A DNA stretch of 64,000 bases from Microcyclospora pomicola (taxonomy: Eukaryota > Ascomycota > Dothideomycetes > Capnodiales): assembly GCA_002786065.1 (NCBI GenBank), contig NHNY01000002.1, positions 682,001 through 746,000 of the forward strand, read 5' to 3'. Each line of letters begins with the position of its first letter. Within the stretch, counting starts at the first letter, position 1. Below, in pieces: positions 1 through 64,000 of the stretch. The notes under the pieces are model-generated. The model was not told the DNA's origin and made no database searches. It saw nothing but the letters and a program-made list of their open reading frames with translations. The translations under genes were made by a program, and so were the position numbers.

Positions 1-3000
1 AAGAGGAAGGGGTTACAGTGGAATTGGCAGGGACTGTCTCGCCCAGCTGAACATTTAGCGAGGATGGAAGCAGACACAGATGCCAAAACGCACCAAGTAG
101 CAACGAACTCATATATACAACCAATGCCTAATGTAAGAAAGCAGATAGCTACTCGAGAGCTTTGCATTATGATACTCTTACGCCATGTCCGATGGGATCC
201 AGGTAGTCACACTTACATGCCTGTCCATGCATCTGGGTCTCCAAGCCAGCTGGAGACCCTCAAAAGGAACCAATGCTCGTCGAGGTGGCTCTCTTTTATC
301 TAGTCACCGTTGGTCTCGATTTCCAGCCTCTGATGCCGCTCAGAGAAGAGAGCGATGGACTGCATTGGCTGTAGACGTCCGCGAGCACCAGGGAGAGGCT
401 CCTTGCACGTTGTGATAAGCAGCTCCAGCAGCCCGGCAGTCGTCTGCAATTCATCAACACTACTATGCTGTATGACAACTTTGGCTAGCCTTCCTGCTGA
501 CTGCACTCTTCCAGATACGGTTGGACCGTTGGACCACTGGGTTCGATGGCGGTGAACAGACTGGCACGCAAAAAATCCGAGGGAATCTGCCCATGCTGTT
601 GACACACCAGGGGAGGAACTTGAGCCAGGGGGCTGAGTTTTCCGCGGAGTAATGTCTGGTTGTCGTCAAGCTTGGTCTGTCATGCTGATCGGTAGGTCAT
701 CTGGCACGACCTTACAACTGGGATAAGAAGTGCGCGTTGTGGCGATCTCGTTAATAAGTCAGACCATTGGAATGTCTCAGTATTTCTCCTTCCGCTATAC
801 TCGAAGACCCTTCCATGCTCATCCGGTATTAGTGTCGGGTCTGAGTCCATGGCGCCCGATTTTCGTGTCCCGGCTGAGCAGCTATTGGCCTTGATAAGTC
901 CGATATTGTAAAACCTGACGCAAGTATAGGCGCTTGATTCGGTAGATTCGATAGTACGTGGCATATATTGTCAGTCCACTAGCCTACCACGAGTCGAAGA
1001 TGTGCTAGCGGTGGTTGTGAGGACTTCTAGCGGCCATCTTATCGCCCCTGCTCTATAGTCAGCGAATGTTCCACGGCCGCATTGACGCGCCAGTAAACAC
1101 GGTTCGCGCTCTCAAACTTGCGCAAGATCGACCAAGAGAGCGCGCGTCTAGACGCTTTGATGCTTATCACGGCAGGTAAGCATGAATACCTATGTAGATG
1201 GACGATGTTTCTAGCTTGGGTCACTTTTGTGTTGATGCGCTTGGCATCTCCAACGTCATCTCACCGCAAGATCGTGGTTCGAGCAGATCAATACACCATG
1301 AAAACTTGCTCAAATGCAATAGTAATATATTGTACTCCGACACGGGCATAGATTCGACCTCTATTGGTACGTTAGATCGCAATGACTGCACAGAGATCGT
1401 GTGCCAGTCTGTATTCGCCATTGACGGTGATTGACCTGGCTTACGTTGCGCCAGAAGATACCTATATATCGAACGTTTTGACCGATCACCGACACGTCTG
1501 TATCCGCTATATTCATGCGCTGGCAATGGGATTACCGACATAGTGAGGTCTAGAAGCTCTGATCTCCTCTAGGGTACTGACTCTGGTAGACTCGGTCGAA
1601 GGCTATCGTTGCGCGGAGAACGCCATCTGACGAAAGAAGGACAACAGGAGCATAATAATTATGGTCTTTCCAATGAGTTAGCTCGAACCAAACATCATTA
1701 CGGCCACTTGGCCATGCGGGCAGCGGACGCTGAACCGCGAAAACGATGGTGGCACTGATTGGCCACTGGCTCCGATTCACTGACTGTCCAGATATGATTG
1801 CGTCTCCCAACGATCAGGGATGGAGTGCGGATCTACACGCAGCTCTCATTGATGGACTTCGCTGTAGCTGGCATACACGGGGCGGTGACAGAAGCGCGTA
1901 GGTGAATCAGATCGAAAGCAAGGCCAATGACGACAGCGCCCTCCAGAGGCTTGTCATTATATGACATTGCTATTCGATATGTTACACTGCGAAAAACGTG
2001 TTACCCTGCTGGGATATGCACAGAATCCTAGCAAGTATGGCACGTAATCTTACGGCGTCAGGCTCGTGGAAGTATTGTTCGAGGAGAACGATGGTCTGGT
2101 CCTTTCAGCTTTCTGATGACCTGTCTCGATGCATCTCTCATTCAGGTACAATGCTGTTGCGATGCAGGAAGGAGGTGGCAGTAATTCCTGACAACCATCT
2201 CAAGGACTCTGTGCGGGCAAGGTGATTGATGACACTCGACTTGCGTGACCGCGTATGATCGCTACGGTGCAATACTCCCAGAACGCGGGCCAGTCGCTTG
2301 CGGGTAGGCTTACATGGTACACCACTGCTGTAAGAGAACTAGGGTTGGACACACTTGACAAGCAGAACCTTGAAGGATCCTGGGGATTTATTACCGATTG
2401 ACATTCACGCTGGCATGATATGGTCGGGAGGCGGCTTGCTGACCATACACCCTTTGGAGCATAGGAAGTTCGGGCAGGGATATGACGAGCTCGAAGGCAA
2501 TTGGATATTGTCGAGGAAAACGCCTGTAATGCGAATCTCCGGAATCTGTCTTTGGTAGTCCCGACTGCTGGTCGTGCAGCAGCCTGAGGAGGTCGGTCTC
2601 GCCCCGGCAGTATTTCAAACAAGCACGCCTCTTGTGGGCATGCAAGCCTGATTTGAGGACTTCTACTGACAAATGCTCTTCCGCCATGGTCCGCAGCATG
2701 GCTTGACAAAATCCCTGCTTGGAGCGATGGACCGGCTGTAGAGTCGATACTGAACGAAGGATGATGGAGGCGGGCTTGCAGCTGCAACCAAGCCACGAGT
2801 TCAATCAGGCAGCCCATTTCCCCCGAGGGTGGTGCATCCTGTGCTCTCACGTGGAGTATTCTTCAGGCGAAATAATACGGAGTCGAGAGCCAGGGCTAAG
2901 GCTTTACTATACAAGCACGTACGCCTGTCGGGTAGTGCTCACCTCACTCTCTCAGTACGACCAACCGAGATACCATAGCGAAATGTCGGGTGGCTTGCCC

Positions 3001-6000
3001 CCGCCGGTGAGTCTCCATGCTGCGCGACGTTCGGCGCTTCTCACCGCTTATGTGAGCCAAGATCGAAAAGTGTTGCCTGGGATGGCGAAGCCTGCCTGAT
3101 GGAGGTCGGTCCGTAGCACAAGTCTGCCTCCAGTCTACCGGCTTGCCAAGGCTCTCTTGGCCAGAGTGGCCTTGCGCCCAAAGGGTGAGAAACAAGGCCT
3201 ACAGTACCTACTAGTCGACCTATGAGGCTGCCACACTAACACAGCAGATGATGATGCTAGTCTTTGGTAATGCCGTCGACAAAGTACTGTAGTTGTTGTT
3301 CCACATTTTTTTCCGATATGGCCAAGGGCAATACTGCGCAAAGACGTCTCCAGGCGCTTACGGATGTGATAATCCATTGATTGCGGAGAAGAGTGCTCCA
3401 TCCACTCGCAGTCGCTGCGCACTCCAAGACCAACACCTATCGTCTTGGTCGCCGGCTGATTCGCGCGCGCCTCTGCCATGGTTTCGAAACGCCACGCAGA
3501 ACTTTCGTCTGCGTGTGACATGCATGGCAACACACATGGCAGGCACGATTTTGCTCACGCCACCCGGAGCGCAACTGGCATGCGTAATTTGCCGGCCTGA
3601 AGTCTGGGTCGTACCGTAAGTCCTGAGTGAGAGATGGACCAGTCAGACGCCATTACGCCCTTATTCCGACATCGATCTGTAACTCGTCAGCGGCCATCTG
3701 AACAAGAAGTACTCCTTTCGAATCGACCAGTGGCTTAGCGAAGCCGTGAATCAACATGTATATACAGTACAAGCATTCCAACCTAGCCTATGGGCTGACG
3801 GGGCAGGACTACAGGAGATGTACTTCGTACTGTTACTGCACCCACGGGTCGGTAACTCCAACCCTCAAATGTTTGCTTCAGCAGCGTTTAGCAATAATGC
3901 TGTCGAGACTCCGAGAGCAAATCATAAAGCGCTTGACATGACAATGCTACGATGAAGTACACTTGCGGCGAAGGCCACCTAGCACTTCCAGTGGCCAATT
4001 CTATAAATAGTGCAGACCGGCCGGGATACATGCTCGTTGGTGTTGCCTGAGACTTCGACACTGTTGCTCCAAAACATGCTTGGTTCGATGATGGTGGCTA
4101 CAACAATCTGCGGGCGTGACAGGGAATTGAGGAGATCGGGAACTCGCTCATTCTGGTGTTCACGACCCTCGGAGCGCTCGGCAGGATACACATGAGCAAG
4201 GCATCTTGTTGATAGAATGTAAGCGTCCCTGGCAATAGTAGCCTGCTCACCGAGGACTCGGCGGCTGATTGGGCGCTGTAGAATGAATGCTGTAGCATCT
4301 AGACTTGCCGGTGGATGCATGCCTGGTAACGCAATGACAACATGGTGATGCCGCTCACGCATCCGGGGCAGAGCAGCCCAGTTGAGGTCAAACCTCGGAA
4401 GATGGGTTATGCTCTCACTTCTCGAAGTACGAAACATGGGCTCGTTGCTGATGGTGGGACGGCAGCGTGCATGAGGTACGTCTCTTGCACACACCAGTCG
4501 CCATCCCTGCAGCAGTTGCAGCACGGCACGGCAAAGAGGTATCATGCTACTGGCAGTGCGCAGCAGCTGGGGTCCGAAGCGGCCAAATCACACGCAAGCT
4601 GAAGATAGCTGTGCGGCAGAGTTCTGAATGGCGTGAACAAGAGGCCATGTTGGCTCTCGCAGCTGCAAGTCAGCGCTGGATCCCATGCTCCAGCTATGGC
4701 TGTCGCCGTGAATCCTTTGGAAATTTGGCCACGGGGTCGACGTTTGCTGCGAAGACGATGCTCATCGTTGTGTGCTGTGGGTGCTGATGATACAGCAGGG
4801 GAACTTAAGCCAGCTGATATTGCCGATGGCTCACGTGATCATCGCGCAACTTGCCGCGTCTCGCAAGATCCCGTCATGGGTAACAAGTCCACGATCTATT
4901 CAGATTACATACATCCACAACAGTATGTGTTCCGTGCTTCGACAAGATCGCCACCTCTTCAGCGCTCGGCCCTGGAAATCAGCTCTGCCGTTGAGATGCC
5001 TGACTGCAAATTGAGAGCGGCATGAGAATGCTGAGGGTTGAAGCCACTGGCACCCACCGCCCAAGGCTCTAAGTTTGATGAGCAAGCAAGGCTGCTCACC
5101 AACGTCTCCGACACTGCACACACCAGCACATGATCTTCCACAAGCCACATCAGCCCCGTACATCGACGAGCAGCATGTCCATGATACACTCCAATCATGA
5201 TATGATATCGGCATATGCCTACAGCGACGTCAGGTCTATAAGATGGCAGCCAATCAACGACCCAGTCACGACACGCACTCTTATGCACGTCTTCCTGAAT
5301 CATCCCTGCAGTTTGAGATGACACGAGACGGCCGTCGAGCAGCACCCGCGAATCACGTAACGGCAGAGACAACACCATCACGACCCTCATCGGTGTCTCA
5401 CGTCGCACTAACCATTCTTTGTGGGAGCGCTTGGCCACCAGGGCGGGAACCTCTATGTGTGTGCGCGGTAAGCTGCCGCGTCTGCCCGCGCTGTCCTTCG
5501 CGCTGTCCTCTGGCCCACCGATGTAGCCAATACGAACGGAGGGCCAATCTATCGAACAGCCTACGTTAGCGATACCCAGGCATCAGACCCACCAGTCCTG
5601 CACGGTATTGGTTATGCCAAGCGTACAGATTTAGGTGCAAGCGGCGCGGACACCGATGGACGACGGCCGACAATAGATCCTTCGCAGCTTCCAAGCTTCG
5701 ACAGAATTTTCTGGCGTCAGGTTGGAAGGCGCACGGCCAGATTCATGGCCGGCGCCTTGAGATGCACTAGTCACGCTGGTCTTACAACTGGGAATGGCCG
5801 CAGGTGAAGCCACCGAGGTGATTGGCTTAAACCGCGACGGTCTTACACTTGGGATGGTGTTGATCGTGTTGCAGCAAGCGCACCCGATCCTGGCAGCACC
5901 AGCCAATACATACCTGGAATGTCCTGGTTCAGTTGTTGCAATTTGGTGACAACTCTGCGGAGTTGTCTCATGCGCCCTCGTCCTCGCGACGTGACGCCGA

Positions 6001-6796
6001 ACTCGCGTTGCGTTGCACCACCCCAAGCGGAACCCTCGGATCATGACACCGATCATGCAACCACGTCAAGGCGCAACACGAAGTTCCAGGAGGCGAGACT
6101 GAAAGGCGCTTTCACTCGGCGAAGACTAAGCCGTTCGAGGACAGGTGCATGTGGCGTTTGTCTCGCAAATGTCTGGTCCGCTAAGGAGCCACGTAACTCG
6201 CTAAGATCGTCCTCGAAGTATCTCCATCGTGGTCTAGCGCCGTTGCCAATCATTAGAATGTCTGCATCCACTAGAGGCGAAGCCGTTGCTGGTGGATGGT
6301 CTCACTAGTGCGATGCTAATACCAGTCAACATATGTGGGTCAGACTCGTGAAGAAGCGTACCAGTCACCGTCCATCAGGCTGTGGTGACAGCAGAATACA
6401 TATCCTGCCTCTCCGTTAACATCTGGTGCACACGCCGCTATCCCAGGAGATCACATTCAATCCTGTTGATCTTCGACTTTCGTCCATCCACAGTTCACAG
6501 CTAGCCGACCCAGAGACCGCATCCCATTCAACCACGACTTACGCCGAACAGTACATACCGCTGTTGGTCCACTTTACTGTTCAACACGCCTCACTTTGAT
6601 CAACACTCTTTGCCAGACCTTTGTCTTTACTACAAGTTAATACTTTTCTTTCTGAGCTCGGTCATTTGCGATTGAACAAGCGAAGGTCTTTTCCACTTTC
6701 TGCTTCTGATATTGCTTCGGCTCAAGGATCCTATGCTTGATCGGAATCAATCATCTGCCAGATTATATCTTCCGGGGACTTTCTGGAGTGTCGAAT
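1..6796. other. Gene-poor region, no supported gene
   Basis: No reading frame here looks like a protein I recognise. The longest unassigned frames (minus strand 2200-2850, 3979-4545 and 4959-5438) are composition-neutral, overlap other open frames and show no domain motif. A short motif close to GGTCTTACAACTGGGA occurs near 708, 5780 and 5848, the last two about 68 bp apart. The final 200 bp or so before 6797 are the promoter and leader of the kinase gene. The region could hold decayed repeats or fast-evolving genes, but nothing in it can be named. Confidence 0.5.
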
Positions 6797-6846
6797 ATGC
6801 TAAACTTGCCCACTCCGCCGCCCTCGCCACAGCCATATGGACTTGA
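6733..6846 (+). promoter_or_regulatory. Overlapping upstream ORF at kinase start
   Basis: An ATG at 6733 opens a 37-codon frame that ends in TGA at 6844-6846. It overlaps the kinase start at 6797 in another frame. A scanning ribosome using it would bypass the kinase ATG, so it could hold down translation. This is seen directly in the sequence; use in vivo is inferred and depends on the transcript starting upstream of 6733. Confidence 0.4.
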
Positions 6847-8140
6847 TAGCTCGCAGCCTGGCCAACATCGGATCGGACAGATCCTGCCCGGTGACATCCA
6901 ATTGATCGAAGTCCTTGGTGTTGGAGCGTATGGTACAGTGTACAAGGCCCGAAATGTTCATGATCCCTGCATTGAGTATGCCGTGAAAACATTGAACAAG
7001 AAAGGCCTTGATGCCCGACAAAGGGCTTTCCAGGATCGCGAGATCCAACTCCATTATGAGGCCAGCCAAAAACAGCCCGGTGTGGTGGAGATGATCCAGA
7101 TCGTGGACAGTGAGGACTGCACTTTTGTCGTTTTGGAATATTGCCCAGAGGGTGACCTGTTCGCCAAAATTACCGAGGAAGACCAGTATGTTGGAAATGA
7201 CCAAAAGGCAAAGTGGGTGTTCCTCCAAATCCTGGACGCCGTCAAGGCTTGCCATGATCGGGGTATTTACCATCGGGATCTCAAACCTGAGAATATCTTG
7301 GTCAAGGATGATGGATGGACTGTGAAGCTGGCCGACTTTGGACTGGCCACCAAGGAACGGATCACTTCGGACTTTGGTTGTGGATCAACGTTCTATATGT
7401 CACCAGGTGTGTATCCCGTCGATCCTTCAGTTCCAGCACAGGAGGTTACTAACTCACGCGACGCAGAATGCCAACAAAACAGCTCGAACTTGCACGCAGG
7501 ATACGCATCCGCTCCCAACGATGTCTGGTCTCTTGGTGTGATCTTGGTCAACCTGACATGTGGCCGCAATCCGTGGAAGCACACCACCATGGAGGATTCC
7601 ACCTTCCGCGCTTTCATGCGTGACCGAAACTTTCTCCAAACCATTCTTCCCATCACGGATGAGCTCAACTACATCCTCCAGAGAATTTTCGAGGTTGACC
7701 CCCAACGCCGGATTTCTGTTACTGAGCTCTTGTACCTCATTTCTGCTTGCCGTCAGTTCACACATGGGTCACCCGCTGGAACCAGCCCAGTAACTCCGGC
7801 GTACACCCCTCCCGTGGAAGCTGTCGAGAGACCTTGCTTGGATACATCCATGGCCTACGTGGAACCACTGTCGGCAGTGCCTAGCATAGAGCTGCCGCGC
7901 CAGCAATACCCACAGGTGTACCCGCAACAGCAATTTGCCTCCTCACCCTCACCACCACAGTCTGTCCACAGCAGCCCACATCATTCGCCTTATTCACATA
8001 CGTTTGCGGCCAAGCATTCAGTGCCTACTGTCTGCTCTCCGTATGTTCCCCAGTTCGATCTCTTCCAGCCGGTATCTCGGTACGGACAACAATTCTTCTC
8101 GTCCTTCCAAGGACAGTGCATTTTCTGGCCAGTTCGATGA
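6797..8140 (+). CDS. Ran1/Sks1-like serine/threonine protein kinase
   Basis: A protein kinase of about 427 aa, closest in motif style to the fungal Ran1/Pat1, Sks1 and Vhs1 nutrient/meiosis kinases. The kinase domain covers roughly residues 34-330: glycine loop GVGAYG (41-46), YAVK lysine 64, alpha-C glutamate 82, HRDLKPEN (159-166), DFG (180-182) and MSPE. The C-terminal 100 residues are rich in Pro, Ser and Gln and look disordered. The start is the ATG at 6797; the frame stays open upstream to 6737 without an ATG. One intron, 7407-7466 (60 nt, donor GTGTGT, branch TACTAAC), splits the Glu codon of the SPE motif. It is a multiple of three with no stop, so retention would add 20 residues there. 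Substrate and pathway cannot be read from the sequence. Confidence 0.85.
   Translation: MLNLPTPPPSPQPYGLDSSQPGQHRIGQILPGDIQLIEVLGVGAYGTVYKARNVHDPCIEYAVKTLNKKGLDARQRAFQDREIQLHYEASQKQPGVVEMIQIVDSEDCTFVVLEYCPEGDLFAKITEEDQYVGNDQKAKWVFLQILDAVKACHDRGIYHRDLKPENILVKDDGWTVKLADFGLATKERITSDFGCGSTFYMSPGVYPVDPSVPAQEVTNSRDAECQQNSSNLHAGYASAPNDVWSLGVILVNLTCGRNPWKHTTMEDSTFRAFMRDRNFLQTILPITDELNYILQRIFEVDPQRRISVTELLYLISACRQFTHGSPAGTSPVTPAYTPPVEAVERPCLDTSMAYVEPLSAVPSIELPRQQYPQVYPQQQFASSPSPPQSVHSSPHHSPYSHTFAAKHSVPTVCSPYVPQFDLFQPVSRYGQQFFSSFQGQCIFWPVR
7407..7466 (+). other. 60-nt stop-free in-frame intron in kinase
   Basis: GTGTGT donor, TACTAAC branch site and ACGCAG acceptor. Splicing joins ...MSP to ECQQ, giving the expected kinase APE-type motif. 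Read through, the intron codes 20 residues without a stop between Pro203 and the Glu. Confidence 0.8.
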
Positions 8141-11100
8141 GCGCCATTGCTGCCATGGACTGAACCGAGCATTCTTCGACACTTTACAGCCCGTTACACT
8201 ATTTAGATTCACTGCCATACGATTGGACGGCATCACGACGAACACGACGGACTGAAGATGACAACATTTACTATTTACTGGATCTCCCTTAGCTATATAC
8301 CCCCTTTGTAAAGACTTCGTTCTTGCTTGAGAACTTTGTGGTTGGTTGGTTGGCATACGATGGATAGGAGTTTGGAGGTCCCCACAGCTTTTGAGTGGCA
8401 TACACGTCGTCTCGATGGAGATACAAGGCCGAAAAGATGGATCACGATACATTGTATACTAGATATGACGGTCGAGCAGGACTGACCTAGCTCATCCAAA
8501 ATGTAACATAGTGACTACAGCACTGAAATGCCCATGAACCCTGGTCGACTGATCGATTGACTCTGCAAATATGCTGTCTCGGCTACCAACAGCGCGAGGT
8601 GTCGTCAAGGGACCACAACCTTTGACACGCCGTGTCACCCGCCTGGTCCGCCCCAGGTCGAGCAAATCACGAGGCGGGCGAAGCTACTAATTAAAAACCC
8701 GCCCAGGCCATCCGTTACATGCCCTCAGCTAAACACTACTGCAGCATGTAACTCTCGTAACAGTACCCTCCTGACGCCTTCGCACTACAGTCCGGCACTC
8801 CGTGCACACTGCCAATCACACCTCGCTTCCCACCCTCCTCTGCCTATCCCGGGCGGCGCTGTAATATTCTCTCATCAGTAGTCCGCGCCCCATCGCGGGC
8901 CATGACACAGCTGCACCGTCGCTAGCCTGGCTCCCAACCCCAGCCTTCCAGTCCCAGCGCCCGGGTACACGAGTCGCTGCTGTATAGGCCGTACCGCAGG
9001 CCGGTGGCACAGCCATCAGGCCCATCACCCATTCCCTCGCAGGCGCGTGGTCGTGGACCGCTGGCAAGGCTTTCGAACTCCCGGGCGGGCGAGCCGTCGC
9101 AAGGGAGCAGCGGGTTTCCTGCAAACTCTACCATTACATCCTACATACGAGCATGAGCGAGAACAGGGTGTGAGGCGTGTAGAGGCTGACGGCGATGTAC
9201 TGGATGTGTGCGTGTCTCGCGATCGGATCGACAGCGGAGCCGACACGAAATCATCTTCGGTGACGGATGGTGCTCTCGGAGGTAGCAGCATGCCAAATCC
9301 AATGGACAGACCGGAAGATGCTACTGCACACGGCTTGGGTGGGTGGGAAACCACTGTGAAGAAATCATGCTGATGATCTGGCCGTACGCGACGCCGTCTT
9401 GGTGCTGTTGCCGCCGCGAGTCAGCTTGCTTGTGCAAGTGCCGATCTTACGACCTGAAGGACTGGCCTCCGTGGTCTGGATGCGACGGCTTGGTCGGGCA
9501 ATCCCTGCAGGCGAGCTGATCGCCTCCATGACAAAGTCTGCACGGCAGGACGTGTCGCCACGATCTGTGGTGAATGATGATGAGCGACGGTTGGGTGCGG
9601 CTGGGGCAGCACGCTTGGCAAAGCGCAGGATGCCGTCAGCACTAGAGCGAGTGGTCTGCACGCGGTTGCGGTGCTCATCATCATCAAACCTCATCACACT
9701 GCTTGCGCTGGCGTGACTAGGACTTCCCACACGGCCCGATAGCGGGATGCTGCACACTCTTCACGCTCACAAACCTGATGTAATAGCGTGCATAGGTACT
9801 GTTATTGTCTACATACCACGCAGTAGTCCCGCGAAGCTCGACGGCCAGCGAGATTGCCATCACAGCCACTGTGGTCTAGAAGTCGAGCTATTCCCGTGGC
9901 TTACAACCTGCGGGCGATTGCTTTGCACGAATCCGCGCGAGTCCGGCAGTTGCGACTTGTGGATGTGTTGTCATGATCAACATGCTTTGCAAAGTCACGA
10001 CCTCGTGGAGCATTGTATACGTATCCACAAGAAGCATGCAGCTTTCGATCATGATACTGGCATTCGATCGATGGCTATCATGATCGTGATGAATCCGTTT
10101 GGATCTGCGTCCAAGGACTGCATCTAATCAATCACTGAGCATGACAGTCATGCTCTCTGGTCGAGCAATCTACTGCTGTGATTATCGTCAACAGCCACCG
10201 TCCCTATACCTTGCATGGGTTCCATGAGCCTGCTCAGTCATTATGCGAAGTTTCATGGCAGGACACATTCTGCCGAGAGCGAGAGTGCGCTGAAGCTTTT
10301 AGCCTTACGCAGGGTTTCAGTGCAGTGCTGACAGGACCTGCATGCGCAAGGCCGGCCGCTCACTGAAGCTCGAGAAGACCGCGTTCACGAGGAAGGATGA
10401 CCCGTCGGCCACGGAGAGGCCATTCTCGGCATTTGCCAAATTTGCTTCTCGTTTCTCTGTCACTGCCCTTGGGGCGACGACATGCAAATTCATAATCTTC
10501 TCCACAGCGGCCAAACCGCGACGATCGTGAGCAAATTGTTTACGTCCGCACACTGGCACGTCACCATATTACGTAGATCCAGCAACATCCACTTCTGGCT
10601 GGGAGACTTACGCCTCATTGCGAATCCTTGTGACCAATGTTTCGACCACGGTCTAGCTCGAGATCAAGTCAACGTGAAACTTGATCCTTGCCCTCGTGGT
10701 CTAGGGCTTCGGGATATCTTTCTCCAACTTCTCACTCTTATCTGATGCAGCATGCCCCTCATGTCGACCACTCCGCGATAACGGAAGTCGTTCCTATATC
10801 CTTGATCAACATGCTAGGTATGACGGCAACAGGATACGAGCATGCATGGCGAAGTCTAGTCTGCTGCACATGCGATCCTTATCCCAAACCCAAGCCCCCA
10901 CTCGAAAGCATCATACTGTAGACCTTTTGGATACATGCTCCAGCAACGAGATGAGCGACGATGAACGACATACCACGAGTGAGCTGCTCATGCATTGATA
11001 GGACGATAAGAAGAACGTTTCCACGGACTTTTACAATCCTCCCAAGCACCACCCTTCCGCAAGCTCAAAGAACAGACATGCAAGGGCATCATGCCCGGCT

Positions 11101-12154
11101 GCATGAACAACTCCTGCATCCCGCAGCTGTCACCGTCCTCAAACTCTATGCCATTTCCGGCAGTTGGCACGCCCCATCGACTCTGAAAGCAGCCGACGTC
11201 TTGTCTGCTTTCATGCATCGTGATGGAAAGCACTGAAGCTTTCACTTGCAGTAACCATACATGATACAGCTTCCCCATGCGGAACAATCAGACACGTGAT
11301 CCTTGCTTGGCCGAGCATCGAGATACATGTTCGCGCGCCCTGCCTGCATGCATGCAAGCCGATACGAGATCGCGAGACGATGATCATTGGTGCATCACAA
11401 TCCTTAGCTGGCGTGGGCTCTCTACAATTGTCCTAAGAGTACCCCCTGGTCCTTCATGATGATGCGGCAGTGCTAGCTGTCGATATGTACCGGGACCGAC
11501 TCACTTGTACCGTAGCGACTGTATTCCAAGCAAGGTATGGTGAGATTTACCGAGGGCAGCGCTCGAAGCGACGATAGTCGACAACGACCTGCGTGGCCCA
11601 CACACTCCTCCACCGCCTTTTCACGCATGGAGGCCTTGCATGTTCTAAGCGATCGCTACGGGGAAACGTCAAGGTATAGCTATAGCATCGCGCGTAATGG
11701 TCACCGTGAGGGCTCTGCTCGAAGCGATGGGGACGAAGGGATTGCCGAGGAGATTTGATATATAGTGGAGTAATAAGTTGCTGGCGTAGATGGTGAAACG
11801 AAAGTCACGGCCTTGGCCAACAAGTATAAGGTGGAGCAGGACACAGTGGACATGAAACAGAGAGCCAAAGCTTTCGCATTACATTGTTCTCATCTCGACG
11901 TGTAGCTATGCGAGGAGTATCTCGGTTCTCATGGCGTGGCCGCTGGAGAACGGGGATACTGTCGATGAAGGTGCTCTTGATATGCTCCTCCCAAAGTACC
12001 GTGGTCGCTCATTTGCAAGTGGCGTGATGCATAGCCAGGCCCTCATACCTCTGAACCATACCCAATAGCTCAAAGCGTGATCTCGGCTCCACCTCGAACG
12101 TGACCCCATAGCACAAATTCCGTCGTTGTGGGCAGCTTATCGTTTGAGAGCATC
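8141..12154. other. Intergenic, kinase to prp4 (4 kb)
   Basis: This lies between the 3' ends of two convergent genes. I see no supported gene. A GC-rich stretch at about 8600-9760 carries several overlapping open frames on both strands. The most gene-like is a basic, Ser/Arg-rich minus-strand frame whose ATG (protein start MRFDDDEH) is at 9694 and whose stop is at 9365; it has no recognisable domain and I do not call it. A short inverted repeat, GACACG-C-CGTGTC, lies near 8624. Confidence 0.5.
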
Positions 12155-14701
12155 CTATCTCTTCCAAGCGACGCCCATAGCTGGCACCACCTTCGCTTTG
12201 TTGCTCGTCGTCGCAGAGGCCTTGGGATGGGCGATGAAATGATGGCGCAGCGCATCGCTCGGGGTAATCCTACGGTTAGGGTCAAGTTGCAGACATCGGT
12301 CCATCAAGTCCACAAACGCCTCATGCTCCTTCTGCTCCGTCGCCGACAACCCCTGCACATTCCCACCCAAACGAGTCTTCAAATCTCTGCCTGCCGCCGC
12401 CGCTGACTTCATGCTTAACATACGATGTGAACTTACTTTGCCTGTGATCTTATCTCGTACTCTCGAGATGAAAACGCCTTCGTGGTCGTAATAATCGGCC
12501 ACGAGCTGCGACATTTTTAGCATGCGCATGGGGACTTTGCCCCGACATTCCTGGATCACGAGCAACATTTGGTTATTGTCAGCTCCCGAAAACAGGATCC
12601 GACCAGTGTAAAGCTCGAACAGTGTGCAGCCTATAGACCACATGTCAATAGCATACCCGATTTCCATTCCGAGGATAACCTCCGGCGCACGGTAAAATCG
12701 TGAGACGAGGTATGGTGTGATCTCTGCTTCGGTCACAGTCGTGGCAGTGCCAAGATCGCAGACTTTGAGCATACTCAATTTATCACTGATCAGTATGTTG
12801 TCCGGCTTGAGATCAGCATGGATGATCTCGCACTTCTTCATGTGTGCCAAGGCCAGGAACATTTGCTGGGCGTACGAACGAATGGCTTGTGGACTAATAC
12901 CAACATTTCGGCCAAACTTCTTCAACACCTCGCGTAGATCGGCATTCATGCTCTCAAAAACGAGACAGAGGTGAGCTTTGTGGACGAACGAGCGTTGCAA
13001 GCGGATGATATGTTTCTTGTCCTCGGCATCCTCAGCATTCAGCTTTTGCAGAATGTCCATCTCCTTTTGGCCAGCTTTGAGCATGGTGTCATTGTTGCAG
13101 GCAATCTTGATGGCAACCGCGTTGCCTGTCCTGGTGTCTTGAGCGCGGACGACTGTTGCGAATGTGCCCTTGCCGATCTGTTGCTGTACAGCGTAGCGGG
13201 AGTCGAGCAGTTCATTTAAGATGATGCGATAATGCCCATCCGGATAATCCCAGTTGTCAAGTAAGCTTTGGTCCAAAGTCTTGGCTTCTTTGGTATCGAC
13301 CATCTGTTTCGACACCGCATCTGTCGGTGCGAACATGTCATCCTCAATGTCTTCTGCAAACATGTCGAACTCGTCACTCTTCTTTGTGGAATCTGCCGCC
13401 TGAGCTTCTACCTCTGAGGCTAGAATCGGCGACGTCTGCGATTCCGGTATGGTGAGTTTCTTGTGGTCGGGCCTATCTTCTTGCAAGTCCATATTGGGGT
13501 CATAATCAGCTGCAGAAGGCCCGTCATCGGCTGTAGTATTGTCGCCTTGATGATGATGGTTTGCAAGGTCTCGGACGTCGTCAAAGGTGAAGAGTGCTGG
13601 TGAGTCTGGTGGAGAATCGCGATGTGGCGTCCCTGGTGAATCCGTGGTAGGTGGTGACCTATGCTCAGCTGGGGTGGCAGGTGCCGACAACGTGTTCTGT
13701 TCGAGCGCTTTGACAAGAAGATCAGGTTGAGCATTATGCTTAGCCCTCAACGCCTGACGGCGTTTCCGACGCTGCTCTATGAGCTCTTCTTCTGTCATGT
13801 TGTGCTGAGTCTGATCGTCCTCATGATTTTGGTCTAGCGTCTTGGTTGAGGCGTTACTGTTGAGAAATGCGTCCGCAGAGCTTGTCAAGGTGCGCGCAGA
13901 CTGCAATGATTCGCCGACTTGCATGTCGTTGTTGCTTAACTGCTTGCTCTGAGCATGGGCTGCACGTGCATCGTTGTTCAGGATCAATCCCTTGCGATCA
14001 GCCAATCCTGTGTTTTGGCTGCTTTCGGCCACAGAGCGCAGCTTACCCAGCCGCTTAGCTTTGTCGTGACGGAATGGCGAACGCGATCGACTGCGACGGC
14101 GGTAGGGTGATCGACTGCGTTGAAGGCCTCCGGCAGGGCTTGGCGACCGGCGACGGCGTTCACGTGTACGCTCACTGCGTGAATCGTCATCCCAATTCGA
14201 GCTGATGGGCCCGGCGAGGCTGTCATATAGCACTCGAGGCTCTCCAGCACGGGGTGCAGATGGGCCATACTCACGAAATATTTGCTCGCCCCTTGTGTTC
14301 TGACCTGCATGCTTAGAGTACACGTCGTTGTGCTTTCTCTTCTTGTCTGGACGCCAAGGGGAACGAGACCGCGACCTGGCTCTTAAGTTACGACTGTATG
14401 ATTTCGAGTCCTCCACTCCGTTCGCGGGGTATGGATCGCCATCCCTCAGATAACGTTCTTTCTCCTTCACTGGAAGTGAACCAACATCCACCGAACCTTC
14501 ACCATTCCGCCAATGATAGTACGGATCCCAAGATACGCGAGGACCAGATGGGTGCGGGAATCGAGATGAAGACTTCGGTCTGGCGAAGGGGTCAATATTG
14601 GTGGTTCTGTTGGACATCGTGGTCGTGCGAGCGGTTGCAACCTTCTCCTCGTCCACGCTGGGGATTTCCCCGTCGGATAGCGATGGCGAGCGCGAGCTCA
14701 T
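12155..14701 (-). CDS. prp4: Prp4 kinase (pre-mRNA splicing, DYRK-type)
   Basis: A single-exon protein of 848 aa. The first 250 residues or so are rich in Arg-Ser and Ser-Pro, as in PRP4/PRPF4B kinases that associate with spliceosomal proteins. A long acidic, low-complexity linker follows. The kinase domain is about residues 502-824: GKGTFATVV, AIK lysine 532, the Prp4-type catalytic loop HADLKPDN (628-635), DLG (649-651, in place of DFG) and YRAPE (670-674). Prp4 kinases phosphorylate U4/U6.U5 tri-snRNP proteins and activate the spliceosome in the nucleus. The start is the ATG giving MSSRSPS; the frame is open to 14803 but without an ATG. A GTAAGT near 12431-12436 resembles a donor, but no usable acceptor keeps the frame, and the segment aligns with the variable insert before DLKTRL. 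I therefore read it as coding. Confidence 0.92.
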   Translation of the reverse strand: MSSRSPSLSDGEIPSVDEEKVATARTTTMSNRTTNIDPFARPKSSSRFPHPSGPRVSWDPYYHWRNGEGSVDVGSLPVKEKERYLRDGDPYPANGVEDSKSYSRNLRARSRSRSPWRPDKKRKHNDVYSKHAGQNTRGEQIFREYGPSAPRAGEPRVLYDSLAGPISSNWDDDSRSERTRERRRRSPSPAGGLQRSRSPYRRRSRSRSPFRHDKAKRLGKLRSVAESSQNTGLADRKGLILNNDARAAHAQSKQLSNNDMQVGESLQSARTLTSSADAFLNSNASTKTLDQNHEDDQTQHNMTEEELIEQRRKRRQALRAKHNAQPDLLVKALEQNTLSAPATPAEHRSPPTTDSPGTPHRDSPPDSPALFTFDDVRDLANHHHQGDNTTADDGPSAADYDPNMDLQEDRPDHKKLTIPESQTSPILASEVEAQAADSTKKSDEFDMFAEDIEDDMFAPTDAVSKQMVDTKEAKTLDQSLLDNWDYPDGHYRIILNELLDSRYAVQQQIGKGTFATVVRAQDTRTGNAVAIKIACNNDTMLKAGQKEMDILQKLNAEDAEDKKHIIRLQRSFVHKAHLCLVFESMNADLREVLKKFGRNVGISPQAIRSYAQQMFLALAHMKKCEIIHADLKPDNILISDKLSMLKVCDLGTATTVTEAEITPYLVSRFYRAPEVILGMEIGYAIDMWSIGCTLFELYTGRILFSGADNNQMLLVIQECRGKVPMRMLKMSQLVADYYDHEGVFISRVRDKITGKVSSHRMLSMKSAAAAGRDLKTRLGGNVQGLSATEQKEHEAFVDLMDRCLQLDPNRRITPSDALRHHFIAHPKASATTSNKAKVVPAMGVAWKR

Positions 14702-15963
14702 AGCTACGGCTCGCTCGTACGGCGAGGTGATATTCTGCTCAGACGTTGAGGGTTGATGGGTCAGCAGTTGGTTCAATTGAGCTTCTTTTGGCCCAGCATG
14801 CAAAGAGTCCTCACAGGTCTATCTGTTGTCTGCAGGTAATACGCAAGGCCAGACGAGAAGGCGTTGCCAGGTACAGCAGTGAGGAGTAGATATGCTGGTC
14901 CTGCGCAGGTACAGTCCGTCAGGGTTCGTGAAGGTGAGGTGCGAGTGAAGTTCACATGGCCATGAGGTGTGAAGTTCACCTGGAAAGCCCTTCCGATGAG
15001 CATGGCGGGCATACATCACGTGACCAATGCGGGCCTCTAGGTTTCAAGTAGTTCTACAATAGCACATGTCTCCATTTGCGGCGATCTTGAACAACCTCAC
15101 CTCACCTCCACTCTCACTCTATATCATCACGAGCGCTGCTATTGACCGTGAAATTATCTCTGACATCGTGTCGTTAGGTCAAAATGATGAACCAGGACCA
15201 AGCCTGGTGAGGGCAAAACCGATCTGATCCTTTCGACTATGTAGGACGCCTAATGGTATCCTTAATCCTCATCACGGGCTTTCACGTGCGACGGGGATCA
15301 TCGCTGGACCAACGCATGGAGGAAACGATTTCTCGCTCTCCAGTCGTAAGAGGCGGGCGTAAGGTGGCATGCGTGGGAGGCCTTCTTTGACCTCATCCGC
15401 TCCTCTATTCTCGCCGATCATTCTCACCCCACGGGCTGATCCAGTGAAATCCATCCAATGCTATCTCCTCTCCCACATGCTACTGTTGATCGTATTCCTG
15501 CGTCAGCACCGATTTACCATCAGCACCAGGATCTAGGGTATGATCGACAACGGGCTGAAATCAGAGTCGGCTATTCGTCGAGTCTCGCGTGTTTCATGTC
15601 TTCGGATACCGACCATGACGGTACCGGTGGTTTTGCAGCCAGCATTTTGCAACATCAGTATCCCACAGTACACTGGTCTTATAGCGACTGTGCATATCAT
15701 TGGAGGAATAGAGGATGTCTGCTATCTCACTGGTGAGAAACGTGCTTGCAAGGTGAGACATTGAGATATCCCTCGTCCTACGATCCCGCAATCCCGTCTC
15801 TTTGGTTAGCAAAATATGATAAAGGCAACTCAGATGCGCTGCTTCTCCGTGATTCTGAGCATTCCATCCAGCGCACCCCATCTCGTCTATACAAAAGTGG
15901 ATCTGTGATCCCCGTTCACTCATTTACCGGTACATCTCGACGACGAGGCTCCAAATTCCAGAC
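14702..15963. other. Divergent intergenic, prp4 to peptide precursor
   Basis: About 1.26 kb of upstream DNA shared by two divergent genes. No gene is seen. GTGAAGTTCAC-like words occur twice between about 14947 and 14985. The right end carries the promoter of the secreted precursor. Confidence 0.6.
15888..15895 (+). promoter_or_regulatory. Possible TATA box of peptide precursor
   Basis: TATACAAA lies 69 bp before the final base preceding the ATG at 15964. Position and sequence are suitable for a TATA element, but many fungal promoters lack one. Weak evidence. Confidence 0.3.
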
Positions 15964-16635
15964 ATGCATACCTTTGTTCTCCTCTCAGCCCTTGCGGCTC
16001 TTGGTGCAGCTGCGCCCATTGTGCCTTCCAGTGGCTACCCAGCTCCCACTGGGCTCCCATTCGGCGCTGGAATTCCAATCCCTACCGGATCTCTCGGCCC
16101 TACAGCCGGCCCTCCAGGCCCGACTGGACTGCCGCTGAAGCGCGATATTCCTTTCCCAACTGGCTTCGCTGGCGAGAAGCGCGACGTACCATTCCCAACT
16201 GGCTTCCCATCGGGAACTGGCATCGAGAAGCGCGACGCCCCATTCCCGACCGGCTTCTCATTGCCAAGTGGGTTCGAGAAGCGGGATGCCTCCTTCCCAA
16301 CTGGCTTCCCAACTGGCTTCCCGCTGGCAACTGGCATCGAGAAGCGCGACATTCCATTCCCGACCGGCTTCCCACAGCCAACTGGCTTTGCTGCAGAGAA
16401 GCGTGATTTCTCCTTCCCATCATCTGGCTTCCCACTGCCAACTGGCTTTGCCGGAGAGAAGCGCGACTTCTCCTTCCCATCATCAGGATACCCTGTGCCG
16501 ACCGGCTTCCTTGCAGCTCGCGACACGGCCACCGGCACCATCGCTGCCCGCCAAGTCCCGGTACCAACTGGCACCATCCCATCCGGTGTGTTCCCTCGCG
16601 AGAACATGCCCCGCCCCACCGCGACCGGCTACTAG
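15964..16635 (+). CDS. Secreted Kex2-processed repeat peptide precursor
   Basis: A 223-aa single-exon protein. Residues 1-17 form a clear signal peptide (hydrophobic, ending AAA before Pro). The rest is repeats around the core FPTGF, separated by seven Lys-Arg pairs (59-60, 72-73, 89-90, 106-107, 127-128, 146-147, 166-167), usually preceded by Glu and always followed by Asp. Cleavage by a Kex2-type protease would release six bounded peptides of 11, 15, 15, 19, 17 and 18 residues starting D-I/V/A/F, plus a C-terminal piece. It has no cysteines, so it is not a classical effector, and no W-C-rich alpha-pheromone motif. The layout fits fungal kexin-processed repeat proteins, including repellent-type peptides and precursors of dikaritin-like RiPPs. 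Phe predominates over Tyr, and no UstY-like (DUF3328) gene lies in the window, so RiPP status is open. Mature product and function are unknown. Confidence 0.85.
   Translation: MHTFVLLSALAALGAAAPIVPSSGYPAPTGLPFGAGIPIPTGSLGPTAGPPGPTGLPLKRDIPFPTGFAGEKRDVPFPTGFPSGTGIEKRDAPFPTGFSLPSGFEKRDASFPTGFPTGFPLATGIEKRDIPFPTGFPQPTGFAAEKRDFSFPSSGFPLPTGFAGEKRDFSFPSSGYPVPTGFLAARDTATGTIAARQVPVPTGTIPSGVFPRENMPRPTATGY
16138..16467 (+). repeat. KR-delimited tandem repeats in precursor
   Basis: About six and a half imperfect coding repeats of 13-21 codons, each with the form KR-D-x-P/S-FP-...-G-F/I-...-E. Copies differ in core length, with one internal FPTG duplication around residues 111-119, suggesting expansion by unequal crossing-over and ongoing variation. 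Confidence 0.85.
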
Positions 16636-17707
16636 ACGATAACACCATGAACAACGGCACTGCATGACCTTGGCGTACTGGCGACTTATGACAAACACAC
16701 CCCGGCAGATCCTTACACACCAATCACACAACACGGCGGAGATGGCAGGGCTATCTGCTTTTAGACATAGAGGATACATTTCATTCGGCCTTATAGATTT
16801 TCCTTCTCGTTGTTCATTCCCCTTTTTCCGAGGAGCATTGGCCTGGTCTGTCTGCCGTCACTGGGTAGCGTGGGGTAGGCACGTTATGGCAACGGGATCC
16901 GAGACCTCATGATAGAATAGAAGGATAGATGTCATATCACCAGGTTGTTTCTGCAATTACCTTCCCATTTCATACAATCGTTATAGTGATTACACTGTTG
17001 TGAAAGTATGTAAGTCAGCGCTGGTCCGTACCTTAGTCTCATGCCTGAGGTCACAGATACAAAAAGTCACATGCAAGTGGAGCTCGTCCACGTACAATAT
17101 AAGGTATCCATGCTCTGGACTTCAACTGCGCTTGGACATAAGACAATATCTAAATAGACGGAGCGCTCCGATGGAGACGGGAGACAGCTAGACATCGTCG
17201 TCGTCGCTCTTTGCGCAAGCATAGGGCATTTTCACAATACACTCTGCGAACAGAACAGCTGAGATGCTCATTCAGAAGTACATTCAAATTTCTTCAATGG
17301 GCTATTTGGGAAATCTCATCAAGGAGACCTGAACCTGTCTATACGATAAGGTAGGAGAGGTATGATACATGATTCTGCCTCAAGATAATCAACTGTCCGA
17401 ACCAGGACATCGCTGGATGATTTCATCGGGTGTGTGTTTGCCACACCCAGAACGCCAATGCAATTTCCATCTTTTCCTGTGTCCCTGTCCGTGGGCCAAG
17501 ATAGCTCTTTCGCTACCCTGAAGAAATTGCCAGTTACCGTCAGAAGCCAAGTGGCCAAGGTGCGCTCATGAGGTGGTCAAGTGAAGATGCCCAAAGCTTA
17601 AGGTCGTTGAAAGATCGTAGAAGCTTTTGACGGCTGGTGCTGGACGAAGTGAGGCTGCGTCAAAGGCATGCTCAAAATCTCTGCCTCCGCATGTGCACAC
17701 CGATAGC
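16636..17707. other. Intergenic between convergent genes
   Basis: About 1.07 kb between the stops of the peptide precursor and the minus-strand proline-rich protein gene. It is AT-richer than the flanks and should hold both 3' UTRs. No gene is supported. Confidence 0.6.
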
Positions 17708-19104
17708 TCAGGCGGGACTTCCAACCATCTCACTTCTGCTCCTCTTACCGCTCGTACTGGCTTCGTCAGGTGCGTCGCCAGCTCGCTTGCGGCCGCTCTT
17801 AGTGCGCTGCCAGGAATCGAACGGGTTGCTGCTCTTCTTTGGGAAGGTCTCCTCCATCGTCTCGGACTGCGGTGAACCGTTGTACATGGGCGTTGCATGC
17901 ATCGAGGGTTTCTTGAAGGTTGATCTCTTGGTGCGATTGGTGGGAGGAGGTGTAAGGTGCTCATCGGTGGCAACACCAGCGGCGTCTTGCTTGAGCTCGA
18001 TAGACGAAGTGGCGTTAGGCATCTCGATATCGGTCACAGCTTCCTCGTCGACTTCATCGGCGGCTAGCCTTCGCTGCTCAAGCTGCTCTTCTGACGGGAA
18101 CAACAAACGCGGCTTCACCGTGCTGCGTGTGAGCGGACGTTGTGCAGTCACCCCAGCTTTACGCTTGAGGCTTCGTTGGCCAAGCTCGGAACCTGAGGAA
18201 GATGCATCGACCTCGTTTGCGTCTCCGAAACGACGAAAGATCTTCTTGCCACGGCTGAGATGAAGTCAGTCACGGTCGCAATACTGTTTGGAGATTAGAA
18301 TACTCACAACACGTAAGTGACACCTTCATCGTTGCGGACGTCCCTGTCCATGCTTGCGTCTTCTCCAACAAGTGCTTGGCTGCGCCTGTTGCTCCTGCGT
18401 TGGGAGGCTCCGCCACTCTGCTTTCTGCCAACAAATGGATTGTCTGGTCCGTCATCGACGACTGGCACACGAGCATTTGCATCGGTGAAAATTTCGATCC
18501 CGTCATCGTGCTTGTCGAGGTCTTCGTCGTAGAGCTCGAAACCACCCCTCGACGAACGTGCAGCCTGCTTCTTCAACTTACGAGGCGTGGGCATCACATC
18601 GTTAAGATTGCCAGGTTGGAAGGTCACAATACGTCCCGAGGCAGCCATGGGACGAGCGTGCTTTCTAGGTGTCTTGGACGGTGTAGGCAGCATATTGACC
18701 AGATCGGCTGCTGATGCAGTTGCTGAAGTAGAAGCTTGACCTGGATCGGCGAACACGGTGCTGGACGGGGTCGCTCGTTGATTGTGAATGTGAACTTGCC
18801 TCGACAGCTGCCGCGGAGACAATCGGCGATGCACCGGTGACGCGGGCGAAGACGGTGGTGAAGACAATTGTGTAGGTGTGCGCACAAAGCGGGCTTTTCT
18901 AGCACTAGGCGGTGGTGGGGTGGTCAGGTCTCGCTGCGCATCCGCTCTGGGAGACCGATCGCTGTTGAAGGAGCTGTAGGGGTTGCTATGTGCGGAAGAG
19001 CGCGTGGAGCGGCGATATGGCTCGTAGTTGTCGTGCTGAGGACCAAATCGTGGTGTGGGCGGGGTGCAAGCGCGGAGCGAGCGAGGGGGCGGCGTGGAAG
19101 CCAT
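17708..19104 (-). CDS. Uncharacterised Ser/Pro-rich protein, YVFRGKK motif
   Basis: Two exons (19104-18308 and 18254-17708) with a 53-nt intron (GTGAGT...CTCAG) encode about 447 aa. I do not recognise a named family with certainty. The N-terminal half is rich in TPP/SPP sites, suggesting proline-directed kinase targets. It has LPTPSKTPRK (139-148) and a second MPTPRK (171-176), an acidic region, DNPF (221-224) and then YVFRGKKIFRRF, formed across the splice. The rest is basic and Ser/Thr-rich with a nuclear-localisation look (SGKRSR near the end). The TP-rich motifs recall the Whi5/Nrm1 G1/S repressors, but this is a weak resemblance. The gene is divergent from duo1 across 537 bp. The ATG at 19104 gives MASTPPPRS. 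Confidence 0.75.
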
Positions 19105-19641
19105 GGCGGATCGTGAGTTGGCTATAGCCGAGACAATGGGGTGTTGCTGCTATTGTCGTGTCGATTCGACCCTGATCTCTGTATCTTATCCCCCCAATCT
19201 GCTGAAAGCTGCTGGAATGCGCCGGCTTCGCTGGTATGGCGGCGGTGAGTCTGAGCGCGCCGAAATGATCGTATATGTTTCAACAATGGCACCTAGAGCT
19301 GCAGGGTGATATCGGCGAACGTGAGATGATGCGCAATAATTGTTGCCGGGTGATGTCGAGAATGGCTAAGGGAGGAAGAGAAGTCCCAGCAAGGTGTGAC
19401 GCCGTTGGAAGTGGAATTCGCTGGGCTGGGCTGGACATCATCGCGCACTGTCCCCCTGCCCACCCTGAAACTCTACCGCCTCGCGTCTCACGCAGGGTGA
19501 TAACGCATCAACAAGTCACGTCACTGTGCGCCCTACATCAACAAACACGGCCTCCGGGTTGCGGCCACCGCGATTAGAGAGTCGATTGACACGTTCGAAC
19601 GCGAAAAGATCTCGGGATATCCCTGTTGGCGGTCGTGCGCG
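19105..19641. promoter_or_regulatory. Bidirectional promoter region with duo1
   Basis: 537 bp separate the divergent starts of the Ser/Pro-rich protein and duo1. No other gene fits. Shared cell-cycle control is possible, but I found no convincing paired binding sites. Confidence 0.5.
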
Positions 19642-20337
19642 ATGTCCAAACCGACGGGCACCCCAGACATTACGAAATTGCGCTTAGAGGACGACGTTGA
19701 CGATCTTTTCGCCTCGCCTGACAGCCGCAGCGCAGCACAGAAACACACATCGTCTGCGCAGACATCTTCGGCGCAGAAGCAGAGTCAGAAGAGCGAGGCG
19801 GAAACCCGCGATGCCCAGCTGCGGGCGGAATTGGAGCGCATCCGCGAGATCAACCGAGTGATCGAGGGGGTGACTGCATCGTTGACCAAGGCAAAAGACA
19901 ACATGGCAACGGTCAACCGGACGGTGGATAACGCAAGCACCTTACTGGCGACGTGGACGCGGATCTTGAGTCAGACGGAACATAATCAGCGGCTGATCCT
20001 GAACCCGGCGTGGAAAGGCGCTACACAGGATCTGGAGGATGCGGAGGGCGAGGAGCTCAGACGGCAGCATGAAATGGAGAGGAGAGCGGTGGAAGAGGTG
20101 AGGCGACGAGAAGAAGCGCAGAGGAAGCTTGAGGAGGAAGAGAGACGGAAAGCTCTCGCGCCGAGTGTCAGCGGGACGAGGGGGAGGGCAAGAGGCACAA
20201 GAGGGTCGTCGACGAGTAGTCGAGGCTATGTCAGTGTTGGTGGGCAACGAGGGCGAGGGTCGACGACAAGTACGAGGGGTGGACTTGGAGTCGGTCGGAG
20301 TAGTTCGGTAAGAGGACGAGGTCGTGGCATAAGTTAA
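19642..20337 (+). CDS. duo1: DASH complex subunit Duo1
   Basis: A 231-aa single-exon protein. Residues 50-135 or so match Duo1: an ELERIREINRVIEGV helix, then TKAKDNMATVNRTVDNASTL and the hallmark WTRILSQTEHNQRLIL, followed by NPAWKGATQD. A charged coiled-coil segment (about 140-175, Glu/Arg-rich) and an Arg-Gly-Ser-rich tail complete it. Duo1 is part of the fungal DASH/Dam1 ring, which couples kinetochores to spindle microtubules. The ATG at 19642 is the first in frame. The basic RG tail is plausible for microtubule contact, which is inference. Confidence 0.95.
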   Translation: MSKPTGTPDITKLRLEDDVDDLFASPDSRSAAQKHTSSAQTSSAQKQSQKSEAETRDAQLRAELERIREINRVIEGVTASLTKAKDNMATVNRTVDNASTLLATWTRILSQTEHNQRLILNPAWKGATQDLEDAEGEELRRQHEMERRAVEEVRRREEAQRKLEEEERRKALAPSVSGTRGRARGTRGSSTSSRGYVSVGGQRGRGSTTSTRGGLGVGRSSSVRGRGRGIS

Positions 20338-20473
20338 AGTGAGTGGCTTTGGGGATGAACGAGGTGATTATTGATTATGGCCAGAACAAGATACCCATGA
20401 AGTAAGCAGCCTGTCACTACGAATGCATTGACACCGCGATGAGCATACAGACTCGTCTTCGGGCTTGGCACTC

Positions 20474-20506
20474 GGGTCGTGCTCGTGCGATGCACGAGCA
20501 CGACCC
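20474..20506. repeat. Perfect 15-bp hairpin, 3-nt loop
   Basis: GGGTCGTGCTCGTGC, then GAT, then its exact reverse complement. It lies between the convergent ends of duo1 (stop 20337) and the small gene (stop 20637), so it would sit in one or both 3' UTRs or just beyond them. The arms are GC-rich, giving a very stable stem. Role unknown; transcript end formation or mRNA stability is possible. Confidence 0.75.
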
Positions 20507-20636
20507 TCACATCATCACGTGCTATGGCTCGCACGGCTGTGGGCTTTGCATGGTCCATCTCGTATCATTGCATCTATACACCATATCCACCACCGATAGC
20601 CACTATCTCGTGGACCCCACCTCTGTTCCGCAAGCT

Positions 20637-20843
20637 CTAGTTCTTGGAAGTCTTCTCCTTTGCGGCGTCCTCGAGCGGGCCCTTGGGGTTGCTCTCCAGG
20701 TTCTTCAGCGTCTCCTTGCTGGCATCGGCAGCGCCTTCAGACGGTGCGCCGCCCTGGTCGTTTGGCTTGGCCGGGGCATCCTGCTGGGCAGAGGTCTGGC
20801 GCTCGGGCTCAGGGGATTGACGGCCTTGGTTGGGTGCGGACAT
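20637..20843 (-). CDS. Small conserved hydrophilic protein (68 aa)
   Basis: 68 residues, highly charged, rich in Pro, Gln, Ala and Lys, with no membrane segment or signal peptide. It starts MSAPNQGRQSPEPERQ and ends with the segment NPKGPLEDAAKEKTSKN. This arrangement resembles a short conserved ascomycete protein family of unknown function, so the call rests on family resemblance rather than a domain. It is probably disordered. The ATG at 20843 fits; the stop lies 299 bp from that of duo1, convergent. Confidence 0.7.
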   Translation of the reverse strand: MSAPNQGRQSPEPERQTSAQQDAPAKPNDQGGAPSEGAADASKETLKNLESNPKGPLEDAAKEKTSKN

Positions 20844-21766
20844 GATGGCGGTTCTTCTAGAGGGATCTTGTCAGGAGGATGAACGTCTTGAAGGCGTTTC
20901 CACTGGATAGAAGGCCCAGGGAAACGTACTAGATGTGAAGAAGTCGGAGTGAGGTATGCCTGATCGATTCGTTTCTGAGTTGCTGGAGTGCGATGGTTAG
21001 TCTGAGATAGTCCTGACTATGTCCGTGCAGTCCACAATGGAACAATCTCACGACACACCTTATCAGGAACGACTTACTTATGATGAATTCGTTGTTGTCC
21101 GATAGAATCGCGTGACAATGTTGTGAGGTCGACGAGAGCGAGGGGCAGCAATCGGAAGAATGAGAGATGATGGTGGGGCTGTTGTCGACGTCAGTGCGAA
21201 CATCATTCCTGTCTGTTGAGAGAGTTGCTCCACGCCCACGCCCACGCTCACCACTCCACCTCACCTCACTTCACATACATCATGCAGGCGACTTTGTTTA
21301 TCATCATTATGTGTCATGCTCGCCTGATCTGCGCGGATATCTCGGGCAGGGGTGTGGAAGGAGTGTTTCTCCTGCCGACCCTTCTTCATTGTGAGATCAT
21401 GATTAGCGTTGTCTGTCTTTTGCGGACGATTACAATATTTGATGAGTCTGATGTATAGTCGTTCTTTCATTGTGTAGATGCTCATGAAGCTACGTGAAAT
21501 TCCAAGATGATTATATGGTTGCCAATGTCGAAGACCTCTGAGAGTGTGAAGACAGCAAGACCTCAGTAGCATATGTTTGAGATCTGTGTTTGGCTGTCAC
21601 GACCACAAAGACATAGAAAGGGTGGTATAGCCTTTTGAGCTCTGATTGTCATTCAAAATGTGAACCTTATATTGGGTCTTTAGTCGTCAGTTCGTGAAAT
21701 CATATCATGTGGCCGTTTTCGATCTGTAGCCCATGGACGCAATGGTGGCCTTACACAGCACAGACA
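20844..21766. other. Intergenic, small gene to ferric reductase
   Basis: 923 bp, tandem-oriented on the minus strand: the leader of the 68-aa gene on the left and the 3' flank of the reductase on the right. Short open frames here have no recognisable content. Confidence 0.55.
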
Positions 21767-23629
21767 TCACCAGCCATACTTCTCCACCTCAACGTTGACG
21801 TCCCATCCCTCCCACGCCAGCCCGGAGCATGTGTTTCTCACAGTACGATTCATGCCATCCGGTCCAGAGACCACAACGCCAACGGTTGGATCTTGCATCC
21901 CACTCTCGGCAGCCATGTCTTGCACGACCTGCCGAGTCAGAGCGCAGAGATCTGGGCGACCGGCTTTATGGGTAGGTCCAGGAATGATGAGATGCAAGCC
22001 CTTTGCGCAGAGGTCATCGAGGCGATCCTGCCCGATCCAGTCGATGTGAGAAGCATCGTGTATGATCCACAGCAGACCAACTTCCTGGCGAGAGCCTGCA
22101 TTGGACTCGCTATCTGCCGTGGAAGCATGTAAAAGATCCCAGATCATCGGGTACGCAACAGCGATGCCCGAGCCACCCGCGACAAGTAAAGTGATATCGC
22201 GCGAGTGTAGCATGTCGAGAGCAACAGGGGAGCCGTAAGGTCCATCGACTCGTACTACTGCTGAAGTATGGGTGCCAGCGTACTGGAGTAGACTTCGTGT
22301 GAAGCCATCGTGGGTCCGCACAATGAGGCTGAGCCAGGCATGCTGCGAGCCGGTTTTCGGTGCGGCAGAGGCAATAGTGAACGGATGGCTCTGCAGGACA
22401 TGCGCTTTCCCGAGAGCTGGAACGGTGATAAATATGTGTTCCATAGACTTCCAACCATTCGCAATGTTTACCCCGAGAGTCCTCTTCCAGCCAGATGGAA
22501 GCGGCCAGTCACGAGAGAGAAGGACAGTCTCACCATCTTCCATGACCGTGAGATCAGCTTTGAACGTTTTTGAACTGAACCCAAAGCGAAAGACCACACG
22601 GTCCACGAGGAAGATCGACAAAGCAATCACCACATACTTCCGCCCACCACGATGGTGGAAGTACAGTATCACCAGAGCGGCGCATTGCAGTGTTATGTGT
22701 GAAGCAAGAAACGCCTCGTAGCACCAATTGCGGAAACTGGCAAGCGACGTGAAGTACAGTGCTTCATAGCATAAGAAGGCTGCGAAACCAAGCACGACAG
22801 TTCGGTGCGTGAAGAACAACCAGGCCGTGACACCGATTGGTCGAAGCCCGTACCACCAGACTACCAGCATTGCCGCCCCGTGCAAGACTGGGAGGATACA
22901 CATGATCTCGCCCAGACGGCGATGTATGATATTCAAGCCCTCATACGAGTAGCCAGTCAGAAATCTGAGCGGCTGGTTCTTGGCCGCCAGAATGTATAGC
23001 CATGGGAGGTTCGCCGCGAAAAGTAAGGCTGTGCGATCCGAGAACACGATTTGAAGCTCAGTGGCAAAGCTGATATCGTAGAATGAGAAGAATACGTTCA
23101 AACCCACGAATGCAGCTATCACCACCGTTGACAGTACGGACGGGAGAACTTTGTTGACGAACGGTATGTTGGGAGGCTGATACATGGCTAGGGCATGGTA
23201 CTTGCGCAGCCAGCGCTTCCAGAGGACCAACGCGGACCTATTAGACCTAAGTCCTAGCAGCGGCTGTCGTTCGCTATTCAAGTCGTCTTCTTTCGTATTG
23301 CCCGAAGGTGTGGCGTTTCCTGGCAACAGCGAGCTCGAAGAGCTTGAGGGAGCGCTCGAGACCTCAGCATGGACGCTGGACAACGTGGGAGAAACATGTC
23401 GCCTGCGACTGTTTCTCCATCTCTGAATGCGAAGTACCCAATGCTTGACCGTGAACAGTAGCACTATGCCAATCAGAATAGCATGATAGATTAGGATGAG
23501 ATCCTTATTGTGATAAATGCCGTTCAAAACACGGCGGCGGCGATCCTGGTCTTCGTCTAATGTTTTGACTCCTGAGCCGTCGCCCGCATCGTCGTAGAAG
23601 TTGACGATACGCGGCGAAGTGACAGTCAT
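21767..23629 (-). CDS. Ferric/cupric reductase transmembrane (FRE family)
   Basis: A 620-aa single-exon flavocytochrome that reduces extracellular or vacuolar ferric/cupric ions using NADPH, FAD and heme. An N-terminal membrane helix (about 43-62) precedes a Ser-rich loop. The ferric-reductase membrane core (about 165-345) has two His pairs spaced by 14 (H236/H250 and H311/H325) that should hold two hemes. The FAD-binding motif HPFTIAS is at 415-421, DGPYG at 462-466 and the NADP-binding GGSGIA at 485-490. Length and domain order are typical. It starts at the ATG at 23629 (MTVTSPR). It is divergent from the UbiB-like gene across 519 bp. Iron regulation cannot be judged from the sequence. Ion preference and membrane location are not determined. 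Confidence 0.92.
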   Translation of the reverse strand: MTVTSPRIVNFYDDAGDGSGVKTLDEDQDRRRRVLNGIYHNKDLILIYHAILIGIVLLFTVKHWVLRIQRWRNSRRRHVSPTLSSVHAEVSSAPSSSSSSLLPGNATPSGNTKEDDLNSERQPLLGLRSNRSALVLWKRWLRKYHALAMYQPPNIPFVNKVLPSVLSTVVIAAFVGLNVFFSFYDISFATELQIVFSDRTALLFAANLPWLYILAAKNQPLRFLTGYSYEGLNIIHRRLGEIMCILPVLHGAAMLVVWWYGLRPIGVTAWLFFTHRTVVLGFAAFLCYEALYFTSLASFRNWCYEAFLASHITLQCAALVILYFHHRGGRKYVVIALSIFLVDRVVFRFGFSSKTFKADLTVMEDGETVLLSRDWPLPSGWKRTLGVNIANGWKSMEHIFITVPALGKAHVLQSHPFTIASAAPKTGSQHAWLSLIVRTHDGFTRSLLQYAGTHTSAVVRVDGPYGSPVALDMLHSRDITLLVAGGSGIAVAYPMIWDLLHASTADSESNAGSRQEVGLLWIIHDASHIDWIGQDRLDDLCAKGLHLIIPGPTHKAGRPDLCALTRQVVQDMAAESGMQDPTVGVVVSGPDGMNRTVRNTCSGLAWEGWDVNVEVEKYGW

Positions 23630-24148
23630 GACGGTAATATAGTGTGTTGATGTCGTGATGAAGTCGTGATGGAACGAGCATCGCCTTATCAGATCGATTG
23701 ATTACGCTAGCAGCGGCTTCGCACTCCGATCCTCAAAACTACATGTATGCAATGTGTACCTATACCTGAGATCGTGCTCGACCGGTTTATCGTTGGAACA
23801 AGGAAAAGTATTGTTCTCCACGGGCGAGATTGTATGCTGGCACCTATTGGAGATCCTTACTCGCCAATACAGTAAACATATGTAGAAGAATCCAGGTATG
23901 TGTAAGGGGGCATGAAGTGAACAGCACATGTTGGCACCGGAACGATGACGTCCTTAGCTGTGCATCGAGACGCCTCAAGCTGCATTGGCCGCTGTGCGTT
24001 TCGTAGACATCTACGGCTCTCTAGATTGATTCCATTGACATTAAGATCGCCCCATCGATACTCGCGACAGATTCAATAGAGCATTCGCCAGAGGGATAAG
24101 ACAGCGCCGATAATGTACGCGACTCGGTGACCAGCATAATAACACACG
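23630..24148. promoter_or_regulatory. Divergent promoter, ferric reductase/UbiB-like
   Basis: 519 bp between two divergent start codons. No gene is seen and no element is recognised with confidence. Confidence 0.45.
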
Positions 24149-26318
24149 ATGCGCTCCGTTCTGCTGTTGGGCAAGGTCTGCCTTCGAAGCAGCAGACCGG
24201 TTCGGCCGCAAGTCCTACGACAGATTCAGTACAGTTTGCACAGTGGTCGAAGTACGAAGTCCTTCTCGACACTACGGCATTTCTTCCACCAGCCTCCACC
24301 GCCGTTCCGTGGCGGGAAAGCATTATGGGCTGCAGCGCTGAGCCCTGCGGCTTTCGTATCCATTGCCAATGACGAAGAGAAACACAAAGATGGAAAGACT
24401 AGCGAGGAGCACATGCTGGAGATATCACGTCAAGAGCTGGAAGAGGCCGTGCCAGAGATACTGCAGGGGTCGAAGAGGTATAGGAAAGCCATCTGGCATT
24501 TTGTGGATGCATACTTCCTTGAGCCCATAGCGACGGGATTACGCTTCCTCCATCTAGTCGTGATATTTGTGCCGGTGATCGTGACGATACCTGCCATATG
24601 GTTTGGCGCGCGACAAGCGGACCGCGACGACGAAAGAACTGGATCTTTATGGTGGTATGGCTTCCTTGTCGCGTCCATGGAGCGAGCAGGCGCAGCATTT
24701 ATCAAGCTTGGCCAGTGGGCTGCGAGCAGAACGGACATCTTCCCCACTGAGATGTGCGCGATCATGTCGGCGCTACACTCGAATGCTCCAGCGCATTCAC
24801 TCAAAGTCACCAAACAGACCATAGAGCGCGCCTTTGGTCGACCGTTTGATGAGATATTTGACGAGTTCGATGAAAAGCCACTTGGAGTCGGAGCTATCGC
24901 ACAAGTCTACAAGGCTAAGCTGAAGCCCGACCTCGCTGAAACATCGGAGAGTGATTCAGCAGTAGAGCTGCCAACTTTGCGAGCACGAGCGTTGAAGACC
25001 GTGGATCCATTACTCAAAAGCACGCCTCAGAGAGTACCATCGAGTTACGTTGCCATCAAAGTCCTGCACCCTAAGATCGAGCGCATTGTCCGTCGCGACC
25101 TCAAGATCATGGGTTTCTTTGCCTCTATCATCAATGCGATTCCTACCATGGAATGGCTCAGCTTTCCTGACGAAGTTGGGCAGTTCGGCGAGATGATGCG
25201 CTTGCAGCTTGATCTGCGTATTGAATCTGCGAACCTAACCATCTTCCGCCGAAATTTCCGTAACAGGTCGACCGCCTGGTTCCCTTATCCATACAGTGAG
25301 TATACTACACGTCAGGTGCTGGTGGAAGAATTTGCAACAGGTATACCGCTCGAGCATTTCCTCCAGAATGGCGGCGGAGTATTCCAGAAGGAGATTGCGG
25401 ACGAGGGTCTTGATGCCTTCTTACACATGCTGCTGATCGACAACTTCATCCATGCTGATCTGCACCCTGGCAACATCATGGTGCGATTCTACAAACCCGC
25501 CACGCTTGATGTCGGCGCGCACATGCCACGCTTGGGTCGTCAGAAAGCTGATCCGAAGACCGGAGCCGATGTGACAGAAGAAGTGCTCTCTCGCCTTCGA
25601 CCGCATCGTCACGCCAAAGATGCATGGATTTCTACCCTCGCAGACATCGACCGGGAAGGCTATCGTCCGCAGCTCATCTTCATCGATACAGGCCTTGTGA
25701 CGGAATTGAATGATACTAATCGCGCAAACTTCCTCGATCTGTTCAAGGCCATTGCGGAGTTCGATGGATACAAAGCCGGTCATCTGATGGTTGAACGTTG
25801 CCGACAGCCAAGTGCGGTGATTGACAAAGAAGTGTTTGCCTTACGAATGCAGCATCTAGTCATTGGCGTCAAGAGTAAGACCTTCGCATTGGGCAATATC
25901 AAGATCGGCGACATCCTCAACGAGGTACTGGACATGGTCAGAGGACATCACGTTCGGCTGGAAGGTGACTTTGTGAACGTTGTTCTCTCGATCCTCCTTC
26001 TCGAAGGCATTGGGCGGAGTCTGAATCCAGACCTCGATCTCTTCTCTGGGTAAGTTTGTTGCTCTTGCTCAGTACAGAACATGTTCCGAGGTGGACAATG
26101 TCAACATCAAAAGTCGAATCAGCTAACATCATTTCCCTCCTAGCGCTCTTCCTATCCTTCGTCAACTTGGTGCCCAGTCTAGTGGTTCGATGCTCCGCTC
26201 TGGCGACCTTTCCATGGTGAAGGTCTGGGCTGGTCTAGAGGCCCGAAAGTTCTTGCAAGCAAGCATTGAGAGCGTGGAGATGTGTGTCCGCTACGACCAG
26301 CTGTCACCCAACATTTGA
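24149..26318 (+). CDS. Mitochondrial UbiB/ABC1-family kinase-like (Cqd1/ADCK2-type)
   Basis: Exons 24149-26049 and 26144-26318 (94-nt intron, GTAAGT...CCTAG) encode 691 aa. The first 50 residues or so are basic and Ser-rich, as in mitochondrial presequences. A membrane helix follows at about 134-153. UbiB motifs: KLGQ (186-189) in the KxGQ helix, the Ala-containing loop GVGAIAQVYKA, AIKVLHP, the catalytic loop HADLHPGN (435-442) and DTG (513-515). The roughly 70-residue insert between the last two is a trait of the ADCK2/Cqd1 branch rather than of Mcp2/Cqd2. Family members act in the mitochondrial inner membrane and influence coenzyme Q distribution and lipid homeostasis. The second exon gives the C-terminus GALPILRQLG...LSPNI. 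Exact subfamily is inference. Confidence 0.88.
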
Positions 26319-26584
26319 AGACATTATATGAGCGACCTTCGACTACATGGGAGAAGAACGATCTCAGCTTTGTTGATCACCAATGGCCCAAGACCTAACG
26401 TTGCGAATGATAAATGTTGCATCAAACATGGCATGCTGACAGTGGCGCGATACAATCACCTCTTTTCTGCGGGCGTGCTCTGTCACGTTGTCTTTGATTC
26501 TGCTGTGATTATCGTTGGCAGCCGCGAGGTAGACTCTGAATCACTCTTTCCTTGACCTGTGGCACGACAACCAAGCATCTGAAC

Positions 26585-28108
26585 ATGGAGTTCATCATGG
26601 CCCTCAAAATATTCATGCGTGAAGAACGATCTACCATTACAGTGACGCAGGCCGTTGCAAGACTGGGCGCTCTTTATATGCTCATTGCCCACCACGATGC
26701 CTCCTCGATTCTCCGGACACTTCAACAACAAAGATTCGCCGACGGCATCGCAAAGGCTACAGAGACTTATTCAACCAGGACGCTCGGGGCACGACAAGAA
26801 CGTTCCATCATGTCTATTGGTGATATAATGAAGCTTCCGGGGGAGCTCATCGGACGCATAGCGTGGTTCCTGTCCAACAAGGATATGAAGAGTTATCGGC
26901 TCGTTCACACAACATTCGCAGCATTTTCCACCCTATGCTTCGAGCGGGTCTTCCTCTCTGCGAACCGCATAGACATTGATGTAATACTCGAAATTGCGAA
27001 TCGCTACAAGTATGCCAAGCAAGTCAAGGAACTCATCTGGGTGGAAGCGCATTTTCCGACTGAGCCGTTCATCTTCATAAGCTACGTAGATGAATACGGC
27101 CAGCCCGACACTGAAACGACGGGGATGCCTTACGCATTCAGAAACCCTCTGATCAAGATAGATTCCAATGAGCACCTTCGCCAAGAGCAGGTCGACATTA
27201 TCGAGACGAATGAGCACGTTGAAACTCTCAGGAAAGTGCTCGCTTGTTTCACGTCTCTCGAAAAGGTCACCATCACAGATCGAGTGGATAGAGCAGGTCG
27301 TGTGTGCTATCCGACGCCAATGATGCGGGCTTTCGTACACAAGACCATCCCGAAACAGCGGAGTTGGACACGACACTTGGTTGATCAGGCTGACTTTCCC
27401 GGTCCTGTATGGCGTGGCTTGGTAACTCTGGTAAAGGAGTTGGCTCTCAGCAAGTCTGCCATCAAAGAGTTCTGTTTCGACACCACGGACCCTAACACTG
27501 GCATCCCTTGGGAATTCTTTGGTCGTCTCCACGAAAATTTGGACGGTTTGGAGCAGGTGTTTTCACGTGGTCTGGAGAGACTACAGTTTAGTGTCGACAT
27601 TGGCGAGCAGCACCACGGCAGCATCGCTTTACCAAGGCTCTCTGGCGGTCCACTTCACCGCATCCTCCGCGTGGCCGACCAGCTGAAGTATCTCAATCTG
27701 AGTACGAACTGCCGATTCGTCGCTCTTTTGAGTGATCAGCTGGGGGATGCTCGCATACTCCAGGCCGTTCCCATGGAATGCTTCAGACAGCTGGAGCGCT
27801 TTACGCTCAATCGAATGTTCGTATGCCATGAGGATTTGATCAAGCTTTTTCGAGCTTTGCCAGCTACTATCCAATTCGTCACGTTCCACGAGGTTGCCAT
27901 ATGGGCGCTGACATGGAGCGACGCTATGCCAGAGTTGAAAAGCGCTCTCCCGAGGACTGACGGCTTGTTGTCGATCTGCGTGCATACCACGGCAGACAAT
28001 GCTCCGGCGGGCTTCACAATAGATACTCCAGGCACCATTACCTACGTCGTCATGGGCCTTCGGCATCATGGCAATACGACTTGGCCAGTGTCCTGGCATT
28101 TCCAATGA
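26585..28108 (+). CDS. F-box-like protein, paralogue A
   Basis: About 507 aa, single exon. A short F-box-like segment (IMKLPGELIGRIAWFLSNKD, then YRLVHTTFAAF) lies near residues 80-112 in this model. The rest is a Leu-rich helical region with no named repeat, like many fungal F-box proteins that recruit substrates to SCF ubiquitin ligases. The first in-frame ATG is 26585; an ATG at 26810 (MSIGDIMKLP) would put the F-box at the N-terminus and may be the true start. It shares layout with the next gene: KLP-E-L, then RELVWVDTHF/KELIWVEAHF and CLTSLTRVTI/CFTSLEKVTI. That points to an old tandem duplication. Function unknown. Confidence 0.72.
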   Translation: MEFIMALKIFMREERSTITVTQAVARLGALYMLIAHHDASSILRTLQQQRFADGIAKATETYSTRTLGARQERSIMSIGDIMKLPGELIGRIAWFLSNKDMKSYRLVHTTFAAFSTLCFERVFLSANRIDIDVILEIANRYKYAKQVKELIWVEAHFPTEPFIFISYVDEYGQPDTETTGMPYAFRNPLIKIDSNEHLRQEQVDIIETNEHVETLRKVLACFTSLEKVTITDRVDRAGRVCYPTPMMRAFVHKTIPKQRSWTRHLVDQADFPGPVWRGLVTLVKELALSKSAIKEFCFDTTDPNTGIPWEFFGRLHENLDGLEQVFSRGLERLQFSVDIGEQHHGSIALPRLSGGPLHRILRVADQLKYLNLSTNCRFVALLSDQLGDARILQAVPMECFRQLERFTLNRMFVCHEDLIKLFRALPATIQFVTFHEVAIWALTWSDAMPELKSALPRTDGLLSICVHTTADNAPAGFTIDTPGTITYVVMGLRHHGNTTWPVSWHFQ

Positions 28109-28873
28109 TGTTCCTCCATTCCGCTTGCATCATGGTCCACCGGATGGCTCTCCAACCTGCGACGGCTACTCCAGGACCATCTTCGTGTCAACAGCTTACA
28201 AACAGCACTGATTTTGCTGGTCAACATTGTGGAACGCGCCTCACAGGCCAAGACTCAGCCTGTCAGTCATGATTGAGCTGGGCTCTTATCCCCGTTATCA
28301 TTGTATATCGTACATAGCATCAAGTCTATGCCATACATATCTGAATCCAGATCCCTTTTTGAGATCCTGCCGAGTGCAACACGCGCTCGCCCCTCGATCT
28401 ATAGTGATACCCTCAATGACCAAATAGCGCTGTGGTGCTTAACATACTCCCAGGTGAGTCCGACACATATGGCCAGGGTGGGAGTGTCACATGTTAATCA
28501 AGAGCACAGATCCACAACTTCAGCTCTCCGCGTTCGTGGTCATCGTAGATCGAATGTCAAGCTCCCTTTAGGGTCTTACACGTCCGGTTGTCTATGAATG
28601 CCGTGGTCGACCTGACCGCAAGGTGAACGTCTCTGTTCCTCTCGTCGCGCGCAATCACGGTTGAAGAGGTGTGAACTGTCACGATAGTATTTGCACGTGC
28701 AAAACAGGCAGTCGCGTGGTGGAGCAGGCGGTGGAACAGACGCGCACTCTCTGCATATTCTCCACCACCACAACGTTCCACCTTTCGATTTTGCTACTCA
28801 ATTTACTCCTCACCTTTTGACCTCTCACAACTGAGACATCATCTTTCAGCGTTCGAACAGCACATCCTGCAGC
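28109..28873. other. Intergenic between F-box paralogues
   Basis: 765 bp, the 3' flank of paralogue A and promoter of paralogue B. Nothing else is supported. Confidence 0.6.
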
Positions 28874-30433
28874 ATGGCCGACGACAAAAGTCCTGCCATG
28901 TCCAATATGATGGCAAGTGGCGTGGTGGAAGATAGAACATTGAAGGACGACACGACGCAAAACAACGCAACTGCCAACAACATGCCGCAGACGGACACGG
29001 ATAGAGACGAGTCCAGCAAGGTGGCCCTGCCCGATCAGATGACAGTAAACCAATTGACAGTTGACAGTCTTCCAATGGCCATGAAATTACCAGACGAGCT
29101 CATCTTGCTCATCGCTGGTGAGCTCACTAACGCAGACCTGAAAAAGCTTCGACTTTCCAGCAAGGCGTTTGCTTCGAAAGTTACACTGTCAGTCCCTCGT
29201 ATCTCAGTCACGCCGAGCAGGTTCGGCCTCGAGGTTTTGCGTGGTGTTGCAGAACGCCCTGAACTCGCAGAACAGGTGCGGGAGCTTGTATGGGTCGACA
29301 CGCACTTCATCGACCGGGAGATTCTCCAGCATCTTGAATCACGCGCAGGAATGCGCGGGGGCATATGGAGCGAGATACCCCATGGCGAGTCCTATGGTGA
29401 TCGCTGGTCGTTTGACCCGGAAGTACCCAACGACTGCCAGCACCAGGCTGCTTATCATTTAGCTGTTAAGGGGAGTAAGGGGTATGGGCAACTAAGCAGC
29501 ATAAAAAGAGCTAATCTTGCTTCCGAAGAGCGGATTAAGGCGCTCAGGTACGGTCTACCTTGTCTCACCTCCTTAACACGAGTCACCATTCAGGAAGGTT
29601 GCTGTCCAAAAAACCTGGTGGCCCCTGACGTGACATTATCCCGGGCCGAGAGAGCCATGAACCATTCGCTATCAATACATCCCTGGATCCATGCCTCGAA
29701 AAATGCTCACCACTACTGCTTCGTCATGAGGGAGTTGTGGGCGAGCAGATGCTCCATCAAAGAGCTCATCATCGAGGAATATCAAGATGGACTTGGACTG
29801 ATCAGGAAGGGAGTACCGTTCGCCTGCTTCGAACATGCGGCAACATCGAAGCATATGAAGACCATCGGCGCTCGAGGCCTGCAACGATTGCGTCTCGCTG
29901 TAGATGTCATGTCGATCGACGATGTCGACGATGTCGAGCTTGGCCTCAAAAACCTTTCTGGAAACGACTTGCACGACATACTCTCTGCAGCCACTTCAAT
30001 GGAGCACTTCGAACTACATACGAACTGGTTCAATCTTGATGGTCCGAGCCCTGCTGAAGTTTACCGCCATGCTCTCAGAGCTGTACCGACGAAAAGCTAC
30101 TGGCCTGCACTGAAGCACCTCACCATATCCAAGATTCCCACAGCACAGGACGACTTACTTGCTCTTATCGAGAACTTGTCGCCCACCATCGTGTACTTAG
30201 AATGTAATCGTGTTGAGATCTGTGATGGTACATGGGATCAACTTCTGCCTCAGCTGAAGAGCCGGCTTCCTCACACACACGAGATGCTCACGGTCACAAT
30301 GGTTCTTTTTGGTACGGATTATTTTTTCCGAAACGTCATGCTGGCGGATTATGGGATCTACGGGGTGACAATCAACATGCAGCATATCGGCGATAGTACT
30401 AGTCACGAAGAGTACAAATACCAGAGGTACTGA
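28874..30433 (+). CDS. F-box-like protein, paralogue B
   Basis: 519 aa, single exon from the ATG at 28874. A polar, disordered N-terminus of about 65 residues precedes the F-box-like MKLPDELILLIAGELTNADL and KKLRLSSKAFAS (about 69-101). The remainder is Leu-rich and helical, ending in a short aromatic tail. The gene parallels its upstream neighbour in length, F-box context and several downstream blocks, though overall identity looks low. It is probably a substrate-recruiting subunit of an SCF ubiquitin ligase; the target is unknown. F-box genes of this type expand and diverge quickly in filamentous fungi. Confidence 0.78.
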   Translation: MADDKSPAMSNMMASGVVEDRTLKDDTTQNNATANNMPQTDTDRDESSKVALPDQMTVNQLTVDSLPMAMKLPDELILLIAGELTNADLKKLRLSSKAFASKVTLSVPRISVTPSRFGLEVLRGVAERPELAEQVRELVWVDTHFIDREILQHLESRAGMRGGIWSEIPHGESYGDRWSFDPEVPNDCQHQAAYHLAVKGSKGYGQLSSIKRANLASEERIKALRYGLPCLTSLTRVTIQEGCCPKNLVAPDVTLSRAERAMNHSLSIHPWIHASKNAHHYCFVMRELWASRCSIKELIIEEYQDGLGLIRKGVPFACFEHAATSKHMKTIGARGLQRLRLAVDVMSIDDVDDVELGLKNLSGNDLHDILSAATSMEHFELHTNWFNLDGPSPAEVYRHALRAVPTKSYWPALKHLTISKIPTAQDDLLALIENLSPTIVYLECNRVEICDGTWDQLLPQLKSRLPHTHEMLTVTMVLFGTDYFFRNVMLADYGIYGVTINMQHIGDSTSHEEYKYQRY

Positions 30434-31959
30434 CTGGATCTATGCCTCAAGACATGGGCCTGACTGACAAGTGATGGGAGCCTCTGCTTAGAGAGCTATC
30501 AGCATACGAGCACATGAGCGCATCACTTGGAATTTGGTCCCCAATCGCCATCATCACTTGGCAAGACTTGTTGTGTAAATATGCTCTTTACGCTGAGGCT
30601 CATCTAGAGCAGTGAAGCGTGGGGAAGGCTATAAAACACTGGCTCTTGACTACCAGAAGGGCTGCCTTGAGGCCTGGAGATCATCGAGCTAGATGGTCTC
30701 GAACGGCAGATTAGCATCTACAGTGCCTGCTTCTGATTCTAGGTCACAGCGTCGGGAGGAGAAATTCTTTTGTCTCGAGGGGAAATTGTGGGTATCAACG
30801 TGATCACCGTCGGTAGGAGAGCCATCGACACAGTGACGGACACAAGCGACAACGAGCATGGTGTTGGCTGGTAATCAAGGACACGACTACGTTGTCCAGA
30901 GACACTGACATACCATACACACACTGTTGTCGCTGTGACATGTAGACTCAGGCTGTATTGTATCCTCTCTTTCTCCATACCTATTGCAGTGACAGCAGCG
31001 ATGATGCCTTCCTTCAACTGGCGTTTAACGACCGTTACAGGCACTTTACCAGCACTTTGATCACTGGCGTGCTGTGTGTTGGTGTTGCTCCACATACCCT
31101 CTCCAACAATAATTGCGAGCTGCACTCATCAAGCGCATAAAACACATGTACATAGCGAGCAATCCTCGCCATAACAGCTGCTTGTGATGAGGGACTTAAG
31201 CCCCCAAGAGTAGTATTCGAGGTGACTTAAAGTATGCGCTCATGTGGATGAGAAGATTCCCCCCTTCCGAAGTTGCCGATTCGATCAGGCGGCTTCACGA
31301 CTTTCCGGATTGGCATCTCTGCACTACACATCGCAGTGCAGCTCTGCCTTACATGTACTATTCACGACGTCTACCGTGTAGAGCTTACCAGTTCCGCTGC
31401 AGAAACCGACTATGAGGTCCGTTCATATCGGATGATACATTGATGAGGCATCAGACAGAGTTGCGGATACAGTACCTACGTGCCTTGCGGTTCGAAACAT
31501 TGTTACAGTACCTATTCACTCCAACGTCATAATCGCGCGATCACGATTCGCGTCGGGGAGATCTCCTTAAGCAAGCGAGACTTTCTCCGACACCGTTCTA
31601 TACGCATGATCGACATTGCCGCTAAGGCACAGAGAGGTCTCGCATAACGTACTTTGTAAGCAGACCGTGGCGATTGCAGCGGTAAGATGAGAAGAGGTCG
31701 GTGCTGGGGCGGCCTTTGCGGAACGGCCATGTCGATCGTTGTGATGCTCGCCTCTTGCTATCCGTAAATGTTCCGTAGGCGTAGTGAGATGGAATTATGA
31801 CCAGTTGTTTCCTCATCTCCTGAAGCTGTGATAGAACGTAGTCTACAGCGCGTTCCTTTTTGATCTCTTGCTCTTCGTGTCACTGCATTGCCTTCAGAGA
31901 CAGTTCCGGCACTTTCTTCTTACTTGCAGAACATACAGTCACGAAATCATCGATTGAAC
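30434..31959. other. Intergenic, 1.5 kb
   Basis: Tandem spacing between paralogue B and the tetraspan gene. A minus-strand open frame at 30739-31125 has no recognisable features and is not called. Confidence 0.55.
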
Positions 31960-32897
31960 ATGGCGCCGGTGATATGGGGCCTCGATCTGGCCGATATGCA
32001 ATGGGGCAAATTCAAGAGCAGTTACATGTTTGGCAACACAGACTTCCACCTCAGACGGACGAAATTCGTCGTATACCAGGCCGCCCTCATCTTCTGTGTC
32101 GTATCGGAATCGCTAGGCACCGCAGTCCTATCAGGTGAGCTCTCTAAGTCCATCGCCACCCAGGCGCAGAGTAGATGTGGAGACTGACCAGCCACGGCAT
32201 GCTAGACTATATCGATGAGCAAGACTACATTCAAGGACAGGACTCCCGCGCAATCCAGCATAACGATGACTACGTGGGCGCCGCGTCCTACAACATCTTC
32301 GCCGGCGTGTTCGTCGCCTTCATTTTCGGCGCCGCGTTCTTCTTCGATCTGTTCTGGCCGGCACGGAAAGAGAACCATGGTGTCAGATTGGCCTGGAAGA
32401 TCTGTGGTGTGCTGTCTGTTGTCTTCCACCTGGCGTCCGCGCTCGCTTTGACTGTTATCACGGCGACACGTTCGGCATATGTCACGGGAGTGAGCGCCGC
32501 CCGGGCTCAAGAGCTGGTTGGACAGTTTCCTAAAGATGGCGGTGTACCGATCGAGTATAGACATGACGGACGGGCTGTTGCAGCAGTGGTGTTTGTCTGG
32601 CTGGGCTGGGTATCAGTGGTTGGAAGGTAAGCTTGCTCATCCAAGTATGGCGTGGAGTGCATCGCGACAATGGCTAATCATGTTGACAGCTGTGTTCTTC
32701 TGTTCCTCTCAATCGACCATACGGAAAAGGGCCCAGGGCCATTGACCACACACAAGCGCCAGGAGATGGGCTCGGACCCCGAGGCCGCATACCTTGAGAA
32801 GGACCAGGTGGCTCCTCAGACTTCGGTACCTACACAACATACGCCAGAGACTGCTGTGCCAGTTCAAGAAGCAACACCGGCGGCCGCAAAGGTGTGA
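31960..32897 (+). CDS. Four-helix membrane protein, unknown function
   Basis: Three exons (31960-32134, 32206-32626, 32690-32897) with introns of 71 and 63 nt encode 267 aa. The reading frame is continuous across both junctions (TCA-G|AC and AG|C), and CTGAC branch sites precede the first acceptor. Four hydrophobic helices are predicted at about 37-57, 84-108, 119-145 and 182-206. A polar, Pro/Glu-rich cytosolic-looking tail follows. There is no cleavable signal peptide. I do not recognise the family; the topology resembles small MARVEL-like or other tetraspan fungal membrane proteins. The first ATG of the model gives MAPVIWGLDLADMQWG. Confidence 0.75.
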
Positions 32898-33761
32898 GCT
32901 TCTTTTGGCTTTGAGATGGCATGTACCGGGGCCAGCACCCAACGCGGAGTACTCCTGACTTGGAACACAACCACAGCGCTACAAGCCTGTTTACTACCGA
33001 GTCCAGGTCCGCGACTCTGGCCGCAGGCAATGTGCGTGTGTATGGCAGTATGAAGGAACAAAGCCTGAGAGTGATTACTCTTGGCAGCTGGAGCTTGGCT
33101 GCGCTGGACCAGTGGAGTTGACTATGGTGGCTGACCTTTACGACGATCATTACGATGCTTACCCATAGAGTCTGGGCAGGCTCTAGCTTGTTGTCTATGA
33201 TACCCTGGCCACGGATATGAATGTTCAATACCATATTTTTCACGCTTCTTCGACATGTGGCTGTCCACTGCAGTTCATATGCGAGACAGGGGGCTCGGTT
33301 CAGATGAACCTTGTCCACATATATCCACACGCTGGTAACTCTCCTGTCAGATCAGAGATTTTTCAAGGGTAATTGGACCTCGGCATCGAGTGAAGGTCGC
33401 TGCCTTGAGGTGGAACGAGCGGTCAACGGTTTTGTTGTGGTGGTGGTTGTAGTAATGGTGGTGGTGGTGATGTGACTTGGCGATCTTGTGACTTCAAGTG
33501 CAGCGCGAAATGCACGTGCGTGACGTCACTCGGTAAAGGGTCGAAGCTCTCATGGTGACGATTGTTTTTGCGGCCAGAGCGAACGCCATCCTGCACGTTT
33601 CCTGCTTGCTTTACCGCCGAATATCAACGTCGCCATTGTCTGCACTACACCTCTTCTCCTCCTTTTCTTCATCATCCTCCACACCTGTTCCCTCTTCCTC
33701 CTTACCAAATCAACTCCTTTTATCACACGAATACCGTTCATCGCACAGCACAAGAAACACC
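32898..33761. other. Intergenic and Ish1 leader
   Basis: 864 bp. A GGT/GTT-rich simple repeat lies at about 33430-33472 and a pyrimidine-rich tract at about 33645-33715, just before the ISH1-like start. The latter is typical of strong fungal promoters and leaders. No gene is seen. Confidence 0.6.
33430..33472. repeat. GGT-rich microsatellite
   Basis: A run of GGT/GTT/GAT triplets about 300 bp upstream of the Ish1-like start codon. Confidence 0.6.
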
Positions 33762-35473
33762 ATGAGATTCTCATTCGCCTCGGCGGCCGTGTTGGCCCTG
33801 GCAACCCAGTCCGTGGTTGGTGACAGCTGGTTCGGCAAAGCTGGTGAGTTCGATCTCGATTCCTTAATGGAGTGGTTGTGTCAGTGGTCGAGTTGAGCGT
33901 GCAGCACCTCGGAAGACGCATTGAGCGTGAGAAGATGGATGGGTTGCCGACCAGCAGTCCCTCGAAAGTTTCTGTTCGAGCTCATCCCAAATGCAATTCG
34001 AACAACAAGATCACCATGATTGCTTCGTAAGATCCTACCCTTACTGAATCATGTCTGACTAACACAAGGCCGCACAGCATACAACAAGTGGCACGAGACG
34101 GAGCTCGAGAGGTAAGTCACACAGCTCCCAAGTAAGCTCTTGACTGGAACACACGCTGATCGCTTCACTTCCCGCAGATGGCTGTCAGACCACAACGTAC
34201 CATACCCAACTCCTGCCGACCGCAAGGACTTGGAGAACTTGGTGAAGAGCAACTGGGAGAACAACGTCGTCAAGCCCTACAACAGCTGGGACACCAACCA
34301 GCTCAGCAACTACCTCTCCTCGCAAGGCCACCAGATCAAGAAGGGCACCGAGAAGAACAAGGACAGCCTGGTCTCTCAAGTGCAGACGTACTGGAAGGAG
34401 ACCGCCGATACCGCTAGCGATGCTTACTCCAGCGTCTCGTCTTGGATCTTCGACAGGTGAGCATGCTTGTCCTGCAGTGACGTTAATTCATGCTAACACA
34501 ACCCAGCTGGACTGAGTCTCAGCTCAAGGCTTTCCTCGACTACCACAACATCCCCAACCCGTCCCCTCGCACTCGCGACTCGCTTCTCCACACCGCTCGT
34601 GCCAACTACCAGGCCGCTGCAAACAAGATTGGCGAGACTGCTGCCTACCCCGGTGACTGGCTCTACAAGTCGTGGTCCGACTCCGACCTCAAGGTCTGGC
34701 TCGATGAGCGTGGCATTCCCGTCCCGCAGCCTGGCAACCGTGATAAGCTCATTGCTTCCATCCGCCGCAACTCCAAGATCGCTTCCGACCACGCCGCCGC
34801 ACAGTACTCTTCCCTCTCTGCCTCCGCCGCTGGCGCTCAGCAGTCTTTGAGCGACGCTCTGCTTCAATCTTGGAGCGACAGCCAGATCAAGGAGTGGTGC
34901 GACAAGAATGGCGTCAAGGTCCCCCAGGGCAGCAAGCGTAACGAGCTCGTTGCCCTCGCACGCAAGCATGCCGCTGCCCTGACTGGAAACAATGTCGCAA
35001 GCAGTGCCTCCTCCGCATTCGGTGCTGCCACCACCTCCGCCGGTAACATGTACGCTGAGCAGACCAACGGTCTCTACAACCAAGCTCGTTACTACTACGA
35101 TCTTGCGCTCAACCAGTTCGGTCTCGCTTCGGCTTCAGCCTCAGCCAGCCTGAGCTCTGCCAGCTCTGTCGCAAGCAGCATGGCTTCTGTCAACTCCAAG
35201 GCCGCATCCGCGTCCCTGTCCTCCGCGGGTAAGGTAGGCTCTTCGTCTGTCTCCTCGGCCGGGAACGTGGCTTCCGCATCTGCCTCGTCGGCTAGCAGCG
35301 TGGCTTCCGCTTCCGCCTCGTCCGCAAGCAGCGCTGCCTCTCTGCTCTCCAAGACCGCTTCCGCCTCAGCCTCCTCGGCCAGCAAGGTGGCTAGCAAGGC
35401 CGGTAAGAACGCTGCCTCTGCTGCCAGCTCTGCCGCCGATGACGTCTACAAGTCGGCCAAGTCTGAGTTGTAA
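33762..35473 (+). CDS. ish1: Ish1-domain repeat protein (stress/nuclear envelope)
   Basis: Four exons (33762-33843, 34078-34111, 34178-34456, 34507-35473; introns 234, 66 and 50 nt) encode 453 aa. A signal peptide (about 1-20, ending VVG) precedes five repeats of about 40 residues of the Ish1/HeH-like type. Each begins with Trp and follows W-x-x-S/T-x-L-x-x-W/F-L...P...R-x-x-L, for example SWSDSDLKVWLDERGIP and SWSDSQIKEWCDKNGV. The last 150 residues are Ala/Ser-rich repeats (ASASSASS), probably helical or stalk-like. In Schizosaccharomyces pombe, Ish1 is a stress-induced nuclear-envelope protein. Two introns interrupt codons directly before a TGG, one at the R-W of the first repeat and one at the start of a later repeat. 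Role in this species is inferred from the family only. Confidence 0.87.
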
Positions 35474-36452
35474 ATGATCAGAGCCAGATGGAAAGACAAT
35501 GCATCCGCTTGTATGTGAGAGCGGGAAGTCAAAAAACAAGGCAAGCTTGTCTGCACTGCAACAACGCTGCCACGACAGAGATGAGAAAAGTTCGATTTGC
35601 GATTCCCCAGATGATGAGAACAGTCTATGCTATGAGAGCATCATGACCTGTACTTTATAGTTTATCTAGTAGCTCTTAATCCGACAAGCTTTTGCTTGGC
35701 TTTGGAGGTTCTGATGAATGGTTGTCTTCATGTCTACCGGTGATTTATATGTCAGTATCTTTCCACCCCGGGACCTCGCGAGGCAGTTGTGATCATGAAG
35801 TGACACCGGCGTGCTCCCTGGGTCATGGCAGAGTCGTGGCGTCTTTGAAGTCCAGCCCTGCGGCACCCAGATCCGATTCTTGCGATAAGCTCAAAGCTTG
35901 TCAATCGCCCTCCACCCGCGTGGCGGCCGCGAGACGCTTGTTCGACCCTCCATGGCCCGACTCTAGACCCTTGTAGACGACGAACTATCTCAAGCTAATT
36001 GGATACTGACACTGTGCTTATTAGCTATGTGCGTGAAAAGCCTTTCTTCTTATTCCACCTTACTCTCTATCGTTTGTGTACCTTGCCGATCAACTTTGGA
36101 ATTGGAGGGTGACCACAGTCGCAACAATTGAGGATCGACATCGCGGACGACAGTATTCCTTGGATCACTCGCTGAGGTTGAAGCGTACCGCTGCAAGTGA
36201 AGTGAGAGAGGCCCTGCTTTGAGGTATTACTGGATTGCTGCGGATTGGATTATTGATCTGAACTGGATCGGACTGGATTGGCTTTACTGATCTGGATTGG
36301 ACGGGACTGGAGGCTGGTACATCACTGGGAAAGACAATCTCGCTGCGGACGATCGTCGAAGCTTTGCGACTTGGACATTACCAAAGGAGAGGACCTGGTC
36401 AAATTCGTATCCTGACAAAACTTTGCGAGACTTGCGGATTCTTCCTTAAAGC
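35474..36452. other. Intergenic and Atg22 leader
   Basis: 979 bp. Near the right end (36230-36320) the sequence is a degenerate array of ACTGGATTGG-like words. No gene is supported. Confidence 0.6.
36230..36320 (+). repeat. Degenerate CTGGATTGG array before atg22
   Basis: At least six variants of (A)CTGGATTGG/CTGGATC lie within 90 bp. They include ATTGG (CCAAT on the other strand) at 36244, 36277 and 36296. The array may be a simple degenerate repeat, or a cluster of CCAAT-binding-complex sites in the promoter/leader. Confidence 0.5.
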
Positions 36453-38354
36453 ATGGCCGCCCCAGACCCCGGCCTCGCGCAAATGAGCGCGCCCGCCGAG
36501 GACCCAGACAAAGGCATGGTGGTCGAGGATGCCGACGACGGCGCGATCGTGGAGGAGGAACATCCCATCGCGCCCGACCAGTTCGACGCACGCTTTCAGA
36601 CGTCGCGCAACGAAATCTGGGCGTGGTACGGCTACTACATCGGCAACAACGGTCTGTCGCTGTTCAACTTCGCGCCGACGGCGGCGCAGAATCTGCTCTA
36701 TCAGCAGGCCGAGCTGGTGGGTGGGCCGGATAATGAGATTTTGTAAGTTCGCAGTGGTGGTGGCGAGGCGATATCTGGGATGGGGGTCGGAGATGTTCTG
36801 GTGAATTTGCTTGTATGAGAACGTTGATGAAGCTGACCGCTTCATCTTGCATAGACGATTCGCCGGAGCAAACCGCACGATCAACTCCATCATCCTACTC
36901 TGTAACGGCATATCCTTCGCCATACAGATCGTGATCTTCCTTATCCTAGGATCGTATGCCGATTTTGGCACGTTCCGGCCCAACATCCTGATCGTGCTGT
37001 CGCTGGTCGCCTGGGGCATCGGCTTCGGCTGGCTGGGTGTGCACACCGTCGACCAATGGCAGACTGGACTCGGACTGTACATTGTCGGGTTGATCGCGTA
37101 TCAGCTCTGTTTGACGTATTGGACCGCCGCCTTCCCTGGTCTAGCGAGGAACACGGCCTATATGCGAGATCAAGCGAGGAAGTTCGAAGACGGCGAGATC
37201 ACCAGAGGCGAATACGATCACGCGGATTCCTTCAAGAGGAACGAGTTGTCGAATGTGGCGTTCTACATCCAGTCGCTGGGTGAAATCCTGATCCTGGCTG
37301 TCATCGTTGGGATCATGTTTGGACTTCATGTCAATGCATCCGTGGCGAACAACAACTATGGCTTGAGCGTGTACGTATACTCTCCCTCAGCTTGTATTCG
37401 GTCTACTCCAACTAACCACAATATGTCCCTCCAGTCTCATCGCCTTCGCCAGCGGCGTCTGGCTCCTCCTCGCCATCCCCTGGTTCATCATCGAGAAACG
37501 CCGACCGGGTTCCGACCCAGGCATGAACATCATCCTCGCCGGCTTCTGGCAGCTCTGGCACGCCATCACGCAGATCTGGCAGCTACGGCAGTCGCTCTTC
37601 TACCTGATCGGCTACTTCCTGCTCGGCGACTCGCTCAATACCACCGTCACCGTCATCGGCACGCTGCAGAACTCCATCGTCGCCTACAACACCCTGCAGC
37701 TCACGTACCTGCTTATCGTCGGCATCGCCGCCCAGGCCCTCGGCATCTGGTCCTTCTGGACCATTCAGAAGCGCTACCGCCTGTCCACCAAGACCATGTT
37801 CAACGCCGTCGCAGTCGGCATCATCCTGCTCGACGGCTGGGGCATGATCGGCATCTGGACCCAGCGCTTCGGCTTCCACAACGTCTGGGAGGTCTGGGTC
37901 TACCAAGCCTTCTACGGCCTGTTCGTATGTCCGTGGTACAGCTACAGTCAGACCGTGCGTATTCCCTCATCAACCTCCCCCGCATGACCCCGTATCTAAC
38001 CCACTCCAGATGATCTCTGAAGTCACGCCCCGCGGCAAAGAATTCCTCTTCTTCTCGCTCTTCAGCATCATCGGCAAGACGTCCAGCTTCATCGGACCCT
38101 TGGTCTCGTCCGCCATCATCGACGCCTCGCCCTCGCACAACAACTCGACCCCGTTCTATTTCCTCTTCGGTCTTAGTCTGGCGAGTTTCTTGTTCTTGCT
38201 GTTCTTTGTTGATCTGGAGAAGAGTCGCGTCGAGCAAAGGGTGTTTTTGGAGCGGGAGCGGGGGGAGAAGTTGAAGAGGAAGGAGAGGGGGAATGGGAGC
38301 CAGGTGGTGAGGGAGGGTGAGGTGGCGGCAGGGGACAAGAGAGCGGTGGCGTGA
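36453..38354 (+). CDS. atg22: Atg22-type vacuolar amino acid exporter
   Basis: Four exons (36453-36742, 36855-37370, 37435-37954, 38010-38354; introns 112, 64 and 55 nt) give 556 aa with continuous frame. An acidic, Pro-rich N-terminus precedes about eleven hydrophobic helices. Family hallmarks are the early WAWYGYYIGNNGLSLFNFAP block, the NTAYMRDQARKF loop region and the late MISEVTPRGKEFLFFSLFSIIGKTSSFIGP block. Atg22 is an MFS-like vacuolar membrane permease that exports amino acids, mainly leucine and other neutral ones, after autophagic breakdown. The C-terminus is a charged Glu/Arg-rich tail. The gene is convergent with the deaminase gene, with 175 bp between stops. The ATG at 36453 is the first suitable one. 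Substrate range is known only for the yeast protein. Confidence 0.92.
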
Positions 38355-38529
38355 GGATACGCATACTCTCTGGTAAATGGTTTGCATGGCCTCACGCTTT
38401 ACGTGATGAGATGGATGTGAACGCTTTCGTTACGAGGTATCTTTAACGACCGATGGAACATCTACTCTAATGACTCGACACTCATAGACAACCCTCCGTC
38501 CTCCCCTTTCCTCTCTCCATCTTCCCGAT

Positions 38530-40071
38530 CTAATTTCCCTCCACAGGCAACCGCTCATGCATCGCCTCCGGCACCAGCTCCGGCGTGACCTGGCGCACGA
38601 GCTCCGGCTTAGGCGGCGGCGGGACAGCGAGAAAATCGCGCTGCGCCGTGGCCGTCGGGCTGCGCGGCGAGTCGAGCTTCTCGAGCACCGAGTCGCGCTT
38701 CTGCAGAACCCGCTCCGCGGTCGGGAGCGCTTGGCCGAAGCCCTGTGCGGCGGCGACGCGCTCGATGGATTTGAAGTACTGAGTTCGGTTGTTGTTAGCG
38801 TTTCTGAGGAGTTTCGTTGCGTTGCTGGCGGAGGGAGAGGGGAGGTGGTGATACAGTGGGGCTGGGATCAATAGGGGAAGATCGAAAAGCTGTGCTGAAG
38901 GAGACGGCGTGTCCTTACCTTGACAGTCTTGACCTGCAGCTCGAGGGTGGCGTCCTCGTCGACGACGATCATTGCGTGCGAGTGCATCTGCAGGCTCGAC
39001 AGCGTCCACATATGGTTGACGCCGCCCTCGATGCACCGCTGCAGGGCGAGGGCTTTGTGCGCGCCGGTGATGATGATGACGACTTCGCGGGCCTGCGGGT
39101 AGGTGAGATGCCTCTAGTCAGTTTCTCTCGTCGTTCACTCAGGGGGAGCGCTTGGAGCAGCGGTTCCCAGCAAAATGCAGGGCACCGTCAGCGCGGGCGC
39201 AAGGTGGCACCATCAGCGGGTGAAAACGCCTCCAGGAACACTCACATCAAGCACCGTCTGCACTCCGACGGTCAGGGCCATCTTCGGCACGGCGGCGAGG
39301 TCGTTCCCGAAGAAGCGGCTGTTGGCCAGTATGGTGTCGTACGCGAGCGTCTTGACTCGCGTACGGCTGCGCAGGCTGGAGCCGGGCTCGTTGAAGGCGA
39401 TGTGCCCGTCAGGGCCGATGCCACCAAGGAAGAGCTCGATGCCGCCGGCGCGCTTGATCCGCTCCTCGTACGCAATACATTCTTCTTCGAGATCGCTGGC
39501 GTTGCCGTTCAGGATGTTGATCGAGCTCGGGGGGATGTCCACGTGACTAAAGAAGTGCTTGTACATGAACGAGTGGTACGACTCCGGATGCTCTCGCGGA
39601 ATCCCGACGTATTCGTCCTGCGGGCACGTGCGGTGGTCAGCCTTCTTCGCTCGCGTGTCAAGCCTGCTTTGGGTTGGATGTGGTGATCGGGAGGCGCGAT
39701 TGTGCACCGTGGGCGTTCGTTCTTCGTCATACCATGTTAAAAGTGATGACATCCTTAAAAGAGATGTCGCCGGCTTTGTACACGCGCACTAGATTGCGGT
39801 ATACGCCTTCGGGGGATGAGCCGGTAGGCAGGCCAAGCACGAAAGGCTTCTCGGGGGTGGGAGCAAAGGCCTTGATGCGGGCTTTGAATATGGTAAGCTG
39901 AGAAATGTAAGAACAAGAGTTGGTCGCTAGGCTGTCCTACCAATGATGTAGTCGGCGATGTATTGGGATGCAGCATCCTTGTCATCGCGAATGATGAGTC
40001 TCCTGATGCAAGGCACACTTTAGTATCTTGCTCTTATCATCCTGGGTGGCGCCTGTCTGTTGGACGTACAT
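38530..40071 (-). CDS. Glucosamine-6-phosphate deaminase (NagB-type)
   Basis: Converts glucosamine-6-phosphate to fructose-6-phosphate and ammonia, the entry of (chitin-derived) amino sugar into glycolysis. Six exons are proposed: 40071-40070, 40002-39941, 39881-39733, 39617-39246, 39092-38919 and 38778-38530, giving 335 aa with exact frame. The first intron (40069-40003, GTACGT...CATCAG) splits the start codon as AT|G, so splicing creates ATG followed by RLIIRDD, the usual family N-terminus. Motifs: [24 protein letters not shown] (catalytic Asp), [17 protein letters not shown], and [12 protein letters not shown]. The C-terminal 80 residues are an extra polar tail with PPPPKPE, found in fungal versions. 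The second intron uses an unusual CAAAG acceptor. The middle exons are certain; the first and the acceptor of exon 3 are less so. Confidence 0.88.
40003..40069 (-). other. Intron splitting the start codon
   Basis: Donor GTACGT lies immediately after AT. The acceptor CATCAG lies before GAGACTCATC, so the mRNA reads ATG-AGA-CTC-ATC. If retained, the local ATG opens a 29-codon frame ending in TGA. No other in-frame ATG precedes the conserved N-terminus. Confidence 0.7.
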
Positions 40072-41742
40072 GGTGCGCGAGAACAGCCAATCGATACGAG
40101 AACGAGACTGGGCAACCTTGTGTTGGGAATACGAAACGCAGACAGGAACACTCGGACACAACAGAATGCGAGAGTACGATATCTCCTTACCGTGAGAGGA
40201 TGGCTGATCGGAGACGACAGATATGTACCTACGCGCAGAAAACTCCTTCTACTCACGAGAACGCAGAGTGCGTGTAGTGTAGCATCATCATGGTCGCATC
40301 CTGAGGTATGGTTCAGTGCAACCAGCTGCCACGACATGGAAAGCATGTAAAGCTGCATCTGACTTCATGTTGCATCCACGCCCGACGATTGGCCATGCAA
40401 CCTCACAGCTGTGCTGTCTGTGGTGGACCGGCGGAGTAGGTGGGGTGACATCCAGCAGAGCTACAGGTGTGTTGGGGCAGATAGACACGATAAAGCGCAA
40501 TCGTCCATCACCTCAACAAGCTGCGAACAATCGAACCTCCAGCAATATTGATCACATGGCCCAACAGTCCCGATGAGACGTCAGATGTGATGAAGTCAGA
40601 TGAGGACCGGTGTCGAATCAAACGTGGACATTCGATTGCTTCTTCGCAGGCAAGAGAAGTGCCCGCATCGGGTGTCGGGCGAGTGAGCCGGTTCCAACGC
40701 GATTGGGACTTCTGGGATACCTCATCGCCGGACGGGACATCTGCTGAGTTACGAGATACACCGCGTCTTTCCTTATTGTTAATGCAAGAGGCCTCAGGTC
40801 GACTGCCATCCGCCTCATGTCGAGCAATCAGTCCCGAGTTTGCGGGGTCGAAGCTGCGCTTGACTGCGAGATGCGTTCGGGCAGGAAGACATCGCTAACA
40901 CGAGAGCGCCGTGGACGTCGAAATAGATGTACTGCCTTACCTGTTCTCCGGGACAAGACTATAAGCAACGGATATCGCCTCCAAGAAGGATCCTTGGCAG
41001 TCAAGCCCCGCCAGTCCTCTATTGGCCGTTTACATTTGGATTCTCCAGCTAATAATATAAGGCCTTCAAGAGGCACGGTGAGTTGCTGAAGTATCGAAAT
41101 GCTGAACCACCGCGTACCCGACTAGTCGCATTCCAGTGTCCAGAATCATCGTGTTTTTATCTTGCGGGCCATCAGCGGAAGATTCACCTTAGCCAGCTTA
41201 TTGGTATATTGAGCGGAAACAGAAGCGGCAGGGTCACACCTTCGGATTAGCCCCCTGGCCGCGGTGGCACCGATATGCACGTGTTGACCGGGGGGAAGAT
41301 GTTCAGCTGGCGGGCAGGGAAGGTCTGAATGCGCTGGGTGACGGATGCAGAGGATGATGTTGGAAGTGAAGTTCTTCCTTCAGTAGTTGGTCGAGAGATC
41401 AGCAGACTCCACCTTAAGACCCTTGCGTGTCCACGGCGAAGATAAGGTTTAGGATCGGCGGCGCCTTCCTTCGCTCCGCCCAGACCACCACCACCACCAC
41501 CACCGCCAACAACGACCACCAGTCGCTTCTCTTCCATTGATATCCTGCAATCCTCACTCCTGCTCTACGACCTCTCCCAACCCTCTCTCTGCACCACCCT
41601 GCACACAACTCTTCTTCTTCCTCTCATACGTCTTGCTGTTGTGCCCCGAGTGTGGGTGCATATCATCATAAGCCTCGTCAGCTTTGCAGGTTGAAACCCT
41701 GCTGGTCAGCGCGGCAACCTTGCTCACGCGACGCACTTCAAC
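40072..41742. other. Divergent intergenic, deaminase to MFS gene
   Basis: 1.67 kb of promoter-side sequence for two divergent genes. A CCA-triplet run lies at about 41486-41505 in the MFS leader. No gene is supported. Confidence 0.6.
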
Positions 41743-43426
41743 ATGGCTGAAAAGGCCCATCCATCGCCGGAGGTCTACACTCCAGATCATTCCACCATCG
41801 CCGAAGATGGCCACAACCAGTCGTCTGAAGAAGTGGTCCTGCCGAAGGGTTGGAAGTACAAGCGCTTCTTGGGCCTCCCTTACTATGCCTCGCCACAGTT
41901 CCAGCTTGTGCTGGTAGCATTCGTGTGCTTTCTCTGTCCTGGTAAGTCTGTAACGTATCTGTATCTGTATCAGTCTCTAACATGCACGTCTAGGAATGTT
42001 CAATGCTGTCAATGGCCTTGGAGGTGGCGGTCAAATCAGCGACAAGGCGTCCAATCAAGCCAACACCGCCCTCTACTCCACATTTTCGGTCGTCGGTTTC
42101 TTCGCCGGCACCATCACCAACACACTCGGTATCAAGGTTGCTCTCTCTTTCGGAGGCATTGGCTACAGCGTCTACGTCTCCTCGTACCTGGTGTACAACC
42201 ACGTCCAGAACGATGGCTACGTGATCTTCGCAGGATTTCTGCTTGGTTGCTGCGCTGGTGTGCTATGGAGCGCACAAGGTCAGATTATGATGTCGTATCC
42301 CCCGGAAGCGTCCAAGGGCCGATACATCTCCGGGTTCTGGATCATCTTTAACCTGGGTGGCGTGATAGGGAGCTTGGTGAGTGACTCTACGCTGTACATG
42401 TTGGCAACGATCATGACCTAATCAGCACTGCAGGTACCTCTGGGTCAGAACATCCACGTCACTTCCGATGCTGGCGTCAACGATGGCACCTACATCGCGT
42501 TCCTGGTCCTCACCTTCGCTGGAGCCTGCTTGGCTTGGACGCTTGTCGATGCAAAGCAAGTCGTGCGTACGGATGGATCCCGCGTCATCCTCATGAAGAA
42601 CCCCACCTGGAAGACTGAGCTTTTGGGGCTGTGGGAGACCATCTTCACTGACCCGTACATCCTGTTCCTCTTCCCGATGTTCTTTTCTTCGAACTGGTTT
42701 TACACCTATCAGTTCAACGACGTCAACCAGGCACAGTTCAACATCCGCACTCGTGCTCTCAACAGCACATTGTATTGGTCTGCCCAGATCATCGGCGCGT
42801 CAGTCTTTGGCTTTGCCCTCGATTTCCCAGGCTTGCGTCGTACCACTCGCGGCATCTGCGCTTGGGTCGCTTTGTTCGTCCTCACCTTTGCAGTATGGGG
42901 AGGAGGATACGCATTCCAGACAGGCTATACACGTGCTGAGGTCACGGATACTGACGTGCCCTATACCAAGAAGGACTGGACGTCGGACGACTATATCGGC
43001 CCGATGTTCCTCTACATCTTCTATGGGTTCTATGATGCGGCCTGGCAGACTTGTGTCTACTGGTGAGTATGCTGTTTTCATGTATCGATGTCCATCGTCC
43101 TAACACGATCTAGGTTCATGGGTGCCATGACCAACAACGGTCGTAAGCTCGCCAATTTTGCCGGCTTCTACAAAGGTATCCAGTCGGCCGGTGCCGCCAT
43201 TATCTGGAGTCTCGACAGCACCACCATTCCCTACATGAACCTTTTCGCGTCATGCTGGGGCTTGCTGGCTGGCAGCCTGATCATCGCGGCGCCTGTCATG
43301 CTCTGGAAGATCAAGGACACGGTCACCCTTGAGGAAGATTTGAACTTCACCGACGAGACGCTCAAGGATGTGGTGCCGCAGCATGTGGGTACCAACACCC
43401 ATCCGCCAGCTTATGAGGAGGCTTAG
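41743..43426 (+). CDS. UNC93-like (DUF895) major facilitator transporter
   Basis: Four exons (41743-41941, 41994-42376, 42434-43062, 43114-43426; introns 52, 57 and 51 nt) encode 507 aa. About eleven to twelve hydrophobic helices follow a polar N-terminus. The GMFNAVNGLGGGGQ segment after the first helix, the WSAQGQIMMSYPPEASKGRYI loop and the MTNNGRKLANFAGFYKGIQSAGAA block are the pattern of fungal UNC93-like/DUF895 MFS proteins. Substrates of this family are mostly unknown. The C-terminus is a short acidic cytosolic tail ending in PPAYEEA, a PPxY motif that could bind WW-domain ubiquitin ligases of the Rsp5 type, which is an inference. The start at 41743 (MAEKAHPSP) is the first ATG of the frame. 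Confidence 0.9.
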
Positions 43427-45871
43427 CAGGCCGGTAAGTCTGGCGATGAAATTGAGCTTGTTTGAAACAATCACGATTTGACTGTGGGCATGCATGGTGT
43501 TCCGGAAGGTGGGTGATATCGCAAGGTCAGCATCGTTGCGGGTTGCACATGCTTGTCGATTTGAACCTGAAATTGCTACAACGGTGATCCGGCTTAGCTC
43601 TATGGCGTCGAGGTCTGATGTTGGGCGAGCAAGGTTTGCTGGTTGCGCGACATGATGGGCTGCTGGCGTTGATTGCTGGGAAGTGGCACATGACTGTCGT
43701 TCGGAGATCGTGAGAAATTCAGCAAGTGCTACTTACGCTTCACACGAATGTTCACGCATGAAATTGCAAGACTGCAGCTCAAGATTCCTCTAATCTGTGC
43801 GTGAACGGCGATCATGTAACCCCGATGTTGGATGTGAGACAATCACCGTGCATGGATGTGATGCCCGATGATCCCGTCAGGCCGCCCACCAATCTTCCCA
43901 TCTCGGCATTCGCTGGGCACTGATAATGACTGAACACACTTCAGCCCTCAATTCCTACAAGGTCGGTAGGTATGCCATGGCGATGTGTGTGGTGTGTGTC
44001 AAGACCCGGATAAATGTATCCGAAGCAAGAATGAAGTAACATCAGTCTCCACCCAACAGGCTGGCACATGCCACGCGGCTGCACAGCCCAACGCCCACAA
44101 TTCGCCATGTGATGCCACGTTTTTGCGCTCTCTCGTCCCTCTCGCCCAGCCCGCCACCGCCAGCCACGCCATCATTATCTTTGCCCCTGCATGTGCTCTC
44201 GTGTCAAACGGTATTTCACGAACGGTACTGGAAGTCATCCTTGGGTGAGACTGCCTATCTATCGTTTTCTCCGAGTAGTCTACGCAATGCTAGAGTCCGA
44301 GACGAGGGACAGCTCATCAGGCCGGCGGTATTGGGCACCTTACTTGACCTTCAGTATGCACGGTATGGATTCATGAGGGAATCCGAGGAAGACGTGATGA
44401 TCCTACCACGATGATAGCTTACTCCATTGCTACCTGCCCGACTTGTTACTGATCTGCTGATCTACGCCATGTCCTCTAGTCGGAGCGATACGGGTGTCGG
44501 ATCTCGGTGAGTGCATGACGGAGATCGTGGCAAGATAGCAAGACACGATCAGCATGGATCTACCACTTGGAGTGGATATGTCTTCACCCTACTCCACCGC
44601 GTATGCAGCAGGTGAGTCCCGCAGCGCAGCATATATCTTGTATGTCATCGTCACGACCTCTACGAAGAACCCTACTCGTCCACGAGCGTCGCGCTTGCAA
44701 TGCACCAGTTCTTCTGATCGCCCACAACGCTCCAATGCAATGTAACGTTGGAACAGCGCGAATCTCAGCCATCTCCCCTGGGTGGCTTTCAGCCTCTCAA
44801 CCACTTGCACTTCATCACTTCACTTCGATCCACTAGTATTCTCCGGTTCTCGGTCTTGTGCCGGGGAGACTCTGGAGCTCCGTGTTACCCTTCGTATTGC
44901 CCGTACAAATAGGACTGCGGTGTTGATATAATTTGGAGTTCATTACTGCAGTAGTATTATTATGCGTTCGCCATGGCTACTACTACTCGCTGAGAGGGTT
45001 CGATATGGGAAGTGCCGTGGATTTGCGTTTCTGGGTCGTCGTAGAGCCCCATCGATGTACATGTCTATACTACATAGATACTTCATTCAACCTTTTCTAC
45101 ACGGACTACCATACATCATCCAATGCTAGTCTCTCGCTCCAGCAGCCATCTCGCCTTCGGTGCCAATTCGGTCATCGCCCATCATGACTGTCGTATCCAC
45201 ATTGGCTCTGCATGACAGGCCCACCTGTGCGTGGCTGGAATAGAGTTAAGCTATGATTCTCCACTCCACTCCGCGACTACCACCCTACCAACCCACCCTC
45301 CACCACCACCTCGTTATTCTTCACTACCGACATCATCCACCTCACTACTGGACAAGACACCGCCGACGACTCCAGCAGTCTGCCGCCCGGGTCACATGTC
45401 TCCGGAAGTTGCCATGTGCTCGGCAGTTTCCAGCGCAGAGTCGCATCGGGTCGAGTGAAGCCATAACCTATTTTCCCACGCCTATCTTCGCCCCAAGAGC
45501 TTCTTCCTTCCACGACGCCTTGCTGCATACACCTCACCTGCTGCAACCACTCCTTACCTTACCTACCTGCTCCTTTGGGGAGTCCGTAGGCATCCCGACG
45601 CCGATAGTGCTTCATTCGTGCTTCATCTCCCTGTCTTTCATCTTGACTGAGCTTCGTCCCGGCTAAATCAGTCTCTCCCGGTCCCTCGCCGCATACCTCA
45701 CAACACTATACATCACTACCTTGGCGGCCTCACAACACTCAACACGGTTAATCTTCTCTACGACTTTCTAGGCCATTACACCTACGCCTTGTGGATCGCT
45801 CGCTACCACCTCGAAACATTCCTCATCGTCACTCCGCTTAACCACCTTATGGACGATCCTACAGCCTGCTT
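43427..45871. other. Long intergenic and hexokinase leader
   Basis: 2.45 kb with no convincing gene. The last 600 bp (from about 45250) are strongly C/T- and C/A-biased with many CCACC and CTC words, suggesting a long 5' leader for the hexokinase-like gene. Confidence 0.55.
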
Positions 45872-45875
45872 ATGA
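45849..45875 (+). promoter_or_regulatory. 8-codon uORF, ATGA overlap
   Basis: ATG at 45849 opens MDDPTACL and stops at TGA 45873-45875, overlapping the main ATG at 45872 (ATGA). This is a termination-reinitiation layout. It matters only if 45872 rather than 45941 is the true start. Confidence 0.4.
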
Positions 45876-47461
45876 CAGCAGTCTGCTTCCTCTGCTCACA
45901 TTGCACCCTCGACTACGCCGTCCAACTGCCTCTCGACCAGATGATGAGTGTCAAGGTCGACTCCGCCATTTGCCTGCTGCCTCCCTCCCCCACCTACGCC
46001 AGCATCCGGCAAAGCCTCCACCATGTAACCTCCGAACCAAAGCACGGCAAGAGCATGGACGAATTCGCGCGAGAGGTGCGAGATGCCCTCGAGGTCTCGA
46101 TCGAGCCGCAGGAGTTGTTGGATATGTCGAGCAAACTCCGTGAGCAATACCACGACCGCTTGCAGAACTCGGACATCTCTATGCTGCCCTCCTACCAACA
46201 TACGCTGCCTACGGGCAAGGAGCGGGGTGACTTCCTCGCCTTGGACGTCGGCGGCTCCACCTTCCGGATTGCACTGATCCGATTGACGGGGAAACGGGGT
46301 GGCGAGGATAGTCTGCAGGTCCGCCGAATTCGCAGTTTCGTCATCGACAAGGCGGTGCGGGATTTGAAAGGGCAAGCGTTCTTTGATTGGATGGCGGAGA
46401 GGATCGAGAACATGCTGGTGCAGTACAATCACATGAACGGCACCATCAACGCACGATTGCAGATGGGTCTGGCTTGGTCGTTTCCGATCGAGCAGACCAG
46501 TCCCCGCAGTGGGAAGTTGCTGCCAATGGGGAAAGGGTTCAACGCGACACATGGGGTGGAGGGGCAGGACGTCAGCGAGCTGATCATGCGGTCCTGCAAT
46601 GCTCGACACTTGAATGTGGAGATGCGCGCGATCGTCAACGACGGGGCCGCGACTTTGATCTCTCAAGCATATCGGGATCCCTCCACTCGCATGTCCTTGA
46701 TCTTGGGCACCGGCACGAATGCTGCGGTGTTCCTCCCGGTCTCTGCTTTGGGTTGCGAGAAGTTCGGCCGCCGACCGGACAGTTGGTTCGCCGTGGCGAA
46801 ATACGTCCTGGTCAACACGGAGATCAGCATGTTCGGCAAACATGTCCTGCCCACCACACGATGGGATGACGAGCTCAACGCGAAACATGTCTTGCCTGAC
46901 TTTCAACCATTGGAGTACTTGGTTACTGGTCGATACTTGGGCGAGATCGTCCGTCTCATTCTCGTAGAAGCCATCACGAGTGCCGGACTGTTCAACGGCC
47001 AGCTACCTGCGCATTTCGACGAACCTTACTCCTTCGACACGCGCATTCTGGCAGTGTTTGAAAGCGATACATCTCCACGTCTGACCACCGCCCGTACCGC
47101 CTTCTTACGTGCCCATCCGCTGCGATCATCGCCTTCTCTCGCCGAGCTGGAGTTCATCCGCGCGGTGGGCAGTATGGTCTCCCGCCGCGCCTCGACCTAT
47201 CTCGCCATCGCCCTACACGCCCTCTGGACCCTGCGCACCGCTGAGGAGGGCCTCGAACCGGGAGAGACCAGCCACGTGACGATCGCGTGCAACGGGACCA
47301 TTGTCGAGAAATACCCGGCCTTCCGCACCAGCTGCCAACATCAGCTCGACGAGCTGTGTGTGCTGTCTGGTGCCGCTCGCGGAGCGGTCACGTTGGAGAT
47401 GGCGCCGGAATCGTCCATCTTCGGCGCAGCTGTGGCGGCGTGCAGTGTCGGCGACAGCTGA
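45872..47461 (+). CDS. Atypical hexokinase (XprF/HxkD-like)
   Basis: 529 aa, single exon. The hexokinase fold is recognisable: LALDVGGSTFR (122-132), LAWSFPIEQTSPRSG (200-214), PMGKGF, VND with Asp257, GTGTNA (279-284), NTE (315-317) and RYLGEIVRLI. Several catalytic-site positions differ from active enzymes: LGFTFSFP is LAWSFP, NTEWGxFD is NTEISMFG, and IRWTKGF is LPMGKGF. These match my recollection of the HxkD/XprF group of Aspergillus nidulans, a non-catalytic nuclear regulator of extracellular proteases under nutrient starvation. Loss of activity is therefore likely but unproven. The start at 45872 is the first ATG; one at 45941 (MMSVKVDS) is an alternative. An 8-codon uORF overlaps the first start. 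Confidence 0.85.
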   Translation: MTAVCFLCSHCTLDYAVQLPLDQMMSVKVDSAICLLPPSPTYASIRQSLHHVTSEPKHGKSMDEFAREVRDALEVSIEPQELLDMSSKLREQYHDRLQNSDISMLPSYQHTLPTGKERGDFLALDVGGSTFRIALIRLTGKRGGEDSLQVRRIRSFVIDKAVRDLKGQAFFDWMAERIENMLVQYNHMNGTINARLQMGLAWSFPIEQTSPRSGKLLPMGKGFNATHGVEGQDVSELIMRSCNARHLNVEMRAIVNDGAATLISQAYRDPSTRMSLILGTGTNAAVFLPVSALGCEKFGRRPDSWFAVAKYVLVNTEISMFGKHVLPTTRWDDELNAKHVLPDFQPLEYLVTGRYLGEIVRLILVEAITSAGLFNGQLPAHFDEPYSFDTRILAVFESDTSPRLTTARTAFLRAHPLRSSPSLAELEFIRAVGSMVSRRASTYLAIALHALWTLRTAEEGLEPGETSHVTIACNGTIVEKYPAFRTSCQHQLDELCVLSGAARGAVTLEMAPESSIFGAAVAACSVGDS

Positions 47462-50400
47462 ATGAATATGCTGTCTTTCACTGTTGATACACGAGACACT
47501 GTTTAATCGGATTGCAGGGCCATGGCAGGTATGTGACCTGCTACAACCTGTCCTTACGCACGGAAATGGAAAGAAAGGCAAGATGGAAGTCCAGAGACAT
47601 GTCTGCCTTGCTTCTCTTCGCAAGGAGGATAGAGCACAAGTCATAGACAGACTTGTCATTGCTGCTGCTACAACGTACACCGACCGTGGACTTGGCTCCT
47701 CACTCTCGTCGCTCCGTGATAGAGACAGGAGTAGACAATCATCTTCATCGATGAAGTGAAGACACTGCAGAGGTATTCAGAGATGATGTGAGGGGGGTGT
47801 TGCTTGTACTAAGACAGCTACCTGCATAGACACGTGCCACGCGGTAAAATAGGTCGTTTGACGACGTTAAGAGCCAGCAATCTCCGCCTCTGCTTCTGCC
47901 AGCAAATACCCAAACGTGGTCGACCGAGCCATTCGGGATGACCTGAGACATGGTCAATCCCATTCAAGTTGAAAACTGCCAGGTTGGTCTGCTATACACT
48001 TCTGTCCGTGTCAATGGACTCGTCCAGACCATGGGAGAAATGGACTTGTGCAAAGATGGGTTACATCGTAATGTTGAAGAAGAATGGGGTACAGAACATG
48101 AGGAGGCATGGGACGATAGGCAGAGGGAAAGGAAAGGGGATATGATAGAGGAGCGCACATCATCTTTCCGCCCGGTGCATTCCCATGCAAGACCGGACTG
48201 ATTGCAGAGCAGAGCCTGGTTGAGTCTGAAGACAGGGCTCGTTCGAGTAAGGAAGCAGACGACAAAGTCCCTCGGAGTCTGATGTATGAGGCCCTACCTC
48301 TGCAAGCTGTAACGAGATGAGCAAGAACTGCTCGATTGCCTACCTAGAGGAGGAGGTAGCGATGCTGATCTAGTCAATGTAGCGGATGATCTAGATAGAA
48401 CTTCGTCGAGGCAGGAGGGGAGAAAGGAATGATGGGGAGTTTATCGAGGATTAGAAAACATCCTATCAGATCTCATTGATCCTGTTGAGTGTTGAGGCAT
48501 CAATGTATCGATGTTGCATGATCTCGAGGTAGAATTGTAAGGTATGGATTCATTGATGAGCACGTGTGAACGACCGCACGTATCGAACAGGTTCGCGTGA
48601 ATGTGCTGCACTCACCAGCCCTCTCTCTCTGTTGATCTTCTTCCTCATCTTCTTCTCCAGCATCGTCTTCTCAATGCATTGGCGTGCCTTGATGGACCTT
48701 GCCATGCAAGCGACGACTGAGGACCGACTAGACTCTGTACGTCGTGCACGAAGGAGCATGCCGGCTCTCGAGAGTGAGAGGCAGGGGGGACATGTGCGCA
48801 TGCAGTTAGGTCTGCTTCATACTCGTAAAGCAGCGTGGGCATGTAAAGGATCCACAGCGTGAGAAAGACGGGCAGGAAGAACTTTCTCGGTCATCAGAAA
48901 GGGACAGATGGGCATGGGGAGACTGACGGCGTGAGACTGGTTGAGCTTGGCAGGGACAGGAAACAAGAGGCGCGTAGTCTGTGGTATGATTGGGCATGTG
49001 TTGGGGAGAACACTGCCGGATGACCTAACTGTGATGTTTTTTTGTCCTTGCTGTTGGCGCAGGAGGAGGAGGCAGAGGACGAGATGGACGAGCGGGATCG
49101 ATGAGGGTAAACAGATCGTATTAGACATCTGAGCTTGATCATCACCTGTTTCATGATATCTCGTAGCCAATGGATGAAGAAGAACGTCATCAATAGGTTC
49201 TGTGCAAGAGGTCTGCTGAACAAGAGAGTCGTCGGATCAAGAGCATTCGGTGTACAATACCAACGATGTTCTTACGACCTCGGGGTGCCGAAGTATCGTA
49301 CTCGACTGACGAACTCAAGGGAAGATATCAGTCGGTCTTGACTTCGAGCAAGCGCTGTAACTACAGTATGTGATGTAATCAACTGAGGTTGGTGGAGGAG
49401 CAGCGACACATTATTATTCTTGCGAAGCGCAGCAACAACAGTAGCCACAGCCTCGAAATCAAGCGCGCAGAGGTTCAGCATACTTCGCCATTGGAACCGA
49501 CGAATAGCAACACCATGTCGGCACCGAGGCTCCCGCTATTGCCTTTCAAGATCTCGCCAATGTTGCGTCAGCAGTGAAAGTCAGCTCAGGCAAGGCAAAG
49601 GTAAATACGCCGCAGCATGACCGTGCCCGCATCCCTCGTTCGTTCACGACCAGCACCCATCGCGATCGCGATCAAGAGTTCCAGACATGACATGTGAAAG
49701 AACTCGCGTGCGACAGGAGCTGCATTGGCAAGGAGGGGGGGAAAGGCATCAGTGACCTGCATGAGGTCACAATAAACATCGCTCTCCCCACCCTCCTGAT
49801 CGGGAAGAGTCGGGACGAGAGACGGGAATACTACTGGGCCGAGTCAATACTGCTGCTGGAGCGGGCAGGTGGTGCGCTGGGTACAGTATACACTATACAG
49901 TACGGAGTACATGCGCAGAGGAATTCTAAGCAATGTCGGGGTGATGTCAAACGGGCAGGGCGGTGCGAGGTCCCCAAGGTGCAGAGGCAGACCCGTAGCG
50001 CGTGCGTGCCGGCCGATGCACCCGCTCGCTTCCGCCCCCAGGTTTTGGGAGTCTGGGGGCCCATTCCGAGAGCACGCGAGCGATGTGATGCGGGCGGACT
50101 TTACATGTGACAGTGCTGTGTCGTGCTGTGCTGCACGTTGTGAGGTCCGGGGCTATTGCGACACACTTCCGCAGAGTAATGGACACGCGCTGGTGTTGTC
50201 GGAAGAACGCAGCGTAAGGCAGTCAGTCAGGCGAGCAAGGAGAGTTACAGCTAGCCGGCCGCGGCGTTGTGGAAAGTGTGCACGCGAGGAGGAAAGGGTG
50301 GATGGAGTCGTCGGCGCACGAGGATGGATCGGAAGGGGAGCGCGGTCGGGAGGAGTTGGAGCTGCGAGGGCTGGAATGCGCACTGAATGGGGTTGGTGGA

Positions 50401-50624
50401 TGGATGGACGTGATCAAGAGGACGGGACGCGGTGATTCGACCACGTCCTGAATCAAGTCATAAGTACAAGAGTTTGCTCGCTCTGTTGCGGGGATTCTGG
50501 GGAAGTCTGAATTGTTGTGACCGTGGTTCTTATTTACCTACTTTAGTGTTATATAAGGTATTCGACCTCGAGATCCGTTTGTCGTATTGAAAGTTATCGT
50601 ACATCAACCGCAAGGAGTCTCAAT
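47462..50624. other. Long intergenic, 3.2 kb
   Basis: No supported gene. Pyrimidine-rich tracts occur near 48615-48665. An Arg/Gly-rich plus-strand open frame at 49869-50435 has the composition of GC-rich noncoding DNA. The right end is the monooxygenase promoter. Confidence 0.5.
50550..50557 (+). promoter_or_regulatory. TATA box candidate
   Basis: TATATAAG lies about 70 bp before the monooxygenase ATG at 50625. It is a good TATA consensus at a plausible distance. Confidence 0.45.
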
Positions 50625-51990
50625 ATGTTGGACATGGAAGTGATCATCATCGGCGAAGGCCCCACTGGCTTGATGCTGGCTCAAGGCCTCAAGCAGGTCC
50701 GTATTTGACACGCTTTCTTCACAGCCAGACAACTGACAGGAGTGGTTGCACCAGGCTGGGATCAAGGCGATAGTCTACGAGCACAAGACAACACACGCCC
50801 GAGAATGGGGCATGACGCTCAACTGGCGGAATGATGCGATTGCGAAACTCCTGCCGGCCGACCTCCAGTCTCGCATCAAGGAGGCTTGGTGTGATCCGCA
50901 CCACGACCTGAAGGAAGACCACACGCTGCCACACTATGCCGGCCACAGCGGCGAGCTGTTGTATGAGCGGCCGGCACCACAGGAGATGCGCGTCAGTCGG
51001 AGCAAGCTGCGGGATTTGCTGGCAGAGGGCATCGACATCCAGGTATGTTCAAGCACACGCTGACCTCCCTTTCGAACCCACAACTTCATATGACCAGCTA
51101 CTGACAGCAAGACCCAGCACGGAAAGCGTCTACTCTCCATCACACAATGCGAGAACCACGTCGTGGCCATCTTCCAGGACGGAACCTCAGCAAAAGCTTC
51201 GCTCATTGTGGGTTGCGACGGGTCCCGAAGTGTGGCTCGTGAGCTGCTGGTCGGGTTCAAGGACTCCCAACTACAGAACATGGACATCTCCGCGTTCAAC
51301 TTCATCTGCAAATTCGACGCAGCGACCGCACAACTCATCCGAGCCCATCACCCTGTCGCATTCACCTCATACTCGCAACAAGGCGAGGTCTTCTGGGTCT
51401 CCACTCACGATGTCCCCGACCCGGCCGATCCTGCTGGATGGTCGTTCCAGATCTTCTTCTCTTGGACGGGCAGCCCACGGAGAAGTGACTTCGCCACCCA
51501 AGGCGAACGAACAGACTTCCTCCGATCCAGAGCGCCAGAGTATGCCGAACCATGGAAGACCATCCTGAGCGAGATCCCTGATGAGGCCGACTTCGTCATA
51601 GACCACGTCGGCCTATTCACCCCGTTCGACTGGTCAGATGTGCCACTGGAAGGTCGATTGACTCTTGCGGGTGATGCTGCACATTCTCTGTCTCCATATC
51701 GCTTCTCCGGACAAGGTTTGAACAGTGGTATCAAGGACGCTGCTCTACTCAAGGAACACCTCGTCACAGCTGAGCGCAGCGATGGCGGATGGTTCAAGGC
51801 AGTGAGACTGTACGAGGAAGAAATGAGAAATAGAGCACTCAAGGAGGTCCCATTGTCCGAGGCAGCAGGTGTCATGGCCCACGACTATGAGCAGGTGGTC
51901 AGCCAGTCACTGGTCGTCGAGACTAGTCAGATGGACCTTCAGTCCGGTGGAAAGGAGTACAGAGGACGCATCGACTCTGTCATGTCGTGA
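50625..51990 (+). CDS. FAD-dependent monooxygenase (PHBH/salicylate hydroxylase type)
   Basis: Three exons (50625-50696, 50755-51042, 51118-51990; introns 58 and 75 nt) encode 410 aa. The N-terminal FAD dinucleotide motif is VIIIGEGPTGLMLAQGL, where the usual GAGPxG carries Glu in place of Ala. Later motifs are VGCDGSRS (the DG motif that contacts FAD and NADPH) and LAGDAAHSLSPYRFSGQGLN (GD motif, riboflavin ribityl contact). Such enzymes hydroxylate aromatic or polyketide substrates with NAD(P)H and oxygen. The donor of the first intron is GTCCGT rather than GTAAGT, a weak site, but the frame demands it. The C-terminus lacks a membrane helix. Its stop is 27 bp from the convergent XprG-like stop. 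Substrate unknown; no gene cluster is apparent. Confidence 0.85.
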
Positions 51991-52017
51991 TTGAAGGACG
52001 CCATATGTGTTGCTTTT

Positions 52018-53704
52018 TCAGCTGACGTCTTCGCTAAAATATCTCTTACTCCTGCTTTTAGCGCTGGGTTTTGGGTCTCGCGGATCTGTAGGTAGTTTTG
52101 TATGATGAACAACATGAGGTCGGTAGACCGCATCCACGGGTGGCATCCAATCATCCAAACCCAAGGGAAAGTACTCGTACAGTAAATCGGCACTTTCATC
52201 TGGGCTGTTGATTGTGTTCAGCCCAAACGACGGCGGTCGAGGGAGGATTTGAAGCTTCTTCAGTACTCGTCCATCAGGAGGTGTAGAGTTACTGCCAGGT
52301 CTGGGAGAGTCGTCCTCAACTAAGGAGAGGTTGACGGGAGCAGGTGGGGGTGGTGGAGGCTTCCTCGTACGAGACATATCAGGTGATGATATGGCATACA
52401 CATTACCATTGTTGTATTGCGAGGTATGTGGAGGCACAGCAGTCATGGCAACTTGCGCAGTCGGACTAGGACCCTTCCATTCATAGTAATCGTTATGCGG
52501 GTGAGAATCATACTGCATTGACATGGCGGTCGCTGGTGCTTCCATTTTCACCGGGTTGGACGTTGGTCCATCGTTTTGGCGTTTAGACGAATCGCCCGTG
52601 GGAGTGCGACTGTGTGGGCCGGAGGTGTTGGTTTGTTTCTTGGGATGCCCACTGCCGCTCAAGGGAAGATCTTTGCGGGACTGAAAGTTCCTGGGGCTTC
52701 GACCACGCACAATGATGGCACCTGAAGAGACCTCGCAGATGGATATCTTCCCACCCGTGGCCAGCGTTGCCACGACCTTGAGCCTCACCACAAAATGCTG
52801 TTGCAGCTCTTTCCGGCGGCCATTATTGGCTGTGGCGATCCGGAACTGTAATCTCTTCCACTGAAACGGGAAGTTGGCGAAGTCCGCATCGAGATCCTGA
52901 ACATTCATGAGATCCAGAGGTATAGACGGCGGTTCTCTCTCCACCTTCTCATCCACAGCAGTCGGCGCAGTAGGATTCGCTGGTGTCTTCCATGGCACGG
53001 AAATGATTTTCACCGCATTGCCCTCTGTTGACTCCGTGGCCGAGATCATCAGCTCTTGTCCAATGATTCTGATCTGTTCCCCAGTGTCGGTCATGATGTA
53101 GCTGAGTGTGCGAGGTAATATGATCTCTCCAGTAATCTGAAACAGGTTCCTCCGATAACATGTCAGCTCGTTCATCGGCGGCTGCACGTCTCCTCCCGCC
53201 GCCCAAGGCGACTCTGCCAGAAAGAACATGCCATGGAGCTGAGCTGACAGCGATATTGTGGTCCGCCGATATGCGTAATCAAGAAGGGCATACTCGTACG
53301 TCGGCAGAGAGAAGCCGAGCAACTTGTTATCTCGTTCAATCGACGGAGTCTCGGGGTCATTCTGATCTTGATTCATTCCATTGTCGAATGCGCTCACAAC
53401 GTCGGAGAAAGGGTCGTCGTACGTGCTCGCGAACCGCTTGAGCTGGGGCGTCCCTTGCGGAGGGAGCCCGCCGAGGTTCAGGTCATCGCTTCTGCAGAGG
53501 GATGCTGGTTACGAGGAGTCACCTTGTAGGGGAAGTATTGGGTGATGGAACATACCCAGCATAGTCCGTATATGCCGACTGGTGCATGTCCACCGGCATA
53601 AGCATATCATGGTATGGGTCGGCACTCCCACCCACAGAAGGTTGCACCAGCTGTGTTGCCAAATAGGTCATAGTACTCGGGTCGAAACCGGCTGGTAAGT
53701 CCAT
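52018..53704 (-). CDS. Ndt80/PhoG-type transcription factor (XprG/VIB-1-like)
   Basis: Two exons (53704-53556 and 53491-52018; 64-nt intron GTATGT...CTGCAG) give 540 aa. The DNA-binding Ndt80 domain spans about residues 95-270. It contains ELTCYRRNLFQITGEI, QELMISATESTEGNAVKIISVPWKT, FPFQWKRLQFRIATANNGRRKELQQHF and SGAIIVRGRSPRNFQ, the signature of Neurospora VIB-1 and Aspergillus XprG. These p53-like immunoglobulin-fold factors activate extracellular protease genes and starvation or heterokaryon-incompatibility cell death. The remainder is Pro/Ser-rich and probably disordered. The start used is the in-frame ATG MDLPAGFDPS; the frame extends upstream without ATG. An overlapping uORF lies at 53730-53668. 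Exactly one Ndt80 paralogue is visible here; fungi often have more. Confidence 0.9.
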
Positions 53705-53730
53705 GTTGGCAGATGATGGCAGCGTAGCAT
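53668..53730 (-). promoter_or_regulatory. uORF overlapping xprG-like start
   Basis: ATG at 53730-53728 opens a 20-codon frame ending in TGA at 53670-53668 and overlaps the main ATG at 53704 in another frame. It could limit translation; not tested. Confidence 0.4.
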
Positions 53731-54846
53731 CAGGCCGCACGCCTCAGGTAGGATCGCTCGGTAGGTCGCATATGAGGTGAGGCCAGGCGGGCAGGTCGCG
53801 TGCAGTCTGCAGTCGTATGTATATCGCGCTGACCAGCGGTCTAACATGCGACGAGACCCGGAGTTGTGCTGCGGTCTGAGTGTGCGACGATCGTATATTC
53901 TTCCTTCGCTCTCCGCAGGCCAGTAGTGGTGAGGATGATGATGACGGGTCAAGCTGCTGGAAGGAATCCGCCGGGACAAGGGTATGGCAGGTCAGTAATA
54001 CGCGGGCATAGCGGAACACCCGACGGAGGATTTCCTTCGAGGCGCAGTGACCGGTATTATTGTTGCGCTGGACATGTACTGTGCGTGGATGGAGATTGCG
54101 GTGGATTGTGATGGTGTGTCGCGACACCACTTCACTCCAGCTCGTCTCACCAACCAGGCGGCCCCATCAGCCCTTAGGCGGCGGCAGCTGGGTCTAGCCT
54201 TGGGCGATCTGCCTTCTCCCACGAGCGCCCTGCCGCGATCGACAAAGCCATTCACGTGAAGGTGGCTTCAGGTTCAAGTCTCTGGAGATGTCATGATAGA
54301 TTGCTTTGATATATATGATACATGCACCCCATTATCCTACGACTTCACCATCAAGTGCTGGGGGAGAAGACGCCGACTGCAATGAGTGGTGTGCTCATTA
54401 CCCATCGCTAACATAGAGCCCACTCCTCCATCGCAGACTAGGCAATCTTGGTGGAAGGCTACCGTCTGAAGATATGTGGCGAGGAACAGTGCATTGATTT
54501 TACCCTTTCTGTTATATTCTTCACATCTGCGCCATAAATCAAGCGACGTGTGCCGCGCTGGAGATAGCAAGCTTCAATGACTGCTCTCAAGGCGGACTCG
54601 ATTTGCGACTTGTATATCGCGTAACTACGGGGCTTGTTGCTATGCAGCACACTCGCAAGGCCTGTTCGCCAGATCCTGTTGGACCAGTTGCAGCACAAAG
54701 CAACGCTTTTGAGAGCATGATAAGTCATATCCTGCTTAATCTTTGTTTAACAATCATGGGGTATCTTATATCTCCTCAGCGAACTCCGATCACGCCGTGA
54801 CGCCAGACCCGTCCCACACATCCCAAGAAGCGTCATCATAGCAGAA
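53705..54846. other. Intergenic, XprG-like leader
   Basis: 1.14 kb, tandem on the minus strand between the XprG-like start and the NC2-beta stop. Probably the XprG-like promoter and long leader. No gene is supported. Confidence 0.55.
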
Positions 54847-55556
54847 TCAGGCCTCCCCTGGTTCAGCAGCATTGAACTTTTCTGTTGCTGACCGAAACAA
54901 AGCCTCTTGTGCCTTGATGAGCTCTTCCGAGGACAACCCGCTTTGTTCCACTTTGTTCTGCTTCTTTTCTCGTGACTGTTCCGCTCTGTCAGCTACTGGA
55001 GTAGACTTCATATCCTCATCACCTCGTTCAAACACGTACCGCTTGACTACTCTTGAAGCTGTCTGCCACGGTCAACAGCTCCGGCACATACTCGCTGAAC
55101 CCGAGATCGTCCAGAGCTTTCGTGATGTGTTCGCATGCAATCGTCTTCTTCGCCTCGCGCTCCGCAATCTCGTTCGCTTCGGAGCTCAACATCGTAATGA
55201 ACTCGACACAGCACTCGATCAGGAGGTCGCGCGTGTCCTTGGCGAAGCTGAAACCCGAACCACTGGCATCGGAGGAGCCATTCTTTGCTGCAGTTTGCTG
55301 GAGGACTTCGGTGATGATCTTCTGGACGGTGGCTGACGGCAATGGATTAGGAGGCATTCTTTGAACGGTGCGTGATTGAAGGAGAGTAGAATGAAGTGTA
55401 TTGTGATTCCCTTGCTCTTTCAACTGGGGGCCAGGTGGTAATACCTTTAGGAAGCGAAAGATCATCATTGCCTACGTGAATCTGTCAGCTCTCTCTTTCA
55501 TTCTTTCCTGTGAATATGGTTGCACGAGACTACCTCCAAATTCTTTGTCCGACATC
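54847..55556 (-). CDS. ncb2: NC2-beta/Dr1 histone-fold repressor
   Basis: Four exons (55556-55535, 55471-55445, 55332-55040, 54975-54847) of 22, 27, 293 and 129 nt give 156 aa. MSDKEFGGNDDLSLPKATVQKII is the typical start of NC2-beta, formed across two tiny exons. The histone fold (about residues 14-100) contains DLLIECCVEFITMLSSEANEIAEREAKKTIACEHITKAL. The tail has EKKQNKVEQSGLSSEEL, also a family signature. NC2-beta pairs with NC2-alpha, binds TBP on promoters and represses or redistributes RNA polymerase II transcription. Introns are 63, 112 and 64 nt. The last acceptor (GGAACAG) was chosen because it keeps the frame and joins QA to SREKKQNK, as in homologues. Confidence 0.88.
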
Positions 55557-56594
55557 TTGTAGCAGAAACGACCGTCCTTTCTGACTTTTAGGCTGGATTA
55601 TGGCTTCGCAGCAGAGAGAGAGCTCAAAGCGACTGTCTCAATCCGGGCTCGCGGGCATTCTTACATGTGACAGAGCCAGCATGTGAAGTCGTCCCGACAC
55701 TTCGGCGGAGGCGGGAGTGCCAAGCAATTTAGCTTGTCAGACCTCTTGAACTTTTCCCGTGTCGTTGCTGTTCTATCACCTCTCTTCCACAATCACAACA
55801 AGCAAAAGGTATGTTTTGGACACTTTCTTCTCCCCTCTGCTCACACATATCGAGATGACAATTGTCGCCCCTATCCTACGATTCTAACCCTTTCGGTGGT
55901 GATTGACTGCGGCGCCAAACCGCTGGCTGAATACGATCAATCTTCTGCACACTTGCTCATGTTGTCTGCTTCGAGAAGTCTTACTGACTCTATAAAGCTC
56001 TATAGGCAATAGGAATCCTCGTGGCTGCGGTGACACAGACTTACACTTAGCTGCGTTGCTCTGAGGTCTTGTCTGTCCTTTATACAGCCTGCGTTTCCAT
56101 CATACAGGTCGGTCAGCCCACCTCCTCTCCTCCCCACCTTCAATGATGAACAAAACATGTACTATCAAATACCGATCTTCATGACGGAACAAACTGGTTC
56201 GATTACCTGAAACAACTCAAACTGGTGTCAAGCATTGCGCGGAATATACTTGTTCCTGTCACTCGAAGCTGACAAGGTGTTAGGTAGGTTGTGTAACAAG
56301 ATATAATTATGCTTTCTCACCATACTTGGTTCCGCATTGGTAAGTCTGTCCTGCTGTGTTTATCATCGCTTATGATGCAACAAAACATTCCATGCTAAGC
56401 CTGAGGGTTCCGACCTGATGCTGTTAAAATGTATTGCTTTTCATCTTTCGACTGAAGCATTTTCCTATCAAATACGTCCTTGCTGTTTACTTCATGAGGC
56501 ACCGGCTGACCACCATGTCAGTATCCAGGCCAATTCATTGCGTCCTCTTAAACCAGCTATCCATGCCTCACGTTTTTGTCGTCTCCAACTTCCT
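55557..56594. other. Intergenic, NC2-beta to SDR
   Basis: 1.04 kb, tandem on the minus strand, AT-richer than the flanks. NC2-beta promoter on the left and SDR 3' flank on the right. No gene is supported. Confidence 0.55.
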
Positions 56595-57368
56595 TCAACT
56601 CTCTTCACTCTGAAATCCTTTCAATTCATCCGCGTTCCATGTAAGGAATTTACCACTCAGTTCATGCGGTGCTTCCAAAATCAGCTTCGCCATGACATGC
56701 CCTGGCTGCTCAGGTCTAAGCAGACCTCCACTTTTCTTCAACTCTGCAAACTTCGCTGCATCCGTTGCGTCCATCACTAAGTTATGCTTCTCTCGTATGT
56801 CTCGTTGCATCTCTGTATCCACCACACCCGGCCGGATAGAAATTGATGTGATGTCTCTCTCCTCATTCGCAAGAGTCATGGCAAGGTGATTGATGGCTGC
56901 CTTGGATGCACCATAAGCTCCCCAGGTTGGATATCCGTTCGTCGCCGCGCCGGACGAGGTGAAGATGATGCGACCTTTGGTTTCGCGTAGGTCTGGAAGT
57001 GCTGCCTTGACCATTGCGATTGCGGAAAACAGGTTGACATCAAAGCTTGTCCGCCACTCTTCAGGTGATGAGTCGGCCAGTCTTTTCACAGGGTCAAGTA
57101 CGCCGTGATTCACAATCAGGCCGTCCAGCCGTTTCCAACCATCTTTGGCCAATTTTACAGCCTTTGAGCCGGTGGCGAAGTCCTTAAGATCACCTACAAG
57201 AACAGCAACCTGACCCTGGTACTGCTTTTCAAGCTCGCGCAGTGGCTGTTCACTGCGCGCTACAATGACCAGATTGTGAGACTTCTTGAGCAAGTAATGC
57301 GCTATCGCGAGGCCGATGCCTCGACTTGCTCCGGTCAAGATGATAACCTTGTGTTGTGCATTCGACAT
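56595..57368 (-). CDS. Short-chain dehydrogenase/reductase
   Basis: 257 aa, single exon, a classical SDR. Cofactor motif TGASRGIG at 12-19; NHG (87-89) replaces the common NAG; active-site Ser about 138-139 (FTSSGA), Tyr152 and Lys156 (YGASK); PGVVDTEMQ after the sheet. It resembles yeast Yir035c/Irc24-type reductases that act on carbonyls with NADPH. An Arg after the second strand (ARSEQ) suits NADP. The chosen ATG (57368) sits in an excellent GCCACC context. An upstream in-frame ATG at 57386 is also possible. The frame runs open to 57836 through the divergent promoter, which is coincidental. It is divergent from the FAD oxidoreductase. Confidence 0.9.
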   Translation of the reverse strand: MSNAQHKVIILTGASRGIGLAIAHYLLKKSHNLVIVARSEQPLRELEKQYQGQVAVLVGDLKDFATGSKAVKLAKDGWKRLDGLIVNHGVLDPVKRLADSSPEEWRTSFDVNLFSAIAMVKAALPDLRETKGRIIFTSSGAATNGYPTWGAYGASKAAINHLAMTLANEERDITSISIRPGVVDTEMQRDIREKHNLVMDATDAAKFAELKKSGGLLRPEQPGHVMAKLILEAPHELSGKFLTWNADELKGFQSEES

Positions 57369-57692
57369 GGTGGCTGGGTACTTCATCTTCACGCTCAAGG
57401 TCCTCCAAGCTGCAATAGTTACATTCCTCGTAATTTTACCCCGCGCACCAATGCCGCGAAAAGTGGGCAAGGTTTGCATGCACAAGCTCGATAATCGAGC
57501 TTGCCACTGAAACCGCACATCTGCTCGGCCTTCTCTCTTGGCTCTCATAATAAACTGTCGTGGCATTAGCTGGGACATAGTATACATGCAAACGGTTGGT
57601 AATTGCATTTCTTTCCCTTCTTCAAAGTCATCCTTCTGATTGCGGCTGCGTCTTTTGCGCAAGAAAGTTCGTCTTGATACTGCTACTATATC
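57369..57692. promoter_or_regulatory. Shared divergent promoter
   Basis: 324 bp between the starts of the SDR and the FAD oxidoreductase. Short spacing makes co-regulation plausible. No specific element is recognised. Confidence 0.5.
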
Positions 57693-58979
57693 ATGGTGCA
57701 CGCTCAACAAGTCCCACCCCGGACTGGGCCTGCGGATGAGTCGCAAAGCACAGTCATCATTGGCGCTGGCATCATTGGGTGCGCAGCCGCTTACTACATG
57801 TCCCGGTCTGGTAATACTCGTCCAGACTCTATTCACCTTGTCGAAACGTCACCCGAGCTTTTCGCTTCAGCATCAGGCAAATCTGGAGGCTTTTTGGCTG
57901 CAGACTGGTTCGGCCCATCCACTGCACCCCTAGGCGCTCTTTCATTTGCATTGCATAAGCGGCTTGCAGATGAACATGACGGCGGGAAAGCATGGGGTTA
58001 TAGTCGCAGCACCAGCACCAGCATGATCGAAGGTCGGCAAAAGGGTGGCGCAAGGGGCTACGATTGGATCAGACATGGTGGCAGTCGCGCTGAGGCAGCT
58101 GGCGTTCATGAATTGAATGGCAAAGGGGAAGCTCCTGCGTGGCTGACTACAAAGTCCGGTGACCAAATAGAGATTCTGAGCGAAGGCGAGACCGCAGGAC
58201 AAGTTGATCCTCTACGGTTGTCACAATTCCTGCTTCGCGAAAGTATTGCGAAAGGGGTCCGCCTACACCAGCCTGCACATGCCGTGCGCTGTTCCCGCAC
58301 CTTGAATGGCGGATTATCTGCTGTCGACGTCGTCTTTGACAACGGTAACGAAATCAAGGTTCCATGCACTCGTCTTCTGATCACGGCCGGGGCGTGGACA
58401 CCTCAAGTTTTCGATACACTGTTCCCACATGCTACCATGAAGATGCCTGTCAGCTATCTAGCAGGGCACAGCGTGGTGGTGAAGAGTCCGCGATGGACTC
58501 ATGAGCACGAGACTGGAGGGTGTCATGCGGTTTTCACCACAATGCGAGATGGGTTCAGCCCCGAAATCTTCTCGCGAATGGGCGAAGAGATTTATGTCGC
58601 CGGTCTCAACTCCAGCAGCATTCCACTTCCAGCTCGAGCCGTGGACGCTCGGATCGATAGCGTAAGCATCGACGAGCTGAAGTCCATTGCGCAGAAGCTG
58701 CTTGGTCAGGATGGCACGGATGTGTCAGACCTGGAGATCTTACGCGAAGGGCTGTGTTTCCGGCCCACGACCGACAGAGGCACACCTATCTTGAGTCGTA
58801 TTCCCGACAAAGTACTGGGAGGCATCACGACCAAGACCGGAGCAGACGGGGGAGTCTTCGTTGCAGCGGGACATGGACCATGGGGCATTAGTCACAGTCT
58901 GGGAACGGGGATGATCATGACCGAGATGCTTGAAGGACGGGAATTGAGTGCAGACGTGTCCGCGTTGAGCTTTGACTAG
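57693..58979 (+). CDS. FAD-dependent amine/amino-acid oxidoreductase (DAO, TDA3-like)
   Basis: 428 aa, single exon. A DAO-fold flavoprotein: VIIGAGIIGCAAAYYM (GxGxxG 24-29), ELFASASGKSGGFLAADW after the second strand, RLLITAGAWTPQVF, and the C-terminal GVFVAAGHGPWGISHSLGTG that closes the FAD site. Length and motifs fit the DAO branch related to yeast Tda3 and to small-amine oxidases. It may oxidise an amine or amino-acid-like substrate; endosomal trafficking roles are reported for Tda3. It has no C-terminal SKL peroxisomal signal (ends LSFD). The start ATG at 57693 gives MVHAQQVPP. Confidence 0.88.
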   Translation: MVHAQQVPPRTGPADESQSTVIIGAGIIGCAAAYYMSRSGNTRPDSIHLVETSPELFASASGKSGGFLAADWFGPSTAPLGALSFALHKRLADEHDGGKAWGYSRSTSTSMIEGRQKGGARGYDWIRHGGSRAEAAGVHELNGKGEAPAWLTTKSGDQIEILSEGETAGQVDPLRLSQFLLRESIAKGVRLHQPAHAVRCSRTLNGGLSAVDVVFDNGNEIKVPCTRLLITAGAWTPQVFDTLFPHATMKMPVSYLAGHSVVVKSPRWTHEHETGGCHAVFTTMRDGFSPEIFSRMGEEIYVAGLNSSSIPLPARAVDARIDSVSIDELKSIAQKLLGQDGTDVSDLEILREGLCFRPTTDRGTPILSRIPDKVLGGITTKTGADGGVFVAAGHGPWGISHSLGTGMIMTEMLEGRELSADVSALSFD

Positions 58980-60403
58980 TCTTGACGCGGGTACAAAGAT
59001 TCCAGAGGAGCTTATACTAGGATGCAACTGGGACAGAAGGACCGGCGAAGGTGCGGGAAGGTCACTGATGTGAACGGGAAGACCACCACATCCGTCTGTG
59101 ACAATAATAGCAGACCGCCATTTATATATTACCACAGATGTCCTGCACATGGTTCGCTCGGTCGTGACATTCGTGATCGACGATTGGCTCTCAACCAAGA
59201 TCTGGCAGAGCTCATACTAGGTATGGTAAGATGATTAGTGCATTAGACTACGCAAGCCCATTGCTCTCCGCCGGTCGAAGCGTGAGCGTGCCAAAGCTTA
59301 CATCGACATCAACATGCTTGTACACATGTGCTTTTGTATGGCGGAGGAGTGAGCATTAAAGCTTGATCCCAGCGCAGTGACATACGATGCAATCATGTAA
59401 CACATCGGAAGGCTTAGTATGTCACCCCTGGACCGTCTATGGCATATCCTCTACTATCATCGACGCGTTCGGGCTGACACAGTGATGCATTGATCCACCG
59501 AGCCGCGCTATTCGTAGTCTCACATCACATCACAATCTCCATCACGGCCGTAGCTGCTGCAGTGCCATCCCTGCGGCCAGACGAAGCGAGATCGCCACTG
59601 CGTCCGTGTCGAGTGTAATGCCAGCGTCATCCATGCGAAACGTGAAGTTGGACTCGGCTCTGCTTCCGAGGCAATTTAGGCGCGGCTCCACACGCCTGTC
59701 GAATCGCAATGCTGGAAGATGAACGCGCTACGAGCCGAACCCATACACGACATGGCTGCAGGATGCTAGAACCGTGGATGACGAGCATGACGTTCTTATT
59801 ACAGATACACTCCTTGCATGGCGCTACTTGTGCATGAGCTTGGCCTCACCTGTACTGTACAATTTCGAGGCATATCGACACGGCATCATGAATCGTCGTC
59901 TCACGCCACTGGAGCCGAGCCGGTTAGCCAGCTTCCGGATTGATTCTGCATGCGGTGGATGCCGTCGAGCGATGGATGCATGCCAACCGAGAGCATGCGT
60001 CCGGCAGATTCCTTGTACAGCATAACTCTGTCCTGAATGCTTCGTTTGGAAGACTGTATTCCACATGGTCCCGTGGCAAGCAGGATATCGCCAATTATCT
60101 GCCGAACTCTGCTCACGACTCGTTCGCAGCCGGTCAAAGGAGCAAATTGGTCCTGACCCGAGTCCATGGCATCATCCCTGGTTCTGCCGTTGCAAGGACT
60201 GCAGTCTGAGCTTCATGGGCGAATGTCACTGCCGTACCCAAAGAGTCGTTGACGTCGAGTCGCGTAACAGAAAATCGCCCACCCGCACGGTTCTTCCTTC
60301 GCGTCATCCTTGGGTGGTCGGCACATACATAAGAACCTTCACGACCAGGTAGGACTTCATTGTTTGGTTCGTTTTTCTTGCATATCTCTTCACATTTGAC
60401 AAG
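58980..60403. other. Intergenic and Rds1 promoter
   Basis: 1.42 kb without a supported gene, holding the 3' flank of the oxidoreductase and the promoter of the rds1-like gene. Confidence 0.55.
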
Positions 60404-62029
60404 ATGTACGCAAAGACCATTTTCTCTGCTGCTCTGCTCAGCGGCATTGCCGCTGCAGCTCCAGCTCCTGGTGAGTGGGGTCCGCATGGCTGGGGAGGCT
60501 CCCACGGCAAGCCTCACTCATATTCGGACTCAACGCCATCGTCTGCTGAAACATCTGCTGCAACCACTGCTGGTGTCGCCATCAACCAAGGCGGCAACGA
60601 GCCTGGCTACACCGATGCCGATGCCCCGTTCGGCGACTACACGCCGTCTCCGGTGACTGTTGTACCTTCAGTGTTCGGTCCGGACTCGCAGGTGCCTGCC
60701 ACACATGTCACCGCACCAACAACAGGTCTGTACGCCGCTGACACCCAGCGGAGTGCAATGCCGACCGGAACCACCACTCACGGTCCCTACTCTGGAGAAG
60801 CGACCACGACGGGCGCTGTGTCAAACACTCCCAAGGGCACAACTCTGCCCGACCTTGGCGTGAATCCCACCGCCACTTACTACAACACCAATGGCAAGCT
60901 CCAAAACCAGGAGCCGCTTCCATACACCCCGGCTGGAGGTCTTGGTACCAATGGCACCGTCCCACGATACATGGTGAACAGCGACTTCGACTATGAGTCC
61001 ATTACCCTCGGTCTTTACCAGGAGTGGATCGAGTTGGACTGCTTCAACAACGCTGTTGCCATCTTCTCCGAGGAAGACTTCGCCGCTGCTGGTCTCGGTC
61101 CGGAGGACATCTCCTTGATTCAGTTCATGGCTCAGCAAGAGCAAGGCCACGCCACTCTCCTGTCCAACATGCTCGGCGAGACGGCACCGCCGCAGTGCAC
61201 CTACAACTACCCCTACAGCAATGTTCGCGAGTTTGTCGAGTTCAACTCCATCCTCACTCGTTGGGGTGAGTCTGGCGTTTGGGGTTTCATCAACCACCTT
61301 GACTCTCGTGAGGTCGGACAGCTTTTGGCCCAGTCCATTGCCACCGAGGCTCGCCAAGAGATGATCTTCCGCCAGTTCTCCGGTCTGCACCCCATGCCCG
61401 TCTGGTTTGAGGCTGGTATCCCGCAGTCCTGGGCGTGGACCTTCCTTGCTCCATACATCAGCTCTTGCCCTGAGAACACCACCCGTGTTGCATGGCAGAA
61501 CTTCCCGGCTCTTCACGTCAAGAACCAGGCCAACATCAACCGCTTTTCTCCAAACGACACAGGTCTGTGGGAGCGTGTCGACAATCGCACGTCTTCGCCC
61601 TCGACCATCCCTCCGGAAGATGAGAGCTGTATCAACGTGAACGTGACCGGCTACGGCTGCGGTCCAGCCATTGCCCACAACCGCTCCGAGCCACTCTCTT
61701 TCCCCGGCAAGCAGGTCCTGCTCGAATGGGACAACAAGGGCGCAGCCGTCGGTCCCAACAACAGCTATGTGACTGACTCGTCTGCCGGAGCACCTGTCTT
61801 CGTCGCCTGGGTCAACCAGCTGAACATGACATACACTCCGTTGACCATCACCGGCCCCAACGAGGGTTACACCTACCAGCCCGCTGGTGATGTGTACGTC
61901 GGCGGCCAAGGCATCGTCAACCAGACCACCTTCATCGCCCTCACGGACACTGATATGTTCCTGACGCCGTTCAACCTCAGCATGATCAACCCGCATGTTG
62001 CTGCGCTTGGTCTTTATGTTGCTGGTTAA
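60404..62029 (+). CDS. rds1: Rds1-like secreted ferritin-like protein
   Basis: 541 aa, single exon. A signal peptide (1-19, SGIAAAA-PAP) leads a low-complexity Ser/Thr/Pro/Gly region to about residue 165. The ferritin-like domain (about 190-350) begins DYESITLGLYQEWIELDCFNNAVAIFSEEDF and has the EQGH motif (246-249) and a later ATEARQE helix, so iron-ligand Glu/His residues are partly retained. The C-terminal part is rich in N-glycosylation sites (NTT, NRT, NVT, NRS, NLS and others). It resembles S. pombe Rds1, a protein induced by glucose/ammonium/phosphate starvation and cold stress, and related secreted fungal proteins. Biochemical role unknown. Confidence 0.88.
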   Translation: MYAKTIFSAALLSGIAAAAPAPGEWGPHGWGGSHGKPHSYSDSTPSSAETSAATTAGVAINQGGNEPGYTDADAPFGDYTPSPVTVVPSVFGPDSQVPATHVTAPTTGLYAADTQRSAMPTGTTTHGPYSGEATTTGAVSNTPKGTTLPDLGVNPTATYYNTNGKLQNQEPLPYTPAGGLGTNGTVPRYMVNSDFDYESITLGLYQEWIELDCFNNAVAIFSEEDFAAAGLGPEDISLIQFMAQQEQGHATLLSNMLGETAPPQCTYNYPYSNVREFVEFNSILTRWGESGVWGFINHLDSREVGQLLAQSIATEARQEMIFRQFSGLHPMPVWFEAGIPQSWAWTFLAPYISSCPENTTRVAWQNFPALHVKNQANINRFSPNDTGLWERVDNRTSSPSTIPPEDESCINVNVTGYGCGPAIAHNRSEPLSFPGKQVLLEWDNKGAAVGPNNSYVTDSSAGAPVFVAWVNQLNMTYTPLTITGPNEGYTYQPAGDVYVGGQGIVNQTTFIALTDTDMFLTPFNLSMINPHVAALGLYVAG

Positions 62030-62795
62030 GGAAGGCTGATCAGGAATAGGTCAACCAGTGATGCATGAGAATGAAACATTATTCCGTTTAATGATATCGC
62101 AATGAGTTCATGGCAATGTATATAATTTGAAGAATTTTGTGACTTGTAGCATAATAGCATGAAATAATTTCCAATCGATCTAAATTCTTTCTGAAACCTC
62201 TCACTAGACCTATTGTATTGGCTTCTTTTGCAAGACCTGGCGAATTGTCATCGTACTCATCTCGCATGTACGATGTTAAAATCGCAAAGGTTTCACTACG
62301 CGATTGCTGTAGGAGATGGGCCTTACCGACCTGAACCACTAAACTCCTGTATCGGCTCTTCGAACGTTGCCTCTGGCGTATGTTCTGCGATGGATGCGTG
62401 TGATCATCAGCAGAGGACGAGAAGTAATAATAATGCAGACCCAAAAGCTTGTCCTCAACGCTTAATAATCCTGATCGTCGTAGCCCTGACGTGCCTGAGC
62501 AAAAGTTGCTGCTTGACCGCTTTGCACGAGCTTCTTGGCGCGCCGTGCTGCAAGCATCGCCAATCTTTTGGCTGATATCGCCCCCACCATACATGAGAAC
62601 TCCCATAGTTCCAACACGTGCATATTGCTTCTTCACACACGAAACTGCATTACCCGCATATCATCCATACCCAACAGTCTGATCCGACCACTGTCAGACT
62701 GCCCAACCATTTTCCACACCAACTGGGACCCGAGTTCTTGCAACCACAGACCCCCAGACATATTCTTTTAATCCCTGGCCACACCTCACGGCACC
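62030..62795. other. Intergenic, Rds1 to importin
   Basis: 766 bp. The 3' flank of the rds1-like gene is AT-rich. The last 100 bp are the promoter/leader of the importin. No gene is supported. Confidence 0.6.
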
Positions 62796-64000
62796 ATGGA
62801 TGCCTCTGGGCTCAGGCAACGCATTCAAGCCACACTCAGCCATGGCGCAGACGTACGCGGACAGGCGGAAGTGGAGCTGAAGCAGGTGCGTAGAAAATGA
62901 AGGTTACACATGATGAGACAGAACAGCTCGCTCACAGTCGGCCAGGCGGAAGAAAGCCCTGGCTTTCTGGATGCTTTGCTTAGCATTTTGGAAGCAGAGC
63001 AGGATACGGCGGTAAGACAAGGAGGTACGTGCTGCCCTCTGGAATGTGGAGTGTGGAACGACATAGGGAATCATTACTGACCCACGTGCAGCCGCCGTAT
63101 ACTTCAAGAACCGCATCAATAAAGGCTGGACCAAGCCTGATGACAGCGACAACCCGAACCCCATCACCGACGAAGAGAAGTCCACGGTCCGTTCGCGCAT
63201 CGTCCCCGTCCTCGCCCACGCCCAACCGAACGTCCGAGCACACCTCATCGTCGCCCTGCAAAAGATCCTCCACTACGATTTCCCCAAACAATGGCCCGAG
63301 TTCGTGGACATCACCATCGGCCTCCTCAACGCATCAGACGTGTCGTCCGTGTTCGCCGGGTTGCAGTGTCTGTTGGCGATATGCAGGACATACAGGTTCA
63401 AGCTGGGAGACTCTCGCGGCGATTTCGACAAGATCGTTGAGGTGACGTTCCCACAACTCCTGACCATCGGAAATAGCTTGGTGCAAGAGACGAGTCTAGA
63501 AGCTGGGGAGATGCTGAGAACCGTGTTGAAGGCATACAAGCACGCCATCTACTTTGAGCTGCCACAACCGCTACGGCCTCACCAGGCTATGGTCGATTGG
63601 TGTTCGCTGTTCTTAAGAGTAGTTGCAAAGGAGGCACCGGAGAGTTCGATGATGGAAGACCTGGATGAACGAGAACTGAACCATTGGTGGAAGTCAAAGA
63701 AGTGGGCATACGTCAACCTGAATCGCCTCTTTGTGCGGTACGGTAACCCTGCCAGCTTGCAGAAAGGCAATGGGGATGATTATACAGAGGTTGCGAAATC
63801 TTTCATCAGCAATTTCGCTCCCGAGATCTTGAAGGGATACCTGCAGCAGATCGATGGCTGGGTGCAAAAGCGGGTCTGGCTGAGCAAGCCCTGCCTTTCG
63901 TATACCCTTGCATTCATGGACGAATGCGTCAAGCCGAAGACGATGTGGGATTGTCTCAAACCACACATGGGTGTCTTGATCGAGCACCTGCTGTTCCCCG
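62796..64000 (+). CDS. Importin-7/8-type karyopherin (Nmd5/Sxm1-like), 3' truncated by window
   Basis: The 5' part of a beta-karyopherin. Exons 62796-62885, 62946-63024 and 63092 to beyond the window (introns 60 and 67 nt). The first acceptor used is TCGGCCAG at 62945, because it continues the frame to KQAEESPGFLDALL. An earlier CACAG breaks it. The N-terminus is the importin-beta N-terminal HEAT region: AEVELKQAEESPGFLDALLSI, AVYFKNRINKGW and QKILHYDFPKQWPEF. A later NHWWKSKKWAYVNLNRLFVRYGNP is typical of importin-7/8, Nmd5 and Sxm1, which carry cargo such as ribosomal proteins, histones or kinases into the nucleus. No break is seen; the gene simply leaves the window. Confidence 0.9.

Follow-up and report, generated by a model that had tools for sequence, protein, structure and literature searches.

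A probable KEX2-processed repeat protein with Pro/Phe/Gly-rich segments encoded in the genome of Microcyclospora pomicola

Does a fungal reading frame in which a signal-like start is followed by regularly placed Lys-Arg pairs give rise to linear secreted peptides, to enzymatically modified ones, or to a protein that is never cut? The question is raised by a 223-aa frame in a 64,000-nt stretch of Microcyclospora pomicola DNA (the window, from whose position 1 all coordinates of this precursor are counted). A preliminary description considered it a Kex2-repeat secreted precursor and, there being no UstY-like gene in the window, a possible new RiPP system or product class. With a probability of roughly three in four, we consider the precursor to be a KEX2-processed repeat protein (KEP), from which linear peptides with an N-terminal Asp and a C-terminal Glu are released via Kex2 and Kex1, with no UstY-type cyclisation, and which probably act as signals or agents towards other organisms.

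Table 1. Features of the precursor and of the genes around it (window positions)
Feature	Position	Strand	Basis
Complete precursor ORF, 223 aa + stop	15964-16635	+	open frame; codon-usage support
TATA-like element TATACAAAA, putative, 67 bases from its end to ATG	15888-15896	+	eye reading, position checked
Signal-peptide-like segment MHTFVLLSALAALGAAA	15964-16014	+	hydropathy window; cleavage point inferred
N-terminal pro-region, degenerate PTG units (3 PTG), ends at first KR	16015-16137	+	sequence
Kex2-type site 1 (KR), residue 59	16138-16143	+	sequence
Peptide 1, DIPFPTGFAGE, 11 aa	16144-16176	+	sequence
Kex2-type site 2 (KR), residue 72	16177-16182	+	sequence
Peptide 2, DVPFPTGFPSGTGIE, 15 aa	16183-16227	+	sequence
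Kex2-type site 3 (KR), residue 89	16228-16233	+	sequence
Peptide 3, DAPFPTGFSLPSGFE, 15 aa	16234-16278	+	sequence
Kex2-type site 4 (KR), residue 106	16279-16284	+	sequence
Peptide 4, DASFPTGFPTGFPLATGIE, 19 aa	16285-16341	+	sequence
Kex2-type site 5 (KR), residue 127	16342-16347	+	sequence
Peptide 5, DIPFPTGFPQPTGFAAE, 17 aa	16348-16398	+	sequence
Kex2-type site 6 (KR), residue 146	16399-16404	+	sequence
Peptide 6, DFSFPSSGFPLPTGFAGE, 18 aa	16405-16458	+	sequence
Kex2-type site 7 (KR), residue 166	16459-16464	+	sequence
C-terminal tail, 56 aa: seventh unit, then degenerate units, AR/PR at KR places	16465-16632	+	sequence
Protein kinase	6797-8140	+	Pfam
Protein kinase	12155-14701	-	Pfam
DASH Duo1	19642-20337		Pfam
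Ferric reductase	21767-23629	-	Pfam
ABC1-type kinase	24149-26053		family precomputed for its matches
Ish1 protein	34490-35473		Pfam
Ferritin-like protein	60404-62029		Pfam

The frame is open throughout, from its ATG to a TAG, and its layout (Table 1) bears out the seven Lys-Arg sites, the at least six related peptides of 11-19 aa and the lack of Cys that had been described. The sites are spaced by 13-21 residues, and all six segments between them, once KR is removed, begin with D, end with E and carry a net charge of -2; none contains Tyr. The core previously given as FPTGF is found exactly in five of the six, while the sixth has FPSSGF and, like it, the C-terminal segment has FPSSG. The peptides share D-x-[P/S]-F-P (in its longer form D-x-[P/S]-F-P-[T/S]-[G/S]) and vary in the rest, so that a small set of variants comes from the one gene. 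Degenerate PTG units also lie outside the KR region, in the pro-region and the tail. The signal peptide proposed earlier agrees with a hydropathy window, a crude test used here instead of SignalP: the best 9-mer (2.67) covers residues 5-13, the hydrophobic segment ends in AAA-P, and no membrane-like stretch follows, the later 19-residue maximum being 0.65.

Since repeats yield long ORFs on both strands (on the minus strand, 16035-16607 and 16100-16648 overlap the precursor), the frame needed support. With a synonymous-codon score trained on ten ORFs of the window, it reached 15.9 against -12.1 (s.d. 5.7) for a recoded null, a value attained by none of 1000 recodings; per codon this means 0.072, the training ORFs ranging from 0.011 to 0.067. 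Codon choice alone does not choose the frame, since the frame shifted by one base scored higher, 19.2; the other plus frame gave -26.7, each of these two holding one stop, and the three minus frames over the same span gave -0.4, -21.0 and -5.6, with 5, 2 and 2 stops. Only the precursor frame, among the six, is open from end to end. Moreover, a coding-segment scan of 136 kb by whole-codon usage, whose gene models are crude in that genes may be split or missed, independently picked 15949-16608 on the plus strand, which is number 24 of its 49 models when counting starts at 0.

The dibasic sites are also too many for the composition of the protein. Of the basic residues of the mature part, 7 are K and 11 are R, and every K sits in a KR; the seven KR compare with 0 to 4 in 200000 shuffles of that part. 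KRD likewise occurs seven times (two or more in 10 of 100000 shuffles) and FPTG six times (two or more in 185 of 100000). Comparison of the seven units over ten columns from KR on gave 0.59 synonymous and 0.19 non-synonymous differences per site, as uncorrected pairwise proportions. For units one to five, the KRD and FPTGF columns, picked for conservation, gave 0.41 and zero, and the two columns between them 0.80 and 0.39; as the narrower columns were chosen because they are conserved, only the ten-column figures are fair, and as the units were located via KR itself, there is some circularity in the zero non-synonymous count at KR-D-F. Divergence at silent sites with the motif retained indicates that the units are not fresh copies. 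Judged from these comparisons, the repeat motif seems to be kept by selection. The ORF as a whole has the appearance of a genuine fungal gene coding for a secreted product.

By the established route, the precursor would enter the ER through its signal peptide, Kex2 would cut after each of the seven KR in the late Golgi, and Kex1 would then trim the KR. Repeated cutting of this sort probably yields about six related short peptides. All six would be linear and 11-19 aa long, Asp first and Glu last; they would be secreted along with the pro-region and the 56-aa tail, and most likely none of them would be cyclised by a UstY-type oxidase. Pro/Phe/Gly peptides that are linear and acid-ended, and that leave the cell through the Kex2/Kex1 route, are the most likely product. 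The genome contains one Kex2-type (P-proprotein) match, one DPPIV-type match and 23 exon-wise S10 serine-carboxypeptidase matches; Kex1 is likely to be among the several S10 genes, none of which was singled out. The anatomy, the codon use and the single Kex2-type match together support a Kex2-repeat secreted precursor, as first proposed.

KEPs were described as a class in 2019 (Le Marquer, PMC6339444) and 2020 (Umemura, PMC7329392). The precursor resembles them in its signal-peptide-like start, detected by the crude hydropathy test, and in its dibasic sites, which separate at least three similar segments, most of them of the 9-24 aa class: six segments within the 8-100 aa allowed between Kex2 sites were counted, with an ad hoc similarity cut-off. 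By the shortest-segment rule its repeats make up 29.6%, above the minimum of 15% of the protein set by Le Marquer (PMC6339444). It also shares with 6120 of 7878 KEPs the absence of a DUF3328 gene nearby (PMC7329392). In the repeated sequences of those 6120 KEPs, Tyr is reported for 38.2% (PMC7329392), so that Tyr-less repeats are the majority there. The difference lies in the core, D-x-[P/S]-F-P-[T/S]-[G/S] not being among the conserved cores printed in PMC6339444, the supplementary KEP lists of both surveys aside. The KEP class is already described, and only the peptide sequence of the precursor is unfamiliar.

Other peptide systems share this layout in part, and for each of the repellents, the dikaritins and the alpha-pheromones at least one tested feature is missing from the precursor. 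A repellent-like (Rep1-type) repeat protein, surface-active or belonging to the cell wall, with peptides that coat the hyphal surface instead of acting as signals, is unlikely. The precursor is Phe-rich and, as in Rep1 of Ustilago maydis, Kex2 sites separate its imperfect repeats; Rep1 itself counts as a KEP, and its peptides assemble into amyloid-like fibrils (PMC4617103, PMC9769878). Nevertheless, the Rep1 peptides are reported as amphipathic and fibril-forming, ten of them being 35-53 aa long (PMC4617103), whereas those of the precursor have 11-19 aa, are rich in Pro (18 of the 107 residues in the unit region) and show mean hydropathies near zero (-0.15 to 0.23). Pro-richness disfavours beta-fibrils. 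It is quite improbable, too, that we are dealing with a Pro/Thr/Gly-rich wall or secreted protein whose KR sites stay uncut in life: its PTG units do run throughout the mature protein, within the KR region and outside it, but the excess of KR, the 13-21 residue spacing and the silent divergence around a fixed KR argue for sites that are used.

A dikaritin-like RiPP, with a core modified in trans by a UstYa protein encoded elsewhere in the genome, has very little probability. The layout is that of the dikaritins (ustiloxin, phomopsin, asperipin-2a, victorin), and the UstYa profile (PF11807) gave 17 exon-wise matches in the genome, 16 of them over the cut-off, at nine places. The nearest lies on the same contig (C12:646065-646832), 51 kb upstream of the precursor, with two HxxHC motifs, HSLHC and HLWHC, in its ORF. 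However, 17 crude gene models separate it from the precursor, this UstYa being the 18th model upstream, and there is no UstYa/DUF3328 in the window or among the 15 nearest upstream models; the DUF3328 genes that accompany a KEP gene are reported at an average distance of 3.09 genes (PMC7329392). The six peptides also lack the Tyr that is usual in a modifiable core. This feature is not absolute, as Tyr is stated for 65.6% of the repeated sequences where a KEP has DUF3328 genes as neighbours (PMC7329392). The eight genomic matches to tyrosinase (PF00264) all lie on contigs other than C12, hence outside the window, and the enzyme, present with ustiloxin and phomopsin, is described as not required for every dikaritin (PMC12048977). 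Moreover, four of the nine UstYa places have KEP-like repeats of other sequence nearby. The lack of a UstY-like gene in the window, which the profile confirms, argues for a linear KEP and not for a new modified class, and the suggestion of a new RiPP system or product class thus finds no support; linear, minimally modified KEP peptides are not counted as RiPPs in the usage of PMC9769878.

The four UstYa places with KEP-like repeats are on C32, on C1 near 456 kb, on C10 near 241 kb and on C27. Tyr occurs in four of the five repeats, with cores including NGFYVV, VVYADY, RFGAYEF and TPYHPGIDVEER, and the Tyr-less one has EPDAIIK. They come from a scan of 246 kb, in which 354 of 2054 ORFs of at least 60 aa had at least three KR/RR, 104 had at least three usable fragments and eight passed; as 11 of the 19 scanned stretches were chosen around UstYa matches, the scan gives no unbiased rate. 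Two of the eight were rejected as antisense to others (window 16103-16723 and L028 2255-2725, both minus), and L025 2295-2885 as the wrong frame over another repeat ORF. The genome has, then, UstYa-associated repeat ORFs and, separate from those, the precursor.

These loci deserve a description of their own. On C32, a KEP-like ORF with SPTNGFYVVSADEDGEAAEVEKR-type repeats (L024 8561-9073, minus; C32:30561-31073) lies near several UstYa matches at C32:27.7-33.4 kb, with which it forms a probable dikaritin-type cluster. Adjoining the same UstYa genes is a repeat ORF (L025 2384-2812, plus; C32:34384-34812) of TPYHPGIDVEERA units with a signal-like start by eye, whose joints are mostly ER-A, not KR. 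On C1, the acidic Tyr repeat SEDDDDVVYADYKR (L028 2248-2604, plus; C1:458248-458604) is near UstYa at C1:455.8-457.1 kb, and a tyrosinase match at C1:449.8-450.4 kb completes the gene set expected of a cluster of the ustiloxin/phomopsin type. On C27, AAVINSRFGAYEFDEKKR repeats (L033 3910-4302, plus; C27:135910-136302), again with a signal-like start by eye, have UstYa matches about 1 kb away, and on C10 acidic Tyr-less units ending in IIKxRR, IIKxRQ or similar (L030 7517-8011, plus; C10:242517-243011) are near UstYa at C10:240.6-241.1 kb.

Finally, an unusual alpha-type mating pheromone precursor is highly improbable: the architecture is alike and the genome has one STE2-type receptor match, but the units are unequal in length, the dipeptides after the seven KR (DI, DV, DA, DA, DI, DF, DF) are of the Ste13 type, XA/XP, at only two sites, and the ORF has neither Cys nor PYG, so that both Dothideomycete core types given in PMC6339444 (a two-Cys core or PYG[LM]P[IV]G) are absent; by these motifs a known Dothideomycete alpha-pheromone was rejected.

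As regards the surroundings, ten ORFs of the window were scanned against Pfam and four had no match, including the next two downstream of the precursor. Two adjacent ORFs of 507 and 519 aa (26585-28108 and 28874-30433, plus) appear by eye to be F-box-type relatives; they have no Pfam match.

The precursor, for its part, had no Pfam match up to E 10, and no paralogue was found in its own genome; a genome match at C1:669585-669686 (E 0.36), in a repeat-free ORF of 282 aa that has a single KR, was taken as chance. Among 5.8 billion proteins (4978 candidates) no homologue was found at E <= 0.01, and a single weak match at E <= 10, P0121 (E 0.035), a protein of 161 aa from a 10.5 kb contig with the source label lgn. 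The alignment covers 60% of the query at 39% identity, and 36 of its 152 columns contain gaps. P0121 is itself rich in PFPTG, and it resembles the precursor in its KR sites and in the words PFPTG (as PFPTGG in P0121), PTGFPTGF and SGFEKR, but P0121 has only two KR, each followed by EA or QA, and a His-rich unit of 67 aa including its KR. The score of 191 exceeded the maximum of 128 in 1000 shuffles, a weak test because shuffling destroys repeats, and the likeness may reflect shared composition, not descent. As a control, the neighbouring ABC1-type kinase was used: out of 7996 scored candidates it found 2476 proteins, of which the best, with 90% identity, bears the name Quercus suber. Below it, at 79-80%, come named fungi including Recurvomyces, Zasmidium and Baudoinia, genera that we take to be Dothideomycetes near Mycosphaerellales. 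The Quercus suber entry (P0001) is probably a fungal sequence in a plant assembly. As the control gene finds fairly near relatives, the precursor would either change fast, be confined to a lineage, have escaped gene prediction, or be masked by composition correction; the HMMER correction for Pro/Gly-rich composition would lower sensitivity. This lack of a homologue is usual for the class, 2560 of 7878 KEPs being reported without one (PMC7329392). Among titles and the beginnings of abstracts, no fungal-peptide literature with the letters FPTGF or PFPTG was found, and among the KEP papers listed, no title or abstract shown names the sequence. It is a tentative and rather doubtful idea that FPTG-core precursors form an undescribed KEP family, of which this precursor and P0121 would be the first two members, and that the peptides released, acid-ended Phe/Pro/Gly ones in the case of this precursor, would serve Mycosphaerellales-like fungi as a signal for communication or defence specific to their lineage.

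With regard to function, the peptides of a linear KEP such as the one favoured here would probably be diffusible signals or agents towards other organisms, a step which, for either choice, is a guess. The best guide to the role of the gene is the work on agaricomycete KEPs, by analogy and not as evidence: linear KEP peptides were detected there by mass spectrometry, and six KEP knock-outs are reported to show no apparent phenotype in axenic culture, in which the authors see a hint of roles towards other organisms (PMC9769878). The precursor adds no new mechanism. Being a single-exon gene for six short, synthesizable peptides, far from UstYa although UstYa-associated repeats occur in the same genome, it represents a convenient test of the function of linear KEP peptides.
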